In this document: positions 1 through 64,000 of the stretch, one piece after another
Layout: each line of letters opens with the position of its first letter
Position numbering within the stretch: position 1 is the first letter of the stretch
Source: Roseivirga sp.
GTDB lineage: Bacteria > Bacteroidota > Bacteroidia > Cytophagales > Cyclobacteriaceae
Assembly (NCBI GenBank): GCA_021404565.1
Contig: JAAWWF010000005.1
Span: 1-64,000, forward strand
Direction of reading: 5' to 3'
DNA length: 64,000 nt
Made by a program: the position numbers and the translations under genes
The notes under the pieces: model-generated
What the model was told of the DNA's origin: nothing
Seen by the model: the letters and a program-made list of their open reading frames with translations, nothing else
Databases searched by the model: none

Positions 1-161
1 TGCGTTTCCGCTGACCTGCCAACCTTATTCCAATGGCCGTGCCAGTTTTTGTAAATAACTGTAAAGCAGGTGTTTAGGTTGTTTTAAAGAAAAGTGTCCG
101 AAAATGAGTGTTACGAAAACGTACACATTACGATCATAAATGGAACAGTTTTGACACAGAT

Positions 162-2573
162 TTACTCGTATCTGAGAGATTTCACCGGGTTGATTGTAGC
201 GGCCTTATAGGCGCGATAGCTTACCGAGCCAAAAGCGATGCTGGTAGTGCTTAGAAAAGCCAGCACAAATACACCGGGACTGATGGTAGTGCTATAGGCA
301 AAGCCCTGTAGCCACATTTTGGACATCCAATAACCAAAAGGGGTAGCGAGTACTGAGGCGAGCAAGATGACGAAGACAAACTTTGAAGAGAGCATCACCA
401 TGAGGCTGTTCACATTGGCACCAATTACTTTTCGGATGCCAATCTCCTTGGTCTTTTGCTGAGCAATGAAAGTGATAAGGCTGTAGAGTCCCAGGCAACC
501 AATAATCAGGGCCAGGATAGTGGTAAAATTGATAAACTTATAAACCAGTTGATCTACCTCATAATCCAGGGCTAATTCGTCAGTGAAGTCTATATACTCC
601 GGGGTGTGGTCGGGATTCATGGCACGGGCCACCTCCTGAAAATGGGTAGCCACCTCGGCATAGCTGCCTTCGCGATACTTAATAAAGCCCTGATTATAAC
701 CTGAGCGCTGTGGCTCAAATACTGAAGGGCTTATTTCATTCTTAAGATTGTCGGTATGGAAGTTGGCCAATACACCTACAACCCGTGACCTGGCACCATT
801 GGTGATGAGTGTTTTACCGATAGCCTCCTGACTGCCTTCCCAACCTAGTTTTTCAACCAGTAACTCGCTAACGATTACATTTAACAGTGTGTCTTGATAA
901 TTGGCCGGGGTGAACCATGAACCTGCCACGATTTCAAGCCCGAACAGGTCTTTGTAGTCGATGTCTACCAGCTTATAGTCTGTATTGATCTCTCTGCCAG
1001 AAGCATCCAGTGGATCGGTCACAGAAGTGCCCCAGGCAAAAAATGCGTTAGGTCCGCCTGTACCAAAGGAGACAGCTTCTACATTGGGATTCTCCATCAG
1101 GCGCGTTTTGGCAGCATCAATGGTTGACTTCTGGATTCCCCAACCACCGGGCAGAAAGCCATTCACCATCATGATATTGTCTGTTTTGAAACCCAGGTCT
1201 GCTGTTTTGATATAGTTGAATTGTGAAGCGAAAACGAGGAGGAGAATTACCAGTATTTGAGAGATCACAAACTGGAATGTGAGCAGGCCATTTCTGATAA
1301 ACGCCTTTTTGCCGCGACCGGAATTGACATTGCTACGCAGGGCAGCTACCGTATTGAAGCGTGTCAGGATACCTACGGGATACAAACCAGCGACCAGTGT
1401 AACAAGTATGATCAATGCCACAGTGAAGGCCACAGATTCCCATTGCAAGGCAAGGTCCAGGGTGACTATTGAAATAAGCTGGTTGACCTTGTGTAATAAG
1501 AGCTCAGCCAGCCAAAGTGATACAAAACCTGCCAGAAAGGTGAGTACTCCCAGCTCTAAAAAGAACTGCTTTGAGAGGTGTGAGCGACTACTGCCCAGTA
1601 CTTTTTTAACGCCTACTTCTTTGCTGCGCTTCAGTGCCTGGGCAGTCGAAAGATTTACAAAGTTGATACAGCAGGTAAGCAAAATAATGGCTCCTACCAC
1701 GATCAGCAGATACATCATATCACTGCCCACCGTATAATTTACGCCACTTCCAAAACGATCATCCGTATGAATTCCCTTTAAGTTGCCCAGCTCGAAGCTG
1801 TAGATGTTCTCGGCATTCGGACCAATGGCTTCTGCATTTTTGGCAATAATATCATCTAGCTGGTTGGATAGGGCTTTCGGCTCAACATTTTCCGGTAGCA
1901 GCACCCAGGTAGTGCCAATGCTCATGGCGCCCCAGGAATCCCGGACGTAAAACTCCTCTACCTGCTTCATCATATCGATATGAGCCAGCATAACGTAGGG
2001 CATGTTGGTCTTCATGGACGCATCTTTGATGATACCCCTTACAATGCCATCCACCTTACGGCTGAAATTCAGGGTCTTACCAATGGGGTCTTCTGTTCCG
2101 TAAAACTTCTGAGCAATGCTTTCCGTCAGCACCACTGCACGGGGATCTTTAAATACTTCTTCAGGACTACCAGAAACCCACTCCTGATCGAAGAGCTGTG
2201 TGAAATACTCATCAATAAACAGAATGTTGGGCTGGGCATATTTGTTCTCCCCTATGAAAATATTCGTCTCCATAGGACCTACAGTCCTCGACACTGCCTC
2301 AATCTGAGGATAATCTGCGCGGAGTACCTTGTGCAATGGCTCCGGAGTTTGGCTGCCATAACTAGTACCCCATTCCTGCTTGGCCAGAAAATTAACCCGG
2401 TAAACCCGGTCGGCATTGCTGTGCTGATGGTCAAAGGTATACTGGTAATGTACAAAGGTGTAGATGACCACACTGATGGTAATACCAATGATAAGGCTCA
2501 TCAGGTTGATGGCTGAATTCACACCGTTTCTGGTGATGTTTCTGATCGATGTCTTGATTAATATTCTGAACAT
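162..2573 (-). CDS. FtsX/MacB-type ABC transporter permease (paralogue 1)
   Basis: An 803-residue inner-membrane permease of the MacB/FtsX class. One membrane segment near residues 18-42 is followed by a periplasmic MacB_PCD-like region, a three-helix FtsX block (about 285-400), a further helix, a second periplasmic domain and a final FtsX block (about 670-800). Each FtsX block carries the coupling-helix signature of the family: KEVGVKKVLGS in the first and KEIGIRKVIGA in the second. It therefore contains two permease halves in one chain. No ATP-binding subunit is encoded in this window, so the ATPase must lie beyond the left edge or elsewhere. It has its own upstream region with a sigma-54-like promoter (2611-2625) and two palindromic activator sites, separate from the two paralogues upstream. 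The substrate is unknown. Confidence 0.9.
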   Translation of the reverse strand: MFRILIKTSIRNITRNGVNSAINLMSLIIGITISVVIYTFVHYQYTFDHQHSNADRVYRVNFLAKQEWGTSYGSQTPEPLHKVLRADYPQIEAVSRTVGPMETNIFIGENKYAQPNILFIDEYFTQLFDQEWVSGSPEEVFKDPRAVVLTESIAQKFYGTEDPIGKTLNFSRKVDGIVRGIIKDASMKTNMPYVMLAHIDMMKQVEEFYVRDSWGAMSIGTTWVLLPENVEPKALSNQLDDIIAKNAEAIGPNAENIYSFELGNLKGIHTDDRFGSGVNYTVGSDMMYLLIVVGAIILLTCCINFVNLSTAQALKRSKEVGVKKVLGSSRSHLSKQFFLELGVLTFLAGFVSLWLAELLLHKVNQLISIVTLDLALQWESVAFTVALIILVTLVAGLYPVGILTRFNTVAALRSNVNSGRGKKAFIRNGLLTFQFVISQILVILLLVFASQFNYIKTADLGFKTDNIMMVNGFLPGGWGIQKSTIDAAKTRLMENPNVEAVSFGTGGPNAFFAWGTSVTDPLDASGREINTDYKLVDIDYKDLFGLEIVAGSWFTPANYQDTLLNVIVSELLVEKLGWEGSQEAIGKTLITNGARSRVVGVLANFHTDNLKNEISPSVFEPQRSGYNQGFIKYREGSYAEVATHFQEVARAMNPDHTPEYIDFTDELALDYEVDQLVYKFINFTTILALIIGCLGLYSLITFIAQQKTKEIGIRKVIGANVNSLMVMLSSKFVFVILLASVLATPFGYWMSKMWLQGFAYSTTISPGVFVLAFLSTTSIAFGSVSYRAYKAATINPVKSLRYE

Positions 2574-2610
2574 GATGGAAAGTTTTGATCCTTTTATACC
2601 TGATCAAAGG

Positions 2611-2625
2611 GCCATTGCTATACCA
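2611..2625 (-). promoter_or_regulatory. sigma-54-like promoter for the first permease
   Basis: On the minus strand this reads TGGTATAGCAATGGC, which keeps the GG-N10-GC spacing of sigma-54 promoters and matches 7 of the 11 conserved consensus positions. It lies 38 bases before the start codon at 2573. The paired palindromes at 2690-2729 begin 79 bases upstream of the -12 GC, the usual place for NtrC-type enhancers. The match is weaker than the one at 7762-7776. The consistent geometry with the other two promoter/site pairs is the main support. Confidence 0.5.
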
Positions 2626-2689
2626 AAAAATGTAAGTGTCTGTTTTTCAGCTGAATACTCTGCTTATGAAAACTGAGTTCGTACAAAAA

Positions 2690-2729
2690 TGTTTCGGCCT
2701 GAAACAGCAAAGTGTTCCGAATGGGAACA
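2690..2729. promoter_or_regulatory. Paired 17-bp palindromic activator sites A and B
   Basis: Site A (2690-2706) is TGTTTCGGCCTGAAACA and site B (2713-2729) is TGTTCCGAATGGGAACA. Both fit TGTTyC-N5-GrAACA, and their centres are 23 bp apart. Site B sits in a longer perfect 15-bp inverted repeat (2704-2718 with 2724-2738). The same motif pair recurs at 7642-7681 and 7839-7878, next to the NtrC-type regulator gene. Inferred function: enhancer sites for that regulator, acting on the sigma-54-like promoter at 2611-2625. Confidence 0.75.
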
Positions 2730-2768
2730 CTTTGCTGTACTGATGCTTTATTCAAAAATAAGATTTTA

Positions 2769-5159
2769 TCATTCATACCTAAGCGAATCTACCGGATTAC
2801 GTGAGGCAGCCCTGATGGTCTGGGTGCTGGCCGTTATGATGGCGATCACAATGGCTACGGCTGATGCCACCAGATAAGGCCACCATTGAAAGCCTATATG
2901 GTAGCTATAGCCCTGCAGCCAGTTATCGGTAAACAGATGGGCAACGGGCCAGGCAATGAGGTTACCAATGAGAATGAGCTTTAAAAATTGCCTGGTTAGC
3001 AAAAAGGTGATGTTGAAGGTACCTGCCCCCAACACTTTTCTGATACCGATTTCCTTGGTGCGTTGATGGGCACTAAAAGATACCAGGCCGAAAATACCCA
3101 GACAGGCAATGAAGATAGCCAGACCGGTGGCCATGGTAAAGAGGTTGAGAAATCGTTCCTCTCCGCTATACAGGTTTTTCAGATCTTCATTGGTGATGTA
3201 GTATCTAAACCCTCTGTTGGGATCGAAATCGGTCCAGGCATTTTGTATAAAGGCCAACGCTTCCGAGAAATCATCTGAATTGATACTCAGGGTTACATAG
3301 CCTTGTACACGCGCCTGAGGAACATAAATCATGGGTTTGATTTTGTTGTACAACGATTCGAAGTGGAAATCTTCCGTAATACCGATCACAGTTCCTGAAA
3401 CATCGCCCATCCGGAAACCTCTGCCCAGCACATCCTTATTCTGGAATAGCTGTACCGCTGCTTCATTGATAATGATGGCGTTGTCGATATCGGTTGTCTG
3501 ATCCTTAAAGAAGTAACGACCCTCTTTGAGCTTCACTCCCATATCTTTTAGAAAACCCGGTTGCATGTAAATGGTAGAAAGGCTCATCTGTTCCACGGTC
3601 GAATCGGGCTCATAGAAATCAATGCGAGATTGGTTGTTGACATCCCGGGCGATCTGCCGGTTGGTACTCGTTACCCTGCTTATTGCGGGATTACTCTCAA
3701 GTACGGATTTAAGTACGTCAAACCTCTCTGCATTGTCCCCACTTTGAATGGGAAAACTGAGAGTCGTATCCGTATTCATGCCATAAGACTTGTTTTTCAG
3801 AAAATCCCATTGGTTGTATACTATCACTGAAGCGATGATAAGAAAGATGGAGATGGAAAATTGAACCGTAAGCATTCCCTTCCTGAATCCGAGCAGAGAG
3901 TTTCTGCCGGATACTTTTCCCTGTAAGGCCTGAATAGACTGGAAAGAGGAAAGGTAAATGGCCGGATATACACTCGACAAAAGACCTATGGCGATTGCAG
4001 CTACCAGGTAGTATAGGATACGATCTGGATTGTCAAGAAAATTGATCTCCATGGTTTTCCCAGACAGGCTGTTGAAGGAAGGGGTTATTATCTCAGCCAA
4101 AAAACCTCCAAGCAAGGTAGCAATCAGAGTGATGAGCAATGCTTCAGAAATGTACTGTCTGAGTAGCTGAGCCCTGGTGGCACCAAGGGTTTTGAGAATT
4201 CCCACCTCCTTACTGCGCTTGGTGGCAATGGCCGTAGCCATGTTGATGTAATTGACCGAAGCAATGAATATGATGGCCAGGGCCACAATCAGAAAAACAT
4301 AGATGTCTTGTTTGTTGCCATTAGCCTCCATCTCACTATTGATATTTGATTCCAGGTGAATCTCAGTCAATTTTCTTGTAAAGTAAGTCAGCCAGGTAGT
4401 GTTGGCCCCGACATGCTTGTTGATGAAATCGGGGAAACTGGCATTGAAAGATTCGATATCGAACCGTTCCGGAGCCTTGATATAAGTATACCCCGAATCC
4501 CATCCCCAAAATCTACCCATGCCTTGGAAAACATACTGTTCAGTTGTTTTCAAACCTATTAAGAGGTCCATATGAAAGTGACTGTTAGCAGGCATGTCCT
4601 TGATCACTCCTGATACGGTCAGACTTACGTTTTCCCCATTGTAAAACTGATTGAGCCGTAGCTCTTCACCGATGGGAGAACGCTCTCCAAAGTACTTTTT
4701 GGCAGTAGACTCATTGATAACGATAGTGTTGACATCTTGGATTACTTCCGGAGTCCCGTCTATAAATTCAAAGTCGAACACCTCGAAAAACTCATCATCT
4801 ACGAAGTGAATACGATTTTCGAAAAACCGGTTTTCCTTATGAAAAACATCTGTGCTTTGAGGGCGAGAGAAAAAGGTAGTGTTTTCCAGATTCGGGTAGT
4901 CAATCCTCAGTTTTGGTGCAAGGGCATAGCTTGTGCTGGCGATTACTTTTACGTCATCTCCCAGGGGAACAGTTTCGCTAACGCGATAGATTCTGTCCGC
5001 ATCATTATGAAATTGATCATAGCTCAATTCATGATTCACATAGGTGACAATTAACAGCACACTGGCCATTCCCAGGGTGAGACCACAGATATTAATGAGC
5101 GAGTAGGTGCCGTTCCGAACCAGGTTGCGAAAGGCTATTTTGAGTTGATTCTTAAGCAT
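2769..5159 (-). CDS. FtsX/MacB-type ABC transporter permease (paralogue 2)
   Basis: A 796-residue inner-membrane permease paralogous to its two neighbours. It has an N-terminal membrane segment (about 20-42), a MacB_PCD-like periplasmic domain, FtsX block one with KEVGILKTLGA, a mid-chain helix, a second periplasmic domain and FtsX block two with KEIGIRKVLGA. The start lies 10 bases after the stop of the upstream permease (5170), so the two are very likely co-transcribed from the promoter region at 7534-7899. The divergence between paralogues is mostly in the periplasmic halves, suggesting different ligands or heteromeric use. The cognate ATPase is not in the window. Confidence 0.9.
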   Translation of the reverse strand: MLKNQLKIAFRNLVRNGTYSLINICGLTLGMASVLLIVTYVNHELSYDQFHNDADRIYRVSETVPLGDDVKVIASTSYALAPKLRIDYPNLENTTFFSRPQSTDVFHKENRFFENRIHFVDDEFFEVFDFEFIDGTPEVIQDVNTIVINESTAKKYFGERSPIGEELRLNQFYNGENVSLTVSGVIKDMPANSHFHMDLLIGLKTTEQYVFQGMGRFWGWDSGYTYIKAPERFDIESFNASFPDFINKHVGANTTWLTYFTRKLTEIHLESNINSEMEANGNKQDIYVFLIVALAIIFIASVNYINMATAIATKRSKEVGILKTLGATRAQLLRQYISEALLITLIATLLGGFLAEIITPSFNSLSGKTMEINFLDNPDRILYYLVAAIAIGLLSSVYPAIYLSSFQSIQALQGKVSGRNSLLGFRKGMLTVQFSISIFLIIASVIVYNQWDFLKNKSYGMNTDTTLSFPIQSGDNAERFDVLKSVLESNPAISRVTSTNRQIARDVNNQSRIDFYEPDSTVEQMSLSTIYMQPGFLKDMGVKLKEGRYFFKDQTTDIDNAIIINEAAVQLFQNKDVLGRGFRMGDVSGTVIGITEDFHFESLYNKIKPMIYVPQARVQGYVTLSINSDDFSEALAFIQNAWTDFDPNRGFRYYITNEDLKNLYSGEERFLNLFTMATGLAIFIACLGIFGLVSFSAHQRTKEIGIRKVLGAGTFNITFLLTRQFLKLILIGNLIAWPVAHLFTDNWLQGYSYHIGFQWWPYLVASAVAIVIAIITASTQTIRAASRNPVDSLRYE

Positions 5160-5169
5160 ATGAATCTGT

Positions 5170-7533
5170 TTATTCGTGACTTAGAGTATCGACTGGATTG
5201 GTGCGTGAGGCTCTGAGCGACTGCGTACTGATTGTCAGTAAGGCAATAAGCAGAGAAAAAACAGAGGCTATGAGAAAGCTGCCTATACCGATGCTCGTTC
5301 TGTACTCAAAACCATTGAGCCAATCTTGCATAAAGTAATAGGCCAGTGGAGAGGCAATCAGCGAGGATATGATGATGGTGATGATAAACTCACGTGATAT
5401 CAGGCCGATAATATGGGTAATGGAAGCTCCGAGCACTTTACGGATGCCGATCTCTTTCATTTTCTGCTGTAGCACGAAGGTGACCAGGCCGAAGAGGCCG
5501 ATACAGGCAATAAGGATGGTAATAATCGAGAAAGTCAAATAAACCTGAGCTCTTCTGGTTTCCTCCTGGTAAACCCGCTCAAAATAGTCGTTTATATAGA
5601 CAGAACCGAAAGGACGATTCTTTTCAATGGAGTTATAAATTTCCTCGATCTGAGCAATGGTATTGGTGGCATCGACTGCACCGAGTTTCGCCAGGAGATA
5701 TTGGCCTCCCCAGTCAAATTTTGGCTTTAAAAAGAAGGCAAAGGGTTTGACCGGCTCGTATAAGCTCAGCATATTAAAATCTTTGACGACTCCGACTACA
5801 GTAAATACCTCGTCCTCCCCATTCATGCTTATAGTTTGGCCAAGTGGCTCCATCCATCCGTACTTCTTCACAAGGGTTTCATTGACGATAATGGCATTGA
5901 TATCGGTAGCAAAATCGGGAGAGAAATTGCGCCCCTCAAGCAGACTGAACTCCATGGTTTCCAGGTAGTCATAGTCGATGGAGGCCATGCTGATGATATC
6001 CCTGTGTTCTTCATTCTGCTCATCTTTCACGATGAAAGTGGCTCCTGAATCACCGGTAGCCGGCATCAGATTGGTGGCTGTTACACCCGATACTTCAGGA
6101 AGGGCCATAATAGCCGTTTTTATCAACTCTGAAGTATCCGATTGAGCCAGCGGAATAGCCAGCACCTGCTCCGAGCTATAGCCCAGGTCTTTGGTGCTTA
6201 TAAAATTTACCTGCTTGTATACTACCAGTGTGGAAATAACCAGTGCTATAGAAATCACGAACTGAAGCGAAACGAGTACCCTGCGTACGTTCCGGTTGGT
6301 TTTACTACCCGCTGCTGCACTTTTCAAAACCCTGGTAGGCTTAAATGCAGAAAGGAATACGGCAGGATAAAGCCCGGACATGAGACCAAGTACCAGTCCG
6401 AAAACGAGTAGCGTAGCAAGGAATCCGGGGTTTTCCAGAAATCCAACCACTACGGTTTTACCCGTTAGATCATTAAAAATCCCAGTACACATTTCGGCCA
6501 GAAAGCCGCCAATCATTACTGAGCCCATACACAGAATTACCGACTCAGCCAGAAACTGTAGCATTACATGCTCCCTCTTCGCACCGATTACTTTACGCAT
6601 ACCTACCTCTTTGGCTCGCTTCATAGAACGCGCTGTCGCCAGGTTCATATAATTGATTACCGCCAGGAGCAGAATGAAAAAGGCAATAAGTGCGAAAGCA
6701 TAAATGGAAGATTGACTTCCCCCTCCATATTGGCCAGGAGACTCAGAAAGCCAAATATCTGTTACAGGGTAGAGTCCAAGTTTTACCTCAGAATCTTCAG
6801 GAAGAACAGGTAGAATATTTTTGGTAGCGAGCGCATCAAACTTATCGGCAAGACTTTCCGGGTCTGTATTGGGTAAGAGCCTGACATAAGTGACATGACC
6901 GACACGATTCCAACTGAACTCACTCATGGCGCTGTTGGACATAAAGCCCGCTCTTGGTTTGTAATGAGAGTTTTTAGGCATGTCCTGGATTACTCCGGTA
7001 ATGCGCCTGTCCTCATCATTGATGGTGATGGTTCTGCCAATCAGGTTTTCTGTCTTACCAAATATTTTGGTTGCCAGACTTTCTGAAATAACAAAGTCTG
7101 CAGGGGTGGAAAGTGCCTCAACCGGACTGCCGTCCAGAAATTCAACTTCCATGATGTCCAGAAAGCCATTGTCGGCATAGGCAAAGCCGGTTTCTATAAA
7201 CTGGGCACCGTCATGTTTGATCACGGCCGAGCCAACCCGGTGAGTTCTTCCTGCTGCCTCTACTTCGGGAATCGATCCGATCAATGTAGGAGCCATAAGC
7301 CCTGAACCTGTAATACCACCCCTTTCACGACCATTGATGACATTCTCCGAATAGAGACGGTACATGCGATCTTTTTCCTGATAGAACTTATCATACGAAA
7401 GTTCTTCCTGGATAAACCTTCCGAGCAGCGTGGCCATGGCAATGCCTATGGAGAGCCCGAAGAGGTTGATAATGCTAAAGCCCTTATGCTTGTAAAGACT
7501 TCGAAATGCTGTTTTAATGTAGTTTCTGACCAT
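5170..7533 (-). CDS. FtsX/MacB-type ABC transporter permease (paralogue 3), first gene of the permease operon
   Basis: A 787-residue inner-membrane permease with the same two-half layout as its paralogues: membrane segment near 20-40, periplasmic domain, FtsX block with KEVGMRKVIGA, second periplasmic domain, and FtsX block with KEIGIRKVLGA. It is the promoter-proximal gene of a two-gene unit with paralogue 2. Its 5' side faces the divergent sigma-54 activator gene at 7900 across 366 bases that hold four copies of the palindromic site and two sigma-54-like promoters. Family knowledge places such proteins with MacB/LolC-like mechanotransmission of lipoproteins, peptides or antibiotics. The actual substrate cannot be read from sequence. 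Confidence 0.9.
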   Translation of the reverse strand: MVRNYIKTAFRSLYKHKGFSIINLFGLSIGIAMATLLGRFIQEELSYDKFYQEKDRMYRLYSENVINGRERGGITGSGLMAPTLIGSIPEVEAAGRTHRVGSAVIKHDGAQFIETGFAYADNGFLDIMEVEFLDGSPVEALSTPADFVISESLATKIFGKTENLIGRTITINDEDRRITGVIQDMPKNSHYKPRAGFMSNSAMSEFSWNRVGHVTYVRLLPNTDPESLADKFDALATKNILPVLPEDSEVKLGLYPVTDIWLSESPGQYGGGSQSSIYAFALIAFFILLLAVINYMNLATARSMKRAKEVGMRKVIGAKREHVMLQFLAESVILCMGSVMIGGFLAEMCTGIFNDLTGKTVVVGFLENPGFLATLLVFGLVLGLMSGLYPAVFLSAFKPTRVLKSAAAGSKTNRNVRRVLVSLQFVISIALVISTLVVYKQVNFISTKDLGYSSEQVLAIPLAQSDTSELIKTAIMALPEVSGVTATNLMPATGDSGATFIVKDEQNEEHRDIISMASIDYDYLETMEFSLLEGRNFSPDFATDINAIIVNETLVKKYGWMEPLGQTISMNGEDEVFTVVGVVKDFNMLSLYEPVKPFAFFLKPKFDWGGQYLLAKLGAVDATNTIAQIEEIYNSIEKNRPFGSVYINDYFERVYQEETRRAQVYLTFSIITILIACIGLFGLVTFVLQQKMKEIGIRKVLGASITHIIGLISREFIITIIISSLIASPLAYYFMQDWLNGFEYRTSIGIGSFLIASVFSLLIALLTISTQSLRASRTNPVDTLSHE

Positions 7534-7561
7534 TGTATTGCTTAAAAATACGTCAGCACTT

Positions 7562-7576
7562 ACAATTACGATGCCT
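7562..7576 (-). promoter_or_regulatory. sigma-54-like promoter, permease-proximal
   Basis: The minus strand reads AGGCATCGTAATTGT: GG, N10, then GT instead of GC, with GGCA and TTG matching the consensus. It would start transcription about 18 bases before the permease start codon at 7533. Site pair C/D begins 80 bases upstream of its -12 element, close to the 79 and 77 seen at the other two promoters. Confidence 0.45.
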
Positions 7577-7641
7577 GTTTTTGTAAGTGTTTGTGAGTCA
7601 AAGTGTTATGACCAGGATCACGAAAGCTGATTTAAGTTACC

Positions 7642-7681
7642 TGTTCCGGTTAGAAACACATTTCTGTTTCTAACCGGAACA
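7642..7681. promoter_or_regulatory. Paired 17-bp palindromic activator sites C and D
   Basis: Site C (7642-7658) is TGTTCCGGTTAGAAACA and site D (7665-7681) is TGTTTCTAACCGGAACA, centres 23 bp apart. The two are also reverse complements of each other, so together they form a perfect 20-bp inverted repeat (7639-7658 with 7665-7684, 6-base loop). This could also fold as a hairpin in RNA. Repetition of the motif at two other places with the same spacing favours a protein-binding role. Confidence 0.75.
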
Positions 7682-7761
7682 GGTCTAATCATCAGACCAT
7701 TTGAAATTGTCTGACCAAAGTCTGATTCAAGTGGTCCGACCAATAGACACTTCATAATTTG

Positions 7762-7776
7762 ACAAGCGTTGTGCCA
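7762..7776 (-). promoter_or_regulatory. sigma-54-like promoter, distal
   Basis: The minus strand reads TGGCACAACGCTTGT. The -24 half TGGCAC is a perfect match, and the -12 half TTGT differs from TTGC by one base. Orientation is toward the permease operon, with a predicted start near 7750 and a leader of about 215 bases. Site pair E/F begins 77 bases upstream of the -12 element. Confidence 0.6.
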
Positions 7777-7838
7777 TAGTTACAGTCTATTGATTATCAG
7801 TTGTTTATGTCCAGGTCAAAACTTTTTTCTTTCCCGAC

Positions 7839-7878
7839 TGTTTCACTTCGGAACAGTCTTTTGTTCCCCTCAGAAACA
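7839..7878. promoter_or_regulatory. Paired 17-bp palindromic activator sites E and F
   Basis: Site E (7839-7855) is TGTTTCACTTCGGAACA and site F (7862-7878) is TGTTCCCCTCAGAAACA, again TGTTyC-N5-GrAACA with 23 bp between centres. The pair ends 21 bases before the activator's own ATG at 7900 and lies upstream of the sigma-54-like promoter that faces the permeases. It may therefore serve both as enhancer for the permeases and as an autoregulatory site. Confidence 0.75.
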
Positions 7879-7899
7879 ATTTTTTAACTTATTCTCACT

Positions 7900-9270
7900 A
7901 TGCGAAAAGAACAAGGCCGGATACTGATTGTGGATGATGATGAGGATATCTTGCTCACAGGCGAGATCGTATTGAAGCAGAAATTCACACATATAAAAAC
8001 TGCCAGTCATCCTGAAAAAGTCAAAGAACTGGCCACGAAAGAAGCCTTCGATGTCATTTTGCTGGATATGAATTACAAACCAGGCGATAACTCCGGTAAG
8101 GAGGGCCTCGACTGGATTGAGAAAATCACCAGGCAACAGCTGGAAAGCAAGATTGTGGTAATTACCGCCTATGGCGATGTGAATATTGCGGTGGAAGCTA
8201 TGAAACGCGGGGCGATAGATTTTGTAACCAAGCCCTGGGAGTACGAGAAAATCCAGGCCACGGTGATGAACGCTCTGAGGCTTGCCAAAAGCCAGAAAGA
8301 AGTGGCTTATCTTAAAACCAGGCAGCAGGGGCTGAAAGACACCATCTCTGCCAAGCCGGCTGACCTCATCGGTTCTTCTGCTGTGATGAAACGAATTTTT
8401 AAGACCATTGAAAAAGTGGCTCGCACCGATGCTAATGTACTAATCTTAGGAGAAAACGGGACCGGTAAAGGAATGGTGGCCCGCGCTATTCACGCACAAT
8501 CACCGCGGACTGTTGAAGTGTTTATGCCGGTGGACCTGGGGTCCTTAAGCGAGTCACTTTTTGAAAGTGAGCTCTTCGGTCATAAAAAAGGTGCTTTTAC
8601 GGATGCTCGTGAAGACCGTATGGGGCGTTTCGAAGCGGCTGATGGCGGTACAGTCTTCCTGGATGAGATAGGAAACCTCTCTCCGGCCATGCAGTCTAAG
8701 CTGTTAACGGTGCTACAGAATGAGGAAGTAATCAGAATAGGTGAAAACAAGGCGCGGAAGTATGATGCACGTGTAATCGCAGCCACGAATGCCAAATTGG
8801 CAATGCTCATTGAGGAGGGAGATTTTCGCGAAGATTTGTACTACAGGCTTAATACCATAGAGATCGAGATTCCGCCCCTACGCGAACGTGCCGAGGATAT
8901 CCCTGAGCTGGTAGGGTTCTTTTTAAAAAAGTATGGTAAAAAATACCAGCGGCCGGGACTGAATATATCCGAAGCAGCACTGAAGAAAATGATGATCTAT
9001 CGCTGGCCGGGCAATATCCGTGAATTGGAGCATGCCCTGGAAAGAGCCATCATCATGGCCGAATCGGATATCCTGGGTGCGGATGACTTTCTTCTGAAGA
9101 AGGCGAGCAATGCAACGGAGGCCCCTGCTACTACCAATCTGGAAGAGCTGGAAGAAGCTACCATCAGAAGAGTGGTGGACAAACATCAGGGTAATATGAG
9201 CAAGGTGGCCAAAGAACTGGGGATCGGGCGCACCACGCTTTATCGTAAACTAGAGAAGTATGGTATTTAA
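7900..9270 (+). CDS. NtrC-family sigma-54-dependent response regulator
   Basis: A 456-residue cytoplasmic transcription activator with the full three-domain layout. The receiver domain (about 7-125) has the acidic cluster DDD at 12-14 and the phosphoacceptor D56. The AAA+ domain follows, with Walker A GENGTGKG, the sigma-54 contact loop in the variant form GAFTDA, and Walker B FLDEIG. The C-terminal Fis-type helix-turn-helix contains GNMSKVAKELGIGRTTLYRK. The kinase gene follows with an 11-base overlap, so the two form a two-component pair. Three pairs of palindromes near sigma-54-like promoters of the permease genes, including one pair just before this start codon, are the likely binding sites. 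The signal is unknown. Confidence 0.95.
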   Translation: MRKEQGRILIVDDDEDILLTGEIVLKQKFTHIKTASHPEKVKELATKEAFDVILLDMNYKPGDNSGKEGLDWIEKITRQQLESKIVVITAYGDVNIAVEAMKRGAIDFVTKPWEYEKIQATVMNALRLAKSQKEVAYLKTRQQGLKDTISAKPADLIGSSAVMKRIFKTIEKVARTDANVLILGENGTGKGMVARAIHAQSPRTVEVFMPVDLGSLSESLFESELFGHKKGAFTDAREDRMGRFEAADGGTVFLDEIGNLSPAMQSKLLTVLQNEEVIRIGENKARKYDARVIAATNAKLAMLIEEGDFREDLYYRLNTIEIEIPPLRERAEDIPELVGFFLKKYGKKYQRPGLNISEAALKKMMIYRWPGNIRELEHALERAIIMAESDILGADDFLLKKASNATEAPATTNLEELEEATIRRVVDKHQGNMSKVAKELGIGRTTLYRKLEKYGI

Positions 9271-10615
9271 GAACTTCCGTTTCCAGGTATTACTTCGGGG
9301 TTTGGGGATTGGCGCTTCGGCTATAGGACTCGCCTGGTCAATCTATACTACCGAATTTTTAATGACCCCGATTGTATTCGCCCTGGTTACCATACTCCAG
9401 CTGGTGGCACTGATCAGTTATGTGGAGGGTACTTTGAAAGAGGTGAAACGATTCTCCGATTCATTCATTGACAGCGACTACATGCGCAAGTTTGATGACA
9501 CCGACAAAGGAAGCGTATTCAAAGACCTGGGCCTGACATTCAATCGCATTATTGCTGATTTTAAACAAATAAGGATCGAAAAGGAAGAGCACTACCGCTA
9601 TTTGCTACAGGTGAACAGGCACGTGAGTGTAGGTCTTATCTGCTTCAAAGCCGATGGGAAAATTGACCTGATGAATCATGCAGCGGCAGACCTGCTGAAC
9701 ACGCCCATGCTCGACCGAATGGAGCACCTGGAGAATCACGACCAGGCATTTCATCATTTGCTTACACATATGAAGCCCGGGGAGAAAAAGCTTTTCAGGG
9801 CATCATTTACCAAAGAAGCCCGGGACCTTGCCATTGTGGCCAACAAGTTTATTCTCCAGAACGAGTCCTATACTTTGGTATCCCTGCAGGATATACGTGC
9901 GGAGCTTGATGCGCATGAAATGACCGCCTGGCAGAAGCTCATCAGGGTGCTAACCCATGAAATCATGAATTCCGTTACCCCCGTAGTATCTCTTACCACT
10001 GCCATTAAAATGATGATGGAAGACGAGGAAGGGAAGCCCATGCCCGTAAACTCGCTTGACGAAGAAACGGGTGAGGATATTTACCGCAGTGTATTTGCGA
10101 TTGAAAACAGGGGCAAAGGACTTCTTGGGTTTGTCAATGCCTATCGGGACTACACAACTCCTCCCGAGCCGGAACTGGAAAGAATAGATCTGCAGGCCCT
10201 GGCCACAGAGACAATTCAAATCATGGCTTCGACCATGAAAGCCATTACACTTACCATGGAAGATCAGTCAGGCGATGGGATGATGGTGGAGGCTGACCCC
10301 AAACTCATCGGACAAGTTTTGATCAATCTGGTGAAAAATGCCAAAGAGGCGCTGGCAGGTGCTGAGAATGCAGAGATCAGGGTGTTAGTTAAGGAGAATA
10401 GCGCAAAAACCACGCTGTCCGTTCAGGACAATGGCCCCGGAATACCGGAGGACGTAAAAGAGGAAATATTCGTACCCTTTTTTACCACGAAAGACAAGGG
10501 GAATGGTATAGGCCTGAGTCTTTCCAAACAGATAATGAAGTTGCATGGTGGAGATATTACGGCAGAATCTGAGGGTGAAGGAACCCGATTTGTGCTCACC
10601 TTTCCTCAGCCCTGA
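9260..10615 (+). CDS. Membrane sensor histidine kinase (NtrY-like) paired with the sigma-54 regulator
   Basis: A 451-residue kinase. Two closely spaced membrane helices (about 10-60) are followed by a HAMP/PAS-like region (about 85-215), a dimerisation/phosphoacceptor helix with LTHEIMNSVTP (the H is the likely phosphorylation site) and an HATPase_c domain with N box NLVKNAKEAL, G1 box DNGPGIP and G2 box GNGIGLSLSK. The periplasmic loop is almost absent, so sensing is probably at or inside the membrane, or through a partner such as the neighbouring permeases. It overlaps the regulator gene by 11 bases, indicating translational coupling. The 3' end overlaps the convergent LytTR gene by 10 bases. 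Confidence 0.93.
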   Translation: MVFKNFRFQVLLRGLGIGASAIGLAWSIYTTEFLMTPIVFALVTILQLVALISYVEGTLKEVKRFSDSFIDSDYMRKFDDTDKGSVFKDLGLTFNRIIADFKQIRIEKEEHYRYLLQVNRHVSVGLICFKADGKIDLMNHAAADLLNTPMLDRMEHLENHDQAFHHLLTHMKPGEKKLFRASFTKEARDLAIVANKFILQNESYTLVSLQDIRAELDAHEMTAWQKLIRVLTHEIMNSVTPVVSLTTAIKMMMEDEEGKPMPVNSLDEETGEDIYRSVFAIENRGKGLLGFVNAYRDYTTPPEPELERIDLQALATETIQIMASTMKAITLTMEDQSGDGMMVEADPKLIGQVLINLVKNAKEALAGAENAEIRVLVKENSAKTTLSVQDNGPGIPEDVKEEIFVPFFTTKDKGNGIGLSLSKQIMKLHGGDITAESEGEGTRFVLTFPQP

Positions 10616-11310
10616 AGCTTGTGCTGAACGATTTCCGCATATTTCCTTCCTACTGGCAGTTCTGTTTCATGCACCGTTAATCTGGTCCTGGAAAAGGAGT
10701 TAATGGCCTTACGGGCTACGATAAAGGATTTGTGAATCCTTATAAAATCACCGGAACTAAGCCGCTGCTGAATGGCCGCCAGTGTGGACTTGGTTTTAAC
10801 AGTTTGGCTTGGTGTATTGACCAGTACATAATCACGCTGCCCTTCAATAAAGGTGATATCAGCAACGGAAACAGGAACATTATTTCTTCCCTCCTTCAGC
10901 AGAATTACCTCTTCTGTTGGTTCATCTGGCACCGTAGGTTGCGATGTTCGCTCTACCGGCTTTTGAACCTTATTGACAGCTTGCAGGAAACGAGGAAAAT
11001 CAATTGGCTTAAGCAGGTAGTCTATAATATTAAGCGAATATCCCTCCAGGGCATATTCATGGTAGGCGGTGGTTACGATGATCTGCGGTGGGTTGCGCAG
11101 GGTTCTGATAAAATCAAAGCCCTTAATACCCGGCAGGTGCAGGTCCAGAAAAATCAGATCTACAGGGTTTTCCTGAAGGCCGGCCAGACCTTGGGTGGCT
11201 GAATGGCATACCTCTACCAGCTCCAAAAATGGAAGTTCTGCTATGTAATCTGAGATTACTTCTGCCGCAAGTGGCTCATCTTCAATAATCAAACACCGGG
11301 TTCTAATCAT
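10606..11310 (-). CDS. LytTR-family response regulator
   Basis: A 234-residue regulator. The N-terminal receiver domain (about 5-120) has the EDE acidic cluster, phosphoacceptor Asp in LIFLDLHLPG and the conserved K in YLLKPIDF. A linker rich in T and P leads to a C-terminal LytTR DNA-binding domain (about 137-232), which carries the family hallmark region FIRIHKSFIVARKAI. The LytS-type kinase gene lies directly upstream with an 8-base overlap, making a classic AlgR/LytR-type pair. Targets cannot be assigned from the sequence. Confidence 0.94.
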   Translation of the reverse strand: MIRTRCLIIEDEPLAAEVISDYIAELPFLELVEVCHSATQGLAGLQENPVDLIFLDLHLPGIKGFDFIRTLRNPPQIIVTTAYHEYALEGYSLNIIDYLLKPIDFPRFLQAVNKVQKPVERTSQPTVPDEPTEEVILLKEGRNNVPVSVADITFIEGQRDYVLVNTPSQTVKTKSTLAAIQQRLSSGDFIRIHKSFIVARKAINSFSRTRLTVHETELPVGRKYAEIVQHKLQG

Positions 11311-12361
11311 TTTCTGAAAGGTTTAGGTTAAGTACAGCAGAATATACATCATCCTTTGAACTACTGGATAGCTCATGACCGGGATACTGCAGGTCCAGCT
11401 GGCGTTTTAGGTTAGACAAACCAATTCCTCCATTGGCTTCGGTGGAAACGGGATTAAAACTATTCTCTACTGAGAAATGCAAAGAGCCATTTTCTATTGC
11501 CAGCCTGATATTGATAAAACCATTTTCTTCCATTTCAGAGGCTCCATGCTTAAAGGCGTTTTCAACCAATGGGAGCAATATCAAAGGTGATATCTGGTAG
11601 GCAGTCAGTCCTTGAGCTGCCTCAAAGTTTACTTTGATTCTTTCTCCAAACCGAAGTCTTTCCAGCGAGATATAATTTTCGATCATCTGTATCTCTTCCT
11701 GCAATGAGATGGTAGGTTGATTGGTGTCATATAAAACGAACCTCATAAACTTCGACAGTTGCAGAATGGCCTGAGGTGTTTTCTCCGACTGCTTACGGGC
11801 CAGTGCATACAGGTTGTTCAATGTATTGAACAGAAAGTGAGGATTGGTCTGGTTTTTCAGAAATTGAAGTTCCGCGACAACTTTCTCTTTCTCTAATCTG
11901 GCCTCTCTCTCTTTTGCAGCTTTATTGCGGGCATAGAATACCAACATGGCTGCTATGCCTGCTGCCGTGGCGATGTCCACCATTGCCGAAGCCACCCGCT
12001 CCAGGGAGAATAGCTCTTGTACTTCTGGAATGCTAGAGTAAGCGTATGGAAGGACAATGTAGACTACCATCAGCCGGTGTATTACGATGGCCACCGCAAA
12101 GCCAATAAGAAACAAGATCCATTTAAGCAGGTTCTTGTCTGATCGGGGCATAAGCCAATAAATGAGCCAATAGCTGAAAAGAATCCTTACTGGTAACATT
12201 CCTCCCTGAGCAATAAAGGAGGACTCGAATGCCTCAATCTTTGTCAAACTGTCGTACTGACTCAGTGTAAACACGTATTCATGATAGATCTTAAAAGAAA
12301 GAAAGGCTACCCAAAATATGATATGTGCCCGGGGTGATTTGCTGGCATCGCTTCGCATCAC
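11303..12361 (-). CDS. LytS/YehU-type sensor histidine kinase
   Basis: A 352-residue kinase with four predicted membrane helices in the first 150 residues, a short coiled coil (about 150-175, rich in K, E and R), and the His_kinase domain of the LytS class. The phosphoacceptor motif is NPHFLFNTLNNLYAL. A degenerate HATPase_c domain follows with ENAFKHGA and GGIGLSNLKRQL. There is no periplasmic domain. It is translated with the downstream LytTR regulator (8-base overlap), so the two act together. Confidence 0.93.
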   Translation of the reverse strand: MMRSDASKSPRAHIIFWVAFLSFKIYHEYVFTLSQYDSLTKIEAFESSFIAQGGMLPVRILFSYWLIYWLMPRSDKNLLKWILFLIGFAVAIVIHRLMVVYIVLPYAYSSIPEVQELFSLERVASAMVDIATAAGIAAMLVFYARNKAAKEREARLEKEKVVAELQFLKNQTNPHFLFNTLNNLYALARKQSEKTPQAILQLSKFMRFVLYDTNQPTISLQEEIQMIENYISLERLRFGERIKVNFEAAQGLTAYQISPLILLPLVENAFKHGASEMEENGFINIRLAIENGSLHFSVENSFNPVSTEANGGIGLSNLKRQLDLQYPGHELSSSSKDDVYSAVLNLNLSEND

Positions 12362-12523
12362 CCCAAAATTATTGAATTAACCGACTCATATATCGAGGAA
12401 CTGACCAAAGAGCCTTCCAACATGACAAAAACCCTTGATCATTCAAACCGGGTTGATGCTCCGTACATCTGGTCGTGTACCGACAAGGTTTCGGGAAAAT
12501 CGGTGTTTTGGCTTATTTCGGAG

Positions 12524-13270
12524 ATGCGAAGGATTTTATGTTGCCTGCTTTGTTTGTCGGCTATTTGGTCATGTTCTGCAGTTGCCCCGTCTCCTCAAAA
12601 GGAGGACCCACCTGGCACTGGAGACCCCTCGACTGCAGTGGAGGTAGACTCTTCCTATCTCTTTGTCGGAAACAGTTTGTCCTACTATAATGAAATGCCA
12701 TCGATATTGGTGGAAATTGCCGCGGCATACGATCTCGTGATTGGAGCTGACTGTCTTTGTAAACCCAACTATGCCATTTTAGACCATTGGGCTGAAACCG
12801 AGCTGGAGGCTTTAATTGCCAGCAAGGCTTACGTACAGGTGATCCTTCAGCAAGGTCCTTCTTCGCAGGCTTTTGGCAGGTCCGTTTTACTTGAATATGG
12901 CCCTAAAATCAGCCAGCTGGCATCATCACATCAAACCAAGACAGCCTTCTATATGGTCTGGCCATCAAAGGCTTATTACTACACTTTTCAGGGAGTTATT
13001 GACAATTATACGGAGGCGGCTAAAGTGTCCGATGCCGATTTATTTCCGGTGGGCCATGTTTGGAAAGATTACATTGAGGAAACGGGAGATGAAAGCATCT
13101 ATGGTGCCGATGGGTTTCACCCTTCAGTGAAAGGTTCTTTTCTGGCTGCCTGGGTCATGTTCAGGTTTCTCTATCCGGATATTGAAACGGAGGTGCTACC
13201 TGATTTCAGCAAATACATATCAACCGAAGACTTAGAGAAAATCAACAATCTTATTTCAGTTACTGATTAA
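12524..13270 (+). CDS. SGNH/GDSL-hydrolase-like lipoprotein
   Basis: A 248-residue protein starting at the internal ATG 12524. This start gives a typical lipoprotein signal, MRRILCCLLCLSAIWSC, with the lipobox Cys at residue 17. The upstream in-frame ATG at 12422 would put 34 charged residues before the signal and was not chosen. The mature part has an SGNH-like block I, FVGNSLSYYN, in which GNS replaces GDS. It also has the C-terminal block V DGFHPS with the Asp/His pair of SGNH esterases. It is probably anchored in the outer or inner membrane and faces the periplasm. The substrate is unknown; acyl or acetyl esterase activity on glycans is the family norm. The next gene starts 6 bases downstream, so they are likely co-transcribed. 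Confidence 0.75.
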   Translation: MRRILCCLLCLSAIWSCSAVAPSPQKEDPPGTGDPSTAVEVDSSYLFVGNSLSYYNEMPSILVEIAAAYDLVIGADCLCKPNYAILDHWAETELEALIASKAYVQVILQQGPSSQAFGRSVLLEYGPKISQLASSHQTKTAFYMVWPSKAYYYTFQGVIDNYTEAAKVSDADLFPVGHVWKDYIEETGDESIYGADGFHPSVKGSFLAAWVMFRFLYPDIETEVLPDFSKYISTEDLEKINNLISVTD

Positions 13271-13276
13271 ATATTT

Positions 13277-14563
13277 ATGAGAAAGGCACTCTTAATTATT
13301 ACTGTCCTTGGTTTCCTTTTCAGCTCTGCTATGGCTCAGGCAGACCTTCAAACGTTGTATGCTAAGGCCAATGACGCCTATAATCAAGGAGATTATGCAG
13401 GTTTCCTGAAAGGCATGCAACAGGTTGATCAGCTAAGGCCAAATCATCCCACCATCCTTTACAACCTGAGCATCGCCTACTTAAAAAATGACTATCAGCA
13501 TCAGGCAATCAGAACGCTGGAACGAGTGGTTTGGATGAACACCAACTATCCATTTGAAACAGATACCACGTTTAACAGTATTAAACAAAACGAGGCTTTT
13601 AAAATCCTGGTAGCTTTTAAAGAAAAGCTCGTAACTCCATTTCGCAGCAGTGATATCTTCACCAAAATCGATAAGAAGCTTATCACGCATGCAGAGGGCA
13701 TGACTTACGACCAGAAGTCAGGTTCCTTTTTTCTGGGCGACGTGCGTGACCGCAGGATCATAAGAGTTTCGGCTGATGGTTCGATCAGTGACTTTGCCAA
13801 TGGCCCCGAGCTCCTGAGTATTATGGGAATGGATGTGGATGAAAAGAAAGGCTTGCTTTGGGTTTGTTCTACCCCCATGCCCGAAATGTTGAAAAGAGAA
13901 GGAGAGTCTGCTGAGCAAAATGCCCGTCTTCTGGCATTTGATATAAAAACAGGTAAGCTGGTTCATACTGCTGTTGCTAAATCGAAAGAGGCACTTTTTG
14001 GTGACCTCATTGTTGCTGCTAATGGAGATGTTTATACGACCAGCAGCTCGGCTGCCCATGCTGCGATCTATAAGTTCGACAGCAAAAGCGGTGAGTTCAA
14101 ACTGTTCAGGTTGTTCGGGGATTTGGTGTCGTTACAGGGCCTGACCTTTGATGCAAAGGAAGAAAACCTGTTCTTTTCTGATTATCGGGAGGGGCTTTTT
14201 AAGCTCCATCTGGAATCGGACACACGCACAAAACTTGTGAATTATACCCGTCAATCCCTTAAGGGCGTGGATGGCCTTTATATGTACAAAGGACAGTTGA
14301 TCGCTGTTCATAATGGACTCAAGCCTTATCAGCTTACAGCCTACCAACTCAATACAGACCAAACGGCCATCAGATATTTTGAGCACCTGGATAGAGCACT
14401 TCCTGAAATGGGTGAACCAACCCTGGGTACCCTGGTGGGTAATACGCTCTACTATATAGCCAACAGCCCCTGGCCACATTATGATCGGGAAAGAAACCTT
14501 GATCCTGAAAAGCTCGAATCCACTGTTATACAAAAGCTTGATTTGGATGGGGCATTGAAGTAG
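13277..14563 (+). CDS. Exported TPR / SMP-30-like beta-propeller protein
   Basis: A 428-residue protein with a Sec signal peptide (MRKALLIITVLGFLFSSAMAQ). Residues about 25-110 form TPR-like helices (NDAYNQGDYAGFLKGMQQV, then TILYNLSIAYLKNDY). The rest (about 130-425) resembles an SMP-30/gluconolactonase or strictosidine-synthase-like six-bladed propeller, with repeated blade motifs such as GMDVDEKKGLLWVCS and GLTFDAKEENLFFSDY. A periplasmic location is expected. The catalytic metal ligands of SMP-30 could not be mapped with certainty, so enzymatic activity is open. It probably forms an operon with the SGNH lipoprotein upstream. Confidence 0.75.
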   Translation: MRKALLIITVLGFLFSSAMAQADLQTLYAKANDAYNQGDYAGFLKGMQQVDQLRPNHPTILYNLSIAYLKNDYQHQAIRTLERVVWMNTNYPFETDTTFNSIKQNEAFKILVAFKEKLVTPFRSSDIFTKIDKKLITHAEGMTYDQKSGSFFLGDVRDRRIIRVSADGSISDFANGPELLSIMGMDVDEKKGLLWVCSTPMPEMLKREGESAEQNARLLAFDIKTGKLVHTAVAKSKEALFGDLIVAANGDVYTTSSSAAHAAIYKFDSKSGEFKLFRLFGDLVSLQGLTFDAKEENLFFSDYREGLFKLHLESDTRTKLVNYTRQSLKGVDGLYMYKGQLIAVHNGLKPYQLTAYQLNTDQTAIRYFEHLDRALPEMGEPTLGTLVGNTLYYIANSPWPHYDRERNLDPEKLESTVIQKLDLDGALK

Positions 14564-14576
14564 TCTCTACAACTTC

Positions 14577-14641
14577 CCGTCTGCCCGAAGGTCAGACGGC
14601 CTCTCTTGCGCTCAGAGTCATTGAGCATCAGGGCTCTGAGC
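14577..14641. terminator. Two hairpins between convergent genes
   Basis: A 7-bp stem CCGTCTG/CAGACGG (14577-14583 with 14593-14599) is followed by an 8-bp stem GCTCAGAG/CTCTGAGC (14610-14617 with 14634-14641). They fill the short gap between two converging genes. No clean U-run follows on the plus strand. A bidirectional terminator is the likely role. Confidence 0.45.
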
Positions 14642-14645
14642 AACT

Positions 14646-15935
14646 CTAATTAGCCCTGGCCTTAAAGAAATAATACACCGGAATTCCCAATAGTATTATG
14701 CCTGCCCCGAATAGTGAAGGCCTCGGGGCTGAGTAGATGGCATTGCTTAGTATAAAAAGGCTCACCAACACAAACAGGCCATAGAGTAGCTTTTGACCAG
14801 TGCTTATCTTAAACAGGGGATTGGTAAGCAGAGAGAAGATGGACATTCCTGAAAAGAGAATTATACTGAAGCCGGTATAGATCAGGATGTCCTCAAAAGT
14901 GCCGGTAATTACCAGAAGCAGCGTCCAGAGACTCTGTGCCAGGATGGCAATGGCGGGTGTATTAAACCTGGGATGAAGAGTCTCGACTTGCTTTGGGAAG
15001 AGTTTGTCCCTGGCCATGGCAAAGTAAATGCGGGGTCCGGCCATGATCATGGCACTGACGCTGCTGAGCAATGCCAGTAGAATTATAAGGGTAATGACGA
15101 TTGAGCCTGTTTCTCCCAAAAGTGCATAGGCCATATCAAAACCGACCTCCAGTGAGCTGGCCATGGCCTCAAGTCCGAGTATTTTGACAAAGAGAAAATT
15201 AAGTACCAGATAAATCAATACCACGGAGGTAGTCCCCAAGATCAATGCTTTGTAAAGGTTTCTCTGAGGGTTTTTAATCTCTTCTGCTACATATACTGCA
15301 GCGTTCCAGCCGCTGAAAGTAAACAGAACAGGTACCAGGGCCAGTAAAAATGCCGATCCTTTCACGGGTGCCTGGGCCTCACCGGTTGTGGGAGCCGTAT
15401 TAGCGAAAAGCCCCAATACGACCAGCCCGATGATGGCAATAATGGCGAGCCCACCCAACCAGTAATGAAAACGACTACCTGCTTTAACAGAAACGATGTG
15501 TATAAAGGCCACTCCAAAAACCAGTACTATGGCCAGTACAGGTTCTGTAGGAAGTCCGGCAATGGTATCACCCAGGCCCGGAAGGGCCCTTCTGAGGTAA
15601 AAAGCGAAACCAACTGCGGAAGCGGCAATGGCACCGGAGAATCCAGCCACAAAACTCGTCCAGCCACTGAGAAAACCAGCCAAAGGTCCGAAACTCTCTC
15701 TGAGATAAATGTACTCGCCCCCTGCTTTGGGGTAGACCGTAGAGAGCTTTGCATATCCATGGGCACCGATAAAGGCAAAAATGCCTCCGACCAGCCAGGC
15801 AGCAAGAAAAAGTGATTGATCAGAAACTGATTTAGCCACAATACCCGGAGTGGTGAAGATGCCTACACCCACAACATTGGAAAAAATAAGTATGGCCCCG
15901 TCCATGGGCCCTAACTTCTTTTCTAAGGCTTTCAA
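14646..15935 (-). CDS. APC-superfamily amino acid permease
   Basis: A 429-residue inner-membrane transporter with about 12 hydrophobic helices. The first helix carries the family signature GAILIFSNVVGVGIFTTPG, containing the unwound substrate-binding GxGIF motif. The region GYAKLSTVYPKAGGEYIYLR is the conserved helix 2-3 region typical of amino acid/polyamine antiporters. It is probably an amino acid importer or exchanger; the substrate is unknown. It lies one base downstream of the methyltransferase-like gene and may be the last gene of the run that begins at PhoH. Confidence 0.9.
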   Translation of the reverse strand: MKALEKKLGPMDGAILIFSNVVGVGIFTTPGIVAKSVSDQSLFLAAWLVGGIFAFIGAHGYAKLSTVYPKAGGEYIYLRESFGPLAGFLSGWTSFVAGFSGAIAASAVGFAFYLRRALPGLGDTIAGLPTEPVLAIVLVFGVAFIHIVSVKAGSRFHYWLGGLAIIAIIGLVVLGLFANTAPTTGEAQAPVKGSAFLLALVPVLFTFSGWNAAVYVAEEIKNPQRNLYKALILGTTSVVLIYLVLNFLFVKILGLEAMASSLEVGFDMAYALLGETGSIVITLIILLALLSSVSAMIMAGPRIYFAMARDKLFPKQVETLHPRFNTPAIAILAQSLWTLLLVITGTFEDILIYTGFSIILFSGMSIFSLLTNPLFKISTGQKLLYGLFVLVSLFILSNAIYSAPRPSLFGAGIILLGIPVYYFFKARAN

Positions 15936-15936
15936 C

Positions 15937-16587
15937 TTATAGCTCGGGTCGTGTGGCTACCAGAAGCCAGATGTGCTTGTCTTTTTTGTTCTCCCAGCGT
16001 CCGAAATCGGGTATTTCTGACTGGATGCTAAAACCTGCCTGTGCCAGCTCAGCTTTGGCATAATTGATCCCAAGGTCATGGGAACGGGTTTGCGCTTTTC
16101 TCGTATCGTCTTTCCTGAAACTATCAATTTCCTCAATCATCACCAGTCTGCCACCGGGTTTCAGTGCATTTTTAACATGACCCAGGATGGTCATATAATC
16201 ATCCATTTCGTGATAGGCATCCATGATAATAATCGCGTCCAGACTATTCGCTGCAAGCTTTGGATTGTCATAGTCTCCGTGTACTGTTTCCACATTGGAA
16301 ATGTCTCTGCGTTTCATATGCCTTTCGAGGTTGCGCAGCTTGTACTTTTCCACATCTACGGCATACACTTTTCCGTTGGCCCCCACGGCTTTCGAAAGGT
16401 GTAGGGTCATATAGCCCTCATGACTTCCCAGGTCAGCTACAATATCCCCTTCGCTAGCCGACATGGCTTCCAGAATACCTTCAATGTTCATCCATTTGTC
16501 CCGCTTTTTCCATTCATCTTCGGTATACTGCCCGAAGGCCAGTTGATGTATCAGAATAGAGGAGAGGATTAAAAAATATCTTTTCAT
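15937..16587 (-). CDS. Exported class I SAM-methyltransferase-like protein (copy 1)
   Basis: A 216-residue protein with a signal peptide (MKRYFLILSSILIHQLAFGQ) followed by a WxxRDKW motif and a Rossmann-like methyltransferase fold. Motif I is VADLGSHEGYMTLHL, the acidic end of strand 2 is VYAVDVE, and motif IV is IIIMDAYHEMDDY. Copy 2 lies 3 bases upstream on the same strand and copy 3 further up. Class I methyltransferases need SAM, which is not known in the periplasm. The export signal is therefore odd: the protein may be lipid-side active, bind another nucleotide, or be non-catalytic. Confidence 0.85.
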   Translation of the reverse strand: MKRYFLILSSILIHQLAFGQYTEDEWKKRDKWMNIEGILEAMSASEGDIVADLGSHEGYMTLHLSKAVGANGKVYAVDVEKYKLRNLERHMKRRDISNVETVHGDYDNPKLAANSLDAIIIMDAYHEMDDYMTILGHVKNALKPGGRLVMIEEIDSFRKDDTRKAQTRSHDLGINYAKAELAQAGFSIQSEIPDFGRWENKKDKHIWLLVATRPEL

Positions 16588-16590
16588 GAT

Positions 16591-17253
16591 TTAGTTATTG
16601 GGGATTGATTCGGCAATCAGCAGCCACATTTTATCGTGTTTTCTTTTGGTTCTGTCAATAAAGGGATCTTCCTGTCTCAATACTTTAAAACCTGCTTCTT
16701 CCAGATCGTCAATCACATATTTCATGTCAATTTCATGCTTGCCTTCCTGGCGGCTTCGCGACCAGCCTCTGCGGTCGTCACCAATTGGCTCCATAATCAC
16801 CAACTTGCCTTCCGGTTTGAGGGCTTTTCTGATGTGACGTAATATATCCTTGTAGTCATCCATTTCATGATAAGCATCCATGATAAAGGCCACATCCAGA
16901 CTGGCCGTGGGAAGCTTGGGGTCGTCATAGTCTCCCAGTACGGTTTCAATATTTCCGATCTTTCTGTCCTCAATCAGGTCATCCAGCACACTCAGCTGAT
17001 TCCTGCTTACATCTACGGCATATACTTTTCCATTACTGCCTACCTGCTTCGAAAACTTGAGTGTCATATAGCCCTGATGTGAGCCTATATCAGCGATGGT
17101 TTGCCCCGTTTTCAAGCCGATGGCCTCAAGAATCTCCGGCACCTTTTGCCATTTATCTCTGGCAGCCCAGGTGTCTTTGGTATAAATGTTTTGAGCAAGT
17201 GATGAAAAGGAAAAACCAGTGAGTAAAAGAATGAAGAGAAAAGACCTTGTCAT
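16591..17253 (-). CDS. Exported class I SAM-methyltransferase-like protein (copy 2)
   Basis: A 220-residue paralogue of copy 1 with its own signal peptide (MTRSFLFILLLTGFSFSSLAQ). Motif I is IADIGSHQGYMTLKF, the strand-2 acid is in VYAVDVSRNQL, and motif IV is VAFIMDAYHEMDDYKDIL. The GSH(E/Q)GYMTL variant of the glycine-rich loop is shared with copy 1. An 8-bp inverted repeat lies upstream (17282-17303). The substrate is unknown. Confidence 0.85.
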   Translation of the reverse strand: MTRSFLFILLLTGFSFSSLAQNIYTKDTWAARDKWQKVPEILEAIGLKTGQTIADIGSHQGYMTLKFSKQVGSNGKVYAVDVSRNQLSVLDDLIEDRKIGNIETVLGDYDDPKLPTASLDVAFIMDAYHEMDDYKDILRHIRKALKPEGKLVIMEPIGDDRRGWSRSRQEGKHEIDMKYVIDDLEEAGFKVLRQEDPFIDRTKRKHDKMWLLIAESIPNN

Positions 17254-17281
17254 AAAAATGGCTTTGGTCTGGGTTTACGCG

Positions 17282-17303
17282 AAATGAACTAGCTGGTTCA
17301 TTT
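17282..17303. promoter_or_regulatory. 8-bp inverted repeat upstream of methyltransferase-like copy 2
   Basis: AAATGAAC (17282-17289) and GTTCATTT (17296-17303) are perfect arms with a 6-base loop, 29 bases before the start codon of copy 2 in a 140-base gap. It could be an operator or a weak terminator for copy 3. No U-run follows. Confidence 0.3.
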
Positions 17304-17393
17304 TCAGTGTGTTGGGTCGGTTTATTTGTGACGAAAGGTCCGTTTGTATCGACTAACGACCTATGTGTGACTCAGGGTACGACAGGATAAATA

Positions 17394-18110
17394 CTATTCT
17401 CTGGCCGCCACCACCACAAACCAGTTGGTCTTGCGCGTTGCTTCGGCCTTGTCTCCCTCTATGTATTTGTCGATGCCCTTTAACAGGCTGAAACCTGCCG
17501 ATTGAAGCTCTTGTTCCACCATGTTTCTTCTGATAAAGTGGTTTTTGACAAGCTTTTTGCGACTGGTCTTATCGTTATCCATTTTGTCAGATACTTTGTC
17601 GATGATGAAGACTTTGCCCTGAGGTTTCAGTGCAACCCTGCATTGCTTCAGGATGGTTTCAATATCGCTTAACTCATGATAGCTGTTGAGTATCACGATT
17701 TTATCAAGGCTGGCTGCTTTTAGCTGAAGGTCATCTGTTTCATTCCGTACAATTTCAAGCTGCTCCAATTGACCATATCGCTTGAGCAAACGAAGTTGGT
17801 TGAGTCGGGTCACATCGATATCCAAAGCGATTACTTTGCCATCGGGCCCGACACGTTCTGCCAGCTTAAGTGAAAAATACCCCCTGCCAGCACCCAGATC
17901 AGCGATGCTCTCCGCAGGTTGAATATCCATAAGTTTGAGTAAGATTTCCGGCTTTTGCCAGTAATCCCGCACCATGAATTCATTCATTTGCTCACTTACC
18001 AGGGCATCAAAACGCGTATTGCCAGCCGCACTGCTTTGTGCCGTAGAAACATGCGAATTCAACAGCAGTGAGGCCGTCAGGAATAATATGAGGTACTTAG
18101 AGCATTTCAT
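17394..18110 (-). CDS. Exported class I SAM-methyltransferase-like protein (copy 3)
   Basis: A 238-residue protein starting at the ATG at 18110, which gives a clean signal peptide (MKCSKYLILFLTASLLLNS, cleavage near STAQ). A longer in-frame start would add 18 residues and destroy the signal. Motif I is IADLGAGRGYFSLKLAERV, closer to a canonical methyltransferase loop (E/DxGxGxG) than copies 1 and 2. The strand-2 acid is in VIALDIDV and motif IV is KIVILNSYHELSD. It overlaps the 3' end of phoH by 14 bases and so is probably translated from the same mRNA. It diverges more from copies 1 and 2 than they do from each other. Confidence 0.83.
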   Translation of the reverse strand: MKCSKYLILFLTASLLLNSHVSTAQSSAAGNTRFDALVSEQMNEFMVRDYWQKPEILLKLMDIQPAESIADLGAGRGYFSLKLAERVGPDGKVIALDIDVTRLNQLRLLKRYGQLEQLEIVRNETDDLQLKAASLDKIVILNSYHELSDIETILKQCRVALKPQGKVFIIDKVSDKMDNDKTSRKKLVKNHFIRRNMVEQELQSAGFSLLKGIDKYIEGDKAEATRKTNWFVVVAARE

Positions 18111-19446
18111 TTGCCAGATTCGCCAGTTCCGATCTTTCACCTTTTTCCAGAGTAATATGGGCATAAAGAGGATGATCTTTTACACGATCTATCAGGTAGG
18201 AGAGGCCATTACTTTGTGAATCCAGATAAGGGGTGTCTATTTGATAAATATCTCCGGTAAATACGATCTTGGTATTCTCACCGGCCCGCGTAATAATGGT
18301 CTTGATCTCATGTGGAGTCAGGTTTTGAGCCTCGTCTACAATGAAAAAGATGTTGGATAAGCTACGCCCCCGGATATAGGCCAGCGGAGTGATCAGAAGT
18401 TTTTCCTTGTTGACCATTTCCGTAATGGCTTTAAACTCCTTATCGGTTTCCTTGTATTGGTTTTGAATAAACTTCAGGTTGTCCCAAAGGGGCTCCATAT
18501 AAGGGTTCAGTTTCGATTTAATATCACCCGGAAGGTAGCCAATGTCTTTATTACTCAGCGGCACGATGGGTCTTGCCAGGTAAATCTGCTTGAATTCCCT
18601 GCGCTGCTCCAATGCACCCGCTAAAGTTAGCAGGGTCTTTCCTGTTCCCGCTACCCCCTGAATAGTCACAAGCTTTACCTCCGGATTCATGATGGTGTGA
18701 ATCGCAAAGGTTTGCTCCGCATTTCGGGGTTTTACACCTGAAATCGGGCGCTTATCCACCTTTTGAATGGCATCTTCCTGAGCATTATAATAAGCCAGTA
18801 CAGAGTTTTTATCACTCTTTAAAATGAAATATTGATTCGGCTGAGCCTTCTTTCTTTTCAGTACATCTTTTGGGCTCAGGGTGCCATCTTCATACAAATG
18901 ATTAATCAGATCTGAGTCAATCTTTTCAATCTCTATCTTGCCCTTTCTCAGCGATTTGACATTCTTGATCTTGCCCGTTTCATAATCCTCGGCAGGCAGG
19001 CCCATAGACTTGGCCTTGAGTCTCAGATTAATATCCTTACTCACCAGAATTACCCTGCGATCAGGGTTTTCATCCTTCAGCCTCAGAGCTGCATTCAGTA
19101 TTCGGTGATCGTTTTTCTTCTCACCAAAAACATCATTGGCATCCATCTCCTTACCGGCTCCGGCTTCCATTACTACCTTAAAGCTACCGCGGGTTTTACC
19201 ATTGAGGGGAATCCAGTCCTGAAGTGATTTGTCCTTAGCCAGTTTATCCAGCAAACGGGTAAATTCACGCGCCTCGAAATTCTTGGTGTCATTGCCTTTT
19301 TTGAACTGGTCCAGCTCCTCAAGAACGGTAATGGGAAGCCCGATATCGTGCTCCTCAAAGTTCATGATGGCATTATGTTCGAATAAAATTACTGAGGTAT
19401 CTAGGACAAAAATTTTCTTTTCACTCTGCTTCGTTGCTCTCGGCAT
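18097..19446 (-). CDS. PIN-PhoH family ATPase (PhoH2-like)
   Basis: A 449-residue cytoplasmic protein with two domains. The N-terminal PIN-like nuclease domain (about 10-150) begins FVLDTSVILFEHN, with the first conserved Asp, and has acidic residues further on. The C-terminal PhoH helicase-like ATPase (about 240-445) has Walker A GVAGTGKT and Walker B FFIVDEAQNLTPHE. Family knowledge: PIN-PhoH proteins are RNA-dependent helicase/ribonucleases. It heads a minus-strand run whose next gene overlaps it by 14 bases. Confidence 0.93.
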   Translation of the reverse strand: MPRATKQSEKKIFVLDTSVILFEHNAIMNFEEHDIGLPITVLEELDQFKKGNDTKNFEAREFTRLLDKLAKDKSLQDWIPLNGKTRGSFKVVMEAGAGKEMDANDVFGEKKNDHRILNAALRLKDENPDRRVILVSKDINLRLKAKSMGLPAEDYETGKIKNVKSLRKGKIEIEKIDSDLINHLYEDGTLSPKDVLKRKKAQPNQYFILKSDKNSVLAYYNAQEDAIQKVDKRPISGVKPRNAEQTFAIHTIMNPEVKLVTIQGVAGTGKTLLTLAGALEQRREFKQIYLARPIVPLSNKDIGYLPGDIKSKLNPYMEPLWDNLKFIQNQYKETDKEFKAITEMVNKEKLLITPLAYIRGRSLSNIFFIVDEAQNLTPHEIKTIITRAGENTKIVFTGDIYQIDTPYLDSQSNGLSYLIDRVKDHPLYAHITLEKGERSELANLANEML

Positions 19447-19635
19447 ATCAGGTCTTCACTAATTGTTAGAACGGTTGATTCAATTTAGTAAAATATTGGA
19501 TTATACAACTGTGAGAAGGGTTGTTAATCTGAAATTATGATGGGCGCCAGGGGCAATTTACTGTAAATGAAATGCTTATCGGTATCTCCTCTATTCGAAA
19601 AATATTTAATTTCATCGCAGATTAATTTTTTGACT

Positions 19636-21003
19636 ATGAAAAGCTCACATTCCCGTAGAACATTTATCAAAAACACCACTGCAGCCGGGGCTGGTTTGGC
19701 CCTTGTATCCCCCTCGCTACTTTTTGCCAATGAAAAAAAAGCCAGCATCCGTATGGCCTTTATCGGTACTGGTGAACGAGGTCGTTCTCAGCTTTCAGTA
19801 GCTCTCAACCGATCTGATATAGAAATAACTGCCTTATGCGACATCGACAGAAATGTGCTCGCCAAGGCCAGTGATATGGTAACCAAGAAGGGAAAGAAGA
19901 AACCAGCCCTTTATGCCGATGGAGATCAGGCCTATAAAGAACTGCTTACCCGCGATGATGTGGATGCTGTCTATGTGGCCACACCATGGATCTGGCATGT
20001 ACCAATGGGTGTTGCTGCTATGGAGGCTGGTAAGGCCGTGGCTATGGAAGTATCAGGAGCCACTGACTTGCAGGAATGCTGGGATTTGGTGGATACCCAG
20101 GAAAGAACAGGTGTTCCTTTTATGTTTATGGAAAATGTATGTTATCGCAGGGATGTGATGGCTGCATTGAACATGACCCGCCAGGGCCTTTTCGGAGAAA
20201 TGGTCCACCTGGAAGGGGGCTATCAGCACGATCTGCGTGGTGTAAAGCTCAACGATGGTCAATCTCCCTACGGGCAGGGGGTGGAATTTGGAGAAAAAGG
20301 CTATAGTGAATCAGCCTGGCGAACCAACCATTCTGTACATAGAAATGGTGAGTTGTATCCTACTCATGGCCTGGGTCCGGTAATGACAGCCACAGATATC
20401 AATCGCGGAAACCGTCTGGCATATCTCACCTCTATGGCTTCCAAGTCACGGGGTTTACGTGAATACGTGATGAATCATCCCAAAGGAGGGCCAGATCACC
20501 CCAATGCTAAGGTAGATTTCAAACTGGGCGATGTGGTGACTACGCTGATCAGAACTGTGAATGGTGAAACCATTACGCTGAATCACGATACCAACCTGCC
20601 CAGACCTTACTCCCTTGGCTTTAGATTCCAGGGTACTAAGGGCCTCTGGATGGATCTTAACAATTCGCTGTATGTAGAAGGAGAGGGGCAACCCCATCGC
20701 TGGCAGGACGATGCCGATCATATGAAAAAATACGATCACCCGCTATGGCAAACCTATGGAGATGATGCTTCGGGTGCCGGGCATGGTGGTATGGATTTCT
20801 TTGTGCTGCATGCTTTTATTGAAGCACTGAAGCGTGAAGCACCAATGCCGATTGACGTGTATGATGGAGCAGCTATGATGGCCATCACTTGTCTTTCAGA
20901 GCAATCAATTGCTGAGGGCAGTGAGCCGGTTCAGATTCCCGATTTTACTCGTGGTAAGTGGATGACCCGCAAGCCGATTTTCGCTCTGGACAACACGTAC
21001 TAG
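19636..21003 (+). CDS. GH109 glycosidase (Gfo/Idh/MocA fold, NAD-dependent; alpha-N-acetylgalactosaminidase type)
   Basis: A 455-residue exported enzyme. The ATG at 19636 gives a Tat-type signal (SRRTFIKNTTAAGAGLAL), consistent with folding around NAD before export. An in-frame ATG at 19567 would put 23 residues before it. The Rossmann motif is FIGTGERGR. GH109 hallmarks follow: MENVCYRRDVMAALNM, GYQHDLR, and the HRNGELYPTHGLGP region with the catalytic-region His. Then come INRGNRL and a C-terminal GHGGMDF. GH109 enzymes use an NAD redox-elimination mechanism to release GalNAc. A sodium symporter, a sugar nucleotidyltransferase and a sugar kinase lie next to it, fitting amino-sugar uptake and reuse. 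A plain dehydrogenase is the alternative, but these motifs argue against it. Confidence 0.88.
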   Translation: MKSSHSRRTFIKNTTAAGAGLALVSPSLLFANEKKASIRMAFIGTGERGRSQLSVALNRSDIEITALCDIDRNVLAKASDMVTKKGKKKPALYADGDQAYKELLTRDDVDAVYVATPWIWHVPMGVAAMEAGKAVAMEVSGATDLQECWDLVDTQERTGVPFMFMENVCYRRDVMAALNMTRQGLFGEMVHLEGGYQHDLRGVKLNDGQSPYGQGVEFGEKGYSESAWRTNHSVHRNGELYPTHGLGPVMTATDINRGNRLAYLTSMASKSRGLREYVMNHPKGGPDHPNAKVDFKLGDVVTTLIRTVNGETITLNHDTNLPRPYSLGFRFQGTKGLWMDLNNSLYVEGEGQPHRWQDDADHMKKYDHPLWQTYGDDASGAGHGGMDFFVLHAFIEALKREAPMPIDVYDGAAMMAITCLSEQSIAEGSEPVQIPDFTRGKWMTRKPIFALDNTY

Positions 21004-21024
21004 TGGTTAATGGGTGAATGATTT

Positions 21025-21090
21025 AGGGGATTAATGAAGGATTTCAATTTCCATTCATCCCCTATTTCCTTAATTCATTAATCCCTTTTT
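21025..21090. terminator. Hairpin terminator between convergent genes
   Basis: GGGATTAATGAA (21027-21038) pairs perfectly with TTCATTAATCCC (21074-21085), followed by TTTTT at 21086-21090. An alternative inner stem AGGGGAT/ATCCCCT (21025-21031 with 21057-21063) is also possible. It sits between the converging GH109 and symporter genes and probably stops transcription from the GH109 side. Confidence 0.6.
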
Positions 21091-21092
21091 CC

Positions 21093-22859
21093 CTAGAAAG
21101 TCAGTTTCTTCCAAATCCGGACAAGTCCTATAGTAGATAGCAAGGTCACTGTTGCCAGTATAAGTCCATTGCTGAGATTGCCATAGATGATCATGCCGGT
21201 GGCAAAGAGGGCGCTGTAGATAATAAAGATGCCCAGTACCACTGCCATAAAGTCTGCACTGAATTTTCCGGTGCCTGTTGCCAGTTCGGTGCCACTGGCC
21301 TTCATTTTGGTGCGAAACTTATTCCAGCCCATGCCATAAGGAGCTACCAGGTTATAAAAGCGCGTGAGCGTTTTATCATCCTCAGGTTTGGTAGCCAGTG
21401 TTACGATCAGCCAGGTAATGGTGGTAATGCCCACGCCTATTACCAACTCCCAGTGACTCTCCAGTCCGGTAGGGAAGAGCTTAAAGGCCAAAGCCACTAC
21501 AAAGGAGATGATCATACCAGAAATTTCACTCCAGGCATTTACCCTCCACCAGAACCAGCGCAGAATAAAGATGGAGCCTGTACCTGCTCCAATTTGCAGC
21601 AGAATATTGAAGGCATCCAATGCGTTTTCAAGCACAAGAGCCACGAGCCCGGCAAATAACATCAGCACAACGGTTGATAGTCTACCTACCATTACCTTTT
21701 CTTTTTCACTGGCCTCAGGTTTCACAAATCTTTCGTAAAAATCATGTACTACATAGGATGAGCCCCAGTTGAGGTGGGTGGATATTGTTGACATAAAGGC
21801 TGCAATCAATGAAGCAACCACCAGCCCGAGCAAGCCGCTTGGTAAACTCAGCAACATGGCAGAGTAGCCAAGGTCATCGTTTACAATGCTTGGATCAATA
21901 TTTGGAAAAGCTGTTTGAATACTGGCCAGGTTAGGATAAATCACCAGGGATGCCAGGGCAATTAAAATCCAGGGCCATGGACGCAGTGCATAGTGCATAA
22001 CATTGTAAAGCAACGTGGCCAGTACAGCATGTTTTTCGTTTTTGGCAGAAAGCATGCGTTGAGCGATATAACCACCACCACCGGGCTCAGATCCGGGATA
22101 CCATACACTCCACCACTGTACAGCCAAAGGCACAATAAGTAAAGGAACATACACGGACGGGTTACTGAAATCAGGTAGGATATTCAGTTTATCTGCCACA
22201 TTGGAATTCTCTAACAAACCGCTTAGACCTCCGACTTCCGGCATGTTTACTACATAAATTGCAGCAGCAACAGAGCCTACCATGGCGATGATGAATTGGA
22301 TGAAATCAGTAAGAATTACTCCTCTTAGTCCACCCAGAGAGCTATAAGCTACAGTAACAATTGAGGCAATCAGTACACTGGTAATCGGCTCCAGGTCAAA
22401 AAGCACGCTGCCTATTTTAATGCCGGCCAGGGTAACCGTAGCCATGATCATTACATTAAAGAAAACACCCAGATAAAGTGCCCTAAAAGCTCTGAGAAAA
22501 CGAGCGGCTTTGCCTCCATATCGAATCTCATAGAACTCCAGGTCGGTAAGTACATCCGACTTTCTCCATAACTTGGCGTAAATGAACACGGTGACCATGC
22601 CCGTGATCAGGAAAGCCCACCAGGTCCAGTTACCGGCAACACCATTTTTTCTGACAATATCAGCTACCAGGTTAGGCGTATCTGCCGAAAAGGTAGTAGC
22701 CACCATGGAGATACCAATCAACCACCAGGGCATATTACGCCCCGACAGAAAGAATTCTTTGGAACTGGATCCGGCCTGCTTGGAAACTCTGATTCCTATA
22801 ATAAGGAAGAGTGCAAAAAATGACGAGATGATTATCCAGTCGACTGAGGAGAGACTCAT
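21093..22859 (-). CDS. Sodium:solute symporter (SSS family)
   Basis: A 588-residue inner-membrane protein with about 13-14 hydrophobic helices. The N-terminal region SKEFFLSGRNMPWWLIGISM is a strong SSS signature, with the conserved segment of helix 1, and TFSADTPNLVAD belongs to helix 2. SSS proteins move sugars, sialic acid, amino acids and similar solutes with sodium. Its place between a GH109 glycosidase and a kinase/nucleotidyltransferase pair suggests a sugar or amino sugar. It is divergent from the nucleotidyltransferase gene across 86 bases. Confidence 0.92.
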   Translation of the reverse strand: MSLSSVDWIIISSFFALFLIIGIRVSKQAGSSSKEFFLSGRNMPWWLIGISMVATTFSADTPNLVADIVRKNGVAGNWTWWAFLITGMVTVFIYAKLWRKSDVLTDLEFYEIRYGGKAARFLRAFRALYLGVFFNVMIMATVTLAGIKIGSVLFDLEPITSVLIASIVTVAYSSLGGLRGVILTDFIQFIIAMVGSVAAAIYVVNMPEVGGLSGLLENSNVADKLNILPDFSNPSVYVPLLIVPLAVQWWSVWYPGSEPGGGGYIAQRMLSAKNEKHAVLATLLYNVMHYALRPWPWILIALASLVIYPNLASIQTAFPNIDPSIVNDDLGYSAMLLSLPSGLLGLVVASLIAAFMSTISTHLNWGSSYVVHDFYERFVKPEASEKEKVMVGRLSTVVLMLFAGLVALVLENALDAFNILLQIGAGTGSIFILRWFWWRVNAWSEISGMIISFVVALAFKLFPTGLESHWELVIGVGITTITWLIVTLATKPEDDKTLTRFYNLVAPYGMGWNKFRTKMKASGTELATGTGKFSADFMAVVLGIFIIYSALFATGMIIYGNLSNGLILATVTLLSTIGLVRIWKKLTF

Positions 22860-22883
22860 AATTAATGTTTTAATAAAGTGATT

Positions 22884-22945
22884 TGTTCTATCTTGCGGCC
22901 CGAAAGAACAGACAATAATACTTAATTTTTTCAGGAGGAAATTCT
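22884..22945 (+). promoter_or_regulatory. Upstream region and strong Shine-Dalgarno of the nucleotidyltransferase gene
   Basis: AGGAGG at 22933-22938, seven bases before the ATG at 22946, is a perfect Shine-Dalgarno. This is unusual here, since nearly all other starts in the window lack one. Upstream, TGTTCT (22884-22889) and AGAACA (22905-22910) form a possible operator in the divergent gap shared with the symporter. Confidence 0.5.
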
Positions 22946-23836
22946 ATGGATTTAACATTAGTGGTATTGGCAGCCGGAATGGGAAGCCGATACGGTGGAA
23001 ATAAACAACTGGATGGTATTGGCCCCAATGGGGAAATCATCATGGATTACTCAATTCATGACGCGATTAAGGCTGGTTTTACCAAGGTGGTATTTATCAT
23101 CCGTACCGATTTGAAAGAGGCTTTTGAAGAGCACTATGCCAGTCGTTTTCAGGGAAAAATCAAAATGGAATATGCCTTCCAAAATGAATATACCGAGCAT
23201 ACTGCTGAGTATGAGAGCATGCGTAAGAAACCCTGGGGTACCACTCATGCGATCCTGGCTGCTAAGCACCTGATCAATGAGCCTTTCCTGGTAATTAATG
23301 CCGATGACTATTATGGTCAAGAATCGTTTGGTGAGGCGGTAGAAGCCATCAAGAACCTGAAAGAGGACGAACACCTGATCATGGGTTATGGTTTAGTTAA
23401 TACGCTATCAGATCATGGTACAGTAAACCGGGGTGTTTGTCAGGTAGATGCGAATAACAACCTGACAGGAATCAAAGAGACCCTTGCTATTGGGAAAGAC
23501 GGAAACGAAATTTCTTATGAAGAAAATGGAGAGCGATTTACACTGGACCCCAACACCTATGTATCCATGAATTTCTGGGGCTTCCCTGCTTCGGTGCTCC
23601 CTCAATTTGAAGAAAAATTCATCGAATTTGTGGCTAAGAATAACAAAGAGCCAAAAGCAGAGTGCTTTATTCCGGTAGAGGTGGATAACCTCATGAAAGA
23701 AGGCAAGGTCACGGTAAAAGTGGTACCCACCAGTGCTTCATGGTTGGGTGTTACCTATCAGGAAGATAAGCCGCATGTAGTGAACGGGATTAATAAGATG
23801 ATTGCAGACGGAGTATATCCGGCTGAGGTGAAGTGA
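22946..23836 (+). CDS. Sugar-phosphate nucleotidyltransferase
   Basis: A 296-residue cytoplasmic enzyme of the NTP_transferase fold. The nucleotide-binding loop is VLAAGMGSRYGGNKQ, and the catalytic-metal motif is VINADDYYG with the paired acids. It would join a sugar-1-phosphate to a nucleoside triphosphate. The next gene, an APH-fold anomeric sugar kinase, overlaps its stop codon, so kinase and transferase are made together. The same pairing is known from AmgK/MurU peptidoglycan recycling and from NahK-type HexNAc salvage. The sugar and nucleotide cannot be fixed from sequence. Confidence 0.88.
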   Translation: MDLTLVVLAAGMGSRYGGNKQLDGIGPNGEIIMDYSIHDAIKAGFTKVVFIIRTDLKEAFEEHYASRFQGKIKMEYAFQNEYTEHTAEYESMRKKPWGTTHAILAAKHLINEPFLVINADDYYGQESFGEAVEAIKNLKEDEHLIMGYGLVNTLSDHGTVNRGVCQVDANNNLTGIKETLAIGKDGNEISYEENGERFTLDPNTYVSMNFWGFPASVLPQFEEKFIEFVAKNNKEPKAECFIPVEVDNLMKEGKVTVKVVPTSASWLGVTYQEDKPHVVNGINKMIADGVYPAEVK

Positions 23837-24849
23837 TGAATGATCCGAAAACAGCACTGGAAAATTTTCAAATCAAAGGAGCAATCAGGTCGGTTGCTCT
23901 TTTTGGTGGTGGGCACATCAATGATACTTATAAAGTAGAAACGAGCGAGGCGCAATACCTTTTGCAGCGGATTAACACAGACGTTTTCAGAGACACTGAC
24001 ATCTTTGAAGCCAACCTTAATGCGCTTTTCACTACTAAGTCGGATGTGTTGGTTGAGCATGTCCCAACCTGGAAAAACACATGGCTCTTTTTAGATACCT
24101 CAGGTGCCTGGAAGACACAGCTTTTTGATAAGGATACCTATGCTCCTCAAATGGCTGATGATCTCAGGCAGGTAAGCGAGGTGGCCAAAGGTTTCGGGAA
24201 ATTCACATCACTGGGTTTGTCGGCTGATGCTTTTCAGGAAACCATTCCTGACTTTCATAATCTGCAATGGAGACTGGAACAACTGGATGAGGCAATCGAA
24301 AGTGACCTGGCTAGAAGAAAAGCCGAAGCGCAAAACCTGATTGATCAAGCGAATGCCTACCGTTGGATTAACCAAAAGATGGAGTGTTTGAAGGTCGAAG
24401 GCTTACCTCAGAGACTGTGTCATAACGATACAAAAATTGACAATATATTGCTTTCCTGCTCTTCAAATCAGTTTAAATATGTGATCGACCTTGATACTGT
24501 AGGACCAGGTTATGCCCTTTACGATTTCGGGGATATGATGCGCACTTTGTTGTCTCCCACAAAAGAATCAGAGCCCGATGTTTCGAAGATTGAGCTGAGA
24601 GAAGATTATTACGTCAGCCTGAGAGATGGGTTTTTGAGCCAATGTGAGCATGCTCTTACTGCTCTGGAAATTGAGTCACTTGCTTTCGGTGGGCAGTATA
24701 TGACCTACATTATGGCCATTCGTTTTCTGGCGGACTACCTGAACGGTGATGTATACTACAAAGTAAGCCATGAAGAGGAGAACTTTGTCAGGGCCAGAAA
24801 TCAATTGAGACTGTTGAAGTTGATGGATGATCTGGCCGATAAAGAGTAA
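23836..24849 (+). CDS. APH-fold anomeric sugar kinase (NahK/AmgK-like)
   Basis: A 337-residue kinase whose ATG at 23836 shares its A with the TGA of the upstream gene; a GTG one codon earlier is possible. The N-lobe has GGGHINDTYKV and YLLQRINTDVF, which resemble N-acetylhexosamine 1-kinase. The catalytic loop is HNDTKIDNIL and the metal-binding Asp is in VIDLDTVGPG, followed by YDFGDMMR. NahK phosphorylates GalNAc or GlcNAc at C1, and AmgK does this for MurNAc. With the GH109 enzyme nearby, GalNAc is the more attractive guess. Confidence 0.83.
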   Translation: MNDPKTALENFQIKGAIRSVALFGGGHINDTYKVETSEAQYLLQRINTDVFRDTDIFEANLNALFTTKSDVLVEHVPTWKNTWLFLDTSGAWKTQLFDKDTYAPQMADDLRQVSEVAKGFGKFTSLGLSADAFQETIPDFHNLQWRLEQLDEAIESDLARRKAEAQNLIDQANAYRWINQKMECLKVEGLPQRLCHNDTKIDNILLSCSSNQFKYVIDLDTVGPGYALYDFGDMMRTLLSPTKESEPDVSKIELREDYYVSLRDGFLSQCEHALTALEIESLAFGGQYMTYIMAIRFLADYLNGDVYYKVSHEEENFVRARNQLRLLKLMDDLADKE

Positions 24850-24949
24850 TCTGACTATTTAAAATGTCTTCGGGGTAAACCGTTTGTCTCAAATCGATTA
24901 GATTTTATGGCCAGATAAATTGTTAATTGCTCTCATTAAAAACCTTGCT

Positions 24950-25522
24950 ATGAAAAAGCCCCTATTCACATTGTTGTCTCTATTGCTTATCTCCTGGATT
25001 AATCTGGCTGATGCACAAACCTGGAAAGTAGACCCTGCTCACTCCAGTATATTATTCAACGCAAAGCATTCTGGAATTTCGTTTGTCAACGGCAGATTTG
25101 AGAAATTTGAAGCTACAGTGGAAGGAGGTAGTCCTGAAGACTTTACAGGTGCCAAAGTGACTTTTACAGCCCAGGTGGAGAGTATCAATACTGGAGTCGG
25201 AGGGCGAGACAAACACCTAAGATCTGAGGATTTTTTCGATATGGCGAACCATCCCACAATTAGTTTTACCAGCACCTCATTTACAAAATCCGGTGATGTG
25301 TATAAAGTGAAAGGGAACCTGACCATGAGAGGAAATACAAAGGAAATCGAGTTAACAGCAAATCATATCGGCTCTACTAAAAACAGGGATGGTAGTGATA
25401 AAGTGGGTTTTCGGCTGACAGGTACGGTCGATAGGAATGAATTTGGTGTTTCCGGGGCTGCCAGATCTGTAGCACCAGATATTGAGATTATCTGTAATGT
25501 GGAGATGTCTGTACAGCAATAG
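24950..25522 (+). CDS. YceI-family periplasmic protein
   Basis: A 190-residue protein from the ATG at 24950, giving the signal peptide MKKPLFTLLSLLLISWINL with cleavage near ADAQ. The in-frame ATG at 24920 would add 10 residues. The mature part is the whole YceI lipocalin-like barrel: WKVDPAHSSILFNAKHSG at the start, then GGRDKHLRSEDFFD, and a C-terminal beta segment. Family knowledge: YceI proteins bind isoprenoid lipids in the periplasm. No neighbour explains a specific role. Confidence 0.9.
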   Translation: MKKPLFTLLSLLLISWINLADAQTWKVDPAHSSILFNAKHSGISFVNGRFEKFEATVEGGSPEDFTGAKVTFTAQVESINTGVGGRDKHLRSEDFFDMANHPTISFTSTSFTKSGDVYKVKGNLTMRGNTKEIELTANHIGSTKNRDGSDKVGFRLTGTVDRNEFGVSGAARSVAPDIEIICNVEMSVQQ

Positions 25523-25563
25523 AAACTCTGGCCTGACGTCCTTCTTTATTTCTAACGAAAACA

Positions 25564-26079
25564 ATGAGCATTACAAAGACAGCAGACTACTGGATTGAGA
25601 AGCTGGAAATGATCCAGCATCCTGAGGGGGGGTATTTTAAGGAAACCTTTCGTGCTGAGGAGAAAACGGGGGCGGATCAACTGCCTGAGCGTTACGATAC
25701 TGCGAGGTGTATCAGCACCTCCATTTACTTCCTGTTAACCACTGAGAGTGTATCTAATTTCCATCGACTGAATTCAGACGAAATCTGGCACTTTCATACA
25801 GGCGGAGCTGCTCGTATCCATATGATTTCTCCGGAAGGTGAATATGGATACAAGGACATTGGTGCATCGCTGGAAGAGGGGCAACAGCTACAGGTAATCA
25901 TTCCCCGGCATAGCTGGTTTGCTGCAGAAGTAATTGCTGAAGATTATATTCTGGTTGGCTGTACCGTAGCACCCGGTTTCGAATTCGAAGACTTTGAACT
26001 GGCACAAAGAAGTGTGCTGTCTAGAGATCATCCAGAACTAAGCAGCCTGATTGAAAGGTTTACGACTGAGCCTTTTTAG
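25564..26079 (+). CDS. DUF985 cupin protein
   Basis: A 171-residue cytoplasmic single-domain cupin of the DUF985 (Cupin_5) family. Visible motifs are MIQHPEGGYFKETFR at the start, SIYFLL, then SNFHRLNSDEIWHFHTGG with the clustered His of the cupin core, and VGCTVAPGFEFEDFE near the end. The family is annotated as a possible sugar-binding or epimerase-like cupin; biochemical function is unproven. It is a single gene, 41 bases after yceI. Confidence 0.88.
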   Translation: MSITKTADYWIEKLEMIQHPEGGYFKETFRAEEKTGADQLPERYDTARCISTSIYFLLTTESVSNFHRLNSDEIWHFHTGGAARIHMISPEGEYGYKDIGASLEEGQQLQVIIPRHSWFAAEVIAEDYILVGCTVAPGFEFEDFELAQRSVLSRDHPELSSLIERFTTEPF

Positions 26080-26404
26080 GTTCTGATCAATATCTGGGCT
26101 GGAATTTTGTTAATTTTTCCGTATTCCAATCCAAAATCAGTAAAACTCATATATCATCCTCTTCGTATTAAAAATTAAATAACACAACCACGATTATTTT
26201 TTCTTTTTGGATCAATAATTGTTTGCTCTTTTTACGTTATAGATGTCGGGACACAAATATTAGCTGTCTCTAATTATAAATATTTGTTTAAACATTATAT
26301 CTTGACACGGGATTTGACCAGACCTACTTCTTCACAGGCTCTGATCATCACCGGCAAGGGCCTTTCTTCAACAATACCAAGGGTTTGAGCGGGTAATCCC
26401 AAGT
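26080..26404. other. 325-base non-coding region before the first sigma factor
   Basis: An AT-rich stretch with no supported reading frame and no clear hairpin terminator. It must hold the promoter of the sigma-TPR pair that follows. I could not find a convincing TAnnTTTG box at the right spacing from TTTG. Confidence 0.5.
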
Positions 26405-27016
26405 GTGTGTGTTATTAAACTTCAATCAAAATTGCTGGATAAACAGATCTTAGAGGATATTGTTTCTGGTAGGAGAGACCTTGTGAATGACGTTTTCCGT
26501 TATTTATACAAGTCTAACTATCAGACGATCTTGAAGTTCGTTACTGGCAACAGGGGCTCTGAGAATGATGCTTCTGATACTTTTCAAAATGGTTTACTAA
26601 TCCTTTACGATCAGGTCAGAAACGCAAAATTCAAAGGAAACTCTTCGGTAAAGACTTATCTTTTTGCCATTTGCAGAAACTTATGGCTGAAAGAACTATC
26701 CAAAAAACGCTATCAGAATACCTCACTGGAAGAGCTTACTGTGCTGGTTTCGGATGGGCCTGATATGGAGGATGAAATAAATATTAGTGCAAAAAAGCTT
26801 ACCTTGTCGTATTTACTGGAACAACTAGATGAAGGTTGTCGTAATGTACTGACAGATTTTTATTTTAGAGGATTGTCCATCAAGGAAATCGCGGTTAAAT
26901 ATTCTCTGACGAATGAGGACTCGGCAAAGAATAAGAAATACCGCTGTATGAAGAAATTGATGGACTTAGTAAAGAACAATAATATCGACATGAACGATAT
27001 AGATATGGGCCATTAA
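26405..27016 (+). CDS. ECF-like RNA polymerase sigma factor (sigma-TPR pair 1)
   Basis: A 203-residue sigma-70 family protein. The start is GTG at 26405; no in-frame ATG exists before region 2, so any start is non-ATG. Region 2 includes ASDTFQNGLLILYDQV and SSVKTYLFAICRNLWLKEL (the DNA-melting/-10 region). Region 4 is a helix-turn-helix, SIKEIAVKYSLTNEDSAKNK. The closest relative in the window is the sigma factor at 31553, which shares the unusual SAKNKKYRCMKKLM-type ending (there ATKNKKYRCLQKLM). It is followed 8 bases later by a membrane TPR protein, a candidate anti-sigma partner. Confidence 0.88.
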   Translation: MCVIKLQSKLLDKQILEDIVSGRRDLVNDVFRYLYKSNYQTILKFVTGNRGSENDASDTFQNGLLILYDQVRNAKFKGNSSVKTYLFAICRNLWLKELSKKRYQNTSLEELTVLVSDGPDMEDEINISAKKLTLSYLLEQLDEGCRNVLTDFYFRGLSIKEIAVKYSLTNEDSAKNKKYRCMKKLMDLVKNNNIDMNDIDMGH

Positions 27017-27024
27017 CGAGGATA

Positions 27025-27759
27025 GTGGAACTAAAAGAGGAACTTATCGAGAAAGTAGAACGCTACTTATCCGGTGAGCTAACAAGGAAGGAAGTCAAGG
27101 AGGAAAATGATACGACCCCGTCAGACGATGAGTTAGACGAGGCTATCGACTTATTTAATGCTTCTAAAAACCTGATCGAGCTTAGCGGATTAAGGGAAGA
27201 CCTGAAGTCTATCCATGAGGAATATATTGCCGAAACCGAGACCGAAGAGGATGAGGTGGAAACAAAAGGCAAAAATTCCGTTTGGATGTGGTGGACTGCA
27301 GCTGTTGCTGCTGCGGCAATCCTTATTGCTGTTTTCTCAGGTGTTTTTCAAAATGAATCTCCCCGATTCGAAGATTACTTTGAAGCCTACCCCGACCTTT
27401 TAAGCATGCGGGGCAATGAGGGTAATATGGGCAATGCCATGAGATACTACTCTCTGCAGGATTATGAAGCAGCTATTAAGGAGTTCGACAAGCTGATAAC
27501 TGACTCTCTCAATCACGAAGTTCTTTTCTATCAGGCCATAGCTGCACTTGCTGTTGAACAATATAAAATGGCACAATCCAACTTGGAAAAACTAAAAGAA
27601 TCCAAAAACAATACCTACTGGCAACAGACCAAGTGGTATCTGGGGTTGGCCTACTGGCAAAGTGGACAAATTGAAAAAGCCAAGGAGATTCTTTCCAGCA
27701 TTGAGCCCGGTGAAGACCGTTATTATGGCAAGGCTCGTGATCTTTTAAATGGGCTTTGA
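27025..27759 (+). CDS. Single-pass membrane TPR protein, candidate anti-sigma factor (pair 1)
   Basis: A 244-residue protein with a GTG start preceded by GAGGA (27017-27021). Layout: a charged cytoplasmic N-terminal region of about 85 residues, one membrane helix (WWTAAVAAAAILIAVF, about 90-107), then a periplasmic TPR-like domain (SLQDYEAAIKEFDKL, VLFYQAIAALAVEQY, WYLGLAYWQSGQIEKAKEIL). It is clearly paralogous to the protein at 32124. Position right after a sigma factor, single span and cytoplasmic N-terminus fit an anti-sigma factor with a sensory outer domain. No ZAS-type zinc motif is visible, so this is inference. The 3' end lies 1 base from the convergent CHAT gene. Confidence 0.75.
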   Translation: MELKEELIEKVERYLSGELTRKEVKEENDTTPSDDELDEAIDLFNASKNLIELSGLREDLKSIHEEYIAETETEEDEVETKGKNSVWMWWTAAVAAAAILIAVFSGVFQNESPRFEDYFEAYPDLLSMRGNEGNMGNAMRYYSLQDYEAAIKEFDKLITDSLNHEVLFYQAIAALAVEQYKMAQSNLEKLKESKNNTYWQQTKWYLGLAYWQSGQIEKAKEILSSIEPGEDRYYGKARDLLNGL

Positions 27760-27760
27760 T

Positions 27761-30700
27761 TCATACTGTCTTTTTTCTTCCTGCCCTTACTCCAAAGAAC
27801 ATTAACAGTACGATAGCCAGTAATGGGAGCCAATATCTGCCGATAAGGCTTTTACTGTTCAAATCGATGGCATCGGTATTACCTAAAATAAAGAAGCTTC
27901 CCCAATAGAGCGGATTCTCTGATAGGTTGTTGGCATTTTTGAAAAAAGATAGCTTGGCCTGGCGCAATGCTTCATCTTTGTGCATGCCCTGCTTCAGGTT
28001 TTCATAAAAGCTTGTCATTATTACCGGAGTAGACGCATCCGAGACTTCCCATTGGCTTAAAAGCAGGCTATTTACTCCTGCATATTGGAATGCCCTTCCA
28101 AGGCTTATGATCCCCTCTCCGTTTGTGATTTTACCGGTGCCCGTTTCACATGCACTTAGCACGGCAAGTTGAGCGTCCAAAGTCATTTCATACAGTTCGA
28201 AGGGGTAAAGGTATCCGTCCTCCAAGGTGTCTGTATCTGACTGGGTGAAGAAAAGTCTGGAGTTATCCGGATTATTATCATCCACCTTGCCGTGAAGTGC
28301 CAGGTGCAGTATGTCTGACTGCGGTGCCTTTTGCTTGAAATTAGACTCATTGGCCTCACTGCCGAAAAGATAGTCACCTGGAATCAATGCAGCGATATTT
28401 CGTATTTCTTCTACCGTGCCAGGCAGGTTGATTGCAGAGCTGTTTCTGAATACATTCATGGAAGACTCGCTTTCCTTACCGTTGTCGAATGAAAACGCCA
28501 GCATTTTGGTTTTGCGAGACTTTGGAGATTTTGCCTGAAAGAGGAGGTTTACCGAATAAGCGTAGCTGACGGCATTCTCTTCAAGCAGGTAACGGTCCTT
28601 GTCAGGCATTTTGAGCAAGTCAAAATGAACGTTCCACATTAAACCATCAGGTGCTATGATAAGCGACTTGCCCTTGATCTGATCTTTGATAGGTCCCAGA
28701 AGTATGGAAGACAGCTTTCTGCTAACCGCCTGAAAACTGTTCTGATCACTGGTCTGAAGGTATTTGGGGAAATTAATAAGCAATGAATCATAGCTGTTGT
28801 CAAGTATGGTTCTTTCAAGTGAAACCCCGTCTTTTTCAATCAGCAAGGCAAAAAGAGAACTTTCAGCTTTTTGATATAATACAATCATCTGTTCATCTCT
28901 CAATTGAGCCTGAATTTCCTTAAGCGGAAAATTGGCATGCTCAAAATTGAGAGAATAAAGTCTCGGGTAATTAGCTTTTATAACCTCTAACAGGCTGTCT
29001 CTTCTCTGTCGGGTAAGAAAGAGATCAGCCTCCAGGGTCTCCTGAACTTCTTTATTTTCCTGAAGGTAGGCGCTCGTGATTTCACCTTGTTTTTTGACTA
29101 TCTCTGTTCTGAAGAAACTTTCCAAATCCGTTAGCTCTGCAGGTATCATAGAGGCGGCAGGATTGGCATTTCTTAATCCTACCATTTTGAGGGTGGTACC
29201 CCGGGATGACTCCATAAACTGAAACAGGTCCTCAAAGTTGGCAGAGGTGGCGCTATCTTGCAGTAACTCGGCAGTTACAAGGGTGCCCAGAGCTGCTGCA
29301 GGGCTGATCAGGTCCAGTAAGTTAATTTGATCAGCCTGGCTTGTGCCTTTGAGCAAGAGCCCGTTCACGAGAGATTGCGCTTTTTTAAGATAGAATTGGC
29401 TAATCTTCAAGTGCTTTGGATCACCATTTTTGAGATACTTACGGTACTCAATGGCCCCCTTGATTACCAATTCCTCAGTGAATATCTGACTGTAAAGCAC
29501 ATCATTTATGGTAAGAGAGTCCAGGTTCGCAGTGACAGTATTGTCCTTGATATTACTGTTTATGGAGGTATTTATGGACTTTTCGGCCAGCTCGGGTTCA
29601 TCTTTTTGAAGATAGTTTCGCGCCAGTGCATCCAGAATTCTGAAATAATAAAAATCCCTTGTTTGCCGATAGGACTCCAGTATTTCTTTGGCTTTGTTCA
29701 GGTGATAGATCGATTGATCATAGTCATGGTTTGAATAATGAGTTTCACCAATCTCAAAATGAACGAGACCTACCCGATAATGTACTTCACCAAAAAAGCG
29801 GCTGTAGATTTTAAGGGCTTGGTTATAGTTGTTTAAAGAGGCTTCGGTATTACCCATATAACTATAACTGCCACCCAGATCTGTATAAAATCTCGCGGCA
29901 TTGATATTTTCGGTCTTGTCAGGGCCAAGTGCTATGGCAAGTCCTTTTTTGCCCAATTCCAAAGATTTTTCGTGAAGTCCGAGGCTGCTGTAAACGTAAA
30001 TCAGGTTTGTGATGTAGGTCAGGTGGATGGGGTTGTTTGAAGGGTAGTTCTTTCCAGCGATTCTATAAGCTTCTTCGTATAGCACACGTGCTTTGTCGTA
30101 CTGGCCAAAGCCAGCTGCAATGGCGTTGGCCTTTTGAGTATATGTATTGGCCAGTCTGGGATCATTTACCTCGTAAATCACTTTCCTTATTTCTAACGCC
30201 TTATCTGCAAAAGCAAGAGCACTCAGATAGTCACCTTTTTTATAAAAATCCCCACTTAGGTTGTTGTATCCCTGGCTAAGCAAATTTTTGGGTGGGTTTT
30301 GCATTTGCTCAATGGTTCTGACAGACTCTTTATTCCAGTAAATTGCAGAGTCTAGTTGAGTGTTACGTCTGGCCTGCGCGGCTAAAAGCAAGGATGTTAG
30401 AAAAGAAGATTGTCTCTTCCTTGGAGCATAAGCCTGAGCTTTTTTTAGTTGTTTTCTTGCCTTCTCGAGCAGGGGCCGGGTCTCATCAACCAGGCCCTCG
30501 TAATATGCTGTCAGAGCCATTCCGCGATAATTTTCTGCTCTTAAAACATAGTCTGATTTATTGCTTAAAGAGTCTGCTCTGAGCGATTCTTTAAAATAGT
30601 AGGTGGCCTGCTTATAATTACGCTCCAAAGTGAGTTTCAGGTGACCGAGTGCATTGTAAACCCGGGCTTTTTTAGCTAGCTGCTCAGGGTTGTTTTCGCC

Positions 30701-31168
30701 AAGAATACTCAGGGCTTTCATAAGCAATGATATTTGTGTGGTATCGCGGGCATTCTGACTGGCCAGACGGGACTTGGCAATGTATACTTCTGCAATTTGT
30801 GCCGACCCGACTTCCTGGTTATTTTCAAAGACTCTTAAAAGTGAATCGTAGGTTGCTTTCACCCGCTCCAGGTTGGTTTGTCCTGATTTTCCAGCAGCTA
30901 AGGCAATCTGAGCTTCTAAATTTGCAATGGATATGGCCAATTCTGCTTGTACCCGGGTGGAGTCTTTAAGCAATTCCAGTTTTTGACTCTCCTGTAATAA
31001 TTCAAGTGCCTCGGACAGTAACCCCTCGTTGAGCAGAGAATCTTTTTCCTTTAGAATTTCTTCTAAATCAATAGGAGTAACGGTCTGTTGGCCTTGTAGT
31101 CCAATGGAGCTGAAAAGTAGCAGCCATAGAAGAACTGCGCATATATAGTTAAAGGAGAAGTGGGGCAT
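27761..31168 (-). CDS. TPR-CHAT protein (caspase-like protease), membrane anchored
   Basis: A 1135-residue protein. It has an N-terminal hydrophobic segment (signal peptide or anchor, ending near GLQGQ), then a long helical TPR solenoid (about 30-620, with repeats such as NNLSGDFYKKGDYLSALAFA and YTDLGGSYSYMGNTEASL). The CHAT domain follows (about 800-1090), and a hydrophobic helix (YWLPLLAIVLLMFFGV) lies at the end before a basic tail. CHAT catalytic residues are present: H959 in LHLALHGK and C1007 in LSACETGTG. The bulk should sit in the periplasm, anchored by the tail. It is flanked by two paralogous sigma/TPR-membrane-protein pairs. CHAT proteins are clostripain/caspase-like cysteine proteases often coupled to TPR sensors. 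A plausible substrate is one of the adjacent membrane TPR proteins. Confidence 0.92.
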   Translation of the reverse strand: MPHFSFNYICAVLLWLLLFSSIGLQGQQTVTPIDLEEILKEKDSLLNEGLLSEALELLQESQKLELLKDSTRVQAELAISIANLEAQIALAAGKSGQTNLERVKATYDSLLRVFENNQEVGSAQIAEVYIAKSRLASQNARDTTQISLLMKALSILGENNPEQLAKKARVYNALGHLKLTLERNYKQATYYFKESLRADSLSNKSDYVLRAENYRGMALTAYYEGLVDETRPLLEKARKQLKKAQAYAPRKRQSSFLTSLLLAAQARRNTQLDSAIYWNKESVRTIEQMQNPPKNLLSQGYNNLSGDFYKKGDYLSALAFADKALEIRKVIYEVNDPRLANTYTQKANAIAAGFGQYDKARVLYEEAYRIAGKNYPSNNPIHLTYITNLIYVYSSLGLHEKSLELGKKGLAIALGPDKTENINAARFYTDLGGSYSYMGNTEASLNNYNQALKIYSRFFGEVHYRVGLVHFEIGETHYSNHDYDQSIYHLNKAKEILESYRQTRDFYYFRILDALARNYLQKDEPELAEKSINTSINSNIKDNTVTANLDSLTINDVLYSQIFTEELVIKGAIEYRKYLKNGDPKHLKISQFYLKKAQSLVNGLLLKGTSQADQINLLDLISPAAALGTLVTAELLQDSATSANFEDLFQFMESSRGTTLKMVGLRNANPAASMIPAELTDLESFFRTEIVKKQGEITSAYLQENKEVQETLEADLFLTRQRRDSLLEVIKANYPRLYSLNFEHANFPLKEIQAQLRDEQMIVLYQKAESSLFALLIEKDGVSLERTILDNSYDSLLINFPKYLQTSDQNSFQAVSRKLSSILLGPIKDQIKGKSLIIAPDGLMWNVHFDLLKMPDKDRYLLEENAVSYAYSVNLLFQAKSPKSRKTKMLAFSFDNGKESESSMNVFRNSSAINLPGTVEEIRNIAALIPGDYLFGSEANESNFKQKAPQSDILHLALHGKVDDNNPDNSRLFFTQSDTDTLEDGYLYPFELYEMTLDAQLAVLSACETGTGKITNGEGIISLGRAFQYAGVNSLLLSQWEVSDASTPVIMTSFYENLKQGMHKDEALRQAKLSFFKNANNLSENPLYWGSFFILGNTDAIDLNSKSLIGRYWLPLLAIVLLMFFGVRAGRKKTV

Positions 31169-31552
31169 ATTTAGTATTTGTAGGGTTGGCTGAAAGTTCG
31201 GAAAATGTATGATAAAGTATTCTGAATTTTAACTAGATATTTAAATCCTGAGAAAGGATCAGAAATATCTGATAAATGAACTGGTTAAGCATTTCAAAAA
31301 TCGTCAATGTTGTAGTATTTATATTTTATTCATTCGGGGCTAGTTGCTTTCAAGAATTTGCCTATACTCATTTTTGGGCCTGTATCAGTGTCATAAACAA
31401 ATTTTAACCTGCTTCGAGAACCAATTAGAAGCAGATTTTACCTTTTATTCCTCAACTATAAAAAGGTCATCATATAAATGCTTTTTTTGTAACGTAAGTG
31501 TTTTAATAAGGTACTTTCAATTGACATTGAAATAAGTCAGAATATCAGACTA
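31169..31552. promoter_or_regulatory. 384-base divergent control region between the TPR-CHAT gene and sigma pair 2
   Basis: Non-coding and AT-rich, so both divergent genes must be read from here. It contains a nested inverted repeat at 31235-31270: outer arms AGATATTT/AAATATCT and inner arms ATCCT/AGGAT (31245-31249 with 31255-31259). This lies 67-102 bases upstream of the CHAT start codon and could be an operator or a leader hairpin. A 63-codon plus-strand frame inside it looks non-coding. Confidence 0.5.
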
Positions 31553-32131
31553 TTGGAGAGCAAGACTAATGACAATCAAATCATTCGGGCGATACTGGAG
31601 CAAAACCAGGCGGTGATTAATAGCTCAATGCAGTACCTGTATCAACAGTATTTTCAGGCTATAAAGAACTTCGTTTTAAAAAATAGTGGCAGTCTTGCCG
31701 AAGCGAACGATTTATTTCAGGATGCTCTTGTTATCTTCTACGTAAAAGTAAGAAAGGGTGAGTATCGCAATACTAGTAGCCTTAAAACCTATCTTTTCGG
31801 TATTGCGAAAAATTTGTGGTTGAAAGAGCTGAGAAGAAGAAGAATCGCTCAAAAGCATTTGCAGGTCGAAGATGATATTGACTTTCAGGAAGAGTTAATT
31901 ATTCATGAATCTCAGGTTACCATTCGTAAAGTCATGGAACTCATTAATGAAGAATGTAAGCGATTACTAATGGATTTCTATTTTGAAGGGCAGTCTATGG
32001 CACAATTAACTGTTAGATATGGTTTAGGCAGTGAGGCGGCTACCAAGAATAAGAAGTATCGCTGCTTGCAGAAGCTTATGGCATTGGTAAAACAACAGAA
32101 ATTACAGAGATCAGATTTCCGCCATGGATAG
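31553..32131 (+). CDS. ECF-like RNA polymerase sigma factor (sigma-TPR pair 2)
   Basis: A 192-residue sigma factor paralogous to the one at 26405. The start is TTG at 31553; the next in-frame ATG lies inside region 2. Region 2 includes EANDLFQDALVIFYVKVR and SLKTYLFGIAKNLWLKEL. Region 4 has SMAQLTVRYGLGSEAATKNK. Its last 8 bases overlap the start of the membrane TPR partner gene, so translation is coupled. It stands divergent to the TPR-CHAT gene. Confidence 0.88.
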   Translation: MESKTNDNQIIRAILEQNQAVINSSMQYLYQQYFQAIKNFVLKNSGSLAEANDLFQDALVIFYVKVRKGEYRNTSSLKTYLFGIAKNLWLKELRRRRIAQKHLQVEDDIDFQEELIIHESQVTIRKVMELINEECKRLLMDFYFEGQSMAQLTVRYGLGSEAATKNKKYRCLQKLMALVKQQKLQRSDFRHG

Positions 32132-32819
32132 CAGCGTGAACATAGAGCTATTGGAGAAGTATCTGGCCGGAGAGATCAGTGCCGATCAGGTGCTTGATGA
32201 TGAAGGGAATGTACTTACCAGGGCATCCCTTGAACTGGCCATAGACGAATACAATGATGTCGTCATTCACCTCGAAGGAGCTGCTTTGAAAGACCAGTTA
32301 AGGGCCATACAGACCGCCATGGCTGAGGAGTCGCCAAAGAGAGGCTACCGGGTATGGTTTGCCGCGGCAGCTGCTGTATTGATACTGCTTACTGCCGGTC
32401 TTCTCTGGCGAAACGCAAACCAGGCCGCTGAATTTGAGGATTATTTTAGTCACTTCAATCAGCTGGTGAGCTTTAGGGGTGAGGCAGGAAATAGGGGCAT
32501 TGAGGCATACTCGCGGAAGAACTATGAAGAGGCCTTTCAGTTGCTAAGTACCCTGGAACAGCCCGAGCTTAGCAATGAATTAAAGTTCTACCTGGGTGTG
32601 AGTGCCCTGGGGAGTGATCACGAATATGAAGCCATCGCGGTTTTTACAGAGCTAGGCATTGAAAAATCGAGTAAGTATTACCAGCAAATACGTTGGTACC
32701 TCGCACTGGCCTACTGGAAAAACAATGAGCCGATCAAGGCTATTTCACTTCTTGAAGGAATTGAGAATGGACAATATAAATTTACCAAAGCACAGGAATT
32801 GATAGCATTGCTCAGGTAG
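32124..32819 (+). CDS. Single-pass membrane TPR protein, candidate anti-sigma factor (pair 2)
   Basis: A 231-residue protein paralogous to the one at 27025. It has a cytoplasmic N-terminal part (about 1-72), one membrane helix (FAAAAAVLILLTAGLLW, about 76-92), and a periplasmic TPR-like domain (AYSRKNYEEAFQLLSTL, WYLALAYWKNNEPIKAI). Shared signatures with the first copy include FEDYF just after the helix and WYL(A/G)LAYW. The start ATG is inside the sigma gene (8-base overlap). The anti-sigma role is inferred from topology and coupling. The 3' end overlaps the convergent AlbA_2 gene by 8 bases. Confidence 0.75.
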   Translation: MDSSVNIELLEKYLAGEISADQVLDDEGNVLTRASLELAIDEYNDVVIHLEGAALKDQLRAIQTAMAEESPKRGYRVWFAAAAAVLILLTAGLLWRNANQAAEFEDYFSHFNQLVSFRGEAGNRGIEAYSRKNYEEAFQLLSTLEQPELSNELKFYLGVSALGSDHEYEAIAVFTELGIEKSSKYYQQIRWYLALAYWKNNEPIKAISLLEGIENGQYKFTKAQELIALLR

Positions 32820-33468
32820 TTGCTAGTGTTTTGGAATAGTAAAGATCTCCCGAACCCGAAGGTTTTACATCCAATACATTGGCCAGTACTAACCTAACGA
32901 GCGTGCGCGAGGCTACAAATTTGGGAATCTGGGCTATTCTCCTCAGCTCATTGACCTGAATGCTTTCATGTTCTTCCAGATATTGCATGAGCACTTTCTC
33001 TTTCTCACCATATTCAAAATGAATATTGCCGGGCTTAAGTCTTCGTCTGATGATTTCCCTCATCTCTCTGCTTGCCTGAAGGCTCTCCTCGCCAGAGCGT
33101 ACATAGGCTCTTCCTTTGCCAGTGTCCTCCTCCAGCTTTACAAAATAGGGTTTGCGTTTTCCTTCTTCAATATGAAAAAGGGCAACGCCTTTTTTCTCGT
33201 TAAGCTTTATGATCTCCACTTTATAAACTGGTCTGGGTCTTATCGACTTGGCAATGGCATCTTCCAGAATGAATACCTCTCCTTCAATACTTCGGGTGCC
33301 CGACAAGGTACCATCATCATCTACTCCGAGTACTAGCAAGCCTCCCTTAGAATTGGCGAATGCTACCAGCTCTTTGATGATTTTTTCGGGATGATTGGCT
33401 TTCTTTTTGAACTCCAGATATTGACCTTCACCCCGCGATATTAGCCTTTTGAGCTCCTGCAGGTCCAT
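32812..33468 (-). CDS. AlbA_2 (Schlafen-like) domain protein with C-terminal winged helix
   Basis: A 218-residue cytoplasmic protein. The N-terminal AlbA_2/divergent AAA_4 domain shows QYLEFKKKANHPEKIIKEL, AFANSKGGLLVLGVDDDG and a C-terminal YVRSGEES. Residues about 155-215 look like a winged helix (MQYLEEHESIQVNELRRIA). AlbA_2 proteins are putative nucleic-acid-binding regulators. It is the third gene of a compact minus-strand operon (4-base gap) behind a MoxR-type ATPase and a VWA protein, so it may be the nucleic-acid-linked output or regulator of that pair. Confidence 0.85.
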   Translation of the reverse strand: MDLQELKRLISRGEGQYLEFKKKANHPEKIIKELVAFANSKGGLLVLGVDDDGTLSGTRSIEGEVFILEDAIAKSIRPRPVYKVEIIKLNEKKGVALFHIEEGKRKPYFVKLEEDTGKGRAYVRSGEESLQASREMREIIRRRLKPGNIHFEYGEKEKVLMQYLEEHESIQVNELRRIAQIPKFVASRTLVRLVLANVLDVKPSGSGDLYYSKTLATT

Positions 33469-33472
33469 AGTT

Positions 33473-34993
33473 TCATTGAAAATCCTCTTCGTCCAGATTA
33501 TCCAGGTCGGGCATGGTAAACATACCGCTTAGCAAATCTTTAAAGCGTGTTCCTACGTCCAGAGCACTTTTGCTCAGCTTGCTGTACTCGGCCAGACCAT
33601 GTAAGGCAAACTCCATCAGGAATAGTTGTTCATGCTGCTTTTTATCGGAATGTTTCGATGCTACTAGCTCTTGCAGGCCAGGTATTACCGTCATGGCCTT
33701 CTCATAATTTTCATTTGAGAGCTCGTTAAGGATATCGATGGTATAACCTTCTCCAAACCAGTCAGTTATTTTCTTGTAAGGATTAGTCTGTCCTTCTTTT
33801 TTCTTATCGTCAGGTTTGGGGAAATAGTCAGCAAATTGAGTGCGAATGGCTTTGCCGACCAGGTTATGGGCGACAATGCCCGGGCCCTCCTGTTCACCTT
33901 CGTATACCAGCTCTACCTTGCCGGTAATGGCCGGCACCACGCCAATAAAGTCGGAGATACGAATATAGGTTTGTTGCTCGTCATTGATAATCGCTCTTCG
34001 TTCAGCACTGCTTACCAGATTTTCGTAAGCGGCTATAGTCAGCCTGGCCGAAACACCACTTTTCTCATCCACATATTCGCTTTCACGGGCCTCTATAGCA
34101 ATCTGTTCTATCAGGTCAAGAGCCAGGTCGTTTACAACCACCATGGATTTTTGTGCTTCTTTGATATCCGCTTCCTGGGTGGTGATCTGTTTCCCGATTT
34201 CTATCGATTTTGGATAATGCGTGATAATCTGACTGTCGATCCTATCCTTGAGTGGTGTAACAATACTGCCCCGGTTGGTATAATCTTCAGGGTTGGCCGT
34301 AAAAACGAATTGAATGTCGAGCGGGAGTCTGAGTTTGAAGCCGCGAATCTGGATGTCACCTTCCTGTAGGATGTTAAACAGGGCCACCTGTATTCTGGCT
34401 TGCAGATCAGGCAGCTCGTTGATCACGAAGATGCCCCGGTGAGAGCGGGGTACCAAACCGTAGTGTATAACCCGCTCATCAGAGTAAGGTAGTTTCAGTG
34501 TGGCGGCCTTGATGGGGTCCATATCACCAATCAGGTCGGCAATAGACACATCGGGTGTGGCCAGTTTTTCAGCATATCGCTCCGATCGGTGAAGCCAGCT
34601 TATCGGGGTGGCATCACCCTGCTCTGTGATCAGGTCTGTTCCGAAGCGGGAGATTGGGTTCAAGGGGTCGTCATTGAGCTCTGAGCCAGCAATGAAGGGG
34701 ACATACTCATCCAACAATGCCACCATTTGTCTGGCTATTCTCGTCTTGGCCTGACCCCTAAGCCCGAGGAGGTTCATATTGTGCTTGGATAGAATGGCAC
34801 GCTCCACATCCGGAATTACCGTATCCTCAAAGCCCCAAATACCTTCAAAGGTGGGCTCCTTTTTTTGTAATTTGTCAATCAGGTTATCGCGAAGCTCGTC
34901 TTTTACCGATCTGCTTTGATAGCCTGCGGCTTTCAGCTCTCCAAGGTTTGTAATCTTTGTGAGCTGATCTGCGGTCAATTCCTTATAGTTCAT
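33473..34993 (-). CDS. MoxR/magnesium-chelatase-like AAA+ ATPase
   Basis: A 506-residue ATPase from the ATG at 34993, one base past the upstream VWA stop and preceded by a purine-rich AGAAAGAGA. A longer in-frame start at 35047 would overlap the VWA gene by 53 bases. Walker A is GLRGQAKT. The Walker B-like strand is GIFVINELPDL, with NE in place of the usual DE. Sensor 1 is FVFTANPEDY. The C-terminal half is helical and not recognised. MoxR-type ATPases work with VWA proteins as metal-chelatase-like chaperones, and the VWA gene is right upstream. The substrate is unknown. Confidence 0.88.
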   Translation of the reverse strand: MNYKELTADQLTKITNLGELKAAGYQSRSVKDELRDNLIDKLQKKEPTFEGIWGFEDTVIPDVERAILSKHNMNLLGLRGQAKTRIARQMVALLDEYVPFIAGSELNDDPLNPISRFGTDLITEQGDATPISWLHRSERYAEKLATPDVSIADLIGDMDPIKAATLKLPYSDERVIHYGLVPRSHRGIFVINELPDLQARIQVALFNILQEGDIQIRGFKLRLPLDIQFVFTANPEDYTNRGSIVTPLKDRIDSQIITHYPKSIEIGKQITTQEADIKEAQKSMVVVNDLALDLIEQIAIEARESEYVDEKSGVSARLTIAAYENLVSSAERRAIINDEQQTYIRISDFIGVVPAITGKVELVYEGEQEGPGIVAHNLVGKAIRTQFADYFPKPDDKKKEGQTNPYKKITDWFGEGYTIDILNELSNENYEKAMTVIPGLQELVASKHSDKKQHEQLFLMEFALHGLAEYSKLSKSALDVGTRFKDLLSGMFTMPDLDNLDEEDFQ

Positions 34994-34994
34994 T

Positions 34995-36092
34995 TTAAAA
35001 TCTCTTTCTTCGGTTCCGTTTGTAATCCTCGAATATGAGGTGCCCAAGTCCCTTCAGACTGCTATAGTAGGCATTGCCATTGTTGGCGGTGGTAAACTCC
35101 TTTACAAATTCCTTCAGATAGGGGTCTGAAGCAATCATAAAGGTAGTTACGGGAATATTCAGCCTGCGACACTGGCTGGCCAGATTCAGGGTCTTGTTCA
35201 GAATTTTGGGATCAAGACCAAAGCTGTTTTTGTAATACTTGATGCCTACTTTCATACAGGTAGGTTTACCATCTGTGATCATGAAAATCTGCTTGTTGGC
35301 ATTTTTCCTTCTTCTCAGAATGTCCATGGCCAGCTCCATGCCGGCTATGGTATTCGTATGATATGGGCCTACCTGCAAATAGGGGAGGTCTTTGATTTCT
35401 ATTTGCCAGGCATCATTACCGAAAACAATCACATCAAGGGTGTCTTTGGGGTATTTGGTGGTGACCAGCTCGGCAAGAGCCATGGCCACCTTTTTGGCTG
35501 GGGTGATTCTGTCTTCTCCATATAGTATCATGGAGTGAGATATATCGATCATGAGCACGGTAGAGGTCTGAGTTTTATACTCTGTTTCCACTACCTCCAG
35601 GTCATCTTCGGTCAGTTTGAACTCACCAAACCCATGATTCACCTGGGCATTCCTGATGGAGTCGGTCATAGCAATCTGTTGGATGGTATCTCCAAACTCA
35701 AAAGGCCGTCTGTCTGTTCCCCTTTCATCGCCAATGCCTGAAATGTTGGTCTTGTGCTGTCCCTTTCCTGATTTCTTAAGCTTACCAAAAATTTCTTCCA
35801 GTGCAGATTTACGTATCTGTTGCCCGGCTTTATCGGTGACTTCGAATTTGCCTTCCTGATTTTGCTCGGTCAGGTAGCCTTTTTCTTTCAGGTCATCAAT
35901 GAAATTACCAATGCCATAGCTTCCGTCAGTAAGATTGTATTCACGGTCGAGATTGGTAAGCCAGCTCAGGGCTTCACCGGCATCTCCGCCTGTGATACTC
36001 ACTAGCTGAAGAAAAATATTCAACAAATTATCAAAGGCAGATTCACCTTTGGCTTTTTTGGGAATGAACTTGGAAAACCGATAGCCTTTCAT
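34995..36092 (-). CDS. VWA-domain protein, partner of the MoxR-type ATPase
   Basis: A 365-residue protein from the ATG at 36092 (MKGYRFSKFIPKK). A start 19 codons earlier is possible but its sequence is hydrophobic and unlike the family. The N-terminal half is helical. The C-terminal VWA domain (about 165-355) has an intact metal-ion site: DISHS, the Thr in YHTNT and ITDGKPT. There is no signal peptide or membrane anchor, so it acts in the cytoplasm. It heads the VWA, MoxR ATPase, AlbA_2 operon. The ATPase follows after one base, showing that the two are made as a pair. Confidence 0.88.
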   Translation of the reverse strand: MKGYRFSKFIPKKAKGESAFDNLLNIFLQLVSITGGDAGEALSWLTNLDREYNLTDGSYGIGNFIDDLKEKGYLTEQNQEGKFEVTDKAGQQIRKSALEEIFGKLKKSGKGQHKTNISGIGDERGTDRRPFEFGDTIQQIAMTDSIRNAQVNHGFGEFKLTEDDLEVVETEYKTQTSTVLMIDISHSMILYGEDRITPAKKVAMALAELVTTKYPKDTLDVIVFGNDAWQIEIKDLPYLQVGPYHTNTIAGMELAMDILRRRKNANKQIFMITDGKPTCMKVGIKYYKNSFGLDPKILNKTLNLASQCRRLNIPVTTFMIASDPYLKEFVKEFTTANNGNAYYSSLKGLGHLIFEDYKRNRRKRF

Positions 36093-36260
36093 GGGTGAGA
36101 AGAGAACGCAGTTGGTAACAAATTGGTTTAAGATAAAGCTAATTACCAATGATTTTCTACATAATGTTTTGAAGGGAGAATATTGTCAGGGCTTTTTGTA
36201 TCTTTTAATTGCGATAGCGTTAAATGTCTGAACGTTTCAGATTGATCAAGAAAAAACGAC

Positions 36261-36839
36261 TTGCTACTGGTGGTAGACAACGATACGGTTGGGAGTGAAA
36301 TTCCGGAAAAAGAGCTTATTGAGCGTGCTAAGGTCGATAACCGCTATTTTGAACCTATCTACCGGAAATACTATGAACGTATTTTCAGGTTGATATTATC
36401 AAGGGTTCAGGATGTGGAAGTCAGTCAGGACCTCACGTCCAATGCTTTTTGCAAGGCACTGGTGAACCTCCATAAATACAAAGATCAGGGGCTTAACTTC
36501 TCATCCTGGCTTTATCGCATCGCCTTAAATATTTGCTACGACCATTTTCGCGAGAAGAAGAAGCAGCGAGTGGTGGTGATGGAAGATTACATGACTGAGA
36601 ACCTGGTAGAGGAGTTTCAGTTGGAGCCTGATGATCTGGAAGAATGGCTGGAAAGGTTGCCCGAACTGCTTGATAGTTTAAAACCTTCAGACCTTGAATT
36701 AATCGAATTGCGTTTCTTTGAGTCTAAGAGTTTCAGAGATATTGGTTTTATTTTGAATATTACAGAAAATAATGCCAAAACCAGGACCTATCGCATCCTG
36801 AAAAGAATAAAGAAAAAATTTACGCTTGGCGTATCATGA
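36261..36839 (+). CDS. ECF-like RNA polymerase sigma factor (sigma-TonB pair 1)
   Basis: A 192-residue sigma factor. The start is TTG at 36261 or GTG at 36270; no ATG occurs before region 2. Region 2 includes FEPIYRKYYERIFRLIL and NFSSWLYRIALNICYDHFR. Region 4 includes LELIELRFFESKSFRDIGF and TENNAKTRTYRILKRI. It is most similar in the window to the sigma factor at 39229. It overlaps the following TonB-like gene by 4 bases (ATGA), so the pair is translationally coupled. It is divergent from the VWA operon across 168 bases. Confidence 0.88.
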   Translation: MLLVVDNDTVGSEIPEKELIERAKVDNRYFEPIYRKYYERIFRLILSRVQDVEVSQDLTSNAFCKALVNLHKYKDQGLNFSSWLYRIALNICYDHFREKKKQRVVVMEDYMTENLVEEFQLEPDDLEEWLERLPELLDSLKPSDLELIELRFFESKSFRDIGFILNITENNAKTRTYRILKRIKKKFTLGVS

Positions 36840-37621
36840 AGTATAAGTTTGTAAAAAAGGGAACGGAAATAAGTTCTGAGAACATTGGTAATCTCATGGA
36901 CTTTGGGCAGGTGATGGATAAAGCAGCCGGTATGGGCATGGGGGCAGCTCCATTGGCCAAAGGTGCTTTAGGGGCGAAAACGGCTTCATTGACCAAGATT
37001 TTATGGGTGTTATCAGTACCCTTCACTGTGTCGGTATATTTTGCAGTAACAGAACTCACCTCTCAGCCTACTGAGATAGAGACAGACGCACCGGTGCAAA
37101 CTGAGGCTATTCAAAGCCCTGTGCAGGTTGTGGCATCAGATTCAGCAAAGCTGGAGACCATGGCCAATGATCAGAATCCTGCAGGTGAAGAAGAGACGAC
37201 TCCACCAGCCGCTAGTGATGTAGCGCCTGCAACCCCTCCGGTTGATGAGCCAAAGGAAGAGGAAAAAGAAGAAGAAGAACCGGAAGAAATTCTGGTCAAG
37301 GAAGATATCATGATCAAGGCTGAGCCTGTGGGAGGTTTCCCCGCCTTTTATAAGCTGATTGATAAAGAATTGACTTATCCTGAAACTGCTCGCATCAGTC
37401 ATATAGAAGGCTTTGTACGGGTATATTTTGTAGTGGATAAAGAGGGTAAAGCCGGCAATTTCAGGGTGGTCCGGTCACTCGGAGATGAGTTTGACAAAGA
37501 GGCACTAAGGGTGATGAAAAAGATCACTGATTGGGTTCCTGCTACTCACAATGGTCAGCCTGTTTCGAGCCACATGTCTATCAAGCTCAGGTTTGAATTG
37601 GAAAAGGAGACTGAGAATTGA
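36836..37621 (+). CDS. TonB-like single-pass protein, possible anti-sigma/energy transducer (pair 1)
   Basis: A 261-residue protein. The cytoplasmic N-terminal part of about 52 residues is longer than in ordinary TonB. One membrane helix (ILWVLSVPFTVSVYFAV, about 58-75) follows. Then comes a P/E-rich periplasmic linker with a run of E and K, and a C-terminal TonB_C domain (about 165-258, with LTYPETARISHIEGFVRVYF and SLGDEFDKEALRVMKKI). It starts inside the sigma gene. Coupling to a sigma factor and the extended cytoplasmic segment suggest a signalling role rather than, or in addition to, receptor energising. No TonB-dependent receptor or ExbBD gene is adjacent. Confidence 0.82.
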   Translation: MKYKFVKKGTEISSENIGNLMDFGQVMDKAAGMGMGAAPLAKGALGAKTASLTKILWVLSVPFTVSVYFAVTELTSQPTEIETDAPVQTEAIQSPVQVVASDSAKLETMANDQNPAGEEETTPPAASDVAPATPPVDEPKEEEKEEEEPEEILVKEDIMIKAEPVGGFPAFYKLIDKELTYPETARISHIEGFVRVYFVVDKEGKAGNFRVVRSLGDEFDKEALRVMKKITDWVPATHNGQPVSSHMSIKLRFELEKETEN

Positions 37622-37644
37622 TTCTTTACCTTTTTACTTTCTAA

Positions 37645-37698
37645 TCAATAACATCCTTTTCTTCAATCTGTAAGTTCTATTCGTTAGATTGTTATTGA
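37645..37698. promoter_or_regulatory. 9-bp inverted repeat before the MerR-type regulator
   Basis: TCAATAACA (37645-37653) and TGTTATTGA (37690-37698) are perfect arms 36 bases apart, ending 20 bases before the TTG start at 37718. It may be an autoregulatory site or the terminator of the TonB-like gene. No U-run follows. Confidence 0.3.
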
Positions 37699-37717
37699 AT
37701 TAACGGTAACCCACACA

Positions 37718-38611
37718 TTGGTTCGCTACTCAATCAAGGAGCTTGAAAAATACTCAGGCATTAAGGCACATACAATTCGTATTTGGGAGCAACGCTATGA
37801 GCTGTTGAAGCCTAAGCGTACCGATACCAACATCCGCTATTATGATGAAGAGCAGCTTAAATATTTGCTCAACGTCTCACTGCTTATAGAAAACGGCTTC
37901 AGGATATCTCAGATATGTAGCTTTACGGAAGCTGAGTTTAATCAGCAGATTCGCGATTTAATGCAGGATGCACATCAGGATGCATCTGATCAAAATATTG
38001 TAACCCATGTAAATGGCATGGTGCTGGCAATGTTGGAGCTTGATGAATTGAGGTTTGAGAAAATCATTTCTTCCAGCCTGCTGGTCAGAAGCTTTGAAGA
38101 AACCCTGATTCATATTGTGTACCCTTTTCTTAAGCGGATAGGCGTCATGTGGAGAACCGGAGAGGTGACAACAGCGCAGGAGCACTTTATTTATAATCTT
38201 ATCAAACAAAAGGTAATCGTTGCCATTGACGGACTTGCTCTACCGGCTCCGGGTTCAGAGAAGTTTATGCTTTTCCTGCCCAAATCTGAGTTTAACGACC
38301 TGTTGATTCTACTCTTTACCTATGTCCTCAAAAATCGTGGCAGGCAGTGCATTTATCTCGGGGTAGACATCCCCTTTAAAGATTTGCTCCAGGTAGAACA
38401 AATCTCCAAACCTGATGCCCTGTTTACCTTTGTAAAGGCTCCCGCCTCCAAAATCGACACGCAGGCTTACATTTACGAGCTGGCTGATAACTTCCCCGCC
38501 AAGAATATTTTCATCACCGGTAATCCATACTTTATGGATGAACTGGAGTACCCTGATAACGTTTTATTGATCCCCAGCATCAACGAGCTAAGTTTGATTT
38601 TAGAAGACTAG
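37718..38611 (+). CDS. MerR-family regulator with a CarH/LitR-like B12-binding domain, axial His missing
   Basis: A 297-residue regulator with a TTG start at 37718; no in-frame ATG precedes the HTH. The N-terminal MerR helix-turn-helix (SIKELEKYSGIKAHTIRIWE) is followed by a helical bundle carrying W145 and E155-H156. These match the W-X9-EH motif that shields the upper cobalamin face in CarH. The Rossmann B12-binding part begins near 178. At the place of the ExH motif it has E191-F-N193, so the lower axial His is replaced by Asn. It may bind cobalamin weakly or not at all. CarH-type regulators usually control carotenoid or light-response genes; none is next to it. Confidence 0.87.
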   Translation: MVRYSIKELEKYSGIKAHTIRIWEQRYELLKPKRTDTNIRYYDEEQLKYLLNVSLLIENGFRISQICSFTEAEFNQQIRDLMQDAHQDASDQNIVTHVNGMVLAMLELDELRFEKIISSSLLVRSFEETLIHIVYPFLKRIGVMWRTGEVTTAQEHFIYNLIKQKVIVAIDGLALPAPGSEKFMLFLPKSEFNDLLILLFTYVLKNRGRQCIYLGVDIPFKDLLQVEQISKPDALFTFVKAPASKIDTQAYIYELADNFPAKNIFITGNPYFMDELEYPDNVLLIPSINELSLILED

Positions 38612-38724
38612 CGTAGTATTATAAGTTGACTTTTTAGGCGTAAGTGTCCCATTTTCAGTGAGATATTTATTATCTTACCTGTACTTCAGTCTTATTTGAA
38701 TTTTTTTCGACTAAATCTACGTCT

Positions 38725-39138
38725 ATGGATCTATCAGCGATTAACTGGCTGGCTGTATTCATTTCAGCGCTGGCGTTTTTCGGGTTAGGGGCTATCTGGT
38801 ATGGGCCGCTTTTTGGCAGGGCCTGGCAGAGAGGGGTAGGTCTGTCTGATGAAGAAGTCAAAGGGCAAATGAGCAAAGTTTTTGCCTCTGCCATGGTGAT
38901 GGCTCTGGTTATCTCTACCGGAATGGCTGTATTTCTGCGTAGTGAGTGGGCCCCTACCGAAACGGATGCCATGGCAGGCGCCACAATGGGTATCATGCTG
39001 GGGATTTTCTTTATCTTACCAAGTACCGCAATGAGCTATATTTTTGCTCGCAGACCCATTTCCCTTATTCTCATTGATGCTTTCTACCATATGCTGGCCT
39101 ATGCTCTTACGGGTACGATACTGGCTTCCTGGCAGTAA
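38725..39138 (+). CDS. DUF1761 membrane protein
   Basis: A 137-residue inner-membrane protein with four hydrophobic helices. Helix 1 is WLAVFISALAFFGLGAIWYG, followed by the family motif GPLFGRAWQRGVGL. The last helix is FYHMLAYALTGTIL. The family (DUF1761) has no known function. It stands alone between the MerR-type regulator and the sigma-TonB operon. Confidence 0.88.
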   Translation: MDLSAINWLAVFISALAFFGLGAIWYGPLFGRAWQRGVGLSDEEVKGQMSKVFASAMVMALVISTGMAVFLRSEWAPTETDAMAGATMGIMLGIFFILPSTAMSYIFARRPISLILIDAFYHMLAYALTGTILASWQ

Positions 39139-39228
39139 AATATTCATCTCCCGATGTCCAGAGGAGTGATTGTGCTGTACTCAACCTGATTTTTTTAAAT
39201 TTATATGTAACGTCTTTCAGGCTCTTCG

Positions 39229-39870
39229 TTGTGGGGGCAAAATGAAAAGACAAAATCTGCCGCTGAGTTGAGTTTATCAGAATCGGAATATCGTTACCTG
39301 GGACTTCAGGAAGAAAAAGAAGTGCAGCGGGCCAAGAAGGACCCCAGGGCTTTTAAACCACTGTATGAGCGATACTATGGCAAGATTTACGGATTCCTTT
39401 TCAAACGAGTGAATGATGAACAGGCAGCTGCGGATCTGGCTTCTCAGACCTTTTTGAATGCACTGCTCAATTTGAAAAAATACGAATTCCGTGGACTCTC
39501 TTTTTCGGCATGGTTGTATCGAATAGCCGTCAACCTGAGCACTGATTACTTCAGGCAAAACAAAAGGAACAGGGGCCTGTATCTGGATCCGGATAAAACT
39601 TCTGATCTGTTTCTGGAAATGGTGGAGGAGGGAGACGATGCAGAGGAAGATCTGCTGCAGGAGCTAAAGCTGCCAATGGCTTTTGAGGCGTTGAGCCCGA
39701 AAGAACTGGAGCTGGTAGAGCTAAGGTTCTTTGAAGAAATGTCATTCAAGGAAATCGCCTTTATCGTGAACCTTACTGAAGGCAACGCAAGAACAAAGAC
39801 ACATAGAGTGCTTCGAAAAATGAAGATGTTGATAGAAAGCAATGAAAACAAGTCTCAAGATATCGCATAA
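39229..39870 (+). CDS. ECF-like RNA polymerase sigma factor (sigma-TonB pair 2, heads T9SS cargo operon)
   Basis: A 213-residue sigma factor with a TTG start at 39229; the first in-frame ATG is beyond region 2. Region 2 includes FKPLYERYYGKIYGFLF and SFSAWLYRIAVNLSTDYF. Region 4 includes LELVELRFFEEMSFKEIAF and TEGNARTKTHRVLRKM. It is paralogous to the factor at 36261. It overlaps the next gene by 29 bases. Three more genes follow, each sharing bases with the previous one, ending with a PorP/SprF-OmpA protein. The sigma factor may therefore control its own T9SS-linked operon, as ECF factors are known to do for T9SS genes in other Bacteroidota. Confidence 0.88.
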   Translation: MWGQNEKTKSAAELSLSESEYRYLGLQEEKEVQRAKKDPRAFKPLYERYYGKIYGFLFKRVNDEQAAADLASQTFLNALLNLKKYEFRGLSFSAWLYRIAVNLSTDYFRQNKRNRGLYLDPDKTSDLFLEMVEEGDDAEEDLLQELKLPMAFEALSPKELELVELRFFEEMSFKEIAFIVNLTEGNARTKTHRVLRKMKMLIESNENKSQDIA

Positions 39871-40597
39871 AGTGCCGGATCTGGAAGAGCTGGCTGTCAG
39901 GCATCAGGACTTTGATGCTTTGATGGATGCTTACACAGATGAGAAAATCAGGAAGCGCAGGAAGCTCTATAAGGCAGGAAGCTTCGTGTTGGTCATTCTG
40001 GCCACGGCTTTTCTAAGCTGGCTCTATTGGGGATATGAACCTGTGGTACAAGAACCTGTGCAGGTACAATCCGAAAGCCCTCAGCCACCGGTAAAACAAC
40101 TAATACCCGTGGAAGAAAAAGAACAAGCACCAGTGGTTTCTCCTCAGCCGGAAACTGTGGCCGAAGAATCTGAACCGGAAGGTACAGGGTTGGAAACTGT
40201 GGTTGCCACCAGTAAAGCGGAGCCCTCTGAAACAGAGAAGAGCGAGGAGGTGCTGGCCAGTCCTCAGGTTACCATTCGTGAAAAGATAACAGCCGATGCT
40301 GAGCCTGTTGATGGACTGGAAAACCTTTATCGTTATTTGTATAAAGAGATAGTCTTACCTGACTCGTTGATTGGAGCAGACAATACATTTTTTCTTGAGG
40401 TAGAGTTTGAAGTAGGAGCAGAAGGCAAGATCAGCGGGGTGAACTTTAATAAGTCCCTTCCCGGTGAATTGTCAGATAAGCTCACGCGGGTTTTCGTTGG
40501 CATGCCGGCCTGGAAGTCTGCTTTGGACGAAGGAGTCCCTGTGGCATCGGTTATGAATCTGCCCATAACTTTTCAAAAAAAGGAGGATAAAGAATGA
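39842..40597 (+). CDS. TonB-like single-pass protein, candidate anti-sigma (pair 2)
   Basis: A 251-residue protein with a cytoplasmic N-terminal segment (about 1-43, charged), one membrane helix (AGSFVLVILATAFLSWLYW, about 44-62) and a P/E-rich linker. The C-terminal domain resembles TonB_C (about 155-248, with LYRYLYKEIVLPDSL and EVEFEVGAEGKISGVNF). It shares the topology and the AEP(V)xG entry of the domain with the protein at 36836. The start lies 29 bases inside the sigma gene and the end overlaps the next start by 4 bases. An anti-sigma role with a periplasmic TonB_C sensor is inferred. Confidence 0.78.
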   Translation: MKTSLKISHKVPDLEELAVRHQDFDALMDAYTDEKIRKRRKLYKAGSFVLVILATAFLSWLYWGYEPVVQEPVQVQSESPQPPVKQLIPVEEKEQAPVVSPQPETVAEESEPEGTGLETVVATSKAEPSETEKSEEVLASPQVTIREKITADAEPVDGLENLYRYLYKEIVLPDSLIGADNTFFLEVEFEVGAEGKISGVNFNKSLPGELSDKLTRVFVGMPAWKSALDEGVPVASVMNLPITFQKKEDKE

Positions 40598-43068
40598 AGA
40601 TCAGATTAATCCTCGCACTGCTCTTGCTCCCTTTTTATGGCCTGCTTGGGCAAAGTTTCAGTCCTTTCGATACCCTACAACTGCCCAATCTGACCAACCC
40701 GGTTTTTGAATGGATAGACGTAGATAATGACGGACTCCTGGATGTTTTCATTACGGGTGAGGACCTGTCGGTAACTGATGCCAGCCGAAGCGTGTCTTAT
40801 TTCTATCAGCAAAAGCAGGATACGACTTTTGTTCTGATGAATACCGATTTGGAAACATATGGTGATCAGCTGATAAAGCTCTTAGACTTCAATGGTGATG
40901 GGAGACAGGATCTGCTGGTTTCTGCAACAGATGGTACCCGTTTCGAACACGTCATTTATGAAAATAATGGAGACTTTGCCTGGGAAAAAAAACTGATCAA
41001 CGCAGGAACTTCTGTGTGGCAGGAACTTAGGCTGGCAGACCTGGATAACGATGGAAGTTTAGAGGTACTTACCTATAGTACCGATGGCTTGATTGTTTAT
41101 AAGAATGAGCCTTCAGGTTTCGAGGCGATCGAGCTACCTGAAAGCCTGGAGGAGATTTATACTGATCCTGTGGTATTGGATTTCGACAAAGATGGTTTTA
41201 CAGATCTGTTGATAGCTGGTGTTAAAGCGGATGGCGATTCCGTAGCACTACTGCTGCTGAATCAGAAAGATTTAGAATTCTCAGTACAGGCCGTGGAATC
41301 CGATTCGTTGCAAATCACTGATTACGTGGTAAGTGATTTCAATGATGATGGATTTCCGGATGTACTCGTGAGTAGAGATATTGATAACAGCCCCCGATCT
41401 TTAGAGGTTCTGGTCAATAACAATGGAGAAAGCCTTTCTTCCATATCCGACAACAACTGGCTCAGGCTGAAGAATACCAGGGTATTTGCAGCTGATATTT
41501 CGTCAGATGGCGTACTAGATACCGATGTGGAGGGAACAACTATTGGTCTCACCGGTAATTTACTTGCCCGTGAATGGACTGTCAATACTCCGGCAGGATT
41601 GACCTATGAAAGTGATACCCTAGTAAATAGCAGTGGAGAAGGGAGACGTTATGGAGACTTCGATTTTGATGGAGACCTGGATTATTTCGAGGTGACGACC
41701 GATATAACGGGTAGCGCACTGTGGCTCTTTGAAAATATTGAAATGGCCCGTAACGAGGGCCCCACAAGGTTGCAGGACCTTTTGAGCTTTCGCTTTGACA
41801 ATGACCTTTATATTGTCTGGAACATAGCTGAGGATGATTTTACCGAGAGCAAGTCCGTGACATACGATGTGAACCTGGGTACAACAGCTGGCGGGGCCGA
41901 GGTACTCTCGGCTGGATTTGACCCGGCTGAATTGAAACGCACTGTTGTGGGGCCGGGTAATCAGGGGTACAATTCCTTTCTTATTCTAAAAAATGCTCCT
42001 GTGCAGCCACTTTTTGCTTCCATTATGCCCATCGACAATGCCTTTCATTATGATGTTTCCGAGTGTTTGCAGGGCGGTGCTGGTGGTAGTTGTAACGAGG
42101 AACTTCTGGTGCAGGAGAAGCTGCTTTGTGGTACCAATAGCATTACACTACAAACGGAAACTGGTGAAGAGGCCAGGTGGTTTTCGGTGAATGAGGGATA
42201 TTTAGGCACCTCTCTTCAGCTGAGCTTCACTACAAGTGGTCCCGATTTTGTCATCGCGGTGTATGACCGTGTGGGTGGCTGTATAGACGGAGAAGTATTT
42301 TCGATTATACCGGACCAGGGTCTTGAGCCCATGCCAGATCAGACCATTTGCGAAGGTGATCAGCTGAGCTTTGCAATTGATGGGGACTGGAGCAGTATTG
42401 AATGGAGTTCGACCAATGAAGGAGTGCTCTCCACTACCAATACCCTAACCTTCACACCTCAGGTAGATGATATGATCACGGTTGATGTCACTTCGGTAAA
42501 TGGTTGTGACTACCAACAAAGTTTTGCTATCAACATCGATGAGGTGGTGGCCAGTGTAAGAGATACAGTGGTACAGGTCACGGAAGGAGAGTTCGTACAG
42601 CTTTTTGCCTCCGGAGGAACGGCATACCTGTGGGAACCGCCTGTTGGCCTGAGTGCCACAGATGTGGCAACTCCTCTTGCTTCTCCCGATTCAAATACTT
42701 TATATACAGTTTCTGTTTTCAATGATACTGGCTGTGTAGACCAGGCCACTGTACTGGTGGAAGTAACATTGACGGCATTCGCTCCCGATATGTTTTCACC
42801 TAATGGGGACGGACGAAACGAACGATTTATGCTCTATGATCTTGAAAGTGCTGCCAGCTTTAACTTCTCTATATTTGATCGGGCAGGCAATAGAGTATTT
42901 GAGTCTACTGATCTGAATGAGGTAACCGTTAGAGGGTGGGATGGCACCAAAGGAGGAACGGAGCTGCCATCAGGCACCTATTTCTGGCGGATAAAGGGTG
43001 ATTATACCAGTGGACAGCGCATTACGGTAAATGGCAAAAACAAGGGGTCGCTCCAGTTGGTCAGATAA
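40594..43068 (+). CDS. VCBS/FG-GAP repeat protein with gliding-motility C-terminal (T9SS type B) domain
   Basis: An 824-residue secreted protein with signal peptide MKIRLILALLLLPFYGLLGQ. At least six calcium-binding-like repeats are visible: VDNDGLLDVFITG, FNGDGRQDLLVSA, LDNDGSLEVLTY, FDKDGFTDLLIAG, FNDDGFPDVLVS and FDFDGDLDYFEV. They suggest an incomplete integrin-like propeller. Ig-like regions (about 520-720) follow. The C-terminal 90 residues are the type B sorting domain, with FSPNGDGRNERF, FDRAGNRVFES, GWDGTKGG and LPSGTYFWRI. It should cross the outer membrane through the type IX system. It is coupled to the TonB-like gene before it (ATGA) and the PorP/SprF-OmpA gene after it (TAATG), a common cargo/anchor pairing. 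Confidence 0.9.
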   Translation: MKIRLILALLLLPFYGLLGQSFSPFDTLQLPNLTNPVFEWIDVDNDGLLDVFITGEDLSVTDASRSVSYFYQQKQDTTFVLMNTDLETYGDQLIKLLDFNGDGRQDLLVSATDGTRFEHVIYENNGDFAWEKKLINAGTSVWQELRLADLDNDGSLEVLTYSTDGLIVYKNEPSGFEAIELPESLEEIYTDPVVLDFDKDGFTDLLIAGVKADGDSVALLLLNQKDLEFSVQAVESDSLQITDYVVSDFNDDGFPDVLVSRDIDNSPRSLEVLVNNNGESLSSISDNNWLRLKNTRVFAADISSDGVLDTDVEGTTIGLTGNLLAREWTVNTPAGLTYESDTLVNSSGEGRRYGDFDFDGDLDYFEVTTDITGSALWLFENIEMARNEGPTRLQDLLSFRFDNDLYIVWNIAEDDFTESKSVTYDVNLGTTAGGAEVLSAGFDPAELKRTVVGPGNQGYNSFLILKNAPVQPLFASIMPIDNAFHYDVSECLQGGAGGSCNEELLVQEKLLCGTNSITLQTETGEEARWFSVNEGYLGTSLQLSFTTSGPDFVIAVYDRVGGCIDGEVFSIIPDQGLEPMPDQTICEGDQLSFAIDGDWSSIEWSSTNEGVLSTTNTLTFTPQVDDMITVDVTSVNGCDYQQSFAINIDEVVASVRDTVVQVTEGEFVQLFASGGTAYLWEPPVGLSATDVATPLASPDSNTLYTVSVFNDTGCVDQATVLVEVTLTAFAPDMFSPNGDGRNERFMLYDLESAASFNFSIFDRAGNRVFESTDLNEVTVRGWDGTKGGTELPSGTYFWRIKGDYTSGQRITVNGKNKGSLQLVR

Positions 43069-44567
43069 TGAGAATACTCAACATTTCTATACTTGGGCTA
43101 CTGCTCACCCTATCAGCAGAGGCACAATTCTTTCAGTTTTCACAAAGGCATTTTACACCTCAGCGGGTCAACCCGGCACTGGTAGGTAGCAGAGATTACT
43201 TCCATGTCATGGCTAATTTCAGAAACCAATCAACAGCCGGTGATTTCAGCCTTTTGAGCTCAGCGCTGGACCTGGCTTATCCTGTAAGCTGGGGTGGTCA
43301 GCGAAGAGGTGGTGTAGGGCTTTTTCTGCTGGACGATCGATCGGGAAGTGGTGGTATTTATAACATCCAGGAGGCTGGTCTTTCTACTGCAGTCAGCATT
43401 CCCACTGCAGAAAGCTCTTCGTTCAACCTTGGTCTCAGTCTTGGCTATCAAAGGCGGTCTTTCGATTTCAATGGACTCAGTACGGGTTCTCAGTTTGTTC
43501 CCGACAGAGGGTTTGATCAGGGACTCAATAGCGGGGAGAACTTCGGAGATCCGGGGAGCTCCTTTTTACGCTGGAATGCAGGCTTGTACTGGCAGAAGGC
43601 TTTGACTGAAAGGGTCGACAGATCCTACATTGGTTTGTCCGTCTATGATATCAACCGAGCAGACGAATCGGTATTTGATCAGGAGGCCACTTTGCCGGTT
43701 TCTTTTATTGCCGAAGGCGGTACGATGATCAACCGGACTCCCAAGTCCATTATCTGGGCGGAGGCCTTTGCTTATGGCTCTGGTAATAATTATGCCTTCC
43801 AGGCCGGGCTGGTCATGGATCGTGAACTGCAGACCGATCAATACCTGAAGTTCAGGGCCCGTTACAGCACAGAAAACTTTGTAATACTCGGGGCGACCTT
43901 AGAGAAGGGACAGTTTGCTGTTGGGGCTACCTATGATATCGGAATAGGGAAGAGCTCCGTGTCAAATCAGAGTGCTTTTGAAGTGGGCGTGCAGTGGAAG
44001 ATGTTTGTGAAGCCTAAGGGTAAAAAGAAACGGAAAAAGGGAACAGGGGAACCTACTAACAGAACCAGGCCGAAAAGAGAGCAGCCGGTAGATTCTCTGA
44101 GCCAGAAAGTAACACCTGAGGTGGATATTGAGCCTGAAGAAACGGCTAAGTCTGACTCTACTGCCCAGGTGAAGGGGCCTGGGGAGACAGAGTTTGTGAT
44201 AGGCCAGCCCAGAAGCAGGAAACGGATCGTAGAAGAGTTTGAGGTACGTTTGCCATTCAGGTTCAACTCCTATGAAATAAGCGAGGAGTTTGCAGAATTC
44301 CTGGATCAGGTAGTTACGCGATTGAAAGAAAGTCCTGAGCAGACTGCTGAGGTGACAGGTCATACTGATAATGTGGGCTCTGAGGAGGTGAATCAGCGTA
44401 TATCTCTGGCCAGGGCTCAAGCTGTGGCAGACTATCTGATAAGCAAAGGAATCTTGGCATCACGGATTACTGTGTCAGGAAAAGGGGAATCTCTACCTAT
44501 CAGTACCAACGACACCCCTGCAGGGCGAGCATTGAACAGACGGGTAGAGATTACAATTCTCAAATAG
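43068..44567 (+). CDS. PorP/SprF-like outer-membrane protein fused to OmpA domain
   Basis: A 499-residue outer-membrane protein with signal peptide MRILNISILGLLLTLSAEAQ. The first 300 residues are a PorP/SprF-type barrel with the typical start FSQRHFTPQRVNPALVGS. A basic and proline/threonine-rich linker (about 305-380) leads to a C-terminal OmpA-like peptidoglycan-binding domain: VTGHTDNVGSEEVNQ, LARAQAVADYLISKGI and GRALNRRVEITIL. SprF-like proteins assist export or surface attachment of type B T9SS cargo, here probably the protein encoded just upstream. The start codon shares its A with the stop of that gene. Confidence 0.92.
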   Translation: MRILNISILGLLLTLSAEAQFFQFSQRHFTPQRVNPALVGSRDYFHVMANFRNQSTAGDFSLLSSALDLAYPVSWGGQRRGGVGLFLLDDRSGSGGIYNIQEAGLSTAVSIPTAESSSFNLGLSLGYQRRSFDFNGLSTGSQFVPDRGFDQGLNSGENFGDPGSSFLRWNAGLYWQKALTERVDRSYIGLSVYDINRADESVFDQEATLPVSFIAEGGTMINRTPKSIIWAEAFAYGSGNNYAFQAGLVMDRELQTDQYLKFRARYSTENFVILGATLEKGQFAVGATYDIGIGKSSVSNQSAFEVGVQWKMFVKPKGKKKRKKGTGEPTNRTRPKREQPVDSLSQKVTPEVDIEPEETAKSDSTAQVKGPGETEFVIGQPRSRKRIVEEFEVRLPFRFNSYEISEEFAEFLDQVVTRLKESPEQTAEVTGHTDNVGSEEVNQRISLARAQAVADYLISKGILASRITVSGKGESLPISTNDTPAGRALNRRVEITILK

Positions 44568-44575
44568 TATCGTGC

Positions 44576-45691
44576 TTATTTGGCACCCAGATCAGCCAGG
44601 TTTTTGTCGTTGCTGTCTTTTACCAGCTGTGCCGGGTTGAGACTATTAGACTTTTGAAATAGTTTGATGGCGCGCTTTTTATCGCTTTTTCCACCTTTGG
44701 CTACAAGAGCCTCGCCCAGGCTGTTGAGGACATTGGCGTCATTGGGGTTCCGCTTTACGTTCAACTCGAACATTTCAATCGCTTTCTCGAGCAAATTATT
44801 CTGCATCAGGGTATAGCCCATTGCGTTCAACTGGTTAATGTCGGCAAGGGTAGAGGCTTCATCCAGTACAACCATTACCTCCTCCATTTTTTGCTGTTGA
44901 AAAAGAATGATTGATTTGAGCTGCAGGTTCTGATAATTCTTGTTTGTTGCTATGGATTCATTGATCCACTGTTCGGCCAATGGGATGTTGTGGTTGAACC
45001 TTACCAGGTATTGAGCAGCCTGAAACTTGCCAAGCCAGCCAAAGCCTGATTGACCTCTCAATTCTTCCTTCAGGCTGTTTTCTACAATTTGAAGCGTGTT
45101 TGCTTCTACTGAAAAGGGGATTCTCTTCTTTTCCCAGCTCAGAGCCAGTTTGGTATAGAGGCCATCCAACTCTATGGCGCTGTAGTTCAATACGTTTTGA
45201 AATTCGGCATCTTCCATATCTACCTTTACTCTGAGTGCATCTTCGGCCTCATTGTACCAGAAGCTACCCCAGGAACTGCTGTTGTTGGAAAAGATAAGCG
45301 TAGCCTTATTGTCTTCGTGCAAGGCTATATGAAAGCCATAGGTTCCTGCAGCCAGTGGCTTACCTTCCACTTTTACATCAGTACTGAAGGTAATGGTGGT
45401 GTTTTCATCGGCACCAGCTCTCCAGGGAATTTCGCCTTTGCCGGCAAAGGTGATCTTTTGAAAACCGTAAGGAACCTGTTGTCCCCAGATTTTACCAGTT
45501 CGGTCATTGTTGCCCACTTTCACTTTTGGAGCACCATAGTCAATGCTCACTTTGGTGATACCAAAGGTTTGACTGAATTGTGCTCTTGGGCTTCGTCTGG
45601 GTGTGTTGACTACTGCCTGGCCCTGTAAGCTGAAACAGGCAAAAAGTAGTGCGATGACAAAGATGTTTGATTTTAAGTTTCTCATTTTCAT
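44576..45691 (-). CDS. DUF2911 protein with C-terminal TPR
   Basis: A 371-residue exported protein with signal peptide MRNLKSNIFVIALLFACFS (two adjacent ATGs, two codons apart). Residues about 30-190 are the DUF2911 beta domain: SIDYGAPKVKV, GKIWGQQVPYG, IPWRAGADENT and GTYGFHIAL. The C-terminal half holds TPR-like repeats (MGYTLMQNNLLEKAIEMFEL, LNSLGEALVAKGG). A periplasmic location is expected. The family has no known function. Paired direct repeats lie in its upstream region (45745-45775). Confidence 0.88.
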   Translation of the reverse strand: MKMRNLKSNIFVIALLFACFSLQGQAVVNTPRRSPRAQFSQTFGITKVSIDYGAPKVKVGNNDRTGKIWGQQVPYGFQKITFAGKGEIPWRAGADENTTITFSTDVKVEGKPLAAGTYGFHIALHEDNKATLIFSNNSSSWGSFWYNEAEDALRVKVDMEDAEFQNVLNYSAIELDGLYTKLALSWEKKRIPFSVEANTLQIVENSLKEELRGQSGFGWLGKFQAAQYLVRFNHNIPLAEQWINESIATNKNYQNLQLKSIILFQQQKMEEVMVVLDEASTLADINQLNAMGYTLMQNNLLEKAIEMFELNVKRNPNDANVLNSLGEALVAKGGKSDKKRAIKLFQKSNSLNPAQLVKDSNDKNLADLGAK

Positions 45692-45744
45692 GGTCTCGTT
45701 GATAATGAAAAAGCTAACGGCAGAGTCAGGGGAGGTTTTCAGTC

Positions 45745-45775
45745 TTTGGGGCGACTGTCATATTTTGGGGGGACT
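45745..45775. repeat. Tandem direct repeats upstream of the DUF2911 gene
   Basis: TTTGGGGCGACT (45745-45756) and TTTGGGGGGACT (45764-45775) differ at one base and start 19 bases apart, just 54-84 bases before the DUF2911 start codon. The spacing of nearly two helical turns suits binding of a dimeric regulator to one DNA face. No regulator can be named. Confidence 0.45.
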
Positions 45776-45778
45776 CAC

Positions 45779-46570
45779 TTAATAATCCAGCGGGGAAGGG
45801 TATTTGAAATCGAAGTTTTCCAGACTTGATTCCACAATTTTATGAGTTATGATGGCAGGTGGCTGCCAGAGTGGTTTTTCAAAGCCATATTTCTCAGCCA
45901 TAGCTTCATGCACCTCTTTCCGGGTGGGGTGGGCCGGGTTGACTACGTTCATCAGCCTTTGTTCCCAGGAATCCTGAGTAATCAACTCCTCTACCAGCCT
46001 GATGATGTCATCGCGGTGGATATAATTAACGGGAGTATCTGCACCGCTTACCGGCTTACCGGCAAACCATTTTCCTGGAATACGACCGCCTCCCATTAAG
46101 CCGCCACAGCGGAGAATAACGAGTTCAGCATTTACCTTAGCGATTTGTTTTTCACCCTGTACCACAGCTTTACCGGAACCCTTTTCAAAATCATAGGGTG
46201 TATCCGTTGTGACGGGACCATTGATGCCGGGATAAAAAGAGGTAGAGCTTATAAAAATAACTCTCGGTATCCTGTGTTGATTGATGAGATAGGTGAGGTA
46301 CTTTATCTGTTCTTCGTAAAACTCAGGTGGATTTTTCTTCCTTCCGGGCGGAATGTTTACAAAAAGCAGGTCGGTTTGAAAAAGGCTGTTGAAGTTTTTG
46401 CCACCAGGCATCGGGCTAAGCTTAAAGAGCACTGGCGAAATACCTGCTTCTTTGAGTTTTGTTAGTTTATCTTCAGAGGTGGTGCTGCCAAAGACTTCAT
46501 GTCCTTTTTTTGCAAGCTGTGCGCCCAAGGGAAGTCCCAGCCATCCGCAACCTATGATACTAATGCGCAT
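45779..46570 (-). CDS. NAD(P)-dependent epimerase/dehydratase-like protein (YeeZ-like)
   Basis: A 263-residue cytoplasmic extended-SDR-like protein. The N-terminal dinucleotide-binding motif is IIGCGWLGLPLGAQL. The lead-in strand IPRVIFISSTSFYPG holds the Ser region, but the usual YxxxK active-site pair is not obvious. The segment VNYIHRDDIIRLVEEL is a typical late SDR motif. It is similar to E. coli YeeZ, whose substrate is unknown. The bshA gene lies 39 bases upstream on the same strand. Confidence 0.82.
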   Translation of the reverse strand: MRISIIGCGWLGLPLGAQLAKKGHEVFGSTTSEDKLTKLKEAGISPVLFKLSPMPGGKNFNSLFQTDLLFVNIPPGRKKNPPEFYEEQIKYLTYLINQHRIPRVIFISSTSFYPGINGPVTTDTPYDFEKGSGKAVVQGEKQIAKVNAELVILRCGGLMGGGRIPGKWFAGKPVSGADTPVNYIHRDDIIRLVEELITQDSWEQRLMNVVNPAHPTRKEVHEAMAEKYGFEKPLWQPPAIITHKIVESSLENFDFKYPSPLDY

Positions 46571-46609
46571 ACCGAGGCAAGTCTGTCATTGTGTTTTTGC
46601 TGTCTCAAA

Positions 46610-47749
46610 TCAGGATGAGGTGCTGACTACAGCGGCCACTACTTCTTCGTAGAAAGACTCGTAGATCGGAAGTATTTTGGCAATGTCAAACTCTTTGGCT
46701 CTTGCCAGGGCATTTGCCTTGAAGGTAGCCAGGTTATCGTTGCTCAGCACATGCAGTGCATTCTTGGTCATTTCTTCAACGTCTCCCACATCACTGGTAA
46801 AACCCGTGACACCATGAATATTCAGTTCTGGAATACCACCTACGTTGGAGCTGATGAGCGGGACTTCACAGGCCATGGCTTCCAGTGCTGCCAGTCCGAA
46901 GCTTTCCTTTTCCGATGGCATTACAAAAAGGTCAGCGACAGAGAGTACTTCTTCTACTGCTTCGAGCTTTCCAAGGAAACGCACATCATCGTATATGTTT
47001 AGCTCACGGCAAAGGTTTTCAATATGTGCCCTTTCCGGTCCGTCACCTACCAACAGAAGCTTGGTGGGAATGGTGTCTACCAGTCTTTCAAAAACCCTGA
47101 CTACATCATCTACACGCTTCACTTTACGAAAGTTAGAGGTGTGTACAATCAGCTTTTCGCCATTGGGGCAAATGGCTGTTTTGAAATGATCTTTGCGCTG
47201 TTTTTTAAATTTTTCGAGATCGATGAAATTGGGAATGACCCGAATCTCCCGTGTAATGTTGAAATGCTTAAGTGTATCTTTTCTCAGGTCTCCTGAAACA
47301 GCAGTTACGCCATCAGACTGATTGATGCTGTAAGTTACCACAGGTTCGTATGAGGGATCTTTGCCTACCAGCGTAATGTCTGTACCGTGTAAGGTGGTGA
47401 CGATAGGAATCTCAATACCTTCTGTTTTCAAAATCTGCTTGGCCATTACTGCAGCAGAAGCATGAGGAATGGCATAATGTACATGAAGCAGATCCAACTT
47501 TTCATATTTCACTACATCTACCATTTTACTGGCCAGTGCCAGCTCATAGGGAGGATATTGAAACAGCGGATAAGATCGAATGTCTACCTCGTGATAAAAC
47601 AGATTTTCATTAAAGAAATCAAGGCGTGTAGGCTGTGAGTAAGTAATAAAGTGCACCTTATGCCCTTCTTTCGCCAATCCTATCCCTAACTCAGTGGCCA
47701 CAACGCCACTACCCCCAAAGGTGGGGTAACATACAATACCTATCTTCAT
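46610..47749 (-). CDS. bshA: N-acetyl-alpha-D-glucosaminyl L-malate synthase BshA (bacillithiol)
   Basis: A 379-residue cytoplasmic GT-B glycosyltransferase (GT4). It makes GlcNAc-malate from UDP-GlcNAc and L-malate, the first step of bacillithiol synthesis. Supporting sequence: IVCYPTFGGSGVVATELG at the N-terminus, then HVHYAIPHASAAVMAKQI and HGTDITLVGKDPSY. The donor-binding region near MPSEKESFGLAALEAMACE contains the GT4 ExFGxxxLEAMA motif. The length is normal for BshA. Bacillithiol is usual in Bacteroidota. bshB and bshC are not in the window. Confidence 0.95.
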   Translation of the reverse strand: MKIGIVCYPTFGGSGVVATELGIGLAKEGHKVHFITYSQPTRLDFFNENLFYHEVDIRSYPLFQYPPYELALASKMVDVVKYEKLDLLHVHYAIPHASAAVMAKQILKTEGIEIPIVTTLHGTDITLVGKDPSYEPVVTYSINQSDGVTAVSGDLRKDTLKHFNITREIRVIPNFIDLEKFKKQRKDHFKTAICPNGEKLIVHTSNFRKVKRVDDVVRVFERLVDTIPTKLLLVGDGPERAHIENLCRELNIYDDVRFLGKLEAVEEVLSVADLFVMPSEKESFGLAALEAMACEVPLISSNVGGIPELNIHGVTGFTSDVGDVEEMTKNALHVLSNDNLATFKANALARAKEFDIAKILPIYESFYEEVVAAVVSTSS

Positions 47750-47792
47750 TTCACTTCGGTGCTATTGATAGCAAAAACCTAACTGCTAAACC

Positions 47793-50717
47793 TTACTTAA
47801 AGTTCCAGATGGACTCGTAAATAAGGTCTTGCACCTTGGTACGAAAGTTTCCGGTCATCAGTTTTGTATTTGATGCATCCGGGTAAATGCGATTGGCAAG
47901 AAAGATATAGATAAGCTCATGTTCGGGGTCAGCCCAGGCGGCAGTGCCGGTAAAGCCTGTGTGCCCGAAGGTGGTGGCTGAGGCGTACCTGGAGGTCGGA
48001 CCTTCATCGAGCCCTACAATGGGTTTGTCCCAGCCCATGCCCCTGCGGTTGCCCTGATATTGGCGCGCGGCAAATTGTGGGATGGTGTTGGGTTGAAAAT
48101 ATCGTTTGCCGGCATATACCCCGTTTTGCAAATTCATTTGCATGAGTACAGCCAGGTCGTAAGCATTGGAAAAAAGCCCTGCATGACCTGCCACACCACC
48201 CACCATAGCGGCCCCCTGATCATGAACAGTGCCGCGCAGCAGGTGCTGACGGAAATAATCATCAGCCTCGGTAGGGGCGATCTGATCTGGTGAAAATTTG
48301 TCCAGAGGCTTGTAAGACAATGTTTTTAAGCCAAGAGGTCCGTAAAAATGCTCAGTCAAAAAATCCTCTATCGGCTGATCAAGGACTGTTTCAGCCAACT
48401 TCAAAAAGAGGTAGTAGCCCATGTCGGAGTAGAGGTAGTCATATTCGGTTTCACCCCTTGGTAGTTTTCTCAGATCAGTCTCTACTACCCATTTCAACAC
48501 CGAATCGGCCATGCTGGTGATGGCATAAAGATCTTGTGCAATTTCGTTTTGATAAGGACCTCCGGGGCTATCATGATAAAAGTCTTCAATGGGTTCTCCT
48601 TTTTCTACCGTCTGAACCCAGAAGGGGTAGTATGGCTTCAGGCCAGCCTGATGGGTAAGAATATCGCGGATGATCAGGTTTTCTTTGCTGGTGCCTTTTA
48701 GTTCTGGCAGATAGGTACCTATGGTGGCATCCATATCAAGCAGCCCTTGCTCCTGCATGTACATTAGTATTTGAGTGGTTGCAGCCACTTTGGTGATAGA
48801 GGCAAGATCGTAGAGTGTATCATCGTCTATGGCTACCAGACTGTCATAAGTCTGATGGCCGTAGTTTTTGCGGAATATGATTTTACCTTTTCTTGCTATC
48901 AGAATCTGTCCGCCAGGTGTTGCTTTTTTTTTAATGGCCTCAGCCATCAATTGGTCAATGCCCTCCAGGGTTTTAGAGTCCATGCCTACCTCTTCGGGAA
49001 GGGCTGAGCCCAGACGAGAGCTGGTCAGTGTTTTGATGCCAGTACCTGCTTTGAAGCTTTCTCCGGCTGTTACAGGGAGTTTTCCCTGGGCTTTAATGCT
49101 TCCAAAGATCAGTTCAGCTGCAGTATTTTGAGTGATTTCATTGTCCTCATAGGTGCAAAGGATGTTTTTTACCCCTTCAAAATATTTGAGGCTGTAAGCA
49201 TTGCCCATTACCACTACGATCACTTTGGTCTTTTCCTGAAGAGCCTTGATAAAAGCCACTTCTTCTGAGTTGACCTTATGCTGGTTTTTTGGAGAGTTGG
49301 TAATGCCCTGATAGCCCACTACCACCATGTCATAGGAGGAAAGGGCCTGTAATTTTTCCTGGTAAAGGCTGTCTGCCGCATAGTGATCGAATTTGGCGAA
49401 TGTATCCAGGCTTTGAGTAAATGTGCCTGCATCTTTTCCTCCAAAACTCACCGAGGCGAAGCGCGTACTGTCAATAGCGATAATGGGCATCAGCTGGTCG
49501 CTGTTGTCTACCACAGTGAGTGCCTTTTGATAGAGCATACGATTGAGCATTTTGGCGTAGCTGTTATTCAATCTGGCTGTGATATTGTCGATCACCAAAG
49601 GTTTGTACTCATTGAGGCCAAACCAGAATTTTGACTTGAGCACTCGTTTGACCCTGTGGTCCAGGTCGGCCTGCTCTAAATCTCCGTTTGCCAGGGCCTT
49701 TTTAATTTGTTCAATAGCCTTAGGCACATCTAAAGGAAAAAGGATCACATCGTTTCCGGCCATCAGGGCTTTCACATCCGCTTCGCCTGGTTCATAATAT
49801 TTTGCAACTCCCTGCATGTTCATGGCATCTGTAAAGGCAAGCCCGTCAAACTTCATTTCTTTTTTCAACAGGTCGGTGACCACCCTTTGTGAAAGAGTGG
49901 TGGGAGTGTTTGGTCGGTCATCATAGGCTGGTATTTGCAGGTGAGCCACCATCACGCTCATGAGGCTGTCTTTCATCAGCTCCCGGAATGGAAAAAGCTC
50001 AATATCACTCATTCGGGCCTGATCGTGATTGATCACAGGCAGGTCGTAGTGCGAGTCGGTATCGGTATCACCATGGCCGGGAAAGTGCTTGGCATTGGCC
50101 ATGACACGGTGATCCTGCATGCCTTTCATATAGGCCTTACCCTTTTCGGATACCATGAATTTGTTTTCACCAAAGGAGCGATAGCCGATCACCGGGTTTT
50201 TGGCATTGACATTTACATCGACCACGGGAGCAAAGTTGATGTGCATGTCCAGAAGATGGAATTGATTGGCCACCTCTTTGCCCATTTCATAAATCCAGCG
50301 GTTGTCGCTGATAGCCCCCAGAGTCATTTGTTTGGGGAAGCTAATGGTACTGTCCAGCCTCATGCCCAATCCCCATTCGGCATCCATGGCCAGAGATAAA
50401 GGCACTTTGGCCAGTGCTTGGTAGCGGTTGGTGAGGACAGCCTGCCTTACGGGGCCTCCCTGAAAGAAGATGAGGCCACCCACATGGTACTCGCTTACCA
50501 GCTTATCTATTTCCTGGTAGTGCTCTTCGTTTCTGTTGGAATAGGCCGCCACCATAAAAAGTTGACCCAGCCGTTCATCGGGGCTCATCGCATTGAAGGT
50601 GCTGTCTACCCACTGGTTAAGGGCTACTGTGTCTGTCTTATTATAGATTTTCTGGCCAAAGGAAAGCTGAATGGCACAGAAGGAGAGAAAGAATAGGGCA
50701 GCAACTTTTTGCTTCAT
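47793..50717 (-). CDS. GH3 beta-N-acetylglucosaminidase-like / serine beta-lactamase-like fusion
   Basis: A 974-residue exported protein with a signal peptide (KVAALFFLSFCAIQLSFGQ). The N-terminal GH3 domain (about 35-360) has the NagZ-type catalytic loop KHFPGHGDTDTDSH and nucleophile region FTDAMNM. A GH3 C-terminal-like sandwich follows (about 400-570). The third part is a class C beta-lactamase/DD-peptidase-like domain (about 590-970) with SxxK in LASITKVA, a YSD in place of YxN, and a HTG box in FGHTGFTG. Such fusions are typical of Bacteroidota and may cut peptidoglycan glycans and peptides in the periplasm. Intact motifs suggest that both halves are active. Confidence 0.92.
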   Translation of the reverse strand: MKQKVAALFFLSFCAIQLSFGQKIYNKTDTVALNQWVDSTFNAMSPDERLGQLFMVAAYSNRNEEHYQEIDKLVSEYHVGGLIFFQGGPVRQAVLTNRYQALAKVPLSLAMDAEWGLGMRLDSTISFPKQMTLGAISDNRWIYEMGKEVANQFHLLDMHINFAPVVDVNVNAKNPVIGYRSFGENKFMVSEKGKAYMKGMQDHRVMANAKHFPGHGDTDTDSHYDLPVINHDQARMSDIELFPFRELMKDSLMSVMVAHLQIPAYDDRPNTPTTLSQRVVTDLLKKEMKFDGLAFTDAMNMQGVAKYYEPGEADVKALMAGNDVILFPLDVPKAIEQIKKALANGDLEQADLDHRVKRVLKSKFWFGLNEYKPLVIDNITARLNNSYAKMLNRMLYQKALTVVDNSDQLMPIIAIDSTRFASVSFGGKDAGTFTQSLDTFAKFDHYAADSLYQEKLQALSSYDMVVVGYQGITNSPKNQHKVNSEEVAFIKALQEKTKVIVVVMGNAYSLKYFEGVKNILCTYEDNEITQNTAAELIFGSIKAQGKLPVTAGESFKAGTGIKTLTSSRLGSALPEEVGMDSKTLEGIDQLMAEAIKKKATPGGQILIARKGKIIFRKNYGHQTYDSLVAIDDDTLYDLASITKVAATTQILMYMQEQGLLDMDATIGTYLPELKGTSKENLIIRDILTHQAGLKPYYPFWVQTVEKGEPIEDFYHDSPGGPYQNEIAQDLYAITSMADSVLKWVVETDLRKLPRGETEYDYLYSDMGYYLFLKLAETVLDQPIEDFLTEHFYGPLGLKTLSYKPLDKFSPDQIAPTEADDYFRQHLLRGTVHDQGAAMVGGVAGHAGLFSNAYDLAVLMQMNLQNGVYAGKRYFQPNTIPQFAARQYQGNRRGMGWDKPIVGLDEGPTSRYASATTFGHTGFTGTAAWADPEHELIYIFLANRIYPDASNTKLMTGNFRTKVQDLIYESIWNFK

Positions 50718-50753
50718 TGGACCGTTTTATTTTAATAACCTCAAATAAACTAT

Positions 50754-50761
50754 TAAATTTG
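50754..50761 (+). promoter_or_regulatory. Candidate -7 box of the mutL operon
   Basis: TAAATTTG fits the Bacteroidota -7 consensus TAnnTTTG exactly, 19 bases before the ATG at 50780. No TTTG was found at the right distance upstream, so this is tentative. Confidence 0.35.
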
Positions 50762-50779
50762 AGAGAGCTGCTTTAATCA

Positions 50780-51133
50780 ATGAATATTAAAGGATTTTTC
50801 AAAACTTCAAGATACCAACGGTTCCATGTGGAGCCCCGGTACTATGATCCCATCAAAGAGGATATAGCCAATCGTACGTCCAGGATTAAGGCCGAGATGG
50901 GCCTGACTGATAGTGAGGTTGATCCCGGATACCGCTCGCAGATTGAGGGCTCGTTTAGAAAAAATATGAAGCATACGCCTTCTCAGGTAGGCGGACAAGC
51001 GGCCATGCTGCGCATGATCATCTTCATCATCCTGGTATTAGCGGTAGGTGGCTTTGTGTACTTAGGCTCCGAGGTTTTCTACCTGTTCCTCCTGTTCGTT
51101 CCGTTTTACCTTTGGAAGAGGTTTAAAAAATAG
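50780..51133 (+). CDS. Conserved hypothetical membrane protein upstream of mutL
   Basis: A 117-residue protein I do not recognise by function. The first 75 residues are charged, with RYQRFHVEPRYYDPIKEDI and repeated R/K. Two hydrophobic helices close together (MLRMIIFIILVLAVGGFVYL and VFYLFLLFVPFYLW) form the C-terminus, ending in a basic tail. It lies 17 bases before mutL and is probably in the same operon. The arrangement is common near mutL in this phylum, from memory. Confidence 0.8.
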   Translation: MNIKGFFKTSRYQRFHVEPRYYDPIKEDIANRTSRIKAEMGLTDSEVDPGYRSQIEGSFRKNMKHTPSQVGGQAAMLRMIIFIILVLAVGGFVYLGSEVFYLFLLFVPFYLWKRFKK

Positions 51134-51150
51134 ATTCTCCAAGGAACTGA

Positions 51151-53001
51151 ATGCCTGATTTTATACAATTACTCCCTGATAACATTGCGAATCAGATAGC
51201 TGCCGGTGAGGTAGTGCAAAGGCCGGCCTCTGTAGTGAAAGAGCTGCTGGAAAATGCGATTGATGCCGGTGCTGAGAATATTCAGCTGATTGTCAAAGAC
51301 TCGGGTAAGAGTATGATCCAGGTGGTGGACGATGGCATGGGTATGTCTGAAACAGATGCCCGGATGTGCTTTGAACGACACGCCACTTCCAAGATTCGCA
51401 CCTCCGATGACCTCTTTGCCATCAAAACCATGGGTTTTCGGGGGGAGGCAATGGCTTCCATAGCTGCAGTAGCTCAGGTAGAGCTGAAAACACGAAGAGA
51501 TGGAGATGAGCTCGGTGTGCTGATTGACATCCAGGGCTCAGAGGTAAAAAGCCAGGAGCCTGTATCTACCCCGATTGGTACCTCTTTGTGTGTAAAAAAC
51601 CTTTTCTTCAATGTACCGGCCCGTAGAAACTTTCTGAAGTCGAATGCGGTAGAGATGCGTCATATTGTGGATGAGTTTCAGCGGGTGGCTCTGGCCTATC
51701 CCGATGTGCAGATGTCGCTTTACCAGAATGACCTGGAGATGTATCACCTGACCATGGGTAAGCTAAGCAAGCGCATTGTGGGCATCTTCGGTAAAAATTA
51801 CCAAAACCAGCTGGCCAGCTGCATGGAGGAAACCTCTCTGCTTAAGGTACAGGGCTATGTGGGTAAGCCGGAGTTTGCCAAAAAAACGAGAGGAGAGCAG
51901 TTTTTCTTTGTCAACAATCGCTTTATCAAGAGCAGCTACCTGCATCATGCGGTAATGACCGCCTTTGAGGCTTTGCTACCAGAAGCTTGCTATCCCTTTT
52001 ATACATTGTTTCTTGAGATAGACCCGAAGCATATAGATATCAACGTCCACCCGACCAAGACTGAAATTAAGTTTGATGATGAGCGTACGGTTTACGCGAT
52101 TGTAAGAGCTGCTGTCAAACAAGCACTAGGCACTCATAATATTACGCCCGCGTTGGATTTCGGGCAGGATGTAAACTTTGCCTCCTTCAATCCGCAACCA
52201 AAAGCCAGCCAGGAGAACACAGCCCAGACTGATCGTGATTACGGACAGTGGAAGAGCACTAAAAAGCAAGATACTTCTCATTGGGAGAAGTTGTATGAGG
52301 GTTTGCAACAGGATATTAAGCAGGAGGAAGTATCTAATGCTCAAATGGATATTCATCCGGAGGCACAACCTGATACCATTAAGCTGATCAGTGCAGCCAA
52401 TACTGAGGTGGTGATGACGGATTTTGCCTCGTTGCCACAGACAAAACTCTACTTTCAGATTCACAGGAAGTATATCGCTACGCAGGTAAAAAGCGGACTG
52501 ATGCTGGTGGCGCAGCAAGAGGCCCACGAGCGTATTATGTATGAGCGTTTTCTGGGAATGGTGCAGCGCAGATCAGGATCCTCTCAGCAGACGCTCTTTC
52601 CACAAACACTGGAACTGAACCCGGCAGACTTTTCGCTCGTAATGGGTATGAAGGATGAGATCAATGCCATCGGTTTTGAATTTTCGGTTTTTGGAAGAAG
52701 TGCAGTGATGATTAACGGAGTACCGGCAGATTTAAAAACCGGAAATGAAAAAGAGCTGTTTGAGGGTTTTATTGAGCAGTTTAAAAAGAATTCCTCCGAG
52801 CTTTCTATCAGTACAGATGAGAATGTGGCCCGTGCTATTGCACAACGCTCCGCTCTGAAGGAAGGTACTTTGCTGGAGGCAGAAGAAATGTCGGCATTGA
52901 TAGATCAGCTATTTGCGTGCAAAAATCCCAATTATGCACCTAATGGTAAGCAAACCACCTTTATACTTGAATTGGAAAAGATTGCCCAGTTTTTTAATTA
53001 G
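51151..53001 (+). CDS. mutL: DNA mismatch repair protein MutL
   Basis: A 616-residue cytoplasmic protein that links mismatch recognition by MutS to strand removal. The N-terminal GHKL ATPase is complete: [34 protein letters not shown], the lid region with RHATSKI and [13 protein letters not shown]. The C-terminal dimerisation domain begins near residue 430. At the place of the endonuclease motif DQHA(X)2E(X)4E it reads [12 protein letters not shown] (from residue 454), so the first Asp and the His are missing. The late CPHGRP-type motif appears as APNGKQ. It is followed after 5 bases by a rhomboid gene. Confidence 0.96.
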
Positions 53002-53006
53002 CATAT

Positions 53007-53801
53007 ATGTTCAGACCACCCACCCCACTCGTTAAGAACCTTCTGATTATCAATATTGGTATAGCTGTCGCACAATACGTGATGGGTATGGATTTGGGCA
53101 GGCAGTTTGGCCTCTACTTTTTGTTTTCAGACAATTTTCAGCCTTATCAGTTTGTGACTTATATGTTTCTGCATGATACCGGTGGGCTAAGGCATATATT
53201 TGGCAACATGCTTATCCTCTTCTTTGTAGGACCTATGTTGGAGAATTTTCTGGGGCAAAAGAAGTTTCTGATCCTGTATATGGTGACTGGACTTGGGGGT
53301 GGTTTCTTATATACCGCTGCTAATTACGTGGAGGTTAGTGGTATTAGAAATGATGTAGAGGAGTATGTATCTAATCCTAATCCTGAAGATTTTAACCGAT
53401 TGATTGTAAAGCATGTCGATCGCCCGAGCCAGCAGGTGCTGACTGTGATCGACAGTTATGCACGAGATGAAAATAATGCGAGGTTGAGACAAGACTCCGT
53501 AGGTTGGGCCTATGCACTTTACAACCAGTATGGAGATTATCCTATGGTAGGGGCTTCAGGAGCCGTTTTTGGTATCCTGGCCATGCTGATGATTCTCTTT
53601 CCGAATACAGAAATACTGCTGTTTTTCACCTTCCCTATTAAGATCAAATTCCTGGTGGGGGGATTGATCATTTACGAGGTCTTTTCAGAGCTTGAACGGG
53701 TGCCAGGGGACAATGTGGCTCACTTGGCTCACCTTGGAGGCGCGCTTTTTGCCTGGATACTGTTTAAGATATGGAAGCAGGATCGGGGAGACTTCTATTA
53801 G
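53007..53801 (+). CDS. Rhomboid-family intramembrane serine protease (copy 1)
   Basis: A 264-residue inner-membrane protein with about six helices. The catalytic Ser sits in GASGAVFGILAML and the catalytic His in AHLAHLGGALFAW. Helix 2 has HDTGGLRHIFGNMLILFFVG, the family H-x-N region. A soluble insertion of about 60 residues (about 110-170) between helices is longer than usual. It lies 5 bases after mutL and is probably co-transcribed. The substrate is unknown. Confidence 0.9.
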   Translation: MFRPPTPLVKNLLIINIGIAVAQYVMGMDLGRQFGLYFLFSDNFQPYQFVTYMFLHDTGGLRHIFGNMLILFFVGPMLENFLGQKKFLILYMVTGLGGGFLYTAANYVEVSGIRNDVEEYVSNPNPEDFNRLIVKHVDRPSQQVLTVIDSYARDENNARLRQDSVGWAYALYNQYGDYPMVGASGAVFGILAMLMILFPNTEILLFFTFPIKIKFLVGGLIIYEVFSELERVPGDNVAHLAHLGGALFAWILFKIWKQDRGDFY

Positions 53802-53897
53802 ACCAGTTATTTAAAACAGACTTTGTGACTTCGTCAAAATGTTTCAGGAACTTGCACAGGATGGAAGTAGTTTAATGAGTGAGGAACTCGTAATGAT

Positions 53898-54827
53898 ATG
53901 AACCGTATTCTAGACGATTTCAAAATGGCCTTTCGTTCAGGAAATATCCTGAACCAGATCATTGTGATCAACCTCGCAGTATTTGTGTGCGTTAACATAT
54001 TCGTTTACGTTCTTCTTACGCTTTCGGGTCAAAGTGAATTGTTCGCAGAGATATACGCTTACCTCTCCTTACCTTCAAATCCCTCCAGGCTTATTTATCA
54101 GCCACTGTCCTTTTTTACCTACATGTTCTTACACCGGGATTTCTTCCATATCCTGTTCAACATGTTATTCCTTTATTGGTTTGGGAGGATAATTGTCGAG
54201 TACCTGGGCCAAAATAAGATTCTGGGACTTTATGTATTAGGTGGCCTTTCCGGAGGATTACTGTATATACTTTTATACAATGCCATTCCTTTTTATCAGA
54301 GTCTTGCGCCAATTTCTATTCTTGCAGGGGCTTCTGCGGGAGTGCTGGCAGTTGTTGTAGGGGCGGCTACCTTTCAGCCAAATTTCGAGATACGACTGTT
54401 ATTGATTGGCCCGGTAAAGTTAAAGTACATCGCGATTTTCGTTGTTTTAAGCTCTTTCCTCGGTGTTGTAGGAGATAATGCAGGGGGTGAAATTGCTCAC
54501 CTGGGAGGGGCGCTTCTTGGGTATTTGTTTATGGTTCAACTTCAAAAAGGAAATGACTGGAGCAAACCCATCGCGAAGTTCCTGATCTGGGGTAAGAGTT
54601 TTTTTGTAAGGCAACCTAAAATCAAGGTCAGTTACAAGAATGAGCAGCGCTTTGGTTCAACCAAATCATCGAGAAAAACGGCTGCTTCCCGAAAGAAAAA
54701 AACTGGCAGCTCTAAAGAAACCTCACAGGCAGAGATTGACGCCATCCTGGATAAAATATCTGAAAGTGGATATGACGCCTTATCCAAAGAAGAAAAGCAG
54801 AAGCTCTTCAATGCCAGCAATAAATAG
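53898..54827 (+). CDS. Rhomboid-family intramembrane serine protease (copy 2) with basic C-terminal tail
   Basis: A 309-residue rhomboid, second in tandem. Helix 2 has HRDFFHILFNMLFLYWFGR. The catalytic Ser is in LAGASAGVLAVVVG (GASAG, slightly different from GASGA) and the His is in EIAHLGGALLGYLF. After the last helix a cytoplasmic tail of about 100 residues is rich in K, R and S and ends with AEIDAILDKISESGYDALS and KEEKQKLF, a small helical module seen in several Bacteroidota rhomboids. It is separated from copy 1 by 96 bases. Confidence 0.9.
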   Translation: MNRILDDFKMAFRSGNILNQIIVINLAVFVCVNIFVYVLLTLSGQSELFAEIYAYLSLPSNPSRLIYQPLSFFTYMFLHRDFFHILFNMLFLYWFGRIIVEYLGQNKILGLYVLGGLSGGLLYILLYNAIPFYQSLAPISILAGASAGVLAVVVGAATFQPNFEIRLLLIGPVKLKYIAIFVVLSSFLGVVGDNAGGEIAHLGGALLGYLFMVQLQKGNDWSKPIAKFLIWGKSFFVRQPKIKVSYKNEQRFGSTKSSRKTAASRKKKTGSSKETSQAEIDAILDKISESGYDALSKEEKQKLFNASNK

Positions 54828-54894
54828 AGGGTCAGACATCAGATCTTAGATTTTAGACTTGAGACTAAAGACCTTGAATCGCAGATCCGTTGCC

Positions 54895-57339
54895 TCAATC
54901 CTCTTCTTTTACAGCAATAGATTTTCTCACTACCACAGGTTTTCCTGCATAGGTAAGTCCTTGTACTTCAATATCGATGACACCAGTATTATCTGTAGTC
55001 CAGAAGGCTACTTTGGCCTTACCTGTACTGTCAGTAACTACGGTAGGCTGCCAGTGCACCAGGCTTCTGATATCTGGCTTCACGTGCTCAGGCTTGTCCT
55101 TTGAATAGTCCGGGCTGAAGAATTCTCTGGGGGCCTGTAAGCCTGGCAAACTGATGGCATAAAGGCCTTGTTCTGCATCTGCTACTTCGTTTGCTTCAAA
55201 GCCTGATTTGGTATATACTGCGATTACTCCTCCAATAGTTTCCAAACCAAAAATGGCCGCGTCAGGTCCTTTGTAAACCTCTACACGATCTATTTGATCT
55301 ACGGGTAGATAGACCAGTGTGGTCAGATCTGTTTCCTGATCGTTCAGGATAAACTTTGGTGGTACTCTGCGAAGACCTCCTCCACCGCCTCTGATTTCCA
55401 CTATTGTATTGGCAGGATTAAGTGTAGAAGTAATCTGAACACCGGCCATCTTACCAGCAATGAGTGAGAAAATGTCGCGAGAAGCAAGAGCTCGGGGTTC
55501 ATCTGGCACTTCAAAGGTAAGGGAACCTTTGCCATAGATCGAGCTGATTTTGTTTCGGGTAAAATCGAGTTTATCGGTTTCACTTTCTATGGTAACACCC
55601 TGAATCGTTCTTACATCAGGGTCGAAGTTGTAAATGGAGTCATATAATTCTCTTTTTTGAGTGTTAGCCATAATTCCTTCGGTCGCTTCGGGAGAGGACA
55701 GTTCAATGGGATCGGCAGGTATTAGCCAGGGAGATGTAGCGGTTTTTGTAGTCGTGTCAAGTTCAAATGCCACAAACTGCTTTCTAGCTCTTTTAAATCC
55801 TTTGCCGGTAATAATTCCTTTAAGAGAGATTTTATTAAGATTACCATGTGGTAGATCATACATTTCGAACTCACCCAGATCATTTGTTTGCCGCGTACGC
55901 ATCACGGTTTGGCCATTTTGATTGTTGAGATAGGTGACTGTACCATTGACTATGGGCTTTTTATTGGTTTTGCCTACCAACCGTCCTCTGAGAGTCATGC
56001 CCCTTTCTGGTTCGTACTGAACGCTGTCCATTCCTTGCGACAGTAGTTTTTCCCAGGCGAAACGTCTCCAGCCATGGGTCATCATTACCCGGTCGAGAAG
56101 GAATCTTTTCTCCTTTGAGTTATCTTCAAAATAAAAACCGGGATCCTTGATACTGCCACGAAGGTCTGAGTTGAGCAACAGGTACGTTTTTATGTTCTCT
56201 TCGTATGGAGCTCTGACCACCTCACTGCTTTGGGTGGCTACGAAAGACAAATGGCTCCTGACCTCATCTTTGCCTGTCAGGTCTGAGAGGTTAAGTTCCA
56301 CCTCTACCTTTTCGCGTTTACTGAAGCTGTTATCTGCAGTAGAAATGCCGAGATGAACAGGATCATTTCTGTCTACGTAAAAGAGCCTTTCGGCCAATGG
56401 TTTGCCTGAGTCGTCAAATATGGTCAGGTGATTGACTCCGGCAGGCAGTATGGTTTTAGGAATATTGGTGATGGCCACTGAGCGTGAGAAGTCCAGTTCG
56501 GCTACGTGGTGCACCGTTCCACGCGTATGGACTAACACTGTTGCCATGTCAGGGTGGCTGCCGGGCTTTTTTCTAAGTGTGAGTCTGGCAAAGTTGGGAT
56601 AGGAGTAGTTGTTCAGGGTGAGGGCTATGCCTTTTTCAGAAGCAACCGGCAATGGAAAATATTGATTTTGGTATGCAAGCGTATATGACTCACCCACATC
56701 GGGTTTTAGCGTAAACGAGCCATAGCCTCTGTCATCTATTACGACTTCATCCAGCTCCTCACCCTCTGTATCCATTAACTGCAGGACTTTACCAGCCATG
56801 GCTTTGTCAGTTTTTACAGCTAACCTGTTGGTAACACCATTAATCATTTGCCCGCCTTCGGGGTAGATTCCTACCGATATTTGTGATTTTTCAGGAGCTG
56901 TTCTTTCAGACTCACTGATCAGTGGGATGCTCTTTTGGAAAAAGAAATCTGGATTGAAATTCTTCATCCAGTTGGTATAAGCCCTGACACGCAGTTTGTC
57001 AGTGTTGAGGTCTGCCGGTAGATTGAAATGTCCGTTGCCAAAGCCATTTTGACAACGAATGCGCAGCTGATTGATCAGATTTTCCTGCTCGTCATAAAAG
57101 TCTACATAAAGTAATCCACTCTGCAGAGATGGCAGGTGATCGCCACCCAGGGTGATATAGGTTTTAAACCATATTGTTTCTCCGGGTACGTAGTAAGGTT
57201 TGTCAAAGTGGAGATATACTTTTTCCTCAGGTCTGTTGTAGGTGTAATCGTGGAGTTTAGTCACGATAGGGTTTTCTACCTGGGCAATGGATTGTTGCAC
57301 AATGAACAAGCCTGCCAGGAGCAGAGATCGAAAGAGCAT
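54895..57339 (-). CDS. MG2-domain / TonB-plug protein (paralogue 1)
   Basis: An 814-residue exported protein (signal peptide ending near VQQSIAQ). The macroglobulin-like MG2 region starts EEKVYLHFDKPYYVPGETIW. A middle carboxypeptidase-regulatory-like domain has RGRLVGKTNKKPIVNGTVTY. A TonB-receptor plug-like domain (about 640-740) has the ends IFSLIAGKMAGVQIT and DRVEVYKGPDAAIFG. There is no 22-strand barrel after the plug; the protein ends with a short beta domain (VHWQPTVVTDSTGKAKVAFW). It probably sits in the periplasm or at the outer membrane. It is paralogous to the next gene upstream and to the truncated gene at the right edge. The substrate is unknown. Confidence 0.88.
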   Translation of the reverse strand: MLFRSLLLAGLFIVQQSIAQVENPIVTKLHDYTYNRPEEKVYLHFDKPYYVPGETIWFKTYITLGGDHLPSLQSGLLYVDFYDEQENLINQLRIRCQNGFGNGHFNLPADLNTDKLRVRAYTNWMKNFNPDFFFQKSIPLISESERTAPEKSQISVGIYPEGGQMINGVTNRLAVKTDKAMAGKVLQLMDTEGEELDEVVIDDRGYGSFTLKPDVGESYTLAYQNQYFPLPVASEKGIALTLNNYSYPNFARLTLRKKPGSHPDMATVLVHTRGTVHHVAELDFSRSVAITNIPKTILPAGVNHLTIFDDSGKPLAERLFYVDRNDPVHLGISTADNSFSKREKVEVELNLSDLTGKDEVRSHLSFVATQSSEVVRAPYEENIKTYLLLNSDLRGSIKDPGFYFEDNSKEKRFLLDRVMMTHGWRRFAWEKLLSQGMDSVQYEPERGMTLRGRLVGKTNKKPIVNGTVTYLNNQNGQTVMRTRQTNDLGEFEMYDLPHGNLNKISLKGIITGKGFKRARKQFVAFELDTTTKTATSPWLIPADPIELSSPEATEGIMANTQKRELYDSIYNFDPDVRTIQGVTIESETDKLDFTRNKISSIYGKGSLTFEVPDEPRALASRDIFSLIAGKMAGVQITSTLNPANTIVEIRGGGGGLRRVPPKFILNDQETDLTTLVYLPVDQIDRVEVYKGPDAAIFGLETIGGVIAVYTKSGFEANEVADAEQGLYAISLPGLQAPREFFSPDYSKDKPEHVKPDIRSLVHWQPTVVTDSTGKAKVAFWTTDNTGVIDIEVQGLTYAGKPVVVRKSIAVKEED

Positions 57340-57405
57340 AGGCGGGGCCAGTTAGTTTTAGTAATTATACAACCATCAAGCCGGGCCTATGCTACAGGTT
57401 GGTGT

Positions 57406-59838
57406 TTATTTTTTTACCTCATAAGTGGTATTAGCCACAAGGGGTTGCCCATTGAGGGTAAGCCCCTGCACATCGAAACGCACGGTAGAAGGCAGGTCGG
57501 AGTTCCAGAACTCTATCACGGCCCTGCCTGAATCATCTGTGGTAACAGACGGTTCCCAATGCATGAGCACTCTTCTGTCGGGTTTGATATGCTCAGGCTT
57601 TTCCACGGCATACTTTGGTGCGTAAAACTCGCGCTGGCCCTGGTAAGCGGAGCGCAAGACTCTGGAATAGACACCGTCTACTGGTTTTCGTGTCACCTTG
57701 GCACCTTTATAAGTATAGAATGCCAGGGCTCCCGATGCACCATTTGCTCCGAAAATGGCAGCGCTAGGGCCCTTGAAGACCTCTACACGCTCTATGTCGA
57801 TGGCTGGAATGTACAGAATAGTCTGAAGGTCTGTAGGGATATCATTGAGCAGGATTAGCGGAGGTTGAGCACCTCCCAATAAAGAAGCAGCTCCCCTGAT
57901 CTGAACACTGACCTGAGGTCCGGAGCCGGTAATCAGCACACCTGCCAGTCTACCTTGTAACACTTCTAACGGATTTCTGGAAAGGCGTGTCGACTCAGTT
58001 ACTTCGTCAAAGCCGAAAGAAGCTTCTCCAGCACCATAAACACTCTGTGACTGCTCTTCCTTAAAACGCTCGCCTTCTACTACTACTCCTTCTACAATGG
58101 TGGCTGTGGAATCAAAATCATAGGCATCGTCTATGAGCTGGCGTTCTTTACTTTTTTGTAGAAATTCTTCGAGCTGACCGGCCTGTTGTTCTGCTATTTC
58201 TGTATTCACCCAATTGCCCGAAAAGGGTGCCCCTTTGAGTGAGTCAAGTTGGAAGCTAACGAGTTTCTTTCCCCTCTTGTTTTCACCTTGCAGGGTGATA
58301 GGGGAGTTGTCGTAAGCCATGATATTATTGATTTCCCAATAACCCTGATCATCGGTTTTGACTTTCTCAATAATGGGTGGGTTGAAGCTATTGTCAAAAT
58401 AGGTGACCTTCCCATTAGGAATGGGTTTACCATTGAATTTATCCACCAGTTGACCTTTAATATTTAGTCCTTTTTCTATCAGGTGCGTTACCTCAGGAAA
58501 TTTCTTATTCATCAGATCTTCCCACTTAAACTTTCTCCAGCCGTGGGTCATCATCACCAGGTCGAGGTGCTTTAGCCTTTGGGCATCATTGTCTTCAAAG
58601 TAATAGGTAGGGTTTTCTATATAACCTTTCAGGTCTGAACTCAACAGAAGGTTTGACTCTATGGTTTGTGAAGGTACATCGGTAATTGTCTGGCTAACGT
58701 CCACGGCAGCCAGGGAGAAATTTCCTTTGGCAGGGTTGCCTGCGAGGTCGGTTAACTGCACGGTGGCGGTTACTTTTTCCCTGGGCTCGTAAGTTTCTTT
58801 GTCGGTTTTTACTGACAGGTTGTACACGTCTTTTTTGACGAAAATGAGTCGTTCCAATAAGGGTACTCCATTATCGTTAAAGAGTGTTACCTGTGCTATG
58901 CCTGATGGAATGGTTTTCTTAGGTACATTGCTGAACGCGATGTTTTTAGACAGGTCCAGGTCGAAGGCATAAGACACTGCTCCTCTGGATTGAATTACCA
59001 CATGGAGTTTTTCTTTATCCGGGGTGTTTTCATTGGTTCTGAAGGTAAGCCTCAGTATATCCGGCAGACCATTGTTAGCCGAGATCGAAAAACCTTGTTC
59101 AGCTACTTTGGGAAGCTCAAAACGCTTATCAGATCCATCAATCACAGCATAATAGCTCATGTTTGCCTGTGGGGTGAGGGCGAAAAAGCCCATTCCATCA
59201 TGGGCGGTTTCGAACTTAGTCTTTTCATTACCATCCCGATCATAGATGGTACCCGTGGTTTGAGCCGAAAGCCCGGAACTGCTGATAGATTTAAAGGCTA
59301 TTCTTCCGGCCACTCCGCTTACCATTTGCCCTCCTTCCGGAAAGAAGGTGAGGTCTAAACTTGTATCTGAGGTGCTCTGAGCTTTCGCAACCTTTCCATC
59401 AAATTCCAGAATATTAATCTCCTTTTCGAAGAAATAGTCATGATCAAAATTCTTCATCCAGCTGGTATAGCCACGTAGCAGGTAGCTGCCACTGCGCAGG
59501 TTTTCCGGCAGCTGAATCTGACCCGCGGCAAAGCCCTCGTCAGACCTAAGTAGTATGGTGGAAATTAGCTCTTTTTGTGGAGAGTAAAGATCTACATATA
59601 CATTGTTGCTGATGGGTGAGGGTTGATGATAGGAGCCTGCCACCAGGTAGCTTTTGAGCCAGATGGTTTCTCCCTGGGCATAATGATGCCGGTCTGTATG
59701 GATATAGACCTTTTCTTCTGGAAATTCGGTGATGTACTTTTCTAAGGAGCCGGTGATATCCTCCAATGTATTGTGATCGGAGCTGACCAATAGCAAGGGA
59801 ATTACCAGACTGATGAGGTAATAGGGTAGTTTAGACAT
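57406..59838 (-). CDS. MG2-domain / TonB-plug protein (paralogue 2)
   Basis: An 810-residue paralogue, start at the ATG 59838 (MSKLPYYLISLVIPLLLVSS, a signal peptide). An in-frame start 13 codons earlier lacks any such signal. The MG2 region has EEKVYIHTDRHHYAQGETIW, the regulatory-like domain KGQLVDKFNGKPIPNGKVTY, and the plug-like part LEVLQGRLAGVLIT with IERVEVFKGPSAAIFG. The C-terminal domain is MHWEPSVTTDDSGRAVIEFW. No barrel follows. Two 15-base direct repeats lie upstream (59905-59939). It is probably co-transcribed with the paralogue downstream (66-base gap). Confidence 0.88.
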   Translation of the reverse strand: MSKLPYYLISLVIPLLLVSSDHNTLEDITGSLEKYITEFPEEKVYIHTDRHHYAQGETIWLKSYLVAGSYHQPSPISNNVYVDLYSPQKELISTILLRSDEGFAAGQIQLPENLRSGSYLLRGYTSWMKNFDHDYFFEKEINILEFDGKVAKAQSTSDTSLDLTFFPEGGQMVSGVAGRIAFKSISSSGLSAQTTGTIYDRDGNEKTKFETAHDGMGFFALTPQANMSYYAVIDGSDKRFELPKVAEQGFSISANNGLPDILRLTFRTNENTPDKEKLHVVIQSRGAVSYAFDLDLSKNIAFSNVPKKTIPSGIAQVTLFNDNGVPLLERLIFVKKDVYNLSVKTDKETYEPREKVTATVQLTDLAGNPAKGNFSLAAVDVSQTITDVPSQTIESNLLLSSDLKGYIENPTYYFEDNDAQRLKHLDLVMMTHGWRKFKWEDLMNKKFPEVTHLIEKGLNIKGQLVDKFNGKPIPNGKVTYFDNSFNPPIIEKVKTDDQGYWEINNIMAYDNSPITLQGENKRGKKLVSFQLDSLKGAPFSGNWVNTEIAEQQAGQLEEFLQKSKERQLIDDAYDFDSTATIVEGVVVEGERFKEEQSQSVYGAGEASFGFDEVTESTRLSRNPLEVLQGRLAGVLITGSGPQVSVQIRGAASLLGGAQPPLILLNDIPTDLQTILYIPAIDIERVEVFKGPSAAIFGANGASGALAFYTYKGAKVTRKPVDGVYSRVLRSAYQGQREFYAPKYAVEKPEHIKPDRRVLMHWEPSVTTDDSGRAVIEFWNSDLPSTVRFDVQGLTLNGQPLVANTTYEVKK

Positions 59839-59904
59839 GGGTTGACACTGATATTTTTGACTTTCTACAGAGTTCACGCACAGTAACTGTGAATGTTACT
59901 TCTG

Positions 59905-59939
59905 TTAACACTTGTTATGTATTATTAACACTAGTTATG
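59905..59939. repeat. Two 15-base direct repeats upstream of MG2/TonB-plug paralogue 2
   Basis: TTAACACTTGTTATG (59905-59919) and TTAACACTAGTTATG (59925-59939) differ at one base and start 20 bases apart, 67-101 bases before the start at 59838. They sit in the gap after rlmN. They look like a tandem operator; the regulator is unknown. Confidence 0.5.
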
Positions 59940-59971
59940 ATCAAATATTAGTGCCAAAAGTTTAATGAAGG

Positions 59972-61018
59972 TTAGGATTTATTTGCCAATTGTCCACAAG
60001 CGGCATCTATGTCTTTTCCGCGGCTTCTGCGAATGTTGACGATGACATTCTTTTCTTTCAGAATCCGCTCGTACATTTCGATTTTGCCGGGATCTGCCTG
60101 CTCATACTCTCCTTCATCAATGGGATTGTATTCTATCAGGTTAACTTTGGAGGGGATTTTAAGGCAGTATTTGGCCAGGGCCCTGGCATGGGCTTCGTCA
60201 TCATTTATGCCTTTCCAGACTACATATTCAAAGGTCACCTTTCGGCCGGTCAGCTTGTACCAGTACAGCAGCGATTCTGCGAGGCTTTCCAGGTTGCTGG
60301 TGTCGTTGATGGGCATCATGCGTGAGCGGGTCTCATCTATTGCTGAATGTAGAGAAACGGCCAGGTTGAATTTCACTTCTTCATCGGCCATTCTTTTGAT
60401 CATTTTGGGCAGGCCAACCGTAGAGAGAGTAATGCGTCTGGGAGACATACCCAAACCCTCGGGAGAGGTGATTTTTTCAATGGATTTGAGCACATTCTGG
60501 TAGTTCATCAGAGGCTCACCCATGCCCATGTAGACGATATTGGTAAGAGGCCTTTCAAAAAAGCGTTCGGCCTCATCCTTAATAGCGACTACCTGATCGT
60601 AGATCTCATCAGGGTTGAGGTTACGCATGCGTTTGAGCCGTGCTGTAGCGCAGAAGTTACAGTCCAGGCTGCAGCCTACCTGGGAAGAGATACAGGCAGT
60701 AATTCTGCTGTCGGTGGGGATGAGCACAGATTCCACGATAAGGTCATCGTGTAGTTTGACTGCATTTTTAACGGTGCCGTCATCACTCCGCTGTAAAGTA
60801 TCTACTTTGATGTGCTTGATCTCAAATGCTTCTTTCATCAGCTCTCTGGTGCTGAGAGAAAGATTGGTCATCTGGTCGAAATCCTTGGCCGATTTTTTCC
60901 AGAGCCATTCGTATACCTGTTTGGCTCGAAAGGGTTTTTCTCCTATGCTGATAAAGAAGTCTTTTATCTCTTCAAGGCTCAGTTGCCTGATATCTCTTTT
61001 GGCTACTTGCTCAGTCAT
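59972..61018 (-). CDS. rlmN: Dual-specificity 23S rRNA A2503 / tRNA A37 methyltransferase RlmN
   Basis: A 348-residue cytoplasmic radical-SAM enzyme that adds C2 methyl groups to adenine. The [4Fe-4S]-binding CX3CX2C motif is in GCSLDCNFCATA. The conserved MGMGEPLMNY and the C-terminal Cys in DAACGQL, used for the methyl-transfer intermediate, are present. The length is normal. The gene stands alone. A TACTTTTG -7 box ends 4 bases before the ATG, so the mRNA is probably leaderless or nearly so. Confidence 0.96.
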   Translation of the reverse strand: MTEQVAKRDIRQLSLEEIKDFFISIGEKPFRAKQVYEWLWKKSAKDFDQMTNLSLSTRELMKEAFEIKHIKVDTLQRSDDGTVKNAVKLHDDLIVESVLIPTDSRITACISSQVGCSLDCNFCATARLKRMRNLNPDEIYDQVVAIKDEAERFFERPLTNIVYMGMGEPLMNYQNVLKSIEKITSPEGLGMSPRRITLSTVGLPKMIKRMADEEVKFNLAVSLHSAIDETRSRMMPINDTSNLESLAESLLYWYKLTGRKVTFEYVVWKGINDDEAHARALAKYCLKIPSKVNLIEYNPIDEGEYEQADPGKIEMYERILKEKNVIVNIRRSRGKDIDAACGQLANKS

Positions 61019-61022
61019 GCCG

Positions 61023-61056
61023 CAAAAGTACGCTATTTTGTCAAGTCATATTCAAA
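61023..61056 (-). promoter_or_regulatory. Bacteroidota-type promoter of rlmN
   Basis: The minus strand has TACTTTTG (complement at 61023-61030), an exact TAnnTTTG box, and TTTG (61053-61056) 22 bases upstream. The -7 box is 4 bases from the ATG, implying a near-leaderless transcript. The upstream element lies inside the last codons of the preceding gene. Confidence 0.6.
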
Positions 61057-62151
61057 AGGGAGCAGCTCATAGAGTCCTCTTTGAGAGAAAAATCCAAAGA
61101 GCCTTAGAGAGCGCATATTTACCAAAACGCCATTGGTATAGACGAGGAAGGAATCAGATTCCATTTTGATCATAGATCTGGGGCTTTCCCCGTCTTCATC
61201 TACACTGCCGATATGGTATACTTCGATGATGGACTTGCAGGTGATTCTTTTAATATTCTCATTTTCTGTGGACTCTATCTTGATGAGCTTCTGCACCCTG
61301 GGTTCGCTCAGGTTGAGGGCAAAGCTGTAGTTACTCTTGTCTATCACCCTTTCGTAATGGTCCTGTAGTTTTTCCGGATCGGCATTGGTGAGGTTGGCTA
61401 TGAACTCGTTTTCTTCCAGGGTATTTTCGAGTAATGATTTAAAAAAATGTCTTAAGGAGCCGGTATAGGCCTCCTCCCGGTTTCGCTTCCATTTCCTTTG
61501 CTCTTTGGCATTGCCAGATTCCATCGGTTCAAAATTGGGATAGCCTACTACATACTGAAGGCGGTTACTGATCATAAAGTCAGTGACCAGATAGTTGGTA
61601 CGATAGCCCAGGTAGCGGTTTTCAATCTGAAGGCTGAACTCATTTTCAGGCCGGAGTACTCCTCGTTTTTCTTCTGTAAACTCGGCCACCCAGGGGTTTC
61701 TATATTCGATGTTTTTGGCTTTGAAGTTTTCGCCCATCATAAATCTGCTGAACTTTCTGAACCTGCTTTTCCATTTTTTATCCTCTGAAGATTCCACGGT
61801 TACTCCGGTGGACAGATTAGTGACCACTTCCTTGAGGCTGATGGTACCCAGGTCTTTATTACCATTAAGCAGGTCGATGGTTTTGACCATATTACCATAG
61901 GCGATATGGGAGATGACCATGGTATATTCTCCGGGAGGAAGGTTCTTGATAATGAACTTACCGGTTTTGTCTGTCAACATGCCATAAGAGGTACCGGATA
62001 GGTATATGTTGCACAATGGTATGCCTTCTTTTGTAGCTGAATCAACGACCCTGCCTTCCACCATACTCCACTCTTGTGCTTTTGCGCCTGAGGAGAAAAC
62101 AAGGGCAAGCGAAACCGCAAGTAGCAAACGCTTGATAACCGATTGTTTCAT
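61033..62151 (-). CDS. CarboxypepD_reg-like exported protein (copy 1)
   Basis: A 372-residue exported protein from the ATG at 62151 (signal peptide with KRLLLAVSLALVFSSGAKAQ). Longer in-frame starts up to 62259 would overlap the upstream gene and hide the signal. Residues about 25-110 form a carboxypeptidase-regulatory-like beta-sandwich: VEGRVVDSATKEGIPLCNIY and GKFIIKNLPPGEYTMVIS. The remaining 260 residues contain KKWKSRFRKFSRFMMGENF, WAEFTEEKRG and GLYELLPFEYD at the end. No barrel is visible. It is a paralogue of the gene upstream. Function unknown. Confidence 0.85.
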   Translation of the reverse strand: MKQSVIKRLLLAVSLALVFSSGAKAQEWSMVEGRVVDSATKEGIPLCNIYLSGTSYGMLTDKTGKFIIKNLPPGEYTMVISHIAYGNMVKTIDLLNGNKDLGTISLKEVVTNLSTGVTVESSEDKKWKSRFRKFSRFMMGENFKAKNIEYRNPWVAEFTEEKRGVLRPENEFSLQIENRYLGYRTNYLVTDFMISNRLQYVVGYPNFEPMESGNAKEQRKWKRNREEAYTGSLRHFFKSLLENTLEENEFIANLTNADPEKLQDHYERVIDKSNYSFALNLSEPRVQKLIKIESTENENIKRITCKSIIEVYHIGSVDEDGESPRSMIKMESDSFLVYTNGVLVNMRSLRLFGFFSQRGLYELLPFEYDLTK

Positions 62152-62206
62152 AATAGTTTCTTTGGTAGCAGGCTTTTTAAAAACGACAATTGGCACAGTG
62201 GCTACA

Positions 62207-63292
62207 CTAATAATCGAAGGGCAGCATTTCGTACAAGCCTTCAGAGGCAAGATAGCCATATAACTTCAGAGCAGTGGGATTCACAGGTATTCCATTGGTA
62301 TAGACCAAAAACTCACCTTCCATTGCTTCTATTAGGGTTTGCTGTGGTTCTCCAAACGAATTGACCTCCCTGGTGTAGGTTACTCTGAGTAATTCCTTGA
62401 ATGCTATTTTTTTGATGTTGGGATTTTCCGTTGCGCTTACTTTTACATGCTCAAAGAGGTTTTGTGCGTTAATGTTAATTGTATTGTCGACTTCTATCGG
62501 AAGTATTTTGGAGGCGGATCCCTGGAATTTGACAGGATTTTTTTCTGTAATCTGAGTATCGAAACCCGCTTGTTCGAGCTTGTTTTCAAGTATTGACTTG
62601 AAGATATGTCTGAGCGAGCCTTCGTAGGCCTTGAGTCGGTTCTTCTTCCAGAGGGTCACCTGGTCGGGAGAATTACTGGTAAGTGGGGTAAAACCGGGAT
62701 AACCCACCATAAACTGATTGCTCTTGCTTAGGAAGAGCCTTTGTACCAGAAAATGAACTTCATAGCCTGTATAATCATTTTTCATGTTGAGAGTAAAAGG
62801 CCTGGCCTCGGTGAGCATGCCTCTTCCTCCTTCTTTGAACTCTACGGCATAGGGGTTCAGGATTTCCACATTCTTCTCTCTGAAGTGGGTGCCCATGATG
62901 TATTTGAGAAAACGATCATACTGGCGCTGCCATTTACGGTCTTTTTTGCCGGTAACGACTACTTCATCTACAGAGGTAGTGATGGGATCGAGGGGCATGG
63001 GGTCTAATACGAGGGAATCAGTCTGAGTCTTAAAGCTGATTAATTGTGGTAGGTATCCAACATGAGAATATACAAGCTCGTAGTCTCCCGAGTCTGGTAC
63101 CTCAAAAGAGAAGTGACCTTTGGTGTCAGTACTGGCTCCGAGCGTGGTACCTACAATGTATACATTGCAAAGCTCTACGGGCTGAAGAGTGGTAATGTCA
63201 AAAACCTGTCCGGATATATGATGTTGGGCACTGGTATTGAATGGCAGGCCAAGCAGTAGAAATGATATAGAATGAATAAAGCGTCTTAGCAC
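62207..63292 (-). CDS. CarboxypepD_reg-like exported protein (copy 2)
   Basis: A 361-residue paralogue of the next gene downstream, with a signal peptide (IHSISFLLLGLPFNTSAQ). The regulatory-like sandwich has ISGQVFDITTLQPVELCNVY and GHFSFEVPDSGDYELVYS. The later region has KKDRKWQRQYDRFLKYIMGT, YAVEFKEGGRGML and the closing GLYEMLPFDY shared with copy 1. These proteins look like barrel-less relatives of SusC/TonB-type N-terminal domains, probably periplasmic or at the outer membrane. The thioesterase gene lies 9 bases upstream. Confidence 0.85.
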   Translation of the reverse strand: MLRRFIHSISFLLLGLPFNTSAQHHISGQVFDITTLQPVELCNVYIVGTTLGASTDTKGHFSFEVPDSGDYELVYSHVGYLPQLISFKTQTDSLVLDPMPLDPITTSVDEVVVTGKKDRKWQRQYDRFLKYIMGTHFREKNVEILNPYAVEFKEGGRGMLTEARPFTLNMKNDYTGYEVHFLVQRLFLSKSNQFMVGYPGFTPLTSNSPDQVTLWKKNRLKAYEGSLRHIFKSILENKLEQAGFDTQITEKNPVKFQGSASKILPIEVDNTININAQNLFEHVKVSATENPNIKKIAFKELLRVTYTREVNSFGEPQQTLIEAMEGEFLVYTNGIPVNPTALKLYGYLASEGLYEMLPFDY

Positions 63293-63301
63293 CCGGTAGA
63301 T

Positions 63302-63748
63302 TTAGCTAATCAATTTAGCTGATCGCGGCACTTTTTCCAATAGCTGCTGTGGTATGTTGACGGTGGTTTTCAATGTATAGTCATAGAAAGCGATGCCTGT
63401 TTTTCCCCTCGCGATGAGTTTTCCGTTAACTGCATTTTCCAATACATAGTAAAAATCGATGCTTCGCTTGCCAATATCTCCTAGAAACAATGTGCATCTG
63501 ATGATATCGCCATGAAAGCTCTCTCCCCTGTATTCAATGGCGGCATCGGCCTGAATGGTGCCTATTCCTTCAATGTTCAGCTCATCTTTATAACCGAGCG
63601 ATCGGAAAAATCTGAGCCTTGTTTCTTGCATATAGCTCAGAACTATCTCGTTGCCGAGGTGATTGCCATAATTTATGTCAGAGATGCGTACGGTAATTTC
63701 TGTACTGAACAGGGAGGTGTCTGGTATCTTTAATTTAATCCGACTCAT
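63302..63748 (-). CDS. 4HBT-fold acyl-CoA thioesterase
   Basis: A 148-residue cytoplasmic hotdog-fold protein. The motif ISDINYGNHLGNEIVLSYMQ has the YGNHLxN form of the 4-hydroxybenzoyl-CoA thioesterase active-site loop. A central strand IQADAAIEYRGESFHGD and a closing GIAFYDY follow. It would hydrolyse an acyl-CoA or acyl carrier thioester; the chain type is unknown. It may be the first gene of the run through the two CarboxypepD_reg-like genes. Confidence 0.88.
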   Translation of the reverse strand: MSRIKLKIPDTSLFSTEITVRISDINYGNHLGNEIVLSYMQETRLRFFRSLGYKDELNIEGIGTIQADAAIEYRGESFHGDIIRCTLFLGDIGKRSIDFYYVLENAVNGKLIARGKTGIAFYDYTLKTTVNIPQQLLEKVPRSAKLIS

Positions 63749-63795
63749 GTGCTGATTGAAAGTGGCGAAGATAACAGTTCAGCCTGCAAGTATGG

Positions 63796-64000
63796 CTATT
63801 CTTTGATATTAACTGCGTAACGATGGCTGGCGTGGCCGGGTTTGCCATTGAAGGAGAGTCCTTCGATACTGACGATTACTTCTCCCGGATAGTCCGTATT
63901 GAAGTAAGATATGGTGGCGAGACCGTTTTCGTCTGTAATAATATGAGGTTCCCAGAATATGGTTTTCCTATGATCAGGGGAGAAATTCAGTGGCTGATCA
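63796..64000 (-). CDS. 3' end of a third MG2/TonB-plug paralogue (truncated by window edge)
   Basis: An open frame of 67 codons on the minus strand runs from the window edge to a TAG at 63796-63798. The translation contains IFWEPHIITDENGLATISYF and IEGLSFNGKPGHASHRYAVN. It aligns with the C-terminal domains of the proteins at 57406 (MHWEPSVTTDDSGRAVIEFW) and 54895. It is therefore a further member of this family. Its 5' part, including any plug domain, lies outside the window. Confidence 0.8.
   Translation of the reverse strand, partial: DQPLNFSPDHRKTIFWEPHIITDENGLATISYFNTDYPGEVIVSIEGLSFNGKPGHASHRYAVNIKE

Follow-up and report, generated by a model that had tools for sequence, protein, structure and literature searches.

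In Bce modules, BceB is an FtsX-type permease and the regulator is of the OmpR type. Modules of this kind (BceAB-RS) combine an unusual ABC permease with a kinase that lacks an extracellular ligand domain, and the regulator raises expression of the permease (PMC10314905; this and the other papers are cited for the accessible parts of their texts). NtrC-family activators, which act with sigma-54, have been described in Clostridiales (PMC6615313) and Desulfovibrio (PMC4641369). Their operators are inverted repeats with a TGT-N10-12-ACA frame, often several per target, a -24/-12 promoter lies downstream, and the activator gene often adjoins the target. In Clostridiales, promoter offsets are mostly 100-250 bp (PMC6615313). 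The loop sequence GAFTDA is among the variants expected to stay active (PMC4641369), and in NorR the substitution G266D, which places D at the second G of GAFTGA, freed the protein from its regulatory domain (PMC2941729). In addition, COG0577/FtsX "antimicrobial peptide" permeases were predicted to be under sigma-54 in Bacteroidia, gamma-Proteobacteria and Opitutia (PMC12316311, 2025).

Here, we analyzed a stretch of 64,000 nucleotides from Roseivirga sp. (the window) in which paired palindromes, sigma-54-like promoters, FtsX-type permease genes and an NtrC-type two-component system lie side by side. The sites, their spacing, their distance to the promoters, their neighbors and their recurrence in relatives were observed directly.

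Results

Candidate operator pairs and neighboring genes

The motif TGTTYC-N5-GRAACA has six exact matches in the window, at the positions given in the first-pass annotation (2690, 2713, 7642, 7665, 7839 and 7862, forward strand), and these form three pairs whose centers are 23 bp apart, as had been claimed. Pair A spans 2690-2729 (sites 2690-2706 and 2713-2729), pair B consists of 7642-7658 and 7665-7681, and pair C of 7839-7855 and 7862-7878, located 44 and 21 bp, respectively, from the regulator start codon. When two mismatches were allowed, 7 further single sites appeared in the window, giving a total of 13 that is in line with chance (100 shuffles averaged 11.1). Across all 8.57 Mb of the genome, we detected 10 exact single sites and none for the reversed pattern. 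With a gap of 6 and up to 3 mismatches, the paired pattern was found only at the three window pairs (0 mismatches) and on contig C73 (3 mismatches), with 0 in the control; no further paired match with up to 2 mismatches occurred elsewhere in the genome. A looser TGTNYC form of the pair also recovered C81:80896 (1 mismatch), which belongs to a paralogous system. C9:117977 and C81:208881 are isolated palindromes: a search of the surrounding 20 kb revealed neither a partner site nor a permease or activator gene. Transposon or terminator repeats were rejected as an identity of the six sites, because the 23-bp pairing is kept across genera.

The palindrome had been presented as new. Its exact sequence is indeed specific, and in the literature searched we found no precedent for a TGTTYC-N5-GRAACA operator or for its phase-locking to a promoter; TGT-N10-12-ACA, on the other hand, is a frame common to sigma-54 activators (PMC6615313).

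Three genes for duplicated MacB_PCD-FtsX permeases, recognized by Pfam, are located on the reverse strand: P1 (162-2573, 803 aa; two stretches each of FtsX and MacB_PCD), the proposed target of pair A; P2 (2769-5159, 796 aa); and P3 (5170-7533, 787 aa), the first gene behind two tandem promoter-like sites. P2, separated from P3 by a 10-bp gap, is probably co-transcribed with it. The P1 orthologue in a congener shows 58% identity, and at least 150 FtsX permeases are encoded in this genome. No ABC ATPase gene was present among the genes at 162-12361, the contig ending 161 bp beyond P1 and hiding the next gene.

An NtrC-type activator and its kinase lie beside the pairs on the forward strand, as previously described, and Pfam supports the domains of both. 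The regulator (7900-9270) contains a receiver (PF00072), an AAA+ domain (PF00158) and a Fis-type HTH (PF02954), all above cut-off. Its recognition helix is GRTTLYRKL, and its AAA+ loop, GAFTDA, deviates from the exact GAFTGA; D occupies that position in 71 of the 73 members of the regulator family (counted only above 300 bits). Against TIGR01818, the NtrC nitrogen equivalog, the regulator scored 347.7 bits, below the cut-off of 558.6. Sigma-54 is represented in the genome by one rpoN match (PF04963, E 1.2e-51). The histidine kinase (9260-10615) carries at its N terminus a hydrophobic hairpin whose loop is very short; the hairpin was placed by inspection between R13 and Y54, and hydropathy revealed no evident periplasmic domain. 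Among 111 family kinases, simple hydropathy indicated two segments most often (62 kinases), followed by three (30), four (11), one (7) and five (1).

Promoter-like sites in narrow distance classes

Three sigma-54-like promoters were located on the reverse strand. TGGTATAGCAATGGCC (2625-2610) faces P1 at an offset of 64 from pair A, AGGCATCGTAATTGTA (7576-7561) faces P3 at an offset of 65 from pair B, and TGGCACAACGCTTGTC (7776-7761), at an offset of 62 from pair C, would read through pair B toward P3. The earlier figure of 77-80 bases from pair to -12 element is correct to within about 1 base. Individually these promoters are doubtful, and two of the three 16-mers (7561 and 7761) carry GT instead of GC at -12; what backs them is their narrow, helically spaced offset. 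We rejected the view that the 7761-7776 site is spurious, since its type and offset recur in two congeners, where a promoter of the same type sits between the regulator and P1 (L032, TGGCACAGGCCTTGAC; L157, TGGCACATGAATTGGA; both offset 62).

The offset was assessed in 63 distinct pairs, defined by a spacing of exactly 23 bp and a summed score of at least 20, after removal of duplicate 40-mers and of pairs with either site below 5; these filters leave out the C73 pair of the same genome (second site 4.2) and the gap-5 place L189. Pairs were considered permease-facing if one side, but not the other, had a permease within 450 bp (53 of 63), and 10 were set aside. In 49 of the 53 permease-facing pairs, the distance from the pair to the start of the best sigma-54-like site is 51-54 or 61-66 bp, compared to 2 of 53 on the opposite side, although these loci are related and non-independent and a binomial p from them is no true probability. 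In the remaining 4 pairs the best site lies outside these two classes, which are approximately one helical turn apart. The class limits were chosen once 26 pairs were known, with 61 added later; in loci fetched after the classes were fixed, a phased promoter was present on the permease side in 29 of 33 pairs without 61, versus 2 of 33 on the opposite side, and in 31 of 33 when 61 was included. Five of the set-aside pairs have a phased promoter (L033, L034, L042, L118 and L158) and five do not (L037, L041, L179:18170, L182 and L190).

Recurrence in relatives

The check proposed with the first-pass annotation, a search of relatives for the paired motif upstream of FtsX permeases near NtrC-type genes, gave a positive result. 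With up to 2 mismatches, the paired motif was found in 13 of 241 genomes of the same order (own genome included), with 0 for the reversed control. When the gap was left free (0-30), 14 of the 15 places (3 of them own) had gap 6, corresponding to the 23-bp spacing, and one had gap 5; the reversed control matched at 1 place. The loosest pattern, for which the reversed control matched in 8 of 196 genomes, supplied 34 regions chosen by hand among the matches listed, mostly with 0-1 mismatch, and 2 were added from the gap-free search. At 15 of 20 places outside the own genome, the next gene encodes an FtsX/MacB permease (whole or in broken frames), and at 2 further places the permeases follow a leading ATPase or HlyD gene. 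Five congeners were searched: G181 and G412 have a TGTTYC pair beside the orthologous regulator, whereas G119, G132 and G393 have only a site of the C81-paralogue type. The TGTTYC pair is not universal within the genus.

The regulon had been described as closed and made up of permeases, a claim that our data do not support. On C73, a site with a degenerate second half and a promoter-like site at offset 53, both conserved in a congener, front a gene for a 161-aa apparently secreted protein. In relatives, the first gene behind such pairs may encode a DUF2807 protein, an S41 peptidase, HlyD or an ABC ATPase; the ATPase gene leads in L037 and L118, whereas in L042 it takes second place. A closed regulon is doubtful.

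Diverged operators and the recognition helix

Among 62 regulators found through their kinases, the pair was present in 3 of 5 with the helix [GA]R[ST]TLYR versus 0 of 57 others (Fisher p 2.6e-4); the 2 regulators with a matching helix but no pair upstream are L045 and L046. In the wider kinase set, only 3 of 80 relatives have the exact operator. A motif-free palindrome scan upstream of 73 regulators, all above 300 bits, peaked at 23 bp, the distance seen for 11 regulators; in 30 shuffles no distance reached more than 5. The peak is partly circular, since pair-selected loci contributed 5 of these 11; 3 more look like AT-rich chance, and the clean cases are L052, L077 and L118. No convincing peak emerged when the 80 named loci were scanned without a motif, using a width of 17 bp and nine others.

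Paralogous systems in the same genome have promoter offsets of 62 (C81), 63 (C14, with a weak second site) and 62 (C34, hand-counted from a poor second site). At 10 of 12 hand-picked loci with diverged operators, whose pairs were chosen by eye or via the motif-free scan, pair center and promoter are separated by 60, 71-74 or 81-84 bp. Where relatives differ in both operator and recognition helix, the distance to the promoter has mostly been preserved, so that paralogous circuits could remain insulated from each other within one genome.

Discussion

The arrangement described above suggests that the pairs very probably serve as two-dimer enhancers (UAS), through which the neighboring NtrC-type regulator is predicted to activate sigma-54 promoters of the permease genes. 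Binding, activation and phosphorylation are predictions from sequence. The kinase would phosphorylate the regulator, which would then assemble on a pair as two dimers and contact sigma-54 RNA polymerase on a preferred helix face, at a promoter that starts 62-65 bp away (51-66 bp in relatives). Three promoters would thus be opened, a single one for P1 and a tandem arrangement of two for P3-P2, and pair C, close to the regulator start codon, probably allows autoregulation as well. Since the kinase seems to have a hairpin only, without a periplasmic sensor, envelope stress might be perceived within the membrane or by way of the permeases, in a Bce-like manner, as hydropathy would suggest; the permeases might then remove or counter the stressor. 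Points that weigh against this reading are the GAFTDA loop, GT at -12 in two of the three window promoters, the scarcity of this operator among kinase relatives (3 of 80), its absence from 2 of 5 regulators with the matching helix, and the pairs whose best site is unphased or that do not face a permease.

The pairs could also be operators at which the regulator mainly represses, with pair C placed over its own promoter, pairs A and B blocking unrelated housekeeping promoters, and the sigma-54 matches incidental. Pair C does lie 21 bp from the start codon, and a regulator gene starts within 700 bp in 36 of the 63 pairs, mostly within about 90 bp. However, phased sigma-54-like sites fall overwhelmingly on the permease side, and some pairs, e.g., L029, L030, L036 and L168, have no regulator gene in the fetched stretch, which makes this explanation quite unlikely. 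That the repeats are bound by some protein other than the neighboring regulator is very improbable, given that the operator sequence follows the recognition helix of the adjacent regulator both within and between genomes. Chance or low-complexity repeats can practically be discounted: apart from the few matches in the gap-free and loosest-pattern searches, reversed controls gave 0 in the genome-wide and 241-genome searches, and the pairs recur beside the same genes with phased promoters.

A further alternative shares the enhancer and promoter mechanism, and so overlaps with the main reading, but has the kinase answer a cytoplasmic or membrane-lipid cue, the permeases being ordinary exporters. 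The lack of a visible ATPase gene beside P1-P3 (in a contig ending just beyond P1), the long cytoplasmic stretch that separates the kinase hairpin from the H-box, and the C73 candidate target, a small secreted protein rather than a permease, are consistent with this idea, which we regard as a realistic possibility, if short of probable. Against it, the two hairpin landmarks keep their spacing across family kinases, and the regulator and an FtsX permease occur together in at least 29 of 80 kinase-selected loci, with regulators counted above 300 bits; this is a lower bound given the shortness of many contigs and a permease search limited to similarity with P1-P3.

Sensing through the permeases leads to a wider, tentative proposal, which we consider a realistic possibility, if short of probable: a sigma-54 counterpart of Bce beyond Gram-positives, across FCB bacteria, in which hairpin kinases would monitor how FtsX permeases are working and would trigger an NtrC-type activator bound to two-dimer enhancers in helical phase, with up to seven paralogous circuits in one genome insulated by helix-operator co-drift while the geometry stays fixed.

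Pair spacing, promoter offset and recognition helix together provide a sequence rule predicting which FtsX permeases of this genome answer which two-component system. The regulators are candidate activators for the sigma-54/FtsX link, until now a prediction at gene-family level (PMC12316311). In addition, the loci form a natural enhancer series with geometry apparently kept and sequence changed, in which enhancer phasing and circuit insulation are directly testable.

The regulator class, the operator frame and the sigma-54/FtsX link are of kinds already known. Like NtrC-family activators, the window regulator has receiver, AAA+ and Fis HTH domains, and UAS-like repeats lie upstream of -24/-12-like target promoters. 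Unlike in the Clostridiales and Desulfovibrio regulons, as far as the accessible texts describe them, the operator core is TTYC/GRAA, sites are paired at 23 bp and the targets are FtsX permeases; the offsets form two narrow classes within 51-66 bp, compared to mostly 100-250 bp in Clostridiales (PMC6615313). The D that freed NorR from its regulatory domain (PMC2941729) is here the wild-type state of a receiver-controlled activator. P1-P3 are near full-length matches to the ADOP duplicated permeases (TIGR03434; 272-310 bits, below the cut-off of 622) and to DarB (NF038008; 99-138 bits, below the cut-off of 700). Compared to Bce modules, no ATPase was seen among the genes at 162-12361 of this contig, the regulator is of the NtrC/sigma-54 type, the permeases are duplicated 800-aa proteins, and the host is not Gram-positive. 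Finally, the sigma-54/FtsX link is the same as that reported in PMC12316311, in whose accessible text "upstream activat" and "operator" are absent; the accessible passages describe neither an operator nor a cognate activator and kinase.

Candidate paired operators and permeases in the Roseivirga genome

The six palindromes listed by the first-pass annotation were confirmed, and no other exact TGTTYC-N5-GRAACA match was present in the window. They form three pairs, A (2690-2729), B (7642-7681) and C (7839-7878), each with centres 23 bp apart. Ten exact single sites occurred in the 8.57 Mb genome and none of the reversed pattern, and the paired pattern with 0-2 mismatches was limited to the three window pairs; one further match, on contig C73, had 3 mismatches. 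Three minus-strand 16-mers resemble sigma-54 promoters (2625-2610, 7576-7561 and 7776-7761). The genome (completeness 98%, contamination 1.7%) is about twice the size of five searched congeners (4.1-4.7 Mb).

By Pfam, two MacB_PCD and two FtsX stretches were present in each permease, P1 (162..2573), P2 (2769..5159) and P3 (5170..7533), all on the minus strand, and their scores were under the cut-offs of the ADOP and DarB families. The locus is at the start of the contig, and the downstream neighbor of P1 lies beyond the sequenced DNA. At least 150 duplicated FtsX/MacB_PCD permeases (~800 aa) were found in this genome, roughly 4% of it, many of them clustered on contigs C14, C61, C66 and C81; some, with longer open frames (860-920 aa), may represent a second class.

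Recurrence of the pair in relatives

Scanning relatives for the paired motif, as suggested by the first-pass annotation, recovered it in 13 of 241 genomes of the same order, own genome included (≤2 mismatches; reversed control, 0). When the gap was left free (0-30), 15 distinct places were detected, 3 of them in the own genome, with a spacing of 23 bp in 14 and 22 bp in one; the reversed control gave one place. All 20 non-own places of the order search were fetched for gene context. A permease, in whole or broken frames, was the next gene in 15 (e.g., L024, L025 and L030), and an ATPase or HlyD gene came first, with permeases after, in two (L037 and L042). At the remaining places the pair preceded an S41 peptidase with permeases in the vicinity (L034), a DUF2807 protein (L033), or no related gene (L041). 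A looser family-level search matched 48 of 196 genomes (control, single matches in 8 genomes). Among five congeners, the TGTTYC pair adjoined an orthologous regulator (63-65% identical) in G181 and G412; among the matches listed, the other three had only a site of the type found with the C81 paralogue and no TGTTYC pair.

Promoter position

For 63 distinct pairs, in loci chosen without use of promoter matches, the 16-mer best matching the sigma-54 consensus was sought within ~230 bp per side, and the offset was taken from the pair edge to its start. In 53 pairs a permease was the first gene on exactly one side. The best site on that side lay at 51-54 or 61-66 bp in 49 of the 53 and at 55-60 bp in none; on the opposite side it fell in these classes in two. 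We defined these classes from the initial 26 pairs, before later loci were fetched; 29 of 33 later loci fit them as first written and 31 with 61 added (opposite side, 2/33). We give counts and no p-value, since relatives are not independent. The two clusters averaged 72.7 and 82.8 bp from pair centre to promoter. Scored for periodicity, these distances gave a maximum near 10.7 bp that was nearly equalled across 10 to 11.5 bp, so promoter spacing agrees with the helical repeat but does not pin down its value.

Diverged candidate operators and paralogous regulators

Different recognition helices were accompanied by different paired repeats (e.g., TGTTCG-type and GTGYCCA-type), spaced 20-23 bp. 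In 12 such loci, whose pairs were picked by eye or by motif-free palindrome scan, the distance between pair centre and promoter was 60, 71-74 or 81-84 bp in 10 loci, and no promoter was found in L102 and L079. The motif-free scan upstream of 73 regulators, which is partly circular, peaked at 23 bp (11 regulators; 5-7 at 20-22 bp), and 30 shuffles gave at most 5 regulators at any distance. Among 62 regulators collected via the kinase, the pair accompanied helix [GA]R[ST]TLYR in 3 of 5 cases and other helices in 0 of 57. In Rufibacter (L105), a phased sigma-54-like site (offset 61) on the regulator's strand faces the regulator, and this arrangement suggests positive autoregulation.

Seven related regulators, the window's included, were detected in the Roseivirga genome. 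The operator was TGTSTCATTATGASACA (offset 62) for the regulator at C81:79485 and TGTATYRAAAACAAACR (offset 63) for that on C14. The C34 regulator had one good and one poor site, with an offset of 62 from the pair edge by hand count and a second candidate promoter scoring nearly equal. No TGTTYC pair was found near the C8, C61 and C81:321211 regulators.

Regulator and kinase

The regulator (7900-9270) belongs to the NtrC type: a receiver, an AAA+ domain and a Fis HTH were identified in it by Pfam. Sigma-54 itself gave one match in the genome. Its AAA+ loop is GAFTDA, and D replaced the second G of GAFTGA in 71 of 73 regulators (the window's and 72 relatives), G being kept in L086 and L114. In NorR the same change frees the activator from its regulatory domain and makes it constitutive (PMC2941729), and GAFTDA is among loop variants expected to remain active (PMC4641369).

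The N-terminus of the adjoining kinase (9260..10615) is a hydrophobic hairpin. Both flanking landmarks were found in 73 of 111 family kinases, exactly 39 residues apart in 54. Simple hydropathy gave two segments in 62 of the 111, three in 30, four in 11, one in 7 and five in one; a periplasmic domain is thus probably, though not provably, lacking. Among titled kinase relatives Bacteroidota predominated, and some belonged to other FCB phyla. Directly beyond this kinase (10606-12361) are genes for a LytTR regulator and a kinase of LytS type. In L039 and L043, relatives of these two are again found beside FtsX permeases, and they may be a second permease-linked system.

Locus history and regulon extent

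In two congeners (L032 and L157), a P1 orthologue (55-58% identical) is behind the pair adjoining the regulator (promoter offset 62); the window differs in having P3-P2 placed between the two genes. This is most simply explained if units of pair, promoter and permease were inserted or duplicated here. Pair C and the promoter at 7761-7776 would then have been left as a tandem promoter further upstream of P3.

The regulon had been described as closed and composed of permeases; this was not borne out, as the C73 site and a promoter-like site front a non-permease gene (L043:9425-9907; pair 10001-10040), which diverges from an ABC-F-like gene. The second C73 site is degenerate, and the arrangement is kept in a congener (L158). 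In both, the promoter-like site is 53 bp off and faces the gene for a 161-aa product that, judged by eye, seems to carry a signal peptide; the own copy had no Pfam match. In G181 (L033:10001-12698), a pair with a phased promoter (offset 52) precedes a DUF2807 protein and then an RF3-like release factor gene.

Comparison with known systems

The paired sites are very probably a genuine enhancer that recurs in relatives and serves an activator of NtrC type controlling FtsX permeases. The partly circular motif-free scan and kinase topology did not carry this claim, and our confidence in it is thus unchanged. A 2025 survey placed the COG0577/FtsX permeases of Bacteroidia under predicted sigma-54 control and termed this first evidence (PMC12316311); the words "operator" and "upstream activat" are absent from its text, and no direct precedent for the paired operator was found in open-licence papers. 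The TGT-N10-12-ACA frame is common among sigma-54 activators (PMC6615313). The kinase may also be coupled to the permeases, a plausible extension that we rate as somewhat less likely than not. Bce modules combine an ABC permease with a kinase that has no extracellular ligand domain (PMC10314905).
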